Source: Brugia malayi (taxonomy: Eukaryota > Nematoda > Chromadorea > Rhabditida > Onchocercidae). From it: a DNA stretch of 64,000 nucleotides. This document shows positions 1-64,000 of the stretch, one piece after another; within the stretch, counting starts at the first letter, position 1, and every line of letters begins with the position of its first letter. Made by a program: the position numbers and the translations under genes. The stretch covers positions 15,806,721 to 15,870,720 of the forward strand of contig NW_025062479.1 of NCBI RefSeq assembly GCF_000002995.4, given 5' to 3'. Below the pieces are notes generated by a model. It was not told the origin of the DNA, did no database searches, and was given only the letters and a program-made list of their open reading frames with translations.

Positions 1-2673
1 CATTTACTTTTTTTTTAATAATTCGTGTGTCAAACATATTTGCTTTCCTTCTTTTCCTTTATGAAAAATTATAACTTTTGATGAAGTTATAAAATAATTT
101 TAAATCATAATTAGCAAACAATATTTAATTGGTGATATGTTTTTATACAATTATATGTTCGTATGTTTTTTTATAAATATTAAATATGCAATTTGCTCAC
201 CATTTATTCCATAATTTATTTGTGTAAAATGAATTAGAAATTTTTAATAAATTTTTAAACAATACTCTTTCCTGTTGTTGTTAAATAACAAGAAAAATAA
301 ATTTCAAAAAATTTTTTCCAGTTTCATTGTATTCATATTTTTCATGCTAAAATTCTTTATACCTATTCATTGTCTTTTTTTTTATGTAATAAATGTATAA
401 ATGATATTAAACAAAAAAAGCGAATTATTCTATCCTATTATTTATTCATTTTCTGAATTCATCTAATTAATTTTTCTTATTTAATTACATTTTCATCTTC
501 TTAGTAAGTTAATATTTTTTTAAAAAAAAAAAATACAAATTTGTCACTCATCTTCATTTGTATTTAATATTATACAAATAATTTCTAATTTCTTCTCAGT
601 TAGGATTTTTTTTTAATTAAGAAAAAAGAGAGAAAGAAAATGAAAAAAAAAAGATTAAGAATTATTCAAAACAATGAATACAAGGCTTTACATATTTCTT
701 GGCTAGCATTTTATGATACATTAAGCCTTCAGCCTTAATGTATCATATAAATCATAGAATGAGTACGATGTTTTCATATTTATCAAAATTCCAGAAATTT
801 CAGAAAAAATTTGTTGCATATTAGACGTAGTTGTTATGAAAATTTCCTCCCTAAAAAGATATAAATATTATTAATTTACTATCATATAAAACAAACATTT
901 ATCATTGATAAATACCTGTCATTATTTATCTTTTAGCCATAATAAATGAAGTCTGAATGATTAGTGTTTAGAGTGTATTTTAATGACAAATTGATTACCA
1001 ATGAAAATCTTAGGCTATTTTCGGGATTTCATGAAATTTGATTTAAAAAGTGCTGCTGGCAGAAGAAAAAAAAAAAAGAAAAAAAAAAAACAGGGAAAAT
1101 AATAATGGAAAAGATCATGAGTTTATTTGCCACATAAGAAATTACGTAGCGTCAAAATTTATATTTTATTAAGATTTGAAAAATATATTTTATCTTTCGA
1201 CAACATAACCACCTTATTTATTTATTTTCTTACTTTCTTACTATTTTTAAACTATCAACGAAAAGAAAAGAATAACGAAAATTATAATAAAGCTAAAGTA
1301 GCTGTACTATACTATAATAAACTAAATAGCAATAGTGAATGAAATAATATTATTAACAACAATGATAACAACAACAATGATAGATGCATATAATAAACGA
1401 TTAAAAAAAAAAAAATTATCGGGTAGTGATAGGATGTAAAATTATCTCAGCCAATTTTAAGTAAAAATATCTAAGAGCTCTATTGAATTTATTATTGCTA
1501 ATTATCTTTTATAATTAGAAAGAAATGAAATTATAATATTATGTGGCAATAATGCGAAATTAACTTGATAAGTTGTTTATTTTTATCATAAATGATAGTT
1601 ATTGATAAATGAGTTTTGCTAATATATCAGTGATATATTAACAAAATTATTTATTTTTTTTTATCTTTTTCTATTTTAATTATGCTTTTCATATAAATAT
1701 TTCAATCACTCAGATTAGAATAGAATTTCTTGGAAATTGGATATTTTATAACATTATTATGTAATTCATTATAATAGATTTCGATCAATTAATTTGTTTT
1801 CAAATAACTAATTGTGTTAAAATTATGCTAGAATGTTTAAAAGAATGAAATGTTGTCACTTAATTAATCGATTGATTGGTTTAAAGGTAAATTAAATCTA
1901 TCATTTATCATACAGAAATATAAATTAGCAATTAAAGAAATATTTTTCAGTTTCTTTTCTTTCAATTCCGATTTTTGTTTCCGAACGTTTAGAGTGGAAT
2001 AAAGGTAAAACAAATTTATTCACTCCAAATATTTCCCAGCTTTGTAGCTAATAAATCAGCTTACGACATATATTGTAACATGTTGTAATCATTAATGAAA
2101 TTTTTACAGAAAAAGAAATTAGCAAAATTAACCAAAAAATAATAATAATAATTGATTTAAGCATCCAAATATATTTTCTACAGCATTCAAAATAAACGAT
2201 AAAAGTATGTAACGGTTTCAAATTGTTTTATTTTAAGGAAATAAAAATTTGATGAATATTAGCATAGCTAATTAATTAATAAAATATCTTGAAAAATAAG
2301 AAACATTATCAATATTACAAACAAATTTTTGTTTTAATATGAAATAATTCATATATTATAATGCATGTATTATTGATTCGACGATAAAATTTATAATAAT
2401 AATAATAATGTAGTAAGTAATTATTAACTGCGCAAATTTGATAAATAATTTATATATGAAAAAAAGTGAAATTTAAAACTAAAATTTTATTTTTAATTCA
2501 ATAGTAGGGTTAATAACTATAATATTTTAGCATGTAATTATTAATTGCACAAATTTGCATATTTAATTTATATATGGGAAAAAAATTTTTTTGTTACATC
2601 AATTCAATCGCTACAATTGTTATTTCTATTTATTGATTCATAAAAACATTTGAAGAGTAGTGGTTGTTGTCAA
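1..2673. other. AT-rich stretch without a recognisable gene
   Basis: Very AT-rich DNA with many short A and T runs. I see no open frame with domain-like content and no convincing exon with paired splice sites. The one clear structure is the hairpin at 712-747, listed separately. Confidence 0.6.
712..747. repeat. Perfect inverted repeat, 14-base arms, 8-base loop
   Basis: The arm TATGATACATTAAG (712-725) is followed by the loop CCTTCAGC and then its exact reverse complement CTTAATGTATCATA (734-747). A perfect 14-base stem with a short loop stands out even in AT-rich sequence because the arms are not simple repeats. It could be a small hairpin RNA, the fold-back end of a short mobile element, or chance. 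No neighbouring gene explains it. Confidence 0.8.
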
Positions 2674-2743
2674 ATGTCAGAAAATGAAGCAAATAGTAAT
2701 GGAAATGTCATTGGTCAGGATAGAATGGAAAATATGTTTACAA
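2674..2743 (+). other. Candidate initial coding exon, gene unknown
   Basis: From the ATG at 2674 the frame reads 23 codons of mixed, non-repetitive composition (begins MSENEANSNG, ends DRMENMFT). It stops at a textbook donor, GTAAGT, at 2744, leaving phase 1. Codon content is richer than the surrounding AT sequence. I found no matching downstream exon in the next 7 kb. The phase would fit exon 2 of the SPT3-like gene at 15485, but that would need a 12.7 kb intron across the transaldolase gene. It may equally be a chance open frame. Confidence 0.3.
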
Positions 2744-5700
2744 GTAAGTAGGTGTATACTCTTTTTTTTTTTTTTTTTTTGCTTAAATTCCATTGATTTT
2801 TACACGATAAAATTCCCATTGGAGGATTTTCGATGCCTTCTTCACATTTTTTTTTTTCTGATTATTTTATGTATTAAATAATAAATCATTTCATTTTTCT
2901 TTTGAAGAGTGTTATTTTTTTAAAAAACAAGAAAAGTAAATATAAGATGACAAGAAGAAATATTTGATTCAATTATTTATGATTAACATTTTTTTGAATT
3001 TTAACTTGGTTTTTTTTTTTTTTTTTTTTTTTTTTTTGTTGATATTACTGGAAAATATTGGTTTCATAATTTTGATGATATTGTGATAAGAGCAAAATTA
3101 TAGGTGGTAATAATAATGATATTTAATTAGTAGAAAATTTCGTTTTTATAGTATAAGAAATACAATAAAGGATGAATAATGTTATAATAGAATTGAAGAA
3201 ATTATTTTGGAATAATATTGACATAATGTAATTAGTTGAAATTAATAAAAGATTGATTAGCAGGAGAAAATTTTCAAATATTTCTCTTCAAATATATATA
3301 AGGATCATCTACACTTGTTATACATTTTCAAGAATCTGTTCGCGTTGACATACCAAAGAGAGCTATCAATTATATTGTTTTGATTTCGAGTAATACTTAA
3401 ATTTTACCTCATTTTTTACACATACTATCAACTTTTGTTTGTCACGTTTAGTGTTAATTTTCTCTTATAGCACAATATTATTGTTTTTGTTGTTGCTTTT
3501 TTCTTTTTCTTCTTTTTTTAAGAAAATTTAAAATAATAATGTCTTTTAAAACATCAAAAATATCACTCGAATTCTTTAGTTTTTTCTTCTTTCCGTCTAT
3601 GACTTTCTCATGCGTTAAATTGAGAAAATTAGAAAAAAATCACCATTGGTATAACTAATTAGAAATGTTTCAAATAATGATCTGAAATAAGGAACACGTT
3701 GACATATAAATATATGATTTTTAAAATTCTAACATATTAATGCAAATATTTAATTTCATAACTTTTCCGCAAAAATATAACTTCGTTTTTTTCTTGGCGA
3801 CCTAAAAATAGATTAAATTGTAACTTACAAAAATTTTATATACAATCTTATCCATCTAATAATATGAAATGAAATTGTTGAGTAAATTTAATGAAAAACG
3901 ATGTGATATTATCATACATTGATATACATAGACTGACGTGTGAATTCACGGTTTATATACGTGTAGAAATATCAGAAACTGAACAAAAAAACGGAAGAGA
4001 AAAAGCGCAAATGTAATTGAATTGGGTCCATGTTTTGGCATCTATTTCAATTAATTTTATGCGTGTCATCAAGAAAATGAAATACTTACAATTACAATGA
4101 TTTACTTTTGCATTCTTTCTTTCCTTTTTTTTTTTGAAATGAATGCAAAGAAAAGTGGAGATGAGTTGAAGCAAAGGGAAGAAAAAGAAAAATGAAGAGG
4201 ATAAGCTATAAATGAATAATTGTGAATGAGAAAAGTAGTTAGATTAAATTAGACAGAAAAGTTTTGCTGTTATTCATTTTAAATGAAATTGTTAACAATT
4301 TAGCTAGCAAAAAAAAACTGAAAGAAATAGAAAGAAATATTTGCAAATTATTTTAATGATCAAATTTTTTGATACAGATAGAAAATTCTATGAATATTTA
4401 AATATATATATATATATAGCATACATATATATTTCAACAAATAAAACTAAATTTTGAAAAGTTACAATGCCAATTGCAAGTTCCAATTAAATATCGAAAT
4501 GTGAGAATAAGAATTAACAGAGAATTTGATTTACCTTTTAATGATCAATATCACTTATATGTTTTGTTTAAATGTTTTCATAATTTCAAACGTCATATTT
4601 CGCTTAAGTGACAGATTTCAAATTTTACATTTGTTTAAATGAGGATAGAATTTCAATTTTTTGATTAAGGACATAAGATTTGATAAGATTATGATATGAA
4701 AATATATATATATGTTTCATTCTGTTTCTGGAAACACTGGGGAATATTTCCAACTTTTCTCAACTGAATGTTTAGTTGGTAAAAAGGCTGAAGCAATAAT
4801 TTAAATTTAAAAAAAAAAAAAATAATTCATATTGAAAACTGGCCAAAGTAATAAATAGAAAAACAAAAGGTTAAAAAAAGAAAAAACGTTATCAAAAATA
4901 CAAATTGAAATGAGAAAAAAAGACTATTTGAAGTACTCTGAAATATTTGTACGACCACATTTATTTAAATTAAAAGAATAAATCTTTAAAAACTAAAGCA
5001 ATCAAAAATTATGCTACAAAAGAAAAATTTTCGTTTTTCGGAATTAATACCAAATTATTTCTAAAAAAAGAAAATTTTGTACTAAATGAAATTTCATTTT
5101 TGTATTTTCCACCAAAAATTTTCACATAAAATAATACAAATTACAATTATAGCTCACCGAAAACCGTATCTGATTCACCTTTTTTCATATTATTACTTCG
5201 CTGAAGCTAAAAATTTGCAATTTAAATGAGTTATGGTGCAATAAATTGATTTATATATTAAACAAACCTTTTTTAATTACATTTTAAAATAATTCGACAT
5301 ATTTGATATACTTAATTCGTTGCACTTAGTTTGATATAATTAATACGTTATGTTTAATTAGATATATTTGATGTACTTAATTAATGTACTTAATGTAATA
5401 AATTATTACCTAATATTTAATCCGATATATTTAATTAGCCAGGTTAAGATAGACGAAAATCTAATCATTTTTTAAATTATAGCTAGCTTATATCAAATGG
5501 ACAAATTAATAGATTTAGTATATTTTTCAGATCTTAATGTGTGTCTCTTTTTTTTCATCCATTTTGTAATTTATGACTTTAAGAAAATGCAAACGTATAC
5601 AACTTAAGAGGTATAAACATATAAAACAAAAAACTTGAAACAGTTATTAATTTCAATAGATAAGTCATTAAAACGTTCCATTCTATTTGATAATTTAAGT

Positions 5701-8057
5701 AATAATTTTGCCCATGAGTTTTGCTTAAAAATAATAAATGTTGCATTAAAAAAAATTTTCTTCAGTCTATCTAATCAAATAAGTGATAAATTATCATTTA
5801 ATTGATTCAAACAAATTTTTTTAAATAATGATTTATATTATTATTTATTACAACGTTCACAATGTTCGCTTTCAATTATAATAAAAGTTTTTTATTTAAA
5901 AGAAAATAAAAAATAAAAAGAAAGAAAGTAAGCGAAAAAAAAAATTGTTAGATGGGCGATATTCACGAGCATTGCTTAAATAAATGGTTACTTCGATCAA
6001 ACAATAATGATCGAAGGAAATTTTCCAAGAAAAATATTTGAAATCCGGAAATATCTTACAACCAATATGGAAGTGGCAAAAACCACAAATTGAAATGATG
6101 GTTAGATCTATGGTATTTTAATTCTTTTTTTTCCCTTTAACCATTAAGAAATTAAAATAACGATTGGATTTTCTATCATTTTAATCGTTTTTATGTTTAG
6201 TCTTCAGATAGAAACAAATGACAAAGTCTTTTCCAAAATTTTTTCTGTGCACAGATTTATCACAAATTTTACTTATGATTTAATTAAAGATGCTAAACTT
6301 TGAATTAAAAGAAAAAATTTTGAAAAAAAATTGAAAACAAACAAATATAAAAGAATTCGAATTGCATATATAGATATAAATATAATAATATCAAAAAAGT
6401 TACTTTTTCGCATTTGCTTTTTGATGTCAAAGATTTGAGTAATTAACTTTTGAAATAATAAATTTATTTAACTAACCTCTGAAATTAGAAATTTTTTTCA
6501 ATTGTAATTCCCATGAATATGATTTTTGTTTAATTTTTGATAGAATCTACAGTTTTACAAAAGTCTTCCAATTGTTTTGTAAAGCAAATTAGAATAAAAT
6601 ATTAAATTATTCAATCAGAAATTATGCAAATTTTCTAATTGATAACAATTAAAACAAATAAATTTTTAATGACTTATTAAAATTGCCATCGATAATAGCA
6701 ATTAATGACTAAAATACCAATTAATATTAGTAATAAATGATATCAGTAATAAACAATCAACTATTAAAATTACTTCAATATTTTGTCAAGAGAAAATAAA
6801 AAAGCAAAAAGATGGAGTCTGAGAAAGGTAATTAAATTTTCCAGCCTTGTATATAAATTAAAATGTTCTTAAGCGTAAATTTAAGATGCTTAAAAAACTT
6901 GAAGCTTTCAGATCCTTTTTAATTATTGTAAGAATTGGTTGGATAAACTATTAGAATTGTTTAATGATAATAATTGGCTTAATTTTAGCTTAATACATTG
7001 CAAAGAAAAAAAAATTTCTTTCTTTTTTTTGCAAAATTTTTTTCCAGCTTTTCATTATTTTTTTTTAAATGATTAAAAAAAACAAATGCTATTTTCATTT
7101 CTTATCAAATTTGAAAAAATCAAAAACATAGCAACCATTTAGATTCCATCCAGATGTGTGAGCTTTTTTATACATTGAAATTATAATGCATTCATACATT
7201 AAAAAAATGTTCAAAGCTGCAATTTACAATAATTGTTCAGTTGTTTAAATAAAATTTCGTTAAATAAAGTCAGTTCAAAGAAAAGCTTTTTCTTTCTTGT
7301 AAGCTTAAATAGTAAAAAGAATGGAATGGAAATTAAATGAAAAGTATTTATGTCAATAAAATTGTTGAATGTAAAGTTTCTAGCCAAATATATAGGTTTA
7401 TAAATTAAGAATTGTGAATAAAATATTAGAAAAAATCGTCCATAGGCAAAAAATTATTTTTTTCTAATCATATTTATTAATATAATGAAATATTACATAT
7501 GAAATAATGACTACAAATTAAAAAATGAGCGGAATAATTAATGAAATTGTTGATGTATTAGAAATTAGGAAAAGTATAAAATTTAGAAAATGTTTTTATT
7601 AGAAAAATTCATCAGAAAAAACATAGAAATTTTAAATTTAATTTTTTCTTTTAATGAATATTACACGAAAAAATCGGCTTTAATTTTAATAATAAACTTT
7701 TTGATTAATTTGGAAATTTCACTGATGAATCAATAAATACAACTGGTATGATAGGATTGATAATAAGCAATTAAATATTTTAAAAAAATTGCTAATAAGT
7801 TTAGCATTAATAAGATAGTAATTCGATATTGTTAATATATCTAAATGAAATTTTAGAATATTGTTGAAACACCATCGGTAATTTGCTTATCAATAAGCTT
7901 ATGGTATATGATAACGCTCATTATTGAAAGGGAATTTTTCATTGAATTTTCACAGCTGGTTCATTCACCTGATATATTTAAAGTATTAGAATTATTTAAT
8001 AGTAAGTTAAAGTGCTGTTATCATTTTATTCTAATCATAACGTTTTCTTTTTTTTTC

Positions 8058-8089
<32 letters not shown>

Positions 8090-9856
8090 CAATATGATAT
8101 ACTTATCATTTTAATTGCACAGAACAATTATAATTTATGTTAAATTTTTATTTCAATACTTTTATCTTATTTCTAAGTATGATGCATTAATAATAAAATT
8201 ATAGAATAAATTATAATTAAAAAGTAGCAGAAATTTTTCTGGAATTCATTTTATTAACAATCTTAAAATTACTTAGTTCTAACACTTTTAATTATGTCAA
8301 CATTAATTGGTGGCTTGATGAATATTGCTATCCATATTTGGCATTAATAAACAACGCGCTATACGCTTCATTGGTTTGATATTAATAAAAAAGCAATGAA
8401 ATGATTGAAACTTGAACTTTAATGAAATCACTTATCACTTCATATATAAATATTCCTCGTTCTAAACACAAATAAATTTCAACTCAAAGATAATTAAACA
8501 TTTTTGAGCAATAAAACATTTGCCAAAGAAATTTTTTTGTTACAAAAAGTTATAAAAAAAGCTTTTCAGAAATTTGAAAAAAACATCCGTTAATCATTTT
8601 ATCAATGACTATGATATTTACTCTTTTTTATTGTAGATAAAAAAAAAGAAATAATATTATGCTGTGATACATAACTAATTAATTAAATAAATTTTATAAA
8701 ATAACAAAATAAATTGCGAAAACTTATTAAATAAAATGAATCAAACATTTCAAATTTACTTCCAAAATTATAGAAAGAGCCAGAAAAAATAAGGCACAGA
8801 AATGATAAATAATAATGAATATAATTCACAATGATTTGAAAGTTTACAGGAAATTATGAATAAGAGAAAATAAATCAACAAAGAATGATTGAGTTGTATT
8901 ATTCTTAAGAAAGAGAAAAAAAGTGTGTGAACTAAGAAACCAAAAAATCTATTCCACTAATGACCTTTTACTACGATAACACAAAAACTTTCCACAAAAC
9001 ATTTTTTAAAATCAATTTTCAGTATGAAAAAAAAAGTAAAGGATAGCAAAATTTACATATCATTACATATCATCCAGTAAAATAGAATGTTATGTAAAAA
9101 GTTTGGCATATTTCATAAGTTATAATTCAAACTGTAATCTGAACTGATATTGGCAGTAAAGTAAAAAAAATGATATTTTTGAGAATTTTTGAGAAATAAT
9201 AATATTATTGCACCGATGAAATAGTTTAACCTTTTTTTTTTTAACTAATGGAAAAAAATTAGTAATTGTATTGAAATTTTCATATAATTTAGTATAATGG
9301 CGTCAATTTGATTTGGATTACGTAAGAAATTATTACAATTTGAAAAAAAAAAAAAATCATAAACTTTTAGAATTTGAATAGGAATGATAGAATTTAAAAA
9401 AGCAAAAAGAACATTTTACTAAAAGCATTACGAAATGATTAATCTTTAATAGGATATTTTTGTGCCAAACTTATATATTCAATGAAGTAAGTCAAAATTA
9501 AATCAGAACAACCAATTAAATCACATTTAAACAGATTTTTAATAAAAAAAAAGTGACACAATCAGAAATTCATTTACACTTAAATATACTATTTGATTTT
9601 TTTGCTATGTATTGCATTCTAACTGTAAAATACTTTTTGCTAATTTCTAAAATTAGAAAAAAAACTCCATCTTTTTCATCCTGATAATGCTAAAAGATAT
9701 GATAAACTTGTAAACAAGAATAAATCACTCAAAAAAGAATGATAAACTAATAAAACAATAATGTAACATTTAGGTATGAATTAAGAGAAGTTTCAAAACA
9801 AAAAGGAATATGCAAAAATCAATTATTTCAGATACAAATAATCCCGAATATTTTCC
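2744..9856. other. AT-rich intergenic stretch, nothing coding seen
   Basis: Seven kilobases of AT-rich DNA with long T or A runs (for example 3011-3037 and about 8059-8082) and a short TA run near 4401-4418. Around 5292-5440 a loose motif of the form GATATATTTGATGTACTTAATT recurs two or three times. I recognise no exon, RNA gene or mobile element in it. Confidence 0.55.
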
Positions 9857-10132
9857 TTACAGAACTTTATCAATTAAACTTTCCATTGCTCGAGCATCTG
9901 CTGCAAAACGACGTATTCCATCAGCCAAAAGATCCGTTGCCATTTTATCTTCATTCATTTCATACCGAAACATCGGTTCGGCAAGTGTAAATTTTTGCAT
10001 TTCAAATGATTTGGCTGCAAGAGTTTGTTCTTTTTTTTTCCAATATATTACATTTATATCAGTGACAATCAATTTCATAAAAAATTTCTATTTAAAGAAA
10101 TCAAAAACAGAACACAGTCTTCCATGAAGAAA

Positions 10133-10176
<44 letters not shown>

Positions 10177-13036
10177 GTATTAAATATATACCTTTTTCTG
10201 GATTTAAAATTACAGGGACATTTTCGTGGTCAACCGATAAATCTTTAAGCAATGCCGCACTGCAAAAAATAAATAAATAAATTTTACAATTTGATTAGAT
10301 TTCTTAAAGACGAAGTATTGGATTTTTAGAATTTTACGTTGACAAACAAACAAAAAAAAAAGGTTTCGTACCTGATCGTCATTAAATCACAACCAATAAG
10401 ACCTTTGATTTCATCTACGTTACGAAATGATGCTGCCATAACTTCCGTTTTATAGCCATACTTTTTGTAATAATTATAGATTTTTCGAACATTCTAAAGA
10501 TATTTGAAGATTATTCAAAAATCAATTGGTCAGAAAAAAATCACAATAAGGAAAGTTTACATCTTTCTATCTTGATATATTTCATTTCTAAAAGCAAATT
10601 TAACTCAAACTTCAAATTTAACTCAAACAAAATTAGATAATATAAGAAACCTGAACACCAGGATCCGTTTCACGATTATAATCCTTCGAATCTGTATTTT
10701 TTAAATACCAATCACGAATTCGGCCAACAAATGGAGAAATTAGTGTTGCATTCGCTTCGGCACATGCGACAGCTTGATAAATGTTGAATAGTAACGTCAT
10801 ATTACAGTGTACACCGTGCTTACTCTCAAGTACGCTGACATTGAGAAATTTGTTAATATAAGAAATAAATTAAAAAAAAAAAAAAAAAATAGAAATCTGA
10901 TCCAACTGGGATTAGTAATGGGTAAAGGTAGATAGATCTGAATATATTTTCAAAAAACTAAGATGATGCATAAGTCATTCACTAATAAAAAAGCTACCAG
11001 AAATATGAAATATTTGATGAGCAGAATAGATATATTAAATGAAATTCTAAAAGACCTAAAAACCATGTTCAGATATAATCATACAACCGTTTGGAAAATG
11101 TTTTATCTGTCCACTGGAATAGACCAATTAATTGAATTGCACTTAAATAACCAAATAGTCTCGTTAGAGATTGATAGAATTGCTTCTTCTTTTTTTTTTT
11201 AATTGATGATAAATCTGTCTGTCATTATTTAGAATTAGTAAATGAAATGTATAAAATTAATGAAGTCATGAATAATAGTAATACAAATGTTTCTGTTCCT
11301 GCATGTTTGATATAATGAACTAACCGAGCAGCTTGAATGCCTTCCCAAGTTGAGGGTAATTTTATTAACACACGCTCTTTTGTAATTGCTTCTTCTTCGT
11401 ATAGCTTTATAATTGTCAGTGCTTTTGCAATTTGAGCATCTTTATCAAAGGCAAGTCTGAAAGTAGAGAGAATAAAATTCACCAAAAATATGTTTTACGT
11501 TGAAAAAGAATGGAAAATTATGATAAGATTAATTTCACTTAACATCAATTTAAAAGACTGATCACTATTTAGCATTAACGGGAAAGCAGTACTAAGTACT
11601 AAGTAAAAATAAAAATAAAACAACAAAAACTGAACAATATGTAATAGTAACATGAAAACATAAAAAAAAAAGAAAAAAAAAATTTATACCTGGCATCAAC
11701 TTCCGTTGAAACACGTCCAGGAACAACGCTTAATACTTCTTTTCCCATCAAAACCGCTATTTTTTCCACAGCCAAAGCACGCAACTGTAGAAGTTTTGGA
11801 AAAAAAAATCATCGATAAGAATAACTAATTTTGCTATAATCTACTCTTTCAATCATATAGATGAATTTCATGGTCAGAATCTTTTCTAAAAAATTAATAA
11901 AGAAAAGTGTTCAACGCTTTATGCAGTCATATTACATCATCTGAATAAATATTACACAATCGGATGTTCTTACTATTATAAATATATCAAAAGAAAACTA
12001 TGTTATGATGATCTATAAACTTTATAGTTATGTCACGAATTCAGAAAATACCTAAAACTGTTTTAGAAAAGCCATACTTCTTCACGATTTAATGACGAAC
12101 CGAATTTTTTCGCATATGCAATGCCTTCATCCAGAAAACGCTTATAATCATCAAGTTTTGATGCTGCCAATAAAATGGATGGATTTGTTGTAGCATCCAC
12201 GGCACCAACCTGTTTCATTACTGCGAAAAAAGAAATATTGAAATATTATTTTAAAATAAGAATTTATACGAGTGGAACATGATCCTTAAAATATTGGTTT
12301 TGAATCAAAGAAAGAAAAATTTTCTTTTTCTTTAAACCAAAATTATATGGAAATAAGATTTCTGAAATGATAAACTAATGTTCCAGAAAATCTTAATAAA
12401 AGGAGAAACCACTACTTCATCCAGCTCCCTACCATTATTCTATTCCAATTGTACCCTATCTTTTATTCTATTCTGTTCCTATTCTGTCCCGCTCTATCCT
12501 ATTCTATTTCCTGTTTTTCCTATTATTCCTGTTCTGTTCTTATTCTATTCTATTTTCTTCTGTTCTATTCCTATTCCTGTTTCTGTCCTACTCTACCTGA
12601 CTCTTATTCCTATTCTATTCTATTCCCACTATCCCATCCAAGTTCTGTTTTAACTCTTTTTAGTTCCATTCTGTTCTCTTCTGTTTCGTTCTTCCAATTC
12701 TATTCTGTCCTATTCTAATTCTATTCTTTCCTACCCTATTCTATTCTATCTCATTTTTTGTTTTCCCTATTCTATTTCTCTTTTATACAACTTTCAATAT
12801 TCATTTCATTAAATTTCCTTCATTTTATTCTATTATCTCCTAGCCTTGCCTATCTCAATTTTAATTTTTACCTTTCTATCAGAAAGACTAGTATCAGAAA
12901 TTTATAATATCAGAAATTGAAATTAGCGCAGATTACATCCTTTTCTCCAAAAAAAAAGATTTACTTAACCTTTAAAATCGACACAATCTGCGACAACTTT
13001 TGTCGACAATTTCATTTGTTCTAAAACTGATGCCAT
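9857..13036 (-). CDS. Transaldolase, eight exons, 322 residues
   Basis: Pentose phosphate pathway enzyme that moves a dihydroxyacetone unit from sedoheptulose 7-phosphate to glyceraldehyde 3-phosphate through a Schiff base on lysine. Exons, in gene order: 13036-12970, 12220-12078, 11784-11690, 11456-11325, 10834-10651, 10493-10372, 10259-10192, 10014-9857; all phases close. The Schiff-base lysine is K134 in [11 protein letters not shown]. The acid/base residues are D31 in DATTNPS and E98 in [26 protein letters not shown] and VMAASFRN are further family blocks. Length is close to the 337 residues of human TALDO1, so it looks complete and cytosolic. The start codon lies nine bases after a TTTTTCAG acceptor at 13045-13052, suggesting trans-splicing. 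Introns hold a (TA)n tract and a pentamer array. Identification is very safe; exon borders are by eye. Confidence 0.96.
10136..10174. repeat. (AT)n microsatellite in transaldolase intron 7
   Basis: An uninterrupted AT dinucleotide run of about 39 bases lies between exons 7 and 8 of the transaldolase gene, 17 bases from the exon 7 donor. Likely polymorphic in length. Confidence 0.95.
12432..12780. repeat. Degenerate (CTATT)n pentamer array in transaldolase intron 1
   Basis: About 350 bases of period-5 sequence built from CTATT, CTGTT and TATTC variants (plus-strand view). It lies inside the first intron (12221-12969) of transaldolase. Open frames across it are by-products of the repeat. Unit divergence is considerable, so the array looks old. 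Confidence 0.9.
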
Positions 13037-13955
13037 ATTAATGTCTGAAAAACAAAAAAGAAACTGTCAAAATATTATTTTCAAATGGAATAAAATTTAA
13101 AACGTTAACCAATTGTTAAAATTTTACTTTTTTCCTAAGTATAATATTCTTGAAATTCTAAGAAAATTCCTTTTCTTAAGCTTAATGTTTTATTTTCAGT
13201 GTATGAGAACTTACAAATCTATCAAATACTAATCACATGCGTTGATAAAATTATTATAAACCTTCAAAGCAATTAAAATTCTTTGCATAAAAATTTGCAC
13301 TAAAAAATCACCAAAATTTAGATTATCTGAAAAATCATGATAAATATGGAACAGATTTCATAAATTTAGATTAAAATTTTATGCTTTCAAAAGGAAAAAA
13401 AAAGTAAATATTTCAAGAAGTTTCTAATGACTGTAAACTTAAATTTTCATTTTATTTTTTTCAAATTCCTTCAATTTCTTATACCAAAATAAAAAAACAC
13501 ACAATTATCCCCTTATTAGTACTTCATTTTTACATCATGTTGCTTCTTTTTCTGATATAAAAAATCAGAAGTAAATTAAAATTTTAAAGAAATGAAGAAA
13601 TTGAGAAGAAAACAAAAAAATTGAAACTGCAATTGTTAATACATTTCTAATATTTCTTTTCTTTTTTTTCTCCATATTTATATACATTTAATTATATTTT
13701 TTAGGTTCCGTGTCAAAGACTCGCAGAGACAGAAATAGTAGAATACAAATGGTACGATAAAGTAGTATGAAAAAGGAATAGAAGGAAAGAAACGGAAAAA
13801 CAAAACCGGAAATTAAATTTACTTCGAATTCCGTAAAAACTTTGCGAACAACAAATAAATTAGTCAACTAATGAAGAAGCAACAGAACCTCTAGCCTTAA
13901 TTTTCTTGCTTTTTTTTTTTTTTTGCAATTCGATCCAGTACCTGACAAATATGCA
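13037..13955. promoter_or_regulatory. Divergent upstream region, transaldolase and SPT3-like gene
   Basis: The 919 bases between two oppositely oriented start codons must hold the upstream elements of both genes. For transaldolase a TTTTTCAG acceptor (13045-13052, minus strand) sits just before the start. For the SPT3-like gene a T run and GCAATTCGATCCAG end about 20 bases before the ATG at 13956. I recognise no TATA-type or other core element. Confidence 0.45.
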
Positions 13956-16900
13956 ATGAACGGAAGAGGTGAACAGCCTATCGGTTTGTCGGTTACTGGA
14001 GCTTTTAGTAAGTGTTGTGAGTTTTTGTCATTAAGGAATGCTTCTTTTTAGTCTTTCATACACTCTTTTATCATTCAATGTTTATCATTCTATTATGTCT
14101 GTTTATTTTGTTAACTGAAATCGATTTAGTGTTATCAAAATATTTTATCATTTTTTAACGATAATTTTTGGGAATTAGCATCAACTTTTAGTCTTTACGT
14201 TCACATATTTGCGCCTATTACTGATGTTGATCCATTTTTAGGTGAAAGATTTAATTTAAGCCAACTGTTTATTAAGTTAATGTTTAGTACGTGTAGTAGT
14301 AGATGAAACGAATGATACGATATTATTCGTGTTGAATCCTTATCATTCTTAGATATGCATGAAATGCAAATTTAATAAGTAAGAAATTCGTATTACTAGA
14401 TGAAAAAATGATTTTAGATACAAAAAACGAGAAAGAGAAAAAGGAACAAAAAAAGATTAGTTGAAATAGGTCAAAAGAGAGAGAAGAGCGAGAATGAAGC
14501 TAAGCTAAATGAGTTTTTAGTTAAATAAATAAAATATTTCATAAACAGATGAAATAGTTCGGAATATTCCTCGAAAAAAATGAAGTATTTCGAAATATTT
14601 CACGAAATAAAACCATTCAAGATGTAAAGAAATGTTAAATGATGAAGAAATTTTGTACCAATAGGACAGGTATAAGAAACGAGACTAAAACTTCTCGTTT
14701 CTTCGTTTTTCTTTCTCTTCTTTTCAATAATGATTTCTCTTATCAGTTGACTGATTGATTTTGTATTGACACTAATAAAAGTTTGATCTTTGACCACAGT
14801 TTTATTTTAAATGACTGAAGCAAAAAAAAAAGGAAAAGACCGGTTTTGCTTTCTAAGGCATATTTCTAAAATATTTAAATAAAATTGGAATTTTGTCGAT
14901 ACTTTATCGTTTCAAATGCCCCTATTTCTAATGCCTTAAATGCTCTTATTCATTTCAATATTTTATGATAAATTCTTGGTTGCAGTATAATTTTCTTCAT
15001 TACCTTTATTTGTAAACTGGCATATTCATATTTAATTTACAATTATCACTTCGTTCAATCTATATCTCTTACTATATATCGTTAAATTCAAATCGTCAAT
15101 TAAATATTGGAGAAGCTAAAATATTTCTTTCATTTCGTATATTTTCATCACGTTATATATTCGAAAAAAAAAAAAACTGAAGAACTATAAGAGTGTGGGA
15201 TAAATCCTACCAGTTTTTCGTTTTCAATTAATTAATTTCTTATCTTCATTTTCTGCATTCCGTAGATTAATAAATTTAAGCCAGTTGCTTCTCTTATTGG
15301 TGACGAAATTAAGATCACTATTGTAAAATTCATCAAATTAATATTTAAATCTTTGAATATGCTTTTTTTATAGCTGCCTGACCGATCAATTGGTTGATTG
15401 ATTTGGATGGACGAATGATTTACTAATTCATTTAATAAATGAATGGATAAGTGATCAGCGGAATGTGTGATCAAAAAACGATAGCTTACACTTCGGTTCC
15501 GGGAGATATTTATGAAATTGTTGGAAAATTAATGTTTGCCTACGGTGATGAAGCTGAACCAATTGAAATGTAGGTTATCAATTTAGAATTTTAATTTATT
15601 CCATAATAATTATATTTACTTCTAGTGATCTTCTATTTCGTAGAATTAAAATCATTTGTCAGGTAGTAGTGAGTAATTTTGCATGATGTCGGACCTCGTA
15701 ATTATTGCGTTTTGTCCATTTTTTCAAGTTTTAAACATTTTTAAATACTTTCAAAAGTTATCAATCTATTAGCCTATTGTTCATCTGTGTTTGTTGAATT
15801 GTGTTTGCACTCTATATTTTTGTTCACTTATCTTATATTTTATATATTTTTATTTAGTTTATGCGACCAAGAAACGAAATCTCACACATAACTATTTCAA
15901 TTCTCAATGCGACTATATAATTGTTTTGTATTCAACCTTTTTTTTTTTTCTTTTTTTTCATTCTTTACTCTAATTAGATTGCTAACTAAGATTTCTCATT
16001 GTATTATCACACTGGCGAAGAAAAAGATACAATGAAAGAATAGACACTTTTAGATGTCAAAAATACGTCATCGATATTTTACGTAATCAGATGATAGATA
16101 CAGTAAATAGAGCCAAGAAATGTGCAGCATTAAGAGGGTGAATTTTTTTTTGTTTGTTTTTTTTTTTCTTCAGATTTGTTTACTTTTCATACTTTTTTAA
16201 TGTTTTAAAGTTTGTTTTCAATTTTGATTTTTTTGCAGCTGTAAAAGAATCGAATGTATTGATTTATTATTTCTTTTACGCAAAAAACCTTTTCATCTTG
16301 GTCGCATTTATCGTATAGCTAAAGTAAGTAATTCATAAACATTTTTTTCCTCCAGGATAGTATTTTAAAAAAAAATTTATCTGTTAAGGAATTTTCACAT
16401 TCTTGTTGCATATATTTTTGTAATTATGAAATTTATCTTTATTTCATTTGAAACTGGAATCTAATAACTGAAGCAGTATCATACATATTTCCTTGGAAAA
16501 GAGTTTATCATTAAATATTTTTCGAAAATGATTCGCTGTTAATCTTTTAATCTTCATAAGTGAATTTAAAAGTGACAGGAGAAAGGACATTTGACAGTGG
16601 TTATCATTAGAGATGAAATGGAACTCGTATAATATCATTTTTATGTGGAAAATTAAAAACTGTATTGACTTGAAGAAAAGTCAATTTTTTCAGTCAGCTG
16701 ATTTATTAAAAGGTTTCGATGAAGATTATGAAGCAGATTGTGATATTCTGGCTGAAGTTCCCAGTACTAGTTCAGATTTTTGTGGAAAAGAGTTTGTCAT
16801 TAATTAATTCTCTAAAGCGATTTGCTGTTAATCTTGTAAATTTATTTCACAAGCAACTTAAATATTTTAATGCAAATGTGGTTACTAATATGTAATTAGT

Positions 16901-18035
16901 TACAGTTGATAGTAATTATTTAACTTTAGTGAATATTATAAATATTGGATGTATATTGTGAAATATGAAGCTATTATTTTATTGAAATGTCCAACCTTCC
17001 TTCAGTGATCATGAAAATATGTAATTAGCCAAACTATATAATTAGCATTATATACAATGGATATTTTTTTACCGTAAAATAGTTGTAATAATTTATAGCA
17101 AAGTTGCTACCAAAAAAGGCAGTGTGAGTATTTTATTGATAAATATGACTAATAAAGGTTTGTAGTATTAAATAGTTAACGAAACTTAATGTCAAAATAA
17201 TCTTTTTCAGTTTAATGCAAGAGAAAAATTACTTTTGCGGATTGCTTATTTATATCATTCTATTTTAGAGCACAATCAATATATGATAGTGTTGGATTAT
17301 TCGATGTAACGGGCGAATTACAGAGATATTTAAAAAGTGATGTAAAAGTTGATGAAGAAAAACGTGAACGATTGAAACGATTATCAGAACGTACGGCATT
17401 GATGGATGAAGATGAGTATAAAGATTATACAATAGCAAGAACATATAGTTTCTGCGCTGGACATGGTATTAGGTATTAATTATTAAAATTTACCTTTGTA
17501 ACTTTAAAATTTTAAAATTCAAATCTAATTTTATATCTTGTTATGCTGCAACTATGACCTGATAAGTTATCGGAATAAAAATATACTAATAGCTGAAGAA
17601 TCATAATTCAATAATTAAATTTCTTTTAGAAAGCTTTCAATTGCATATCCAATATGCAATTGAGTGTTTGTTACATTAGATACTTTAATGAATAATGCTT
17701 GAAAAATGGAATATTTAGACAAAAGAGGATGAAATTATGCTTAATTCAGTTTCTCTATAAATTGCAGGAAAGCAAGAATCAATCGATTTTTGAAATGGTT
17801 AGGTGATCCTGAAGTTGCTGCAAATGCTTTGATGATTTTGAACTATATTGCATGTGAAATGATCTGTTCAATGGTTGAGGGTGCATTATGGTCACGGAAA
17901 GAAGAGGGAAAGAATCATTTCGTTGATATTTATCCTTTTAAAGCTTTGCAACCGAGACATTATGAAGAATCGTTACGAAAAAATAAAGCATATATGATTG
18001 GTGGTAATATTATTATAGGATCATACCAATATTAG
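13956..18035 (+). CDS. SPT3-like SAGA subunit, seven exons, 291 residues
   Basis: Homologue of SPT3/SUPT3H, the histone-fold subunit of the SAGA transcription coactivator, which helps deliver TBP to promoters. Exons: 13956-14007, 15485-15569, 16054-16137, 16239-16323, 16694-16791, 17269-17472, 17768-18035; all phases close. Residues about 19-102 form the TFIID-18/SPT3 histone fold (YEIVGKLMFAYGD, then ILRNQMIDTVNRAKKCAALRG and CIDLLFLLRKKP). An acidic linker (KGFDEDYEADCD) matches the KGIDEDD stretch of human SUPT3H. The C-terminal half has the family blocks TGELQRYL, ERTALMDEDEY and LKWLGDPEVAANALMILNYIACEMI. Human SUPT3H is 317 residues, so the model is near full length. TAF13 shares only the N-terminal fold and is excluded by the C-terminal half. 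The first exon (17 residues) and the last residues are the least certain. Confidence 0.88.
16440..16560 (+). pseudogene. Decayed copy of the 3' part of SPT3 exon 5 and its donor region
   Basis: Inside intron 4, the stretch with TTGGAAAAGAGTTTATCATTAA and then GATTCGCTGTTAATCTT matches GTGGAAAAGAGTTTGTCATTAA and GATTTGCTGTTAATCTT, which span the end of exon 5 and the start of intron 5 (about 16780-16835). The offset is about 286 bases. Upstream, CTGAAGCAG aligns with CTGAAGTTC of the exon. The copy has diverged and lost the open frame, so it looks like a dead tandem duplicate. Confidence 0.6.
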
Positions 18036-18229
18036 CCTTCTAGTCTAACATTTTTTGAAATATTATTTTCAATGAAAAAAAAAAAATAATGATGTAAGGA
18101 ATATTGGTATGCAAGCAACGTGAAGCAAATGTTTTGTCATCTCTGTATACGACAATTTTTATAGGAATTTTATAAAGAGGAAAAGGAAAAAAAATTTGGA
18201 GCTTGTAAATAACTGAATTGTTTATCTTT

Positions 18230-18235
18230 AATAAA
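18230..18235 (+). terminator. Polyadenylation signal AATAAA after the SPT3-like gene
   Basis: AATAAA 195 bases downstream of the stop codon at 18035, on the coding strand. In AT-rich sequence such hexamers are common, so this is a plausible rather than proven 3' end. Confidence 0.4.
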
Positions 18236-19221
18236 AATAATATTTATTTTGGGTTTGAAATATTGAAATGTATATTTTCCTTTACTTATTTTTTCGTTAA
18301 ATATATTTGAGTTCAAATAAAATTTTTCTTATATTTTAAAGTCATTAATGTCATTAATGAATGAAGTCTTTTCATTTGCTAATTCTGCATAGTTGGAAAA
18401 AAATTTTTTTTTTTCTAAATGGGACAGATTTCAAATATATTTATAAATATTGTAGATTCTTATTAAAATTAATATATTTGAAATAGGCTTAAGTAAAGAA
18501 ATGAAATATCAGTGAGAATAGTGAAATGAATTAAAATAAATGAAGCGATTTAAATTGAAGTCAACAAAGAGGAAAAGGTAAAGAAGCATGGCCGTGAGGA
18601 AATATGATAGTAGAAATATAAAAGCGAAGTAGAATTATAACATTAATTTTCGGATTCTCCATATTCCATTTGCTATTATTAATAAAGCCATGTGGTTGTT
18701 TGATTGCAATTTTTACGTAAGATATTTTTGAAATGAGAAATTTACGTTGAAAATGAGTTATGAGCAAAATTTAACCTAAATTTATTTTTTCTTTTTGTAT
18801 ACAAAGATTTCTATAAAAAAAGTCACCTTATGAGTTCAATTACGTTTCAATAATTATTATCTCTAGTTCGTTTCATAAATCATATGCTCAATATTATTCC
18901 AACATGCATCATCTTATTTCTGACTTCATTGCATTTAATTATTTAAGTTTTAATTTAATAATTACAATTTAAAATTATGAATGAAAAGAGAAAGTTGTTA
19001 TCATTTAATTTCAAGTAAATTATCAATCTTACTCTTTGTTATCTTAAAATGTATTCATTATAAAAAGGCATTATTGATTAAGCGCATCAAAACAGGATAG
19101 AGAATCGGATAAGATTTATTAGAGAATATAAAAGAATCTAAATTAATTATAATAATTTCTTTATAGATATATTCAAAAATTATGAACTAATAAACAAGCC
19201 ATGAATGTATGAATGTAATAA
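18236..19221. other. Intergenic, AT-rich, upstream of the potassium channel
   Basis: About one kilobase between the SPT3-like gene and the first proposed exon of the channel. I see no further exon, RNA gene or recognisable promoter motif. Confidence 0.5.
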
Positions 19222-22200
19222 ATGAAGCCAACCGATCCTATCCTATCTGCTTTCCATCAAAAACGACAGCAATCTACTCTCTCATGTCAATTATTACAAA
19301 ATTCATTATACAATTTCAAGTCATTCAGTCCTGTAAATTATTCTTTCCGTCTTTTTTTTCTTTTTTTTTTTTTTCTATTTAATTATATCCAGCGAAAAAA
19401 AAAATGAAAGAAAGACTGTAATTTACTTTGTTATTATTGAGTCAATTAATATTATTCTAAGTGATAACATATATGATTAATTCATAGGAAAGGATCAAAA
19501 GCAATAATTATAGTTATCTAACATAAGCTAGCACTAAATTATAAATAAATAAATAAATTTTAATTATAATCCAAGTAAGAAATTGATTAAATTGATTCTT
19601 GTTGTAGCTAACATTTGAAATAATTATAGTAATTATATTGATGTGAATAATTTTTTTTTATAGAAAAAAAGTGACGAAAATTTGAAATCATTACAACATA
19701 TACCCAATGAATCTATCAAATATTGTCAACAGAAATCGAACAAAACAAAATCTTTATTCAAACGTTTTTGTTCTCAATTACAGGTTCAAATAAAAAATAA
19801 CATTTTAAAACTAAAATAGGGAGCTGATTGTTAATTTGTACCTATTAAAACTGACAATTAATTAAATAAAATTGTTTGTTCACTTTTATTTTTATTTTTT
19901 TTTTACAATAACAAATCAAGAAGAAAAATAAGCATTTAAATAGTTTATATATATTTTTATGATAGTATTTAATCTATGATAACTTATCACAATGATGAGA
20001 ATATTATACTGAAAGTATAGGTGGGAACTAATAATTGTAACCTCATTAGTTACAATAAGAAATAAATTTTTATTGCATAAGCTACGGCTATACCACCTTT
20101 TTCTTATTTATTTTTTTCTTTTAAACTCATTAAATTTTTTTATAAAATGATAAGAAATAATAATGTTAACTAATAATTAAATAATTTTACAATTACAGCG
20201 TATCTATAACAAATCCATTGTTCACTCGACATTTCCGGTTTTCATCTTGATAGCTTATTCATTCTTCGGTGGTTTAATTTTTTATTTGATTGAATTTCCC
20301 AATGAACGATTGTTGTTAGATCAGAAGAAATTATACTTTAACTGGGAGGAACATTCCATGCATCAAATTATACTAAATATTGAAGAAGTAATTCGACAAA
20401 TTCGATTCAAATATAGCAATAACCGATTTGAACTTAATGAAAATATTCGAATCTATAAACGTTTTGCATTAAATGGAATCGAAAAGGTTATTTGATTATT
20501 ACTTTATCTTTAAGTTTTTAAGTGATTAATTATTTTTTTGTGCATTGGTAAATATTTATTATTCCGGTGGAACCAATTGTTAAATATTGTTTCAATCATA
20601 TATTGCTTAGAAAAGCAAAGTTAGGGAATAAATATTATAGGCTGTTTATTGGTACGTTCTAAATATGTATCATTTATCGGATCAGGAAAGTTACAAAGCT
20701 AAAATATTACAACCACAATATCCGGAAATTATATGGCTTAATCACTTTAGTAATAATTTTGGTCAAATGTATGCCCTTCGAAATTATACTGAACAGGTAA
20801 TAATACTACAAATGAATAACTTTTACGTCTACCAAATATTGTCAATTTTTTTTAGCACTTTTTGGATTTTAATTAGATAAAGACATGATAATATAAATTT
20901 AACAGGTGATAAGAAGAATTATTTGTACTATCTCAAGGTTATAGAAATTTCTTATCTTATCTAAACTTACTTGTTAAGAGTTGTTTCACAATTGAAAATA
21001 TTTTATTATTCAATAGAATATTATAAACATTTTTCTTATCAATCATATTGCTTTTTTTATCCCTTTTATATCAATTCATATATTCAAATTAAAAGTAGAA
21101 ATAATTATATTTTTATTAACTAATAATCTACTAATGTATATAAAATAGTCAGATCAATGTGCAAATGATTTTGAGAAATGGAAATGGTTTGTTATCATTT
21201 CATGCATAAAAATATACAAAAAATAAATTAGATTTCAAATTTAAATGTTTACCAGTTAAATTTGATAATTAATACCTTTTTAATCACTTTTTACAAGTTT
21301 CCAGCTATCACTAAGATATTGGGAAATTGCGCTAGAAGAGAATGCTAGTCCAATCGTTGTGCGCCGTAAAATGAAAGCTGCATTGTTTCGTTTCAAAACA
21401 TTAACTGGTTTAACTCATCTTTTTACTCCAACTTGGACATTCTGGAATGCAATGTTTTTAGCTGGTAATTATTCTAATGTATTAATAAAATGGTGATAAA
21501 TGATAGAAAAGACAACTTGTGATTATTTTTGTTATAATCAAGTATAATAGATAAATATCTTTTGTATTTTACGAAACACTTTTAGCATACCTTATTAATT
21601 TATCAGTTTATACTTTACTTTATGCTCAGTTTTCATTTTTTCATAGTTTTTTTTTCTCCTTTAATATTAGTTTAATATTTTCACTCATGATTTTCTGAAT
21701 ATTTTAGAAAATCTGGGCTTTTTAGTTTCTCTTTAAAGAACAATTAATAAATAGTCTTAAAAGTGTAATTTTTGAAATAATTATTTAAAAAAAAAGAAAA
21801 AGATTCCCAATTTATTTTCACAAAGAGTGAAAACCATTCAATTTACTGATATGATACGGTGTGATTGTGATATGATATGGTATGATACGATGTAACACGA
21901 TGTGACATAATACATATGGCATGATATAGATATATGATATGATATGACATATGGTATGTTGTGATATGAATGATATGATATGGTGTGATATAATACGATA
22001 TGAAATGATTCGATGTGGTTTGATATCAAAATATTTAGTGACAACATACACAACTATCGGTTATGGTAATATAACAGCTCAGAGTAAACTTGGTAGATTA
22101 GCGGTGATGTTGTATGCAACAATCGGTATACCACTTGTATTAATGATTCTACATAAGCTTGGTCGACAATCATTTCGAGTTTTGGAACGATTTTGGATTC

Positions 22201-24937
22201 AATTCATGAGGTTATTACCATTTCTAATTTTAAAAATTAAAATGTAAAAATTGAAGGTAAGCCAAATCAAATAAAAAATAAATATATCGTAGCACAATAA
22301 TCAATAATACAAGCTAATAACAGATAGTTTTAAGAAACCGAATAAAATGATAAAGAAATTAAATCAAAAAAAGCAAGTAAAATGATAAAAAAATAACTGT
22401 GAAATTATAATTTTTTGTTTCTTTTTTCGAAATATCATTTCTACTAAGGTTATAATTAAACATTTTAAGGGTTATACATAGTTTTGAGTCGGAAATAATT
22501 CATTTTTAACGTATAAGAATATTCATATAAGAATAGCTTAAAATTATTTATTGCTGATTTACTAGTCCATAATAAATTTTGTAATTAGTAATTGATTTAA
22601 CTTTTATCAATGAATAATAAAAAAACGAAATGTTCACATCTAATAATAATATTATTTCAAATAAATGTTTTGAAAATTTAAAAAAGAATTTAAATAAATG
22701 TTTGTAAAACATTTTAAAATATAAATAAATGATAATAGATTGTATGTGCAAACTACTAAAAATCTTATCAATTGATACTAATAACAACACATTGTACTTA
22801 TTATTAGCTATTTTAAAGCATAAATAAAATTTTGCAACTTTCTTCTTCCCTTATTTTCAATTGCAGTTTAATGGAGCATATAGCATGGATATGTTGCGGC
22901 AAATCAATAAAAAAGAAAAATTGGAATTCATTTCATGATGACAATATTCCATTATTATTACCAGTATGCTAATTTGTTCAGTTTGAAAAGTTTTTTTTTT
23001 TTGAAAGTAATTTTACTGTTTTCTACTTACTCCTACTTAATCATCATTTACAAATAACATATTCATATGTTTGCTTATATCCGTTTAAATATCCTTTTTC
23101 GATATTACTTAATCACTTATTTGATCATCCGTCATCCATTTCTCTCTTGTTCATTTGTTTGGTTTTAACGTACGAATAACTCTTCAATAATCATCCTTTT
23201 GTCACATGTTGACTTTTTCTCCAAAAAAAAAAAGAAAAACAAGTAACCTTTGTTTTCATATTTAAATTCTTATATTTTACCTACCATCAATAACTTAGCA
23301 GAAACATTTATTTAGTAATTTATATAACCCAGTTTTCTAACTCTTGGTATTGTTTTTCTCAACAAGCAGAATTACTGGTGTTAATAAAATTCCTTCCATT
23401 TACATCTTTCATTTTTTTGAAATTATTAGTCAATTTTATCCAGCTAATCATAAATGAAAATAGTAATTATTGCGCATAACATGATTTTTTAACTTAATAT
23501 TTATTTTTTTTTATTAAAATTTATTATTCATTTATTCATTCTATTATTATTCTATGAATACATCAAAACTTTTTTAAGATTGGTATTACTATAGGATGGG
23601 TATTCATATGTGCTGCAGTTTTTTTAAAATTCGAAAAAGATTGGGATTACTTCAAAAGTTTCTATTTTTTCTTCTGTTCACTTACTACTATCGGTTACGG
23701 TGAGTTAGTTATGTATACGTATTATTAATGTTATCTAAATTTTATTCATTATTACATATTAATTTTAACTTCTTAAAAAACTTCCACAAGCAAACATTTC
23801 AGGTTATATTTTTTAAAAAGTAGAAAACCGAATTTTTAAAGAATATGTTTTGAACTGGAATTTGCAGAAATTTAACTTAAATTTCAATATAAATTATTAA
23901 AATGTTAAATTTGAAATATTTTTTAGGTGATGTAACACCAACAAATTCGGTTGATATGTTTGTTATATTTGGATTGATAATGATAGGACTTGCATTATTT
24001 AGTATGTGTATCAATGTTCTTCAAATTAAACTCGAATGGTTATTTGAAGAATTGTTGGTGACACTCCTGGAGGAGTACAAACAAAAAGGTGTCCCAGCTG
24101 AAAGAATTAATGTTCCGGTTAAGTAAATTGCCATCTTAATTATTAACTTTCGAGCTTAACAAATGAAAACTACCGGATTAACTCTCAAATTTAATGAAAT
24201 GTTATTTATTATTGAATGGGAAATTGTAAACGATATAAATTGGTATTATCATGAATCATACAAAGTAATCCTTGGAATATATGCAACTACTGTTAATAAC
24301 CAATTTATCATTTTTGTGACGTAAACATTTAGATCACACATAGTCATATCATAAACTTAACAAATATCTCAGATTATAATTTAGGAACAAAATTTTATTG
24401 ATAGAATTTTTAAATAAACAAATGAAATATTTGCTGCATTGAAATAGAAATTTTTTTAAGTAATGTTGCTAAAACCTTTTAACAATTTTTGGAATGATAG
24501 TAGAAAATATCAAATAAGGGCTATATTGTTGTCCGCTTTTTTTTATTTTGCTTTTAAAAATTTTTAATGTTACAATTAACTTTCAGCTACTAAAATAAGA
24601 AAAAAAGAGCGAATAAAAATTAAGTTAATGAAATCGTAGTAATTAATTTTTGCTTAATTTTAGAACAAGATAGATTTTGTTTCTCTGTGGCGTATGTGGC
24701 GTAAACGACGACGTCAACCAAAAATTCAGCGTAAGGATACATTCGCAAGCACCATATTACCACGAATCAAACGTGATCGCCGAGCACTAGTAGAGCATAT
24801 ACGTCATGCACTCTGCATGGTACTTTATCACTTTTTTTTTAACAGGTTTTTAAAACTAAATAATTATCTGAATTCATCACAATGATTTTAAATTATATAT
24901 CACGATTGTGCATGTTGTGATTATGTTTACCAATATG

Positions 24938-25020
<83 letters not shown>

Positions 25021-27394
25021 CATTACTATTATTATTATTGAACTACCTAATTTTAAAAGTATGTAATAAGGATGCACAACAAAATTGATGTATAAACGAA
25101 AATAATGCAATGAATGTTTTAATTCTGTAAAGTACTTCACTTTTTTTTGGAAGCAACTAAAAATTTATCAAACTAAAAATGATCCGGCTTTAATTTTAGA
25201 GGAAAATTTACATGTCATTGCAATTTTTTTAGCATCTAATTTTTATCATTATTATATTGGAGAAACGAAATTATTAATATTTAGAAAGACTGCTGAGAAA
25301 AATAGCAATGATAACAATGTTAACAACAGTAATTTCAGATAAACAAAGGTACCCAAACTGATGAACATATTGCTCAAGCATGTATAAATATGGGAAGTAA
25401 AAAATATTTCGATGGTGTATCCTGGTCTGATTTATCAATGCTACCTGAAATAGAAAATGATGCACATCCTGTTAAAGTCAAAAAAATGGAAAATATTGAG
25501 TTATTTTTTAAATTTAATGACATTTTAAAAATTTTATGATTGATATTATTATAAATTATTCTATTCGACAAAGATATCAAAGATACAAATTCAACTTAAT
25601 TTAATTAATTCAATTTTTTAAACAAAATTTCTAGCATTCTTTGACTGTAATGATAATGAATTATAGAATGGATGATTTTTGTTCGAAATATATGTGTATA
25701 TAAATATAGTTTCGATCAATAGTACAAACTATATTGTGCAACTTACTTTACTTTTATAGTCATCAAGTAGTGATTGTATCACCGCAAGTGTACGAATCAC
25801 AAGAATTATGTATGACGACAGTTAACGACAGTTCACATATATTACGGAATAATTCAATTCCAAGTTTGTCGTTGTAAACTGAACACAATTCATTATCAGT
25901 TTTGCTTTATTATATTATTAAATTTAACTAATAGATATTTCAATCTTAATTTATAGTGCTATTTGATTAAATTAAGCTAATAAATATTTTGCTTCAGCTT
26001 TGCTATCAAATGAATTATAATTCTCATACACCGAAAATTTTTACTTCGTATTTGGTTGTAGTATAATTCTATAATATCTAAGAACAATTTTCTATACTGA
26101 AAAAAAAAGCAGAATACATCGACCAAATTAAGCAATTAATTAACCATTGAAGACAATAGTCATGCAAATTAGTGAAATAAATTTTTGATCTAAAAATTAA
26201 GTAATTAAATTATGAAGATATAAGAAATAACAATTGTTATGAGAAAATGAAAAGAAAAAATAAATTCATGAATGAGATAAAGTGCTTACAAAAATGAATA
26301 ATTCTTTTTTCGGCAATAAAAAAATTTACGGCTTATCTCAGTTTTATTTTCATATATTAGAAATACAACAATATTGATTGATTTCTTCTTTTTGCTTGTT
26401 TTTTTAACAAATTCAGTTGATATATTATATATCATATTTTATCACTTTTCTTTAAAATGGAGAAAAAAAAGTAAACTAAAGGAAGAAATTAAGCAAACTT
26501 GAAGTAACGTTTATTAATATTTATTAACATTAAAGTATTTATTAACATTTATCACTCCTTCAGATAATCAGCAATCATCTTCAATAGATAAATCACAGCG
26601 GTTATCATTTGTTAAAACAACAGAAACTATTCCACTTTTATCACAAACAATGGGTAAATCCTATTACATGTATACGACACCAAAAGCAGGACGAGTAATG
26701 TTTTTTTTTTCTTTTTTTTAAATTAAAAATCATATGACAGGGTTTTTTTTCTCATTAAAGACATAAATTTTCAATTTACTAAAGCTATAGATACACCTTT
26801 ATTACATCATTTATTTTGTTAATGATATCAATTATGATATCAGTAATTGATTGGTATGCTTGATATCTTACAAGTTTCTAATTTCGGAAGATTGTGCTCT
26901 AATTTAAAATTATTGAAGGCAGGTTATCCTGATATACTATGGTGGCTTGCATTGATTAAATTTAATGATTCTTAAGTTACATATTGGTCCATTTTAAACA
27001 GTATTATAGTAGTATACTAAAAAATTATATTGATGTACTTTAAATAGCATATTAATATCATTTGGTTGCTAAACTGTTAAACCTTAAATAATATACTTTA
27101 ATATGCTTAAAATTATGTCCAAAATTATTTCATACAGTACATTGATTTAAATTTCATACTTTTAGTAACATTTTCTAAAAATGCACTTTGGTGTATTTAA
27201 TGTAATCTAAATCATACATTTCAAATAATTTCCGAATTTTCTCTGGTGCACTACAGATATATACCGATGAATTGCATCGATTGTTAGCCGAAGTGAAAGT
27301 ACGAATTGATGATTGCCGCGCATTGACAGATAGCAAAAATGATACACAATTGGATGATATTGGACAATCTTCAACTAATGAAAAAAATTCTTAA
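19222..27394 (+). CDS. Two-pore-domain (TWK-like) potassium channel, fourteen exons, 653 residues
   Basis: Plasma-membrane K2P leak channel; two subunits make one pore. Exons: 19222-19332, 19664-19783, 20199-20486, 20686-20796, 21305-21464, 22039-22210, 22867-22963, 23579-23699, 23927-24117, 24664-24819, 25339-25476, 25760-25787, 26564-26694, 27257-27394; phases all close. TM1 is about residues 88-112. Filter 1 is TTIGYGN (268-274), TM2 about 281-301, TM3 about 354-370, filter 2 TTIGYGD (389-395), and TM4 about 402-424. The TM1-P1 loop is about 140 residues, longer than usual, has no cysteine for the cap disulphide, and carries the N-glycosylation sequons NYT and NAS. The cytoplasmic tail (about 230 residues) has a basic patch (RMWRKRRRQ) and a conserved-looking end, YTDELHRLLAEVKVRIDDCRALTD. 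Exon 1 and the 28-base exon 12 are the weakest parts. The TWK subtype cannot be set from sequence alone. Confidence 0.9.
21847..22027. repeat. Degenerate (GATAT)n pentamer array beside the channel's pore exon
   Basis: About 180 bases of period-5 sequence (GATAT, GATAC, GGTAT, GATGT variants) fill the end of intron 5 of the potassium channel gene. The array stops only about 10 bases before the TTTAG acceptor of the exon encoding the first selectivity filter (22039). It leaves no normal pyrimidine tract. Confidence 0.9.
24941..25039. repeat. (ATT)n trinucleotide microsatellite
   Basis: Nearly perfect ATT repeat, about 100 bases, with ATC interruptions at both ends. It lies in intron 10 of the potassium channel gene. 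On the minus strand it reads as poly-isoleucine, which is not a protein. Confidence 0.97.
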
Positions 27395-28464
27395 CAAATT
27401 CCCTTTTTTCTCTCTTCGAATACATAATTATTAAGGAAAAAAAAATAATACAAATGCAATTAGAAAAATTAGATAAAGAAAATCATACTTCAAAAAAGCA
27501 TTTTTGCAAGTAAATATGAATTTCTACAGTTATTCATTTTGATCAAAATTTCGGCCTTAGCGACTTCTTACTATGTAATTCATATGAGAGATGAATGTAA
27601 ATTATACAGGAGATTACAAAAGAGGAAGGAAGAAACAATTTTTGATGAAAAATGAAATAAAGCAAGATATAAAATCAAAATATTGTTCAATTTGATAATA
27701 AAATGATAATAAGCGATGAAATTTAGCTTTTATCATCCACTCATACTGGATGCTTGTCTTTGTGATAAGCATTCATAACTTTCATTTATGTTATTTGTAA
27801 CACATGTCTTGATAATTTTTAAATGTTGGTCAATAAGTAGAGCCGTATTAAATATTAAAAAATATCCGAAAAAAAGAACATTTCATGAATTAATACAATG
27901 TTTAATTTTTTTATTCTTTGGTTTTTCTTTTTTATTTTTTTCTTATTTTCTTTTTTTTCCGGACCATCAGAATTTTGTTAGATTGTTGAAAATTTTTTTG
28001 AACAATTGAGAATTATTTAATTTGATGGAAAAATTTCTTCATATGAATTAGAATTAATTAGTAGAAAAAAAAATTTAATTATTTTACTCGAAATATAATC
28101 ATTCGAACTCCAAAACGGAACGAAAAAAACTGAACTCTACACTCTATCAATTCCTCTTCACATACTATCTCACTTCTCCCATGCTTGTCTGACCGTCTCG
28201 TTCAAAAAAGTCTCATAATGCGGATGTGAATGAAATTTTTGAATTAGAAATTCTGCCGGTAAGAATGGGTGTGAATTGTAGGTGAGTCGGAGTTTTTTTT
28301 TCATTAATGGTCGGTTATTCATCGCAAGCTCTACCGGTTAGTGATTTACTTATATTGTAATGGAGAAGGTGAAAGAAAACAAGTAAATAAATATGGTTGC
28401 TTTTTTATGTGATCTTAAATGTAAAGATACTTTCTGAATGTAAAGATATTGCAGAATTCCAATA
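27395..28464. other. Intergenic between channel and Aurora kinase genes
   Basis: Contains the channel 3' end, with AATAAA at 27656-27661, 262 bases after the stop. A somewhat less AT-rich patch at 28100-28340 lies upstream of the kinase and may be its promoter region. A TATTGCAG acceptor (28447-28454) is ten bases before the kinase start, suggesting spliced-leader addition. Confidence 0.5.
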
Positions 28465-30317
28465 ATGGATTCCATACAATCAGCAAGAAAAAATAATGAT
28501 GCTAGAAAAACTAATACGGACATTCAAAAAGATACTCGTGAATGGTGTCTGAATGACTTCGAAATTGGCCGTCCGTTAGGTCGAGGCAAATTTGGCAGCG
28601 TATATTTGGCACGAGAAATTGAATCGAAATTTCTAGTTGCTCTTAAAGTATTATATAAATCACAAATGAGATCACATAATATGAAGCGTCAGTTGCGGCG
28701 TGAAATCGAAAACCAATATCACTTGAGGTGAACATTTCAAGTTGATATTCTTATATGGTACCAGCTGGTAAGCATGTTTGGTTTATTGTTTAGGTTAAGG
28801 CCACTGATTAATTTAAATTCTAATCATTTCGTTCTTGTTGTTTTAACTTAAAACTACGAAAAAAATTTATCTCATGCTAGATCGAAATTCATTATCATTT
28901 TATCATTTCAGACATCCAAATATTTCACGCTTGTATGGATATTTCCACGATAGCGATCGTGTTTATATAGTTTTGGAGTTTGCACAGAAGGGAAATCTTT
29001 TCAGCCATCTTCAGAAGGTAACATAAGGATGCAGTTTATCTATATTTTAAATAGCGAAAACTTTACATCATAGCTTCTTAAAAACAAGTTACATATAACT
29101 TTGCATCGGCTCTTCTGAATGTAAAATTTCAATTTAGATGAAAAAGTTTCCACCACAATTAGCTGCCAAATATATGTACCAACTAGCATCTGCGATGGAG
29201 TACTGTCATCAGAAGAACGTGTTACATCGAGATTTGAAGCCTGAAAATGTTCTTGTTAGTAAAACTGGTGATTTGAAAATATCAGATTTCGGATGGTCGG
29301 TGCATGAACCATCATCAAGGTTTGTTTATTACTCACTGCTAAGTTTGATGATCAGGGATTTTTCGACTACAATTACACGCTGATAATACACTCTTATGTT
29401 CATAATTCAGTGGATTACTACATTATAATAAATATTACAGTAGTCACTGTATTTTAAATCCTTTCAGAAGGACTACAGTTTGCGGCACTTTGGATTATAT
29501 AGCACCGGAAATGATTCCGAACGGACAATATGATGCCACGGTTGATAACTGGTCTTTAGGCGTCATGTTATATGAATTTTTAGTTGGGAAACCTGCATTT
29601 GAGGCGAAGGTATTCATGTCCTGAATTATTCTTTTGATAGAATAATTTTCTTGCTTGATTAACCATCGTCACTGCAAGTGATCAGCAGCTTGAAATTATC
29701 CTGAGCACGTGGTTCTTTCATCCAGTTTACCTTTCTTATTTTTCTAATGGCAGACTCTTTTAGTTCGGTCAGTATAGAATTTAGCTTTGCTCCGCACATC
29801 ATATTTTATGTCACAAAATATTTTAGTCATATAACGATACGTATGAAAATATCCGCAATTGCAATTACACTTTTCCATCTCATGTGCCGGATGGTGCAAA
29901 GGATCTTATATCAAAAGTTCGTTTATATTTCATTTTTTAAATCATAATTCTTTATATTTAGCCTTAATTTAGGTTTAGTTCCATTTATGTAAATGTAAGA
30001 GCTCACTTTACTTTTTCTTTATTTTATTTATTTTTTCTTCGTTTGCTGAAGATATCACCTTAACTGAAATATTCTTTAGAACAAAAATAAAAATTATTTA
30101 TGTTTTATTTCACCGTTAGAATTGCATAGTTAATAATGTTTTATGAAGTTCACGTAATATACGCTTCGATCAAGGTAAGGTATCCTTTTCATAAATTCCG
30201 ATTCGGAAAGGTTTTGATTATCCTATTTAATTTCAGCTTCTGCAAAAAGATCCAGCTAAACGCCTGTCGTTGAAGGGTGTTATCAACCACCCATGGATAC
30301 AGGAAATGATTAGATGA
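28465..30317 (+). CDS. Aurora-type serine/threonine kinase, six exons, 287 residues
   Basis: Mitotic kinase of the Aurora family (C. elegans AIR-1/AIR-2), acting on centrosomes or, with INCENP, on chromosomes and midzone. Exons: 28465-28727, 28912-29017, 29138-29319, 29468-29609, 29827-29916, 30237-30317; phases close. Seen: glycine loop GRGKFGSVY (39-47), catalytic lysine K61 in VALK paired with E80, HRDLKPEN (153-160), and DFGWSVH (173-179), whose W is an Aurora hallmark. The activation segment is RRTTVCGT with T187 at the activating phosphothreonine position, followed by LDYIAPEM and [20 protein letters not shown]. The end is HPWIQEMI. It has only about 30 residues before the kinase domain, as in short Aurora B/AIR-2 types, and reads APE where Auroras usually have PPE. 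Aurora class is safe; A versus B is not. Confidence 0.95.
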
Positions 30318-32474
30318 CAGATGATACCGGTTGAGACGGGGACAATAGATATAAAAATAATGCTTCATGCTTCCCAGAAAATTCGATGTTTCGGTAAGAG
30401 TAGAATATAGTTTGAGCTCCATTTAAACAAAATTCTTTGCTAAAATGGTGTTAATTTTTTTTTAAGTCTTATCCTATTTCTATTTCCAACTTATTATTAC
30501 ATTATTCTTATTTGATTTTTAAGCAATTCATCTTCCTATGATCACTTGAAATTGATTATTTATTGAATATCCATTATATTTATTTTTAATATATATTTTC
30601 GGTGCTAAATGACATAAAGGCAAATATTTTTTTTATGATAGACGTCTGATTTTCATTCAGTTTAACCTGTTTTGTAGTTTTTCTTTCCATGTTACTGTTT
30701 TGGTAGTCTTTTTGTTTTCATGCGATCACAAAGATGGGCATTAAGTAATTCATATCTGTTGTAGAAAGCTATATTCAGCAATTTTTCTTTCTGCGTGTTT
30801 GAAGACCTATTTGATAGCTTTGTTTACATATTTGATACCTTAATTCTCCTCCACATGCCTATTAGTTTTTTCTACTTTGAAACATTTTATGACTTCACAT
30901 AAGCAGTAAAAAAAAGAAAAAAAAACTGAATTAATAAACTTCACATGTCAAATGAATGAATGAAGTGGGTATCAAAAATGGTCTATTTGCATTAAACATC
31001 ATATAAATGCATTAGAGATTACATAAAGGTTGAAGGAGAGGAGGGGAAAAAGAATTAATATTCTTTATAGATTTCTATAATTTCATAGATGATGTCGATA
31101 ATACGGAATTCTGGAAGATCAGCAGTGTAAATTGAAGCCTATCTTTGAAGTAGAAGAAGGGTAAGGTATTATGATATAAATCTGGTGACTGAAATCTAAC
31201 TGTTTGAGTCCTAAATAAAATTTAAAACTTTAATCTTCGAAATGGAGAATTTGAAACTTCGAAAAAAGTGGATTTTACCACTCATTCCATATATGACATG
31301 AGAATCCTCGGACAGTAATTTCCATAACAATTTTATAAGGTTAACTGTTAATCAGATAGGCCTGACATTCAATATACTTTACCTTAGATGAAATCTCTTT
31401 CCTCGTCTTTTTTTCTTTCCTTTTTATTCGTGAATTTATAATTATGCTTCTGATATGGAGTGTGAATCAATATATTATTATGTATATTATTATGCTGAAT
31501 AAAATGATAGTGATGCAGTGCATGCACTTGACAATTTTAATGCAATTGAACCATCATCCACTTTTTTTTGCCAAAATCCATAATTTTTATATACACTTTA
31601 GGATTTCTTTTTCTTTCTTTTGCTGTATATTTTATTTGTAGTAATCCAAAGATTATAAATTTGTGAGTATTGGATATAGAGGAACATAGGTACAAAATCG
31701 ATATATTCATTAAGCTATTGGCTGTATTTTTCTTCAGTTATTATCATTTCCTAACAAATACTTGTTCTTTGAATATTGGAATTTTCTTTTTTTCAAATTG
31801 AAAATAATTACTATTGATTCATACCGCTACATATTGAAATATTTTTTCCTCTGTTGTTTTTATTGCTAATGTATTATTGGTGGCTTTGAGTAAACATATG
31901 GAAAATTTTACGATTAATTAGCTAGATTAAAAAGAAAATAAAAGTCAGGATTGAATTTCATTGAATTATTAATTCTACAATTTGAAGAAACAGTGGGGTG
32001 TGAACCCTAAAGTGGGTGCAAAGCTGTTGTAGGTGAGGAGGTTTTAACATGAATTCTTTTTTATGGTATAAAAATGTTAAAAGTGGAATACAAGTTGATA
32101 TGAGTGGCCGTCATTTGTCGTCAAAGTGGTAGGGTTAGTGAAGTGGGAAGGGTTTTCTCAGTCGCAAAAGATTATTTGGTCTTCTTTTAGCATTAATCAA
32201 GCGAAAATATTGTATTTTTCGTGTGTCGTTTGTTTAATTTCAATTGAATATATATGAAAATAGTGCATTTTTTTTTTTGTTTTTTTTAGCGACTAATTAA
32301 AAAATAAAGTGCATTTTATTTGTATTCAGAGCGCGCGTTCTGTAAGTCTTTTCAGTTTTGTTTCTTTTTTTATTTTTGTGTTCGTTTTTATTTTTTGTTT
32401 TTAAGAGGAAAAAAGCAGTATTTTATTTTTTAGGAGAATATAGAAGCTGTCGTAACAAATTTATACCGTTGAAG
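30318..32474. other. Intergenic between Aurora kinase and MRT4 genes
   Basis: Holds the kinase 3' untranslated region and the MRT4 upstream region. Base composition is a little less AT-rich than the first 10 kb. A GCGCGC-containing patch near 32331-32339 is about 140 bases upstream of the MRT4 start. I see no further gene. Confidence 0.5.
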
Positions 32475-34362
32475 ATGCCAAAATCAAAACGTGAAGTAGA
32501 TGGTAATTTTCTTATAAAATTGACTTATGTTATAATTTTTTTTTTTTTTTGTTACTACAAATAGCAATCATTTAGGTATCATGTGATGATACTTCTGCTT
32601 AATGCGATAACATTATTTAATTTTTATTTTATCTTAAGCACTTGCACATTTCGATGGAAGATTTCATGCTTTTTTGTTTTCTTTTCTACACAATTATTCC
32701 GCTGAGATTTTGATAAAATACAAGGATAAAAAAAAAGTGACTTTTGATGAAGATGGGAGAAAGGATTTGTAGTTTTTTTTTTCTTTACTGTTTCTTTCTT
32801 TTTTGCTTTCTAACTTTTCATTATTACGTTGTGATTTCCAGTGTCATTAACTCGGGTAAAGAAAAAAACGAAGGAAAAGAAGATCAAGTTGGTTAATGAA
32901 ATACGAAAATGTGTGGATACATACGACCATTTATTTCTTTTCAAAATTGAAAACATGCGCTCTACTAAATTTATTGAAGTAAGCTACAAGTGTTTTTGAA
33001 TCATCTTTTGTAAACTAGATTGTATTTAAATGTCTTTGTTTTATTACTTTAGCTGTACTAAAGTCAGTTAGTTGTAATCTCTACTGACTTTTTGTTAATC
33101 AGAAAGAAATTTTATTTAAAATATTTGACTCTGAATATCATTATATTCTAGCTTACAGTAAATGTGGCAACTTCTGGGAGTTTTTTCTTTTTTGACATTA
33201 AAAAGAATATTCAGCTAAGAAGCTTGGAGAAGAATTTAGTATATAGATTTATTTTTTGGTAATTTCTCCTGGTTTTTAAATTGATTTTTACTCGTGGTGT
33301 AGAATGTATGAAGTGGAAGTATTTTCTTCTCTTGTTATTTTCAGATTCGGCAAAAATATAAGAATAATTCACATTTTTTCTATGGCAAAAATAATGTTAT
33401 GGCAATTGCGCTGGGCAAAACTTCATCCACAGAATATGCGCGCGAATTGAACAAGGTTGGTATTTTCCTTCCCAGAATGAATAGATTTTGGAATCTTGCA
33501 ATTTTAATTTTTGAAAAAGTAGAACACAGAATTTCAATTCATGAATGTATGGGGATATTCAGTCCATATGTTTAGATTAATTTTCTTTAAAGATCAGTGG
33601 TTTGTTGAAAGGAGAATGTGGGTTAATGTTTACAAATGATGATCATGATAGTGTTAAAAAGTAAGTTATCTTTTTTTTTTTTTAAAAGTTGTTAGTAGGT
33701 CGTTATGTATCGTTTAGAATTTTCGTGAATTGCTTTATGAAAGATTCTCCTGTAGGAAATCCTGCTCTGAATTGTCGTAGCTTAGCTTTTTGAAATTCTC
33801 GAATATCCGTTGTATTTCAGATATTTCGATGAACTGTATATGTCAGATTTTGCTCGATGTGGTCAAACTGCAATTAGTACTGTTGAGCTATGTGAGGGAC
33901 CGTTAACGCAATTTCCGTTTTCTCTAGAACCACAGCTCAGGAAGCTTGGCTTGCCAACTAAATTGGAGAAAGGTAAAATATTATCACAAGTTTTGTCTTA
34001 GTATCATTAAGCCTTGGCTTTTCTGTCATATATTAATTTTCTGCTGAATCTTTTAAAAAAACATAGCTTTATTAATATTAATCGTACAGCATGCAATCAT
34101 GGCTATTTTTCCAATAAATGATGTTTCCCTTCGATATGCTCGATTATGCCTTCCTTATCCAAAAAGTTCAGTTGCGAAATACTCAAATTAAATTTCAGGT
34201 ATAGTGACATTGATATCTCATTACGTTGTTTGCAAAGACGGTGATAAATTAACCGCTGATCAGTGCAGGTTATTGAAACTTCTTGGTTACAAGATGTCTA
34301 CATTTCATGTAAAACTTTCTGCTCATTGGTGCAAGCGCACGGGTTTCACTTACATTACCTAA
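32475..34362 (+). CDS. MRT4/MRTO4 ribosome assembly factor, six exons, 219 residues
   Basis: Nucleolar factor related to ribosomal protein P0 (uL10). It occupies the P-stalk site on pre-60S particles and is exchanged for P0 late in maturation. Exons: 32475-32502, 32842-32978, 33345-33455, 33593-33660, 33821-33972, 34199-34362; phases close. The protein opens [20 protein letters not shown], as MRT4 proteins do. Family blocks follow: [22 protein letters not shown], the loop [25 protein letters not shown], the stretch [20 protein letters not shown], then [14 protein letters not shown] and [14 protein letters not shown]. It ends soon after, without the long acidic tail of human MRTO4 (239 residues). 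Cytosolic P0 is excluded by the missing P-stalk tail and by closer agreement with MRT4. Confidence 0.95.
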
Positions 34363-34505
34363 TATATTTTTAAATGTTATTGTCTTCCTGTTTAAATACA
34401 CTTCTAATGTAGAATGCTAGAACTTTAATATGCATAATCTATAACTTTTCAAATTTTATTCCCTATCAAAAAAAACGACCGATTTGTTGTCCTGATAGAT
34501 ATGAG

Positions 34506-34542
34506 AATAAATGTATGGTTTCCCATTTTGAAGTACAATAAA
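34506..34542 (+). terminator. Two AATAAA signals downstream of MRT4
   Basis: AATAAA at 34506-34511 and 34537-34542, 144 and 175 bases after the MRT4 stop. Either could direct 3' end formation before the next gene, about 730 bases further on. Confidence 0.45.
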
Positions 34543-34799
34543 TTCAAATTCAGTTTTGCTTCGAACAAGTTATTCTTTTTTTCGTTTTTTTTGATATCAT
34601 TTCTCCACCACGGCGGTTTCTAATTTTTGAAAGGATTTTCAGACTTCCAAATTTTCTGTTACCATCCTATTTAGAAAATATATGTATAAGTCGTTTATCT
34701 TTTTTTTTTTTTCAGTACTGCTCATTGGAAGTTTTTTCTTTGTTGTTGTTATCACCCAATCACCTATCACAGATTTACAATATTATGTGTGAAGATGAA

Positions 34800-34945
34800 A
34801 TAAATGATTACAAATAATTATGAAATATGCAAATAACGTGGAGGTGGAATATTTCCTAATGCGCACAGTAGCAAATGTTATATATCAATATTGCTATTTG
34901 AAAGAGGATTTCAGACGAAAGAATACGAAACCACTGATTAGTGAT
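34800..34945 (+). pseudogene. Decayed duplicate of the exon 2 region of the next gene
   Basis: The segment at 34885-34935 (ATATTGCTATTTGAAAGAGG, then the acceptor ATTTCAG and ACGAAAGAATACGAAACCAC) matches 35483-35533, which is the acceptor and start of exon 2 of the 35269-36628 gene. Weaker similarity extends upstream (ATTACAAATAATTATG against ATTATACAACTTCTG near 35401). The offset is about 598 bases. After the matching stretch the copy diverges. It looks like a local duplication whose acceptor survived while the coding part decayed. Confidence 0.65.
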
Positions 34946-35268
34946 TCGATATGGATTATTTTATATTTCATATCTTTTTAAAGATTTCAAATTAAGCAAA
35001 ACTAGAAAGACTTGTATTATAAAATGTTAAAGCAAAGAGATAAAACAAAGATTGGTCATGTAAGGATTTGATTTCTTTATGTGAATACTGTGTGAGTGCA
35101 ACTGACTTCCAAACTAGAGTATACTATTGAGTCTCGAGGATCGTTTAATAATAATGAATTCTTATATTCCTGCTTTGAATTAGTAATTTCATTTTTTTTT
35201 TCTTTTGTTTCTATATCTTATAGTTCACGGAACATAAGGGCAAGTGAGCAAGTGATAGTGGTGATGAT

Positions 35269-36628
35269 ATGCGGAGCCTTTGGACTATTCTTAACAAAGT
35301 TTTGAGGTTAGTAGTAATTTTTTCTTTTTGCTCAGAAATTAGAATCAATGTATGATTGCTTATGGTTAAAATATAAATATTGGATCTTTGGAATTATGTT
35401 AGATTATACAACTTCTGGAACATGGACAAATTTAGGGTACGTGATGTGTATTATGGTATCATTTGATGAATTATATCTGATCAACATTGCCATTTCAAAG
35501 AGAATTTCAGGCGAAAAAATACGAAACCACCGATTATCAATGGTCCATCTACTACTACTATCCAAAAACAACCACAAACAGCATTCGTCCCTACCAGTAA
35601 TACTTTTGTAACTTCTTTGTACATGACTTTTTTTATTGCTTTTTTTACGAGAGAAAATGAAAAATTCAAATATTGATAATAATTTACCAGTGGTAGATGA
35701 TGGATCTGAGAAAAACTATTAGTTCGTACAATGAATTGTTTTTGTAAAAATCAGTACAAGCCTATATTCGAGGTGTTAATTACTGTTGAGAATGTAAATA
35801 AACTAAAAATCACTGTAATAAAAGTTGTTATGAAATATGTATATTCGATAATTGAGATAATGCTTCTGAAGAATTAATTATCGATTAATGTTTATATCGA
35901 ATTCTGTATGATATTGCATCAAATAATTTCGAATGGCGAAAATCCAATTAAAGAAATGATGTGGCCTTTCTCTAGAGTATTAAGAAACTTGGATAGTTTT
36001 ATTATGTTTCAGAAATTTCGAGGCAGACGGAAAACTTGAAATTCAGTGAGAGCAAGGCTTATTTTGGAATTGATAAGCGAAAACCACTAGATGAGGTGAC
36101 AGTAGTAGCCTCACAGTCCTATCTGGAAGTTTGCGATTCTGCAGCTCATAAGCGAAAAGTAACAGCGTCGTTTTTGAGCAGTTTTGCGGTAGTATGTTTC
36201 TACTTCTGGTATTCCAGGTAAGGATTTATCGATCAGAAATGTTTTCACTTGCAGTTGCAGTAAGCGAAAAACTGAATTAATGCAATTAATGATGTAATGA
36301 GAAATATTTACGAATGCATTTTTTTCTTCTCTTCTTTATGTCAATTCTTTTTATGTCTTTCATTTATTCAAATGCATAATATTTCCACTGATTGCAGTAC
36401 ACCTACTTTGTTAATAAATGCTTCTTTAGAAAGGATTATGGTGGATTTCTGAATGCTCCTAAATACGAAGTAGTTCCAACTCTGAAAAGGTACGCTTTAC
36501 GCAAACAAATAGAAGAAGCACATAAAAGAGGAAAAGATACGACATATTTGAGGGCGACGTTGGACTATGTTGATGTGGAGGAGGCTATTTACCGGGCTGA
36601 AGAGGGTGCTTTTACGCTTGACATTTGA
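35269..36628 (+). CDS. Unrecognised single-pass membrane protein, four exons, 175 residues
   Basis: I do not recognise this family. Exons: 35269-35306, 35511-35596, 36013-36217, 36430-36628; all junctions agree in phase, and an acceptor (TATCTTATAG, ending 35222) lies 46 bases before the ATG. The protein starts MRSLWTILNKVLRRKNTKPP, a basic, amphipathic-looking stretch that could be a mitochondrial targeting sequence. A polar Ser/Thr/Gln region follows. One hydrophobic segment (ASFLSSFAVVCFYFWYS, about residues 93-110) comes after a basic KRK. The C-terminal half is charged and helix-prone (YALRKQIEEAHKRGKDTTY) and ends FTLDI. The layout resembles small accessory proteins of the mitochondrial inner membrane, but that is only inference. 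It is about 900 bases after MRT4. The last two exons are the best supported. Confidence 0.65.
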
Positions 36629-37331
36629 ATTTCATTTCATATTATTAGTGACTACCATCGGAAATCTATGTTAGATTCGGAAAAGATATTTTCAAGACAG
36701 TCATGTAGCTCCTGTAATCTAGAATATTGGAAAATAAATCGTGATATGACCCTGCTAGCAACCACTGATGATTTTAGTGCAGTATAATGTAGTTTACGTT
36801 CAATATTTCACCGACTACCTAGTTCACATGACTTCTGGGATTATTCCACTCCATTCATCTAATAAGACAGCTAAATTCCACTGATGGTCAACAGATTTGT
36901 GACCCCGCCAGGCTGCCTTTATTAGCCCAAAGTTCAGACCCCAGCTAGTAATCGCAATTTCGGCATCTGATGACACGAGTTTTCATGGTGTTACGCATCA
37001 GCCGTTAGAGCGTGGAATCATCTCCTGACTTTTAATTCTTCCGTCTTAGGTTTATCACGTAGTGGTAATTTGCCGAGAATCTCGAGAACTGGAAAATTCT
37101 TGATTACGCGGTTTTTTGAATTTTTAACTATCCAGTAGCGAAAGATTTAGACCTTATGCATTCAGCCTTGCTCATTTCAAAACAGAGTTTGTTGCTTACA
37201 TTTTTAAGGATCACAATGACTTTGTCTACCTATCATTTAGCGGGAAAAATAATTTTTGATGGTCCTTATGTATCGTAATTCTCCATACTAGAGAAAGAAT
37301 CAATCTCTCATTACTGCACTATATCAACGAC

Positions 37332-37370
<39 letters not shown>

Positions 37371-38385
37371 TAGATAGATAGATTTACGTTTGTGTCGGAC
37401 AATTTGACGAAATATTTTATAACTTCAAATTTAACGAAAAAAAAAGAAGCACTCGGCACCAACTTTTAACCCTACATTTCCTCTTACAGCATTTAAAACT
37501 AAACAAGACATTGCAACAGAGTAAAACGGCGACTCTTTCTTACCTCATCTTTTCATATTCCTAAAAACTATCGTTGGAAATGTTTCGGATTTGGGATAGA
37601 ATGATATAAAATTTGAAAAAAAAAAAAAAAAAAAAAACGTTGGCACACGGATTTAGGTGCAAAGAGGACGCTGTAGCAAAGTCAGCTAACCGGGAGGAAT
37701 TCCCATAAAAAACCAATTACATAGAAATCAAAGCATAAAGATCAAAGATGCCCAAGATTTCCGGTCAATGAAGTCATTCATAAAAGAAAAATTGCATATT
37801 TTGTCGTGAATTTAATATAAAAAGCCTATCAAAAAAGGTGAACGAAATATTGGAAAACTGAAAATCTACATACGTCACTGTGAAGAAAATTTCGTGATTA
37901 TTCATCCCGAATAACAAGAACAGCAGAGAAAGGGAACAAAACTGAAAGATTTTCCGGGAAATCTTTTACTTATAAAAAAAAAACATAAAACCACGCAGTT
38001 AGTATTGCACTGTAGCAAATGCCACAATAATCTTTTTTTTGTAAGAAACTTGACGTATTGCCTAGTCAGCTGATAAAAGCAAAGTATGCAAAGTTTTCTG
38101 ATGCAAGCAGAAAAAATATATGAAAGATGGAAAGAAGTAAAAAGAGGAAGAGGGAAGAAACGAGAAACTATAATAAACGAGGATGCCAACACTCACATGT
38201 TTCAAAAGGTGTCAAATCTAGAAATATAAATGAAAGCTACTCCTTGAAAATTACTGCAAATCTGTATGACTTTCAAAATCAAAAATGGAACAGCAAGGTT
38301 AAAACATTCTATGGCTTCAATAATTTTCTGGAATGGCTTTCATAGACGATAACTTCGAGATCATGTTGGCTTTCTGATGTATACC
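36629..38385. other. Intergenic between converging genes
   Basis: 3' flanks of the plus-strand gene (AATAAA at 36733-36738) and of the minus-strand NADAR gene. 36730-37100 is less AT-rich than its surroundings and has short open frames on both strands with no recognised match. 37333-37383 is a TA and GATA microsatellite. A run of about 20 A lies at 37617-37636. No gene is supported. Confidence 0.5.
37333..37383. repeat. Compound (TA)n(GATA)n microsatellite
   Basis: About 18 perfect TA units (37333-37368) run directly into about four GATA units. It lies between two convergent genes. Confidence 0.97.
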
Positions 38386-41068
38386 TCAGTTTGTCATACT
38401 CTCCGCTTTTGTTGGACTATCCAGTTTCAGTGTTTGCATGGCCACCATCATGATCGGATCTGTTAAAGGTGGTTGTGTTGCTTGTGTTGCTTTAAACTGT
38501 AGGAGCTGTTGACGAACCTGGAACTTGTCAATCGATAAAGCCTGATAAACAGTAGAACTCATAAGTGCTGCTGAATACAAAGTTGTCACAGTTACAGAAT
38601 TATATAAGGTTACATTTCCATTCTCATCGTATCATTTATCGCAATAAAATACATTTGAAATCGAATGCCTCAAGGTACACTTCATATTTCGGAAAAAAAA
38701 AATCATTTAAAATCTTTTTTTGTTAAAGAAGAAAATGAGAATTATCCAGTTATTGAAATGAAATGCTTTATCGTTCCTCTAGATACTTAAAAAACGAAAA
38801 AAAAAAAAAAAAAAAACCTTCATGTTGATAAAACCAAGAACATTTTTGCCTTCTCCTACTAGTGGAATGTACACCAATGTTCCATTATCTATTTTGGTCG
38901 GAATCTGCAAAAGCGCGAAGATGATTTCTTCTACTTTTGCTAACTTGAAGTTGTACGGATCAACCTTTTATTCTGCGACGGCTCATCCGTTCAATACTTA
39001 CCGTTGTTGTGGACAGTAACAGAGAAATTTCCAATGTTCTGAAACGTACTACACAACGTATTGCGAATAAACATAAAGAAAAGTAGTAGTAACCAGTAAT
39101 GAAGAAGTAACGGGGAACGAATATTTAATAAATACAGAAGAACGACTTGCTGAATGGAAAAGGATGAAACATGTAGCTTGTATCACGCAAATATTGGCAA
39201 ATACAGATGATAGGGAAGCATAAAATTATAAGAAGCCAATAAACATCATCCCGGTAAATGCAAATATCGACCTAAACACTAAACACAAGTATTCACCTAA
39301 GTATATACTCGTAAATAAGAAGAAAAAAACAAAAATACCTTAATTATTTGTCCATTATGATTTTTCGCCCATTCTAACATCTTCTCCTTGTCGCAACCCG
39401 TAGCAAAGATATTATCCCGTTCGTACGTATGTGCAAGCAATGCATTACCTGTTTCCAGAAGTTTCGTGCGAAGTTGAGGATTTTGTACAAATTTGTGTAC
39501 TATTGCATGATGTAGCAGCACTGGACCCTGAGTACGCTTCCATTCTTCCACCTGAAAAATCCCTTTTAGAAAAAAAAAAAAAAAAAAAACCGGATTGAAT
39601 TGTTTGCGAGTGAAATGAAATGAAAATTTTGAAAAAGATTTTTGAGTTTTCAAATATTCGCTGACTAACCTGAAGCTACGATTCTGAGACTTTATTAAAA
39701 ACAAAAGCAAACCTTATTAAAATTCCAGATTTAAACATTCACCAGATGTGTTTTATACAGATAAAATTTAATGAAATAGAAAATCAGTGCAAAAGCACTA
39801 TTAATTATACCTTCTCTATTGAAACGTTCGCTGAACGCAACAATTTTTTTGTGTGAACTTTAATCAAACCAGCATTAGATATATTACGAAGTTGTGCAGC
39901 AAAACGTGCACCACCTAATGTATACAATTTACAAGCTTGATAATAATGTTCCACGCTCGGATACTCATGTCCATCCACAGTTAGCGCAACCTGTTGTGGG
40001 AATTATCAAAATTAAGAGTGATACTTTTCATTACAATACAAAAATGACTTCCTTCGAATATCCTGATTAGTGCCAGAATAGAAACCTAGGATATAGGGTA
40101 TGAATGCTTTGCTTTTTGATTTTTCGAATGAAATTCATGAGATATAATAAGAACGTAATCAAAAGCAAAATTGATGCTTAATATCATAGTCGACAAAACG
40201 CCTATTCAGCTTAATATAATTGGTACGAATGATATAAAATAGTGAAATTCATGAATTATACTACAAAAGTAGTTAATGCATTAAAAGAAAACAGCTATAT
40301 AAAACCGACGGGAAATAAATTTGAGAGGAAATGTTGACGACCGCTAAAACAAATGACTTCATCGGCATCTACTTTGTAATCATCGGTATCCACATCGATT
40401 GGGACATCTTCAACCTAAAATTGTGAAATTTAGGAAATTTGAAATAGTCGTGGAATTGAAATATATTTTGGTTAATTGGAATCAGTTGATCACTTGAGAT
40501 ATTGGTACTGTTTCTGCGCTTTTCCAACAATAATAAGCAGAACATAACCTAAGCAAAAACTTACTCAAGCTTACTTCCACAATGAGAAGAGGTTTTTACA
40601 ATATTCTTAAATAAAAAACACATTGAGAACCTACAGGAGGTGGAGTAAGCGGTTTTGGCGGTGAACGTGGCTCTATTTCTTTCCTTCCACCCTCAAAACT
40701 AGTATACTGTCGGCCACCTGCTTTATCCGTGGTAAAATCGATATTCTTTCCGCGATAAACTCCCTGAAACAATAATTTACAGTAACATATAGAAAGATTA
40801 ATAAGTTTTTTGTCGATGGTCCTTAGAAATACCCCTAAGAAACCATACTCTTAGTAGAATTCAATACAACAAGTACACATATTTGAACAAAAAGTACACA
40901 GTTCCAATCCAAATAACGAAATTTTAGCAGCTTACTCACATAGTAGTAAGATCGGGGTGACCACGGTTGCGTAAGTGGTGCCAGTCCAGATGTATCGCCT
41001 TGCCTATGACGTCGTGCAGCCTTTTCTCGTGCAATCTCCATCGCTTTAATGGATGCAGGCGTTGACAT
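38386..41068 (-). CDS. NADAR (YbiA-type) N-glycosidase domain protein, seven exons, 332 residues
   Basis: Exons in gene order: 41068-40940, 40763-40635, 40414-40310, 39990-39811, 39551-39339, 38904-38818, 38541-38386; every junction closes in phase 0. Residues 1-86 are a basic, low-complexity leader with a proline-rich PRSPPKPLTPP. An acidic stretch follows, then a complete NADAR domain (about 105-290): VICFSGRQHFLSNLFP, VDGHEYPSVEHYYQA, KFVQNPQLRTKLLETG, HTYERDNIFATG and GKNVLGFINMKA. E135, W185 and D227 align with the catalytic E48, W89 and D129 of E. coli YbiA. Family enzymes cleave N-glycosidic bonds of riboflavin intermediates or remove ADP-ribose from guanine. Animals do not make riboflavin, so a nucleotide or ADP-ribose substrate is more likely here (inference). 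No signal peptide is seen. The ATG follows a TTTTAG acceptor by 13 bases. The domain call is strong; substrate and partners are unknown. Confidence 0.9.
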
Positions 41069-42270
41069 CTCCACACAATCTCTAAAACATCAGTTATGAG
41101 AAAAACAAGTTCAAAAATTTGTAACCTCATATAAATTTACGACATAACAAACATGAAATTCAAATGGATTTTGTAAGGCTTAATAATATTGAATACTTTT
41201 TAGCCAGTCCATAAATCGTACTCTGGGATGGTTCCAAATAGATTTCTAACATGGCAAGCTAAAAATAATGTGTGGATATGAAATACACCAGAGCCCAATA
41301 AACATATTTCCATCCGTTTTTAAGGACTATGGATTACAATTTTAAATTTACTGATGTGAAATAAAAGTGTCACGAAAATATATAAATACGTGACATATTA
41401 CCACATAGACACTCAACATCTAATAAGACTCATTCAGGTTCCTTATTTATTAGGACTGTTTGAGAGCACAAAATTTAAGTTAAAAATTTAATACCTATTC
41501 TACAAAAACAAATTGTTAGAAATAAAGAACTATAAAAAAAAAAAAATCTGTGACCTGACCTGAACTCTCTAGGTAAAAATTATTTTATTAAAGAATTAGG
41601 TGAAAAATATGTTTCAGGATTTGAATGCTTTTTTTTCTGCTCAAAGTTGATTTAATAATTACAAAACAGTAAAAATCTAAGACTACCTAAATATCTTACC
41701 AAAATATCATATATACTTAAAACTTGAAACAAAGTATCCAAGATAATGATAGAAAATTTAGAACTCCATCAAAAAAACTAGAAACAGTAAAATAACCTTA
41801 AAATCAAATCACAAAAACAAAATATTGGTCAGATCCAGACGTTTATGGGTTATTCATATGCATTATAAATATCGTGAGAATGCTTTATTTGATTAATCCA
41901 TGAATTAGATTCAAAAATTAATTTCATCAATCCATGAATCAGATTTGCAAAAATTCAATTCTTCTCAAATCCCTACCATAAATTCACACATCAAGAAATT
42001 TTACATTACATTCAGTGAAGCTAATTTCACGAATGGCTAATTAACCGAAAATACCACAGTAGTCAGGGCCCCGACCTATGACTCCTACAATAGAGACCGT
42101 TTCCTAGCCACAAGACACCACCAACCAACCGTATCATCTCTCGTATATATAACCAAATACTATCGTTGCATGAATATGTCTCAAATATAGCAGCACTTTT
42201 CGATAGCATATATCATTTGTTTGAATGTCCTATGGTACTTTTATGTTTTGTATTATTGTGCTCATACTCT

Positions 42271-42510
42271 GAACTGAATTGGTCGGAATATATTTACACT
42301 TGCACGTTTGAAACGAATTAATCGGAACATGTTTACTCTCCAACATTTGAAATAGATTAGTAGGAATATGTTTACACCTACACGTTTGAAATGAATTAAA
42401 GGAATATATTTACACTTACATGCCTAGATTGAATTAATTGGAATTTGAAATTAATTAAATGGGATATTTAAACTCACACGTCCGAACTGAATTACATGGA
42501 ATATATTTAT
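42271..42510. repeat. 39-base minisatellite, about six degenerate units
   Basis: The phrase GAATTAATCGGAATATGTTTACAC recurs with starts at 42276, 42315, 42354, 42393, 42431 and 42489, that is every 38-39 bases, with one partial unit near 42451. Each unit continues with a CACACGTTTGAAAT-like segment. Units differ by several substitutions and small indels. Confidence 0.88.
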
Positions 42511-45468
42511 AATTATTGAGAAAAATACCATTGTAGATTTTAAGTGCTATTAGCTATTCGACCAGTGAAAGAGATTAAAATTCCTGATAAGAAATCGCAG
42601 CTCATTCAGCAAATTGTCAATTCTTAATTATCTGTTTTGCTTTCTTTTTGTTTTTTAAATAATCGATATAATAGCATAGCAATGGGAGAGATATAGTTAA
42701 AAATAATAAATGGACTTAACTTGAGGAGTAATAAGTAACGATGACAAAACAAGCACGCATGTGATAATGCTAGTGTCATTGTGGTTGCATTTGTCAACAG
42801 CACATCGTTTGCTGCAAATAAAGCAAAATGTAAATTTTGCAGTCTATTTAAAATAGTTTCTTCGAAAGTGGATGTGAATGGCTTGTATCCGTGGAATTTT
42901 AGTTGATTATTATTTGATAACACAATTAATTATCATTTTGTATTTCTTGTAAGAAATGTCAATTCATATCAGAATGAAAATTAAGGCAATATGCTGAAAG
43001 GTATCTGCTAATTAAAGTAGCAATTTATAATCATAAATAAGCAAATGTCAATGATTTATGAAGTGTCATTAGTTTTCGGTCAATTGTAAAACTTCAGATT
43101 TATAATATTCGGAGAATTGTTTTTGACTAAATTCTGAAATTTAACTAAATTTTGTATTTATGAATAATTTTGTAAAGCTATAAAATAGAATGTTATTCTT
43201 CCATTTAAAGTCTATTTCTACAAACATGTTGATATTCGATGAGCTAGTCATTACAATTAACTGATCATTTCAGGAAATACATCTGTTATTTAACTCTTTT
43301 TAAATGAGCAATTTAAAATGTGTACAAAAATTTTACTCTGCTAATGAAATTATGAAATAAAATCAAACTTTAGTACAGAATTTTAACACTGAATCAGTTT
43401 AATAAAGAAAATTTTAATACAGAATTTTTTCTAATCTAATGCTTTGAAACATTTTGAAATAATTAAAAATATGTCATATACTTCTATTAGTTTTTCTTCT
43501 AACAAAAAAGAAAATAAAAAATTTGAATTTTCTCTATTTTTTTTTTTTTGTAATATTAAACTAATTTTTCTTTGTTTCAAAGAGGAAAGAGTTTGTCTTT
43601 TTTTTTTCATTTAGTATTACGTATGGGAAAAAAGAAAAGAAAAAAAAAAAAAAAACAACAATTAAATGAAACAAACTCATCGGAAAATTGTTAATATTTA
43701 AAAGCATATCGATGATTAATTAACATTCCCATGAGTGTAATTAAAGAAAACCAAATTGTTCCGTTAGATTAAACATTTTAAAAATGACTTTCAGAAAGAA
43801 CTTTTTTTTCATTTTTATTATTTAATTTTAATTTAATTTCTATGTTAATTACTTCATTAGTTTTGTTATACATTTGTTTTCTTTTTCTATCAGAGATTAC
43901 ATAAATAATTCAATTAAACTTATTTATTTGATCAATTAAGTTAATTTCATTTCTTTCTTCTTTTATCTCATCATTTGCATGTATCATTTATTTGCATATT
44001 GTTATTTTTTAATTATTAGTATCATGTATTATTTGGCTAAATTTAGCAAGTTGCATTTAATCAAAAATAATACATTCATCAGCAAAACAATATTTATTGA
44101 ATGATCAACGCTACGTGCTCGTTTCTTGACGTGAAAAGTCTTTTTTTTTTCTTCTTCCATTATTGTGCAATAAGTGGCAAAGCAATTATAAATGAATAAA
44201 ATATCTTCTTCATTACGAAGAATATCATAATATTATTATCAAATTTAACATCAACAAAAATAGAAGTAATAAAAATAATATGCAAACAAATCAAATGGTA
44301 GGCGGTATACGAATAAATTAAAAAAAAGCATACCAATGTATTAAATATAATTTAGGCGTTTATTTATTTATTTTGACTATAATGTATAAAAACAATACGT
44401 ATATGCATATTATTGACATATAAACATGAAAATATTGCATAAAAAAGTGTAAATTTATAATTTTTACTAGGAGGAATGAATTTTATGAAATTGTAATTAA
44501 AGAATCAAATGCTTTAAAATTGGACATGCAGTGAATTAAATGAAGAGATGAATCCAATTCGATTATATTGAATGCAAATGATTAAGAATAGTCAATGATG
44601 TCAAATCAATTAACAGTGCATTATTGAAAGTAATAAAAAGATAAAACTTTTAAAAAATCATATGAATTACTTATGAAAAATGAACTTTAACAATTCAATG
44701 CATACTAAATATTTCAATATTTATTTAAAAAAAAAAAAAGAAAACATAAAGAATGGCTAATCTTAAAAATCTAATCTTACTATGAAGTATGCAATACTTC
44801 TTTCAATAATGCCAGATGAATTAGCATTGCACAATGCAAGTGATGTTTGCTCAGAAAAAACGATTGCATAGCGATTTAATTATTTTATTATCAATTATGT
44901 TATTGTATACCAAATTCTGAAATGAAAAAAATATTCATAAAAGTGATAGATATACCATTTCATTACAACTATATTTTTCATAAAAATAGAAAAATATAAA
45001 AATAATTTAAAAATTGAGTCAAATCATATTTAAGGTAAATTCATTTCTAAATAAATTTCCATAGATTATAAGTTCACTAATAACATATTAATTTAAAAAA
45101 ATTTTATTGAGTAGTTATTTCAAAATATTTTAGAATAATGGATTTGAATTTCAGTGAAGATTAGCGCAATTAATATTAATAAATTAACATTCGTTTTCTT
45201 AAAACTTTAGGTAATAAAGATTTTAATCAGCAAAAATGTTGGAATTATTAACTTTAATTTAGAAAAGATTTAAAGAAAGACAAAATTATACCAAATAACA
45301 TGCAATTTCTCACAGAGATCTGACTACCCAAAGAGGGAGAAATTTCATTTGGGAGAAATTTCAAGAAAAATCCTGAAAGAAAATAATAGTGCGGAAAATA
45401 TTTATATGGTATCATTTACTGCATTGATAATTATTTCATGCTGATAAGATAATTATTAATAATATTTG

Positions 45469-45495
45469 ATGTCATATCGATTTATGATATGACAT
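45469..45495. repeat. Small perfect hairpin, 10-base arms
   Basis: ATGTCATATC (45469-45478), loop GATTTAT, then GATATGACAT (45486-45495). A stem this short can arise by chance in AT-rich DNA. No adjacent gene explains it. Confidence 0.75.
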
Positions 45496-48241
45496 TTGCG
45501 CTCGTTGCGAAAACTTGGAATGCTTTTCTCTCTTATTATTATCAATATCTTTATAGCATGCAAAAAAAATTTTAAAATTTCTTTTTGCTTCTTTTTTTTA
45601 GAAAGAGGAGCTTCTTTTACTATTTAAACAAAGAATTCTACTAATTTAAATATTTTATTCTTTCAAATTTTCCAAACAAAAAAAAAAAAAGATAGAGAGA
45701 AAGAAAGAAAGAAGAAAAGAATGGAACAAAAAGAGTGGGAGGAAAATAAAAAATATAATAGCATTGTTTGTCCTTTTTAACTTTTTTTTGAAATGAAAAA
45801 AATTGAAACAGAAAAAAAATAAAAATAATCGCTTATCTGTTAAAACAAACTAAGCAGCTTTTGTTAATCATGCAATAATTTAAAAAATTAAAAAAAAGTC
45901 AATACAGACAAACAGCAATGTTTGCTAAATGATTCACTCATCTGGATGTGACTCACTCAGTGTCACTCGTGAAATTTTTAAAAGTTACTTTCAGAAAGAC
46001 ATCTTATTCAATGTGGCAAAAAAAAGTGGAAACAGAAGGAAAATCTGCTTCATGCATGCATTACTTCATAATAATTATTTGCTTTTTGTTTTCATTTTTT
46101 TTTTTTTTTTTTATAAAAAAATTAACTGATGACAAATTGATAGAAATAGGTGATTTGAAATAGCTATTATTATTTTAATTATTGAAATAGCCATTATTAT
46201 TTCAATTATCTTTTTATACATTATTTGTTAAACATAGTTGTACATCATTTTCAAATTGGATTTTTACAAAATTTTTCTAAAATAGAAATATTAGCTTCTT
46301 ATAAAATTTATATTAATTTATATTATTTTATTTTCATTTTCAAATTTTAATCGGTCCTTTCTTTTTTTCGATCACTTCACTTTTGTATGCAACAAATATT
46401 ATCAGTGAAACTATTATCATCAAACAATTATGAATCATTTTTCGCCTTCTCTTTCTGCAATAATTAATTTCATAAGTATAGTGATATCTATACATAATTA
46501 AAACTGACAATAATATGCAAAACATATGAATATTTTGAGAAAACAGTTTATTTCCTTTTTTCCTAAATAAAATTCCAATAATCAAAATACGAAAATAAAA
46601 AATCAAATCAACTTTTCATTTTAAAAAAAAGAAAGAAAAACTAAGGATATGAACTGAATTTGTGCATTTAATAAAAAAAAAATTTTCTTTTTCTCTTTCC
46701 TCTCCTTCGCTTTCATTTTTACTTCTTCAGTACTAAAGCGCAACTCGTAAAAAGTAAATTACATAAGTGAAATAAAAAAATAATTGGAAAAATTTTTTCG
46801 TTTGATATATTTTGAAAAACAACAAATACGAAATATTGTTTACATATAATAAAAAGATTAACTGAGCAAAGTAAACTTTTCTTTTTTTAAAAAATTTTTT
46901 GCCGCAGAAAAAAGTGGAATCGTTAAATCTATGAACAGAGAAATATTTTATCATTCAACAAAAAGCAGAACAACAAATAGCATATGCAAATGAAAGAATT
47001 GATAATTTGTAAGCTAAACATCAAAAGCGGCAGTGGTATTAGTGACACTCACGCATTTCAACAAGTGGATATGAAGAGTATAATTAATCTTTAATTTATT
47101 ATTTTTTCATAAATTTAAAATCAAAATTGTACTCAAAAATTTAACAATCTTCATTTCAAAATTTTTTTTCCATTTTTTCAATCCTTAAGATATAAAACGA
47201 AAAGGAGAAAGAAAAACAAAATTTGAGAAATTTAATTTAGAATTATTTCCAATAAATTGTCACTGGAATATTATAATGTGATAAAAATTGAAATTTTTCT
47301 TAAACACAAATTTTTGAAAATTTATAAAATTTAATTTAGTAAGTGGTGGAAAGTAGACATTGTTATAATTTTTGAAATGATATATCTCATAAGATTACCC
47401 TTCCAATTAAAAAGTTGGATACGTCAAAACATACGGAAAGATTCGTGGCAGCATTTTATAAGAACATTTAAGTGTTATGAAATAGTATCTTAATAAATAG
47501 TGGTCGCATAAATTCGTAAAAAGTTTTTCCACTAATTTATGGTTAAATTTGTCTTTAAGATATAAATGAAGGAAGAAGGATGGTAGTGATAAGAGTTAGA
47601 TTTAATAATAAATGAATCAAATGACAAAATAAAAGAAAAAAGGAAAGTTAATTGAAATAGGAATAATAGGAAACACATACAAACATAAAAACAAATAAAT
47701 AAACAAACAAACAAGGGAATAAATATATAAACGAGAGGACAGTGAATGGAAACTACACGAAAAAATAGAAAAAAGGAAAAAAAATTGACAATGACAACGA
47801 TTAAAATTCAAAATTCACAAGTAATTTCATTTTTTGCATATTTTTCATAGCATGTATATGTAATGAATGTGTTATGCAATGATTATCATTAATATATTCA
47901 AAATTATGAAGTTTTAAATTTAAATAAAAGGTAAAAAAAATAAGCACCATTTGTATAAATGAATATATTTGCCTATTTTTTGAGGAAAAACATGAAAAAG
48001 AAAATTTTTGCTATCCAATTTAGTCAAATGCAAATGATTAAACGATAATTTTTTTGCCCATTTATAAATTTTTAATTCCAATAATTCAAGTTTGCTTTTT
48101 TCTTGAAATTTATCAGATAATATTTGAAAATGGATAAATAGTCGAATTTGCTATGATAGAATAACTTTTTCAAAAAATTCCTTAAAAATATTTCATTGTT
48201 TACTGCCAAGATTTTATCAGTTATTTTATAGGTAGGTATCC

Positions 48242-49665
48242 TTAATGAAGTAGTAATGATACCCAAATAATAATAATAAAAGCAGTTAGCACAGATAATG
48301 TTGAACGATCGGTTGATCCAACTTCTGGCGGTTTAGCTATAACAGGCGGTCTGGTTGGTAATTTAGTTTCCGACGATGGTTCTGCAAAATTTATTTTCAA
48401 ATGAATTATGAGCTTTTTATGCATCAATAATGTTGCATCTAGAATGCAAAAATTGTAAAATTTCTTTATGAAATCAAATTCTTATATTCGTAATTAATAA
48501 TTTAATAATAAGTATCAACATTATTGATGAAGTAAAATTGGTGTATGATAAGTTAAGTAAGATATTAAATAAAATTATATTGTGATATGATTAAAAAAAT
48601 TTCTTCAAAAATTAAAGAAAAAATTTTTTTTTCTTTTAATATTATCCAAAGTAAACTGTTTTGTAGGAGAAAGGAAAGAAAATGTAACAAAAAGCAACGG
48701 AAAAAAAATTTGCTTTTTTTAAATTGCATGTGAGTGGAAGATTGAATAATCAGAAATACAATTATATTATTCATTCTATTACTATCATTGATATCATATC
48801 AGCAGGTACGATCATCGTTGTTTGAATGATAATTTTGTAGCAATCGGGAAAAAAATATATAATGGAAGAAAAAAAGAATAAATTACAAATAATGCAATTT
48901 GTATTACTAACGTCTGATCTGTGCAAAATTTACATTAGAAATATATAATATCGTATTTGACAATTATCACATAATTAATATTCATAATTAATTGTAATGT
49001 AATTAATAATTATCACTTAATTAATTTTTTATTACCTAATTAAAGTTATTTTATACTATTGCATATGCGAAGTAAGGTTATATTTAACAGTTATCATATA
49101 ATTAGTATTATTTTTTGTTGCAGTGCAAATTAAATAGTGTTATAATTAATATTTGTAGAAAAATAAATCATAAACTTATTCTCCCGTATAAAACTTAACG
49201 TGAAATTTCAATTATATATCTTATATCTTTTTTTTCTGCTGAGAAATAATCACTTTATATTCGAAAATTTGTTTTAATGTTTTGATTCGCAAATTTGATT
49301 AGTTAATCTAATTAATTAATGTTGGTAGCATAAGGGAAAGTATCACTGAAACTTACTAAGCTCTGATTTAATTTCAAAAATGAATATTAGAACTATTGAT
49401 GAAGCAATTGATAAAGCAAAATATATAACCTTGATAAGTAGTACTAGTAATAGTAGTAATTCGATCGATTAATTCCGTATGCCGGCCATCTTCAGCATAT
49501 GTAATAATTGGTGCTATAGCATGTTCCTGATCTTCTTCCGTATCACCGGATCCTTCATTTTGATTACCTGAACCTTCACCGCCTAAATCCTCATCATCAG
49601 ACCATTCTATCATACTATTGCTACTTCCTGATCCTTCTATATTATCCATCATTTCCTGTAATTAC

Positions 49666-49696
<31 letters not shown>

Positions 49697-52263
49697 AATT
49701 AATTATCATTTTCAGTATGATAATAAGAATGTAACATCCTACTACATAAATAAAAATAGTTTGAAATGAATTTTAAAATAATTTGTTAACACATATTTAA
49801 GCAACTAATTACCGTTTAACTAGTTATTATTAAAACTAAAATTTAACTCCTCAACAACTTCATGTATTATCACCTCATTTTTTTTTTTTTTTCAGTTTAC
49901 AATCCAATTCTTTCTTTCCGAAAAAGATTTATACTTTTGCTTTAGAAGCATATATATATACAACAATTATCATTCTAGAAACCAGATCCAGAAATTACGT
50001 TTCTTATAATTTTTTCTATCATATCTGTGTTATTTTATATTTACATGATAATGTATACTCCTTTTTTCCTTCGCTTTTTTCTTTTTCCTTTTAAAGATAC
50101 AAGCCAATATATTCAAATCAATCGTCATTTGCTATTTCTTTTCTTTCTTTTTCAGATGAAAAAATATGAAATGGCTACAAATATTTATAATGCAAATTGA
50201 GGATAAATGTAGGAGAAAAAAAAAGAAAAAGGTTATATATTGACAGAAGATATTATGAGGATCAAATAATAATGGTATATATTACCGCGGAGAATTGATA
50301 AAAGCGGGACAATAATGATTCATCATCCATCTATGGAATGTTATTAAGGTAAAAGCCGAAAAAGTTTTTCCTTTTTTTTTTTTCCATCTCGTTTACGATG
50401 CTTTCAAAGTGTATGTACAAAAATGCTAATATTACAAATGTAATTTCAACTATCTGCTTGATATTTTTTTTTTTTTTTTTAAAAAAAAAGCAGATATGGA
50501 AAAATTTTTTTCTTTACAAATTCCTTCTCTTTCACTTTTTCTTTCTCTCTCTCTCTCTCTTTTTCCCTCCTTTTTCTTATTCTTGTAAATTCTTTTTTTC
50601 CTCGCTTTTATAACCCAAATTTTTTATTTTAAAAAAAAAATTACAAAATAAAACTGGGAAAAACTCTTGCAAACCAGAAAAACATGACTTAATAAGTTTA
50701 ATTTAATATATTGCATATACCTAAATAAATAATATTCTTGGTTGCTTGCTTTAAAATAACTAGAATAACTTGAGAATTCCAATTCGAACCTTTTTAGTGA
50801 AGTAATGATAATAATTATATTATTTAGGAAGATATAAATGGATAAAATATCCGAAATATCTTCGACTTTAAAAAACCTTTTAAGAAGGAAAGGAGAAATA
50901 AGAAAATATTTAGTGTACATATATACATAATATAAATAATCATTAATTCCATTATTTATTAAAAACAGACACTAGACACATTTGAAATAAAAATAATTAT
51001 ATAATTAATACAGATTATAATTAATTAATTCAAACACTATCAATTATTTTTTATATTTTAAATTGTACAATTTATAATCATACCGTGGATATGGTTTATT
51101 ATACCAATTATATATACAAAGATAATACATTATATCACATTGCACATTTACTGTATCTAACAACATCACTTTGATGGCAAGAAATAAAAGTTGCATTTAA
51201 GAAAAGAAATTATTAGTTTATCTCAACTATTTTTTCTTAAATTACAATTACACCATTATTTTATTTAAATTGTACAAATTATAATCACACCGTACGATAT
51301 ATTATACCAACCATACGTACTACGATAATACATCACATTATACTGTACAGTTTACCATATCTAACATTATCGTTCTGATAACAATAAATAAAACTTGAAT
51401 GAAGAAAATAAATTATTAGTTTATCCCAGCTATTCTTTCTCAAATTTCGGTTAAACTGTTTTAGAAGATCATTATCTTTTTTGATATGATAAAACATTTT
51501 GTTAATTCGCTCATCAATATTTGTTTATTCATTAAGCAATAATTAGTAATAGTTAATAAAACTTCTACCCAATAATACAAGAAATGGTAATAGTCACCAT
51601 TTTTTTTTCCTTAAATTAATTGATTTTTTATATCATGCTTTATCATGATCGGATCGATTTCGACTGTTTTGATACAGATTCTTCTGTTCTTTTGTATATT
51701 TTTGTAAATTATTTTAAATGGGAAGCTTAAACAATCTAAAATTTCTTTTTGCTTGAATTTAAGAATATAAATTAATAATTTATAGTAAAACTTTTAAAAA
51801 AAAAATGCTGAATAAAATCTAAAAGAAATACAATAATCCGGAAAATAGGATATTTACTATCATTTGTCATCATCTCATGATTCACATGATCTAATTTTTA
51901 AAAAATCATATAATACAATTAACCAACAGTGAATTCAAATTTTGACATTTTTAAAAAGAAAAAAGGATCAGTACTTAATGTTTCTTTAAATTCTGGCAAA
52001 AAAATAAGTTTCGGATTGTTTAAATTGGTCAAAATAACTATTTTAAGTACAAGCCAATATCACCACCGCCTTTTCCATTTAATATTTCCCTACAAGCAAA
52101 AGTATTTTCGAATTTTTTCACTCTTTTCAAGTAACTGATAGCGACTAAAGTGCTCAAAGGAGAAAAAAAAAAACGAAAGAAACCTCTAACAAAAGTAAAT
52201 TATCTTTTCCAAAAACGTCACGTTTTCGATTGAAATAAGCGAAGGAACAAAAATTTTTATCGT

Positions 52264-52311
<48 letters not shown>

Positions 52312-55300
52312 GAAAAAGAAAGTCATACGATTAAATTAAACAATGATGAATAATGCTATTTTTTTAACTGCAAATTAAAACTAGTTGAAATAAATTGCCA
52401 ATAAAATCTAGTATTCAAATTCTTTTCAATAATTTAAAAAAAAAGAAAATGCATGGAAAAATTGTAAACTATATTCCATTGATTTCTTCTTCCTTCTTTT
52501 CTCGTTTCCTCTCTATATCTATTTTAACAATATTTTAATCTATAATTATCTAACTAACGATGAAATACAAATGTTATATGCAATCGAAATTTTTTTTTAA
52601 CACTTTAACCAGTCGCATTCGTTCATTTCATCATCATTGCATGTCCAACCATAATCATTATAAAATGTTATCATATGACATATTATTAGAATGTATTAAT
52701 GCATAATAGTGGAATTAATCATGCCAGAGGAAATAATTAATCAACATTTTTTATGATAATGATAATCCTATGAATTGTTTATGCATTTATACTTTCTTGA
52801 ATGTTTAAATTCAATGTTTAAAATATTTATGCTTTTCTTGAATGGATGTTTAAAGATTAACTGATTCTGGGATAGAATATATATAAAGCAATCCGGAAAT
52901 TAAATCTTCCATTTCATTTTATTTAATTTCGTAAAGAATTCCATTTTTTATTCCAATGTTTTGTTCCAATCCTCGTTTACTTTCTCATTTATCTCTTTTC
53001 TTTTGGCTTATTGTTACTAAATTTTTGTTTGGTAATCATAATGATTTCAAGTAAAATCGGTTAATTAATCTACAAATCTTTCAGTATTTTATATTCTATA
53101 TACATGTTAAGTTACTTTATTTATAGTTAGCATAAAGTAACAAGTACATATGTATTGTTATCAATTTTTTATAAATTATTTCCTAATCATATAGTTCTAT
53201 TCCTATTATAGTACTTAATGACAATTACAACATAAATTGATTTGAAATAGGAAAAGATTTAAATTTTAGTGAAACTTTTGTACTATCAAAATAACAAATA
53301 AATAATGCATATTGATAAATTATCCTAATTTTTCTTCTTTTGATGTGAATCTTAAAACAACGCATAAATGATAGCATAGAACGAAATGAATGAATAAAGT
53401 GTAAGGGTAATTTAAAATTTAAGTAAAATTGTTTTTAAATTACAAAAAAAAGCGTTTGGTTTCTTCTTTTTAATTCATTTATTCTTATATTCGCTTTATC
53501 AAATATGTTGAATAAATAATTAATCAAAAAAAAAAGAAAGGAAAAAAGAAAAAGAAAGGAAGAAACGAATCGGGATGATAATAAAACATTTATATAAATA
53601 TATCATTGCAAAAAATTTTCAATATCGTTAAGTTTTTTTTTATAATTTCTTCTTTGAATTTTCGGTTTTCATTTTTTTGTAAAATTTTTAAAACCAACAA
53701 AGATATATATATATATATAAGTGTATGTATGTGACATCATTTTGTTGTCTTTCCGTTTGTTAAAATAAATGACATTACGAAAAGGATTGTCTGTCAGACA
53801 GATGACACGAATGGAACATAGAAAAAAAAATTCCGTTCATTATCGCCGTTTTGATTCTCTCAAAGCTTTAATAATGTCCCGAGAAAAAGAAAAAAGTGAT
53901 TGCTCTTTCAACATTACAGACTAATCTTAAACAGTACTTTGTTCTTTTCTCTCTCTCTCTCTCCCCTTGTTTCTTCCTCTTTCTTCTAATTCATCTCTAT
54001 AAAAATACTATTATTAGTTTTTAATAATTATCGTTTTTTAAAGAAAGGTGATGAATAAGAGAAGTTCATAATGGATGAGAAAAAAGTGAAAATATTAGGA
54101 ATAGATGAAACGGAAATGATAAACTCTTATCCTTATAAAAATTCTCAAATAGTTATTTAATCAAATGTTGATTTTTTTTTTTTTTTTTTTAAACAAAAAA
54201 AAAGATAAATATTAGCTAATTATTCAGCTATCTTTGAATTAAGAAACACGCAGTAATTATATGATTAATTAATCGAAAGTAAAAATCCACGATTTATATG
54301 CATAAAATTATCTTATTTCTTATTAGTTTAAAATTATTTGTCCTAGAAAATTTTACCAAATTTGCCAAATGAGGAATAAATTTTTTCCTTTTTTAATAAA
54401 ATCGAAGATGATATTTATTTTGATGTCAATAAAGATGAAAATGGAGAAAAGAGCGTGTTAAAAATTAAGAAAAGAATCGGAAGTCAATTTATTCGCTTTT
54501 TATTTTTTCTAATAATACTGCTGCTAATAATGTTTTTCTTGATCCCAAACATATATTTCAAGTTGATTTCATATTTAAAATATTTAAATTAGTCTTTCGA
54601 CATTTATTTTACTTCTCCTCAAAAATTATCATTGCAAACAACAATAACATAGGAAAAATATATGTAGTTGATAAGTTAATTTATTTGAACAGTTTTAAAG
54701 AGAAGTGTTGGATTATACATGTGGAGAACAAAAATATTTTATTTGCCAAAAAATCACAAAAAAAAAGTTAAGCATAATTAAAAAGAAAAAAGGGACGGTA
54801 AAAAAGAAAGCTGAAAAAGATAAAAAAAGAAAATGCAACATAAGAAATTACTCATTTATTCATTTCTTTTCAATTAAATTAAATATTTTATTCGTTTCAA
54901 ATCACCAGAAAAAAAATGTCATCCAAATTATTGATCATATATTACTTTGACATGAAAAAAAGGATTTATGGAAAACTTTTTATTCATTTTATCAACATTA
55001 TTAGATGATAATTTACTCAATTACTATTTATGTTTTAATTTATTCAACAAATTTGTGTGTATAATTCGTACTCGTTGAAAGCAAATACGGCGATAAAAAT
55101 TGCATTGGCCCTTTTTTTTCATCCCTAATTTCAGTTTATATTATAAAACATATTATTTTGAGAGGACGAAGGAAAAAAAGGAGAAAGGGAAAAAGTAAGA
55201 AAGTTGCAAAAAAGCATCAAAAATAAAAATAAATAAATAAATAAATAAATAAAGATTGAAATAACAATGTTTGTTGAAAAAAATTGATAGTATTGAAATA

Positions 55301-58300
55301 ATATTATAAAAAAATAGTAATAGTAATGCTAATAATGGCAAAAATAATATTGTAAGGTAGAAAAAGCATCAAAATAATATTTGTAAAACTAGTAATAGTA
55401 AAAGGAAAATGTAATAATAATTGTAAATAATAATAATCATGATGATAATTAGAAAATAGTAATTTTTTATTATTATTATCATTTACACTATTTTTTATTA
55501 TTATCATACACTTTTTTTTATTGTCATTAACAGAAGGAAGAAATGATAATCGTATGATCAATAATAATAAATAATAACAATAATGATGATAACAATAAAG
55601 AATAAGAATAATGTAAATGATAATAAACATTCGAAAGAAATTTATTTGGATAAGGAAAAAGAATTCTACAAAAAAAGGAGCGAAATTATTCTTAATAGCA
55701 ATTCCAGCGATCAAAAATCATGAAATATACTGCTATATGAATAATCGGGAGAATTTTTCTTAGTATCTTTTAGCTAGAAAAAATTTTTAATATTTCACAA
55801 TCTGATCGCTTCATTTATCATCAAATGAGAAAAAAGACACTAAAAAAGGGAAAAGAAATGAAATAGAATGAAAAAAAAAGTATGACTTATGATTTAAGTG
55901 AAATTGCATCCATGAAAAAGAATTTTGATTAATTATTATCGTTGTCATTCTAATATTGTGCCACTTACAAATTGCTTTTTAAACTTTAGAAAAAAGAACA
56001 GAAAAAAGCGCTATTGAAAAAGGAAAAAGAAGGAAAAAAATGGAGCTAAAGTTTCATATTAAAATGTAAAATACAATCAAATAGTATTGCGTTTCATTTC
56101 ATTGAATTTTCAAGTTTATTTTAAAATCGTATATTTTAATGGTTTTTATTATTGTCATTATCGTTATTGTTAGTATTATTATCATTCGTACTTATTATTA
56201 GCAGGTTAATTAATTAACTACTATTGTTATTATTATTATTATAACTATTGTTCATCTGACTTAGAATAAACATGGAATTTCATGAATTCTTTAGCACTTC
56301 TTTCCAGCAACAAATAAGTCAACAAATAAGAAGTGAATGAACAGAGAAAGAATTAAATATAGAGTAGGAAATTATTGGAGTAAAGAAAATTTATTGAAAA
56401 AAAAAAAAAACCTAGTCATTTTATAATTTAAGCAAAGATATTTTTAAGGCAAAAAGCATTCCTTTGCAAATTTAATATGTCATAAGGGGATTTTTTTTTT
56501 TTTGACAACATGAATTAATTCTAAAAAAAAAAATGAAAAAAATGAAAAAGATCAATATGAGCAAAATTAACGTAGAACAAAATTTTAACAAATTAAAATA
56601 ATTTTTATTTCAATGAATTATTCACATTATGATTTACAACTTTATATGTAAAGAAAAAATAAATTTTCAAAATTTTATTTCACAAAAAATTTAACTATGA
56701 CAATAATAATAACTATACTCATATGTCCAGACTATTGCAATGCTTTAAAATTAAATGATTAAAAGTTGAATGAAATATTGGAAGAAGTGGTTGAAATAAT
56801 AAAATAAAATGTAAATCAATTTTTGCATTTTTCCATAAATTATTCCAAATTTTCTTATTTAAAACCAATCAAAAGATTACTTTTTCCTTTTCTTTTTTCA
56901 GAAAAAAAAATGAGAAAAAAGGACGCAAAAATTTTCTAGTCTATTGATATATATAAAAAAATTTTTCCATTTGCTTTATATCACTTAGAAAAACAGATAA
57001 TGCTTTTTTTTTTTTTTTTTTTTTTTTGACATATACGAATTTCTCTATTTGTCAATCAATAAAAAGTGGACAAAAAGTGGAATGACAGCGAGTGGTTTGA
57101 TAGCAAATCAAATATATGAAATGATTATTTATCAGCAACAAACTTGTCATTAATCAATACATATTACTGCATTGAAATACTGGAATCTTGAAAAATTAAC
57201 CTATTATTTTAACAAGTAGCAAAAAAATAAATATGTATTCAAAGTATTATCATTTATAAACATATAAGATGCATTAAGAGAATTTGTTGTATTAAATTAA
57301 TATCATTTATCTATTTATCCCTATTGTTTTGTGAGGCATCAATATTAAATTAAAAAAAAATTTTCTTTACAATCTGTGAAAATTTATTTGAATGTTTATG
57401 TTTGAAATGCCAATGAAATATTTTCTATTTAAGACTTTTTCTCGCCAATTCGTCCCTCATTGGGAATCATTGGGAATTAAACGAATATGCAGATTTTATC
57501 CAATTGCAGTGAATGTGAAAAAGGAAATTAAATGGAAAAGTTAATTTGAGTAGTACCGTTTTACCAACCTTTCATTTATTTCATCAAAGGCAAGATTGCA
57601 ATGAAGAAAATCTCACATTAAATGATGACATTCACTTCACATTTTACTACTTTAATTAGATCCACCGTTCCTTAATTATTTTTTCATCCCAAATTGCTCA
57701 TCAAAATTGTTTAAATGGTGAGTAATTGTAGTTTTGCATAGAAATCAATATATATTATTATTGATCGATCAATGACATTGATAGATATTTCATCTCATAT
57801 ATTCACGTTATCTATTTCCTTTTCCATATGTGTTAGGAGTTTTTTTTTTTTTAAAAAAAAAAAATCAGATTCATTAATTGATTTAATTACTTAAATTTAC
57901 ACATCCAATTTTAATTATGAATGATGTGCACATAAAGTATTTCACATTTGTAATTTTATTGCGTTTTTAAAGGATGCAAATGAAATCTACAATTCCTAAA
58001 TCAGTTAATTATTATTCATGTTGCAATTTATATTAGCTTTTTTTCCACATTCTTTTTTTTTTTTCATTTCTCTAATTTTTATTTGTTACCACTCACTTAA
58101 TTTTATTTTACATCAACATTGTCATATTTATTAATTTTTATTTTGTGTGATAAAAAAAGAAAAAAATTTGATAAGACAAACCTTAACAGAAGATGTATCG
58201 GCAATAGTTGCTGAATCAATTGATTCCAATGTTTTTGGTTGTTCATTTTTATCAATATTATTAATTTCCGAACTGCAAAACGTAACTCGTAAGAATGGAA

Positions 58301-58388
58301 ATAATAGTAATAATATTATTATTAGCATAAGATGAAATTGTGTTAAATAATGATATTGTAAAGTTGTTGGCCGTTGCCAATATTCCAT
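48242..58388 (-). CDS. Secreted GPI-anchored, Ser-Gly acidic protein (putative small proteoglycan), three exons, 190 residues
   Basis: Exons in gene order: 58388-58182, 49655-49430, 48381-48242; phases 0 and 1 match at the two joins. Residues about 16-38 are a signal peptide (FHLMLIIILLLLFPFLRVTF). The middle carries three acidic Ser-Gly sites typical of glycosaminoglycan attachment: S78 (IEGSGSSNS), S98 (GGEGSGNQ) and S105 (NEGSGDTEED). A Thr-rich stretch and a proline-rich stalk (LPTRPPVIAKPP) follow. The chain ends with about 18 hydrophobic residues and only LH beyond (LSVLTAFIIIIWVSLLLH), preceded by GSTDRS, which fits a GPI-anchor signal with omega near G166-D169. It resembles the ectodomain of syndecan or the tail of glypican, but lacks the glypican cysteine domain and the syndecan cytoplasmic EFYA tail. 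A cell-surface role is inferred. The first intron is 8.5 kb; an extra exon in it cannot be excluded. Confidence 0.68.
51061..51446. repeat. Imperfect direct duplication, period 208 bases
   Basis: Copy 1 (51061-51243) and copy 2 (51269-51446) begin AATTGTACAATTTATAATCA and AATTGTACAAATTATAATCA. They run in parallel through TTATACCAA, a GATAATACAT block, TATCTAACA, AATTATTAGTTTATC and CTATT/TTTCT. Several substitutions and small indels separate them, so the duplication is not recent. Confidence 0.9.
52271..52310. repeat. Uninterrupted run of 40 A
   Basis: Longest homopolymer in the window. It could be the tail of an old retroposed transcript, but the sequence before it shows no recognisable gene or element. 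Confidence 0.95.
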
Positions 58389-59709
58389 TACAGTATAATA
58401 ATAGCAATATTAGAAATATATGTATGATGGTTGAATCACATTTAGAATTTTCAGCAAAAATTTCAATGCTGATTTAAGTTTGTTTTAGTAGTAATGTCTC
58501 CGTTTTGTAAACCAACAATTATCACTAGTGTTATTAGTTTTTTTTTTTTTCTTGTTGTTTGGCTGTTGTTATTGTTTACTTTTATTCCAGATAATTATTG
58601 ACATGTAAATTACAAGCAATATTCATATTGATTCACGTTACACATTCTCGTTTTTTTTTGCTTTTTTTTCCCTTTTTTCTTCCTTTTTTTCTTGTTTCCC
58701 TTCTTTATTTTTGAGCAGCTTGTATCATTTATTGACAACAGTAATAATATTGATAATAATAACCAATTAAATAATAGATGAATTAAATTAGGACGGAAAT
58801 AAAAGGATGAGTTTAATAAATAATTGGCCAGAAATATCAATTTTATTTCAAATTCGTCGTTATTGATAATAACAGTAGAGCAGTAATACTAGAACTATTA
58901 GTAGTGATAATAATTGCAGTAGCAATAGTAGTTGGTATTGTTGTTGTTTTGTCTTCAACTATTACCATAAATCAAAAAAAAATATAATTTCTGCAAAAAC
59001 AATTTAGTTTGAGCAAGCGTTAAATTAAATTTAAATGAAACCTAAATTCGGGTTTGAAAAAAAAAATCTATTAAAGAAAGGAAGGAAAAAAAAGAAGGAA
59101 ATACCAAACAGAATATCAGACAATATTCATTACAAATTCAATTTTTGCAAAACAGTTTGTAAAGTAAGAATAATGGAAATTATTCGAAACTAATTTCCAG
59201 TTTCGTGAAAAAATTAAAATTTAAAAAAAAAATTTTAATTTTACGAAATCTAAATGATCATGTTGACTGATTATCTCGCATAAACATCACTAACAGATTT
59301 GATGAACAGTTTAGTGTGCAGTATAGTTTTCTTAGATCTAAAGTGCTGATTGATTATCTCATAGCACTTCCTTATTCGGAATATTCGAAAATTACAACTC
59401 AACAATGATAATTTCAAATTGTAGCCATTTTGAAAAAATAATTCACACGACTCGTATGACTGGCATTTAGAAAGAACTAAGTGGGAATGGGAAGAGAATA
59501 AAAAAATAATGAATTACAATAAATATAGAGAATAACAATGGGGTTACACTATAAATGATAATTGAGATTATAATGATAAAAAAAATACGTTCCCTGATAA
59601 TAACAATTATTATTATTATATCATGAAATGTATCATTTCTAATGCCTTATTAGATATTCCTGAATAAAAATTTCGGAATTATATTTAAGCCTTAACTTTT
59701 CGCTTAATT
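58389..59709. other. 5' flank of the GPI-anchored protein gene
   Basis: AT-rich upstream sequence with pyrimidine and purine tracts (58530-58700, 59050-59110). No gene or clear promoter motif is visible. Confidence 0.45.
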
Positions 59710-60585
59710 GTGATAACGTGTAATGATATGTGATATATGCGGCATATGATATGGTCTGTGATATGATGTGACATACATGTGGTTGACAGTATAAACGGCA
59801 TGACATATTGCATGGTACATGTACGGTACGGTATATAGTGCATGATGTACGATAATATGATGTGGTATGGCACGATACATGCTGTGTTGCATGATATATG
59901 GTATATGAGTAGTATATGGTACATGGCATGGCATGATATGGTACATGGTGGTGGCATGCATGCTACAGTATATCTGGTGTACTGGTATATTGGTATATGG
60001 TGCGCTATTATACAGTACATATTGATATATAGTATGACGTACGGTATATATATATGACATTGTATGGTATGTGATATACGATGATTATGTTGTGTAGTAT
60101 AGTATATAGTGATATGGTGTGTGCAAGACATGGTACGGTATATGATGTGGCATGATTCGGTATGTGATGGTACGGTGCATGATATGCTGATATGACATGT
60201 ATGGCATATGGTGTGTGCTGACAATGACGTGGTATGGTATATGGTATATTGTGCTGATATGTGACATACGATAATGTATATGGTATTCTTGTATAACATG
60301 TTATATGTGATATAATGTGATAAATGGTGATATGATATATGCTTACGTGGTGTGATGACATATGATATGATATAACATGTAGTATAATATGGTTATGGTA
60401 TGGTGTGGTATGCTGATATGGTATGTGTATAGTTTGCTTATAGTAACATGGCATAATATAATAAATGGTATACTGTGTGTATAATACGTTTATGGTATGT
60501 ATGATATGCTGATACGTGACATAGTATGATGCACGGTATGTGATGTGGCGATATGGTGTGACATATGATATGATAGATAAATGGA
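59710..60585. repeat. Long degenerate (ATGGT/GATAT)n pentamer array
   Basis: Nearly 900 bases of period-5 sequence built from TGATA, TGGTA, CATGG and TATGG variants. It resembles the array at 21847-22027. Because a pentamer array cycles through all frames, its reverse strand stays open in several overlapping frames for 100-200 codons. These are artefacts of the repeat, not genes. Confidence 0.93.
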
Positions 60586-60679
60586 TATGGAAAGATGGGA
60601 AGGATCGTAGGAAAGCGTAGAAGAGCAAAACATGAGTTAGTTTCCTTCAAGTTAGCATTTGTGAATGGATTACAACATG

Positions 60680-60897
60680 GACATATGCATACATAATACA
60701 CATGCCTGCATACCCACACCCACCCACTGCACAGATACACACCCACATACAACCCATACGCATACATATAATCACATGCACGCTTTAACTATATGCATAA
60801 ATGAACATACACGCATGCACACATACACAAATAAACACACATACAAGCGTACACACATGCACAGATACACATAGGCACATGCATACACATACACAGC
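60680..60897. repeat. CA-rich (ACACAT)n array
   Basis: Degenerate ACACAT/GCATAC-type repeat directly following the pentamer array after about 100 bases of unique sequence. Confidence 0.9.
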
Positions 60898-61018
60898 AGT
60901 TCACGTCTTGATTTACAGCCATTTTTTGGGTTGTTCCTCATTGTGCATTTGTTCGCTCTCGACGAGACGTTCCACCCCTTATCTCGAGAAACATTCTCGT
61001 ACACATTGCATCCGCCGT

Positions 61019-61079
61019 TACATACACATCATACTCTTACATACACTCACATACGCACACATACACATACATATGCGAA
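61019..61079. repeat. Second short CA-rich array
   Basis: ACATAC/CACATA repeat of about 60 bases. It is separated from the first CA array by about 120 bases of less AT-rich unique sequence (60898-61018). Confidence 0.85.
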
Positions 61080-61456
61080 CATTGAAAAAGTTCCTAATTC
61101 TATTTCATTGATTTCGTACTATTTATTCTTCTCGAACATTTCTCCTTCAGAGTTATATACACAAGGCAGCAATATTGTTATTTAGACTTAGGCTACTACA
61201 AATTATTGCTGTTATGACCAAAGATTGGATTAGCTCATTTAAATGTCGTTTTCAAATACCGCTGTTTGTAGTTGAATCCAACAATATGTTCCACCTTTAT
61301 TTACCTCCGAATTTCTGGTAACAAACAGTTCGTTAAACGTTATTTATTAATGTATGCCCTTCGGTTTCGATTCGTAAATGGAGAATCTTAAACTTGGGTA
61401 ATTAAACCATATGCTAATTTACTAATTAAAAAGGCAAATTTGACGTTTAATTAATT

Positions 61457-61639
61457 ATGAATCAACATTTCAGCACTTCACTTTTGATAGGATATATTTG
61501 GGTTGCAAATGGTTACGTATCATTGTTAGGAAATTACGTATCATGTGTATTCATCGATGATTTAATGATAATAACAGAACACGTAACGGCTCTTAAATTG
61601 CAGCATATAATTTTGAGGTTTAGAAAGAACAGATTATGA
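61457..61639 (+). mobile_element. Reverse transcriptase fragment, Ty3/gypsy-like relic
   Basis: A 60-codon open frame reads ...SLLGNYVSCVFIDDLMIITEH... and ends ILRFRKNRL. This matches the layout of the retrotransposon RT active site (a YLDD-type box, here FIDD, about 13 residues before a helix ending LRKxxL). The two catalytic aspartates are present. Upstream RT blocks, integrase, protease and terminal repeats were not found nearby, and the frame stops straight after the motif. It is therefore a short dead fragment, if the match is real. Confidence 0.55.
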
Positions 61640-64000
61640 TACCTAAGTAAATATATTACGTGGTTATTAGATTATAGTTTATGCAATTTTTAAACCCAGA
61701 ATATGTGTACACAAAGTATAAATCCGAAATATATCATAAGCAATTTATTTTTCCGCAGTTTATCAGCGGAAAATTCCAGGACATGATCGCTCAAATATTG
61801 TTCAAATCTTATCTCTCAGAAAGATTGTTATTAATGAATTCATTCATTATTATTATTAATTAGAAATTCACGACTTATTGGATGACACTTTGAATGGAAT
61901 AGAAAAGTTCGTTTAAAATTATTTTTAGTCGGGAACTGTGTAAATATTAACATTAATCCATAGCCGACTTTGAATTATTTCATTCTTTCCTCTTTTTTCC
62001 ACTCTCCAAAATTTATGTTTTTGGAAACGATGTCCTTCAAATGACCTTTAGTGTTTGAAAAAAGCAGATGACAAAGATGAAAAAAATTGAAAACGCAAAA
62101 ATCGTTGCTAGTTATATTTAATATGCGGACAGCGAAATGATAATGGAAATAAATACTGTGTTTTTATTTTTTTTTTCTTTCATCTCTTTCCTAAATTTCA
62201 TCTAAGCTTACTTAACTACAATGAGGTCATTTTAATTCGTCCATTTTTGTAAATGTTGAATTACTGCATAATTCTTTTTTCTATTATTTATAAAATGTAA
62301 TTATATTACAATGAAAAACATATAATTAAATATTATAAAGCACATATTCGGTGATAAACATGGATTGATTAAATAGATAAAAATCGATAGATTGTTATAG
62401 ATTTAACAAGCCGAGTTTTTAAACAAAACCTGACTTAAATTTAAAAAAAAAAAAAAACAAGAAAACAAAAAAAGCAAAGAAAATATTAAATTGATGACAG
62501 ATCAAATTAGTTTACTAATTTATATAAGCCTATTATTTTTAAAGTTTTTTCCATAAGTTTTGCTTAACATCCAGAGTAATAAAAAATTCGTCAAAATGAT
62601 TTAGATTTAAAAAAGGGAAAAAGTGGGAAAAGACATAAATTTCCGAAAAAAGCAGATTTCATAGCACAAAAAATGTTAATTTCATTAAATTTATCTGCGA
62701 ATGAAATAAATAATTTCAAATAGAATAAATCAATCAGTACCAGAAATATACTTGCCACAAAATTATGGGATAAAAATTAAGTAAGCAGTAATTAATCAAT
62801 GATTGCTTTATTTGTATTGATAATTTTGATAACAATTTTGCAAATATAATAATTTTGTCTCAAATGTAATCCAAAATTATAGAGTTAATTGAAAGTTTAA
62901 TAATTAATTCCAATTTTTCCTTATTTTTTCACTTCCCAAGCACTGTTTTAAGTTAACATAGACTTCATAATCTTAAATCAATTTTATCGAAATACTAAAA
63001 GATCATTGCGAATTCATTAAAACAACACTGAAAAAAGAAATGAAAATTGAATAAATCAGTGAAAAGGAATAAATGAAAGACAGGCACAATGTGAAAACAT
63101 GTTCATTTAATTCATTTTAATTTAAACATGTTCATTTATTTTTTATACTATCATATAAATTTATAAGTTGATTTGAGAAAAAAAAATAATATTTGAATGA
63201 ATTATTTATAGAGATGTAGAAAAAGAAAAAAACAATGTAAGTTGCTCTTTTTTCAATAAACCAAAATTACTCAGTGATGATAAGAAAAAAATGAATGAAA
63301 AGTAAGAAAAAAAACAAGGAGATTAGAAATCAAAAAATATAAATTAGAAATGATAATCGATTAAAATAACATTTGAAATTAGTACAGAAAAAAAAAGAAA
63401 AGAAATGAATTTGATTGAAGAAGGTGGAAAAAACTAAGAAATGATAAGGAAAATAGTTTCCAAATATGATTTTATCAGCAATTAGCAGAGAATGATAATT
63501 CATTTAAACTTATTATTAGACAAACAGTTCATTTTAGCAAAATATAAAAGTGTGCTGTAAATGATATCATAACCATTTAATTGCTGACTGAATTTTTTTT
63601 CTCAAATTTAATTATTGAAATGTAAAAATGATGAAAACTAAAATTTTTCAAATTTATCATACTAATTAAATATATAATCGCTATCATTCGTTTAGCAAAT
63701 AGTTTGAAACTATGCCTGTAATTTCAGTTTTTTGATAATGATTATATCATCATATATTACAAAAATATGAAGAGATCATATGTAGGCCATTATCAATTAA
63801 AAAAATTCATGTAATTTTTTGAAAAAAATTTTTGATTTAAATTCTGAAATCTATTTTTTTTTCTTTCTGTCTAAAGCTAAATTCGATAACTTAGCAATTA
63901 ATAAAAAATTTGAAAATTTCTTCTATCAATGAACGAATATTACAAAGAGAATAAAATTGTTATTCAACGATTTGACATAAAAATAAATAATAAATAATTA
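61640..64000. other. AT-rich end of the window, nothing recognised
   Basis: Short open frames (for example 61681-61863) show no family motif and no exon-like borders. The rest is AT-rich with A and T runs. Confidence 0.5.

Follow-up and report, generated by a model that had tools for sequence, protein, structure and literature searches.

NADAR proteins are the only hydrolases in a published panel that reverse base ADP-ribosylation of guanosine in RNA, and vertebrates lack them (PMC11833690, PMC11543638). In the crystal structure of Phytophthora nicotianae NADAR with ADP-ribose, E43 together with E125 coordinates the distal ribose, and K50 contacts the pyrophosphate; in the E. coli C7 NADAR, exchanging the functionally corresponding Asp171, even for close residues, abolished rescue (PMC11543638). 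The NADAR of phage T4, gp30.3, is of a His type and hydrolyses guanosine-ADP-ribose on DNA (PMC11125620) and, less well than C7 NADAR, on RNA (PMC11833690). NADARs are reported from many invertebrate groups (PMC11125620), and in C. elegans SL1 trans-splicing involves an essential NADAR protein of the nucleus, SNA-3 (PMC9303266). An earlier note on the DNA analysed here had presented a NADAR gene in an animal as a novelty; in view of these published nematode and other invertebrate proteins (PMC11125620, PMC9303266), that part was overstated, and we rejected the idea that the domain is new to animals.

The window, a stretch of 64,000 nucleotides from Brugia malayi, contains a minus-strand gene (41068-38386) that the earlier note had divided into seven exons. 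Each has GT/AG ends and a length that is a multiple of three, and splicing them gives a 332-aa NADAR protein that is 100% identical within a 355-aa Brugia timori database protein (P0001). The gene features are as follows, in window coordinates.

41069..41081, minus strand: putative 5' untranslated segment after a splice acceptor (ttttag), read from the sequence
40940..41068, minus strand: exon 1, start codon and N-terminal leader (MSTPASIKAM...SYYY)
40635..40763, minus strand: exon 2, leader with the DFTxD...YTSF motif and a proline-rich segment
40310..40414, minus strand: exon 3, acidic linker and onset of the NADAR domain (Pfam match from residue 113)
39811..39990, minus strand: exon 4, NADAR core with E135, K142, K165 and K169
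39339..39551, minus strand: exon 5, NADAR core with W185, H222, D227 and F230; the PF08719 match of the genome search falls here
38990..39038, minus strand: possible alternative last exon (NIGNFSVTVHNNGKY, then stop), an open reading frame
38818..38904, minus strand: exon 6, C-terminal portion of the NADAR domain (GEGKNVLGFINMK)
38518..38541, minus strand: eight codons, ALSIDKFQ, likely intronic, not in the Dirofilaria, Setaria, Thelazia and Toxocara proteins
38386..38517, minus strand: exon 7 with revised start (VRQQLL... to stop), at the orthologues' MK/VR junction, acceptor ttccag

The seven exons stand, with one boundary shifted. Exon 7 had been drawn as 38541-38386, which retains ALSIDKFQ, as does the B. 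timori record. Because Dirofilaria, Setaria, Thelazia and Toxocara proteins read ...FINMK/VR... without these residues, exon 7 most likely begins at 38517 (ttccag/GTTCGT), 24 nt downstream, for a predicted product of 324 aa. At the other end, P0001 carries 23 aa upstream of the window's start codon, where an upstream open reading frame is present, and ttttag may be an acceptor for SL1 trans-splicing. An alternative last exon near 39038 might give an isoform that stops short of exon 6, since a Loa 'variant' record (P0006) ends NTGNFSVTLHKNGKY. We rejected the 37-nt stretch 39038-39002 as an internal exon; its splice sites are good, but it breaks the frame. The window lies on a 24.9-Mb contig and orthologues occur in further filarial worms, which makes contamination very unlikely and bears out the description of the gene as resident. 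Elsewhere in the window we noted transaldolase exons (PF00923; 10636-11494, minus strand), an ion-channel exon (PF07885; 21948-22244, plus strand), protein-kinase exons (PF00069; 28444-29380, plus strand) and a tandem repeat with a 203-base unit in 1.9 copies (51057-51446).

The Pfam NADAR profile (PF08719) matched residues 113-250 of the window protein clearly, with 70.7 bits against a cut-off of 35.1 (E 2.3e-19), and a structure comparison made on a close orthologue found the YbiA/NADAR fold. A homologue search returned 37 matches, comprising 35 family members, all matched by PF08719 (E<=0.1), and two outsiders (P0036 and P0037). The hosts are nematodes in 28 of the 35 cases: filarial worms and relatives, Toxocara, Syphacia, Gnathostoma, Ditylenchus, Meloidogyne, Globodera, Diploscapter, Pristionchus and Caenorhabditis. 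Seven rows (P0008, P0012, P0013, P0015, P0021, P0022 and P0033) carry no organism label, and some entries, P0005, P0006, P0009 and P0026 among them, are incomplete or wrongly joined gene models. A search with a profile of the family also gave 37 matches, with members and member fragments down to E 3.1e-10 and the first other proteins at E 1.9e-6. It raised the membership to 39 by adding P0039-P0042, and the remaining new matches were fragments (P0043-P0045) or other proteins (P0046-P0049). The window gene is a genuine, intact-looking, nematode-wide one-domain NADAR gene. The Toxocara canis member P0007, of the F44E2.8 type, is 75% identical over 99% of the window protein and shares its leader motif and the His and Phe at two changed sites described below. 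We saw no important difference between the window protein and these F44E2.8-type NADARs, whose records are unnamed or 'uncharacterized'; the label comes from one source that names the Toxocara member, and the C. elegans F44E2.8 sequence itself was not among the matches. In the precomputed annotation of the outsider P0036, the NADAR domain stands together with PF03291, an mRNA cap methyltransferase family, so a link between NADAR and cap chemistry is possible there.

To compare the pocket with characterized NADARs, we mapped the family alignment onto the following codons (P. nicotianae numbering in brackets).

39949..39951, minus strand: codon for E135 (E43), Glu in 35/35 members
39928..39930, minus strand: codon for K142 (K50, phosphate contact), Lys in 35/35
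39540..39542, minus strand: codon for W185 (W89), Trp in 35/35
39429..39431, minus strand: codon for H222 at the catalytic-Glu position (E125), His in 22, Gln in 13 and Glu in 0 of 35
39414..39416, minus strand: codon for D227 (D130), Asp in 33 and Glu in 2 of 35
39405..39407, minus strand: codon for F230 at the W133 position, Phe in 21, Tyr in 14 and Trp in 0 of 35

The conserved NADAR pocket set of E, K, W and D is present as E135, K142, W185 and D227. Three of these, E135, W185 and D227, had been named as the catalytic positions of a complete enzyme, and they do lie at the positions claimed (conserved in 35, 35 and 33 of the 35 members). That list was incomplete, however. The catalytic Glu of YbiA and P. 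nicotianae NADAR is His222 and W133 is Phe230, and both usual residues are replaced in 35/35 members. Judged by the alignment, the active site is altered, not complete. Four YbiA residues are described as critical (PMC9303266); we take these to be Glu, Trp, Asp and the Trp three residues after the Asp, of which the window protein would keep three. Compared with the P. nicotianae enzyme (PDB 8bau), which has E125 and W133, the window protein has His and Phe, does not keep the contacts Y84, D86 and R93 and adds an 86-residue leader. The K75 equivalent, K165, is Lys in 35/35 members, and the R79 equivalent, K169, is Lys in 25 and Arg in 10. E. coli YbiA (PDB 2b3w) likewise has Glu and Trp where the family has His/Gln and Phe/Tyr, and it is without a leader. 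The protein therefore lacks the catalytic Glu of the YbiA subfamily, and it has His222 instead of the Asp of BC4488/DarT1-linked NADARs; an exon-by-exon search of the genome gave no DarT profile match (E<=1).

Are these replacements a property of the species or of the family? Two other intact-looking NADAR domains of the same genome (C139 at 6.23 Mb and C138 at 5.76 Mb, both joined by eye) keep Glu and Trp, so the Glu/Trp replacement characterises the family rather than the species. Among 24 non-family control rows, Glu was found in 11, Trp in 15, His in one (T4 gp30.3) and Gln in none. In the enlarged set of 39 members the catalytic-Glu position is His in 25 and Gln in 14. Among the first 35, Gln is carried by 5/6 Caenorhabditis rows and by all four named Meloidogyne/Globodera rows. 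Explaining the His/Gln distribution on the family tree takes four changes, two of them forced by well-supported branches. We found no description of this active-site change in the open-licence PMC literature. Separately, the C138 domain (5757706-5758573, minus strand), with its Glu and Trp, is followed by Ser/Arg-rich open stretches, and a degenerate NADAR-like gene, read by eye, precedes an RGG-rich stretch at C139:19993758-19994317 (plus strand); its profile matches are weak (E 0.019 and 0.051), and similar matches lie on C31.

His222 aligns with the His that T4 gp30.3 has at the catalytic-Glu position, and we examined how far the likeness extends. The gp30.3 family profile, PF08010, gave the window protein 14 bits, far below its cut-off of 36. 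At E<=0.1 it matched 13/35 members (best 1.5e-4), and it also matched 3/10 controls, namely YbiA and two phage NADARs (best 2.8e-3). The T4 PHROG matched two members at 1.7e-5 and 6.3e-5, and another PHROG matched the same two far better, at 6.7e-22 and 3.8e-22, both comparisons being made without controls. An hhalign comparison of the family with T4 gp30.3 gave a probability of 76.6 and E 2.1e-5; where T4 is aligned, the columns of D227 and F230 lie within a gap or next to one. In a tree of NADAR domains (39 rows, including 15 of 40 available family rows and 9 SNA-3 rows), T4 and two OTU-NADAR rows lie on the family's side of a branch with 92/86 support, on long branches with weak support of their own (42/12). 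We did not accept descent from phage gp30.3, because the PF08010 resemblance is not specific relative to the controls and the tree rows are weakly supported.

We suggest that the family likely removes ADP-ribose tags by a different chemistry, or only recognises them. Our preferred reading, tentative at a probability of roughly 0.45, is that the window protein is a His-type hydrolase of nucleic-acid ADP-ribose. The family protein would bind ADP-ribose carried by guanine in RNA or DNA; E135 and K142 would hold the distal ribose and the pyrophosphate, as E43 and K50 do in P. nicotianae NADAR, and W185 and D227 would complete the pocket. His222, standing where the catalytic Glu is usual, like the His of T4 gp30.3, would then serve in hydrolysis of guanosine-ADP-ribose. 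The basic leader may help nucleic-acid binding. This leader (residues 1-86) had been described as basic and proline-rich, which its composition bears out (15 K/R against 8 D/E, and 11 P), but it also contains conserved motifs: M[SA]TP starts 26/39 members and DF[TS]xD...F is present in 23/39.

Several observations speak against a His-type hydrolase. First, Gln is a poor acid/base, and its presence in 13/35 members is hard to reconcile with acid/base catalysis. Second, the intolerance of C7 Asp171 to exchange, the loss of the R93, Y84 and D86 contacts and a gp30.3 kinship unsupported against controls all weigh in the same direction, as does the lack of any DarT or Tpt1/KptA match in an exon-by-exon genome search that can miss intron-split genes. 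Because of the Gln-bearing members and the non-specific gp30.3 resemblance, the main rival is a reader rather than an eraser, which we consider possible: the ADP-ribose pocket would be kept and hydrolysis lost, and the protein would recognise ADP-ribosylated nucleic acid or protein and recruit factors through its conserved leader. The loss of the catalytic Glu throughout the family, the seeming exchangeability of His and Gln on the tree, the retained ribose- and phosphate-binding residues and the leader motifs are all consistent with a reader. Yet the T4 NADAR, itself of the His type, does hydrolyse its substrate in published assays (PMC11125620, PMC11833690), and the family keeps both D227 and W185, which a pure reader might not need.

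A described nematode NADAR, SNA-3, offers a further comparison. SNA-3 (C. elegans C23G10.8) is nematode-wide, as is the window family, and the usual Glu is missing in 8/9 SNA-3 domain rows too; it has ~900 aa with three NADAR stretches and its own locus, whereas the window protein has 332 aa and one stretch. In this genome the SNA-3 orthologue lies on a separate contig (C135:7705011-7710348, plus strand, pieces joined by eye). Its pieces match full-length relatives that are up to 94% identical, of which P0056 and P0088 bear the name C23G10.8, and the best relative (P0050) has three NADAR stretches. In the domain tree the 92/86 branch, whose support is just under the tool's mark, separates the family rows from the SNA-3 rows; deep branches are weak. 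We therefore rejected the identification of the window gene as SNA-3. It may still be asked whether the family acts beside SNA-3, as a second nematode NADAR and co-factor, catalytic or not, in SL1 trans-splicing or in the metabolism of snRNPs. The nematode-wide distribution of both families, the role of SNA-3 (PMC9303266) and its own missing Glu would agree with this; the different locus and architecture and the split of F44E2.8-type from SNA-3 rows do not, and the main text of the SNA-3 paper (PMC9303266) makes no mention of F44E2.8. We regard such a role as improbable. The SNA-3 orthologue here ends in DESELSDGEILSD, and an ELSDGEI stretch is common to three SNA-3 proteins (P0050, P0056 and P0092); we take this stretch to resemble an ARS2-binding motif, a resemblance that would fit the published link between SNA-3 and CBC-ARS2.

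Nematode NADARs also appear in print in other contexts. In the C. tropicalis chromosome III Medea interval, a selfish toxin-antidote element, duplicates are homologous to F44E2.8 and F40F8.11, both NADAR (PMC7853720), and F44E2.8 is listed in a published table that predicts 'neuronal development' from expression. The C. elegans infection-response reporter gene C07G3.2/irg-1 is listed as DUF1768, the old name of NADAR (PMC3527274). We found no paper in the open-licence PMC literature that brings irg-1 and NADAR together; a NADAR induced by pathogens might serve in enzymatic defence against ADP-ribosylation.

For the substrate, the earlier note had preferred ADP-ribosylated nucleic acid to riboflavin intermediates on the grounds that a nematode does not make riboflavin. 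Nematodes are not known to make it. That argument is not decisive for filariae, as the Brugia malayi Wolbachia is reported to have riboflavin biosynthesis (PMC3518464). The family is, however, present in Loa, Setaria and Toxocara according to our homologue search. These worms are not known to carry Wolbachia, so the conclusion still leans the way of the note: nucleic-acid ADP-ribose is the better guess and a riboflavin role is unlikely. The same evidence bears on a damage-control N-glycosidase acting, like bacterial and plant YbiA-type enzymes, on a small metabolite such as riboflavin intermediates from diet or Wolbachia, or on another damaged nucleotide. The YbiA-like fold and the three critical YbiA residues that appear to be kept (after PMC9303266) are compatible with such an enzyme; the change of the fourth, a Trp, and of the YbiA-family Glu in 35/35 members, together with the riboflavin argument and the family's occurrence in worms with and without Wolbachia, make it very improbable. 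We also searched the genome (86.8 Mb, 139 contigs) for ADP-ribosylation partners. This exon-by-exon profile search, which can miss intron-split genes, found two PARP loci and one Macro locus, no match to DarT or Tpt1/KptA and no obvious guanine writer.

A more far-reaching proposal, which we hold to be unlikely, is that nematodes run endogenous nucleic-acid ADP-ribosylation and that the present family specialises in erasing or reading it. The family would have rebuilt its site, with His/Gln for Glu and Phe/Tyr for Trp, and acquired a conserved recruitment motif at the N terminus, and it would be an animal counterpart of phage gp30.3 that acts on guanosine-ADP-ribose in RNA. That animals, including nematodes, have NADARs was already known; what appears new, as far as the open-licence PMC literature goes, is the family-specific replacement of two pocket residues kept by characterised bacterial and oomycete relatives. 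A small, conserved, one-domain animal NADAR with a defined active-site change makes an animal NADAR role testable in worms, and with it the question of whether base ADP-ribosylation is reversible in animals. In filarial parasites, the gene belongs to a family found missing from vertebrates (PMC11833690, PMC11543638).
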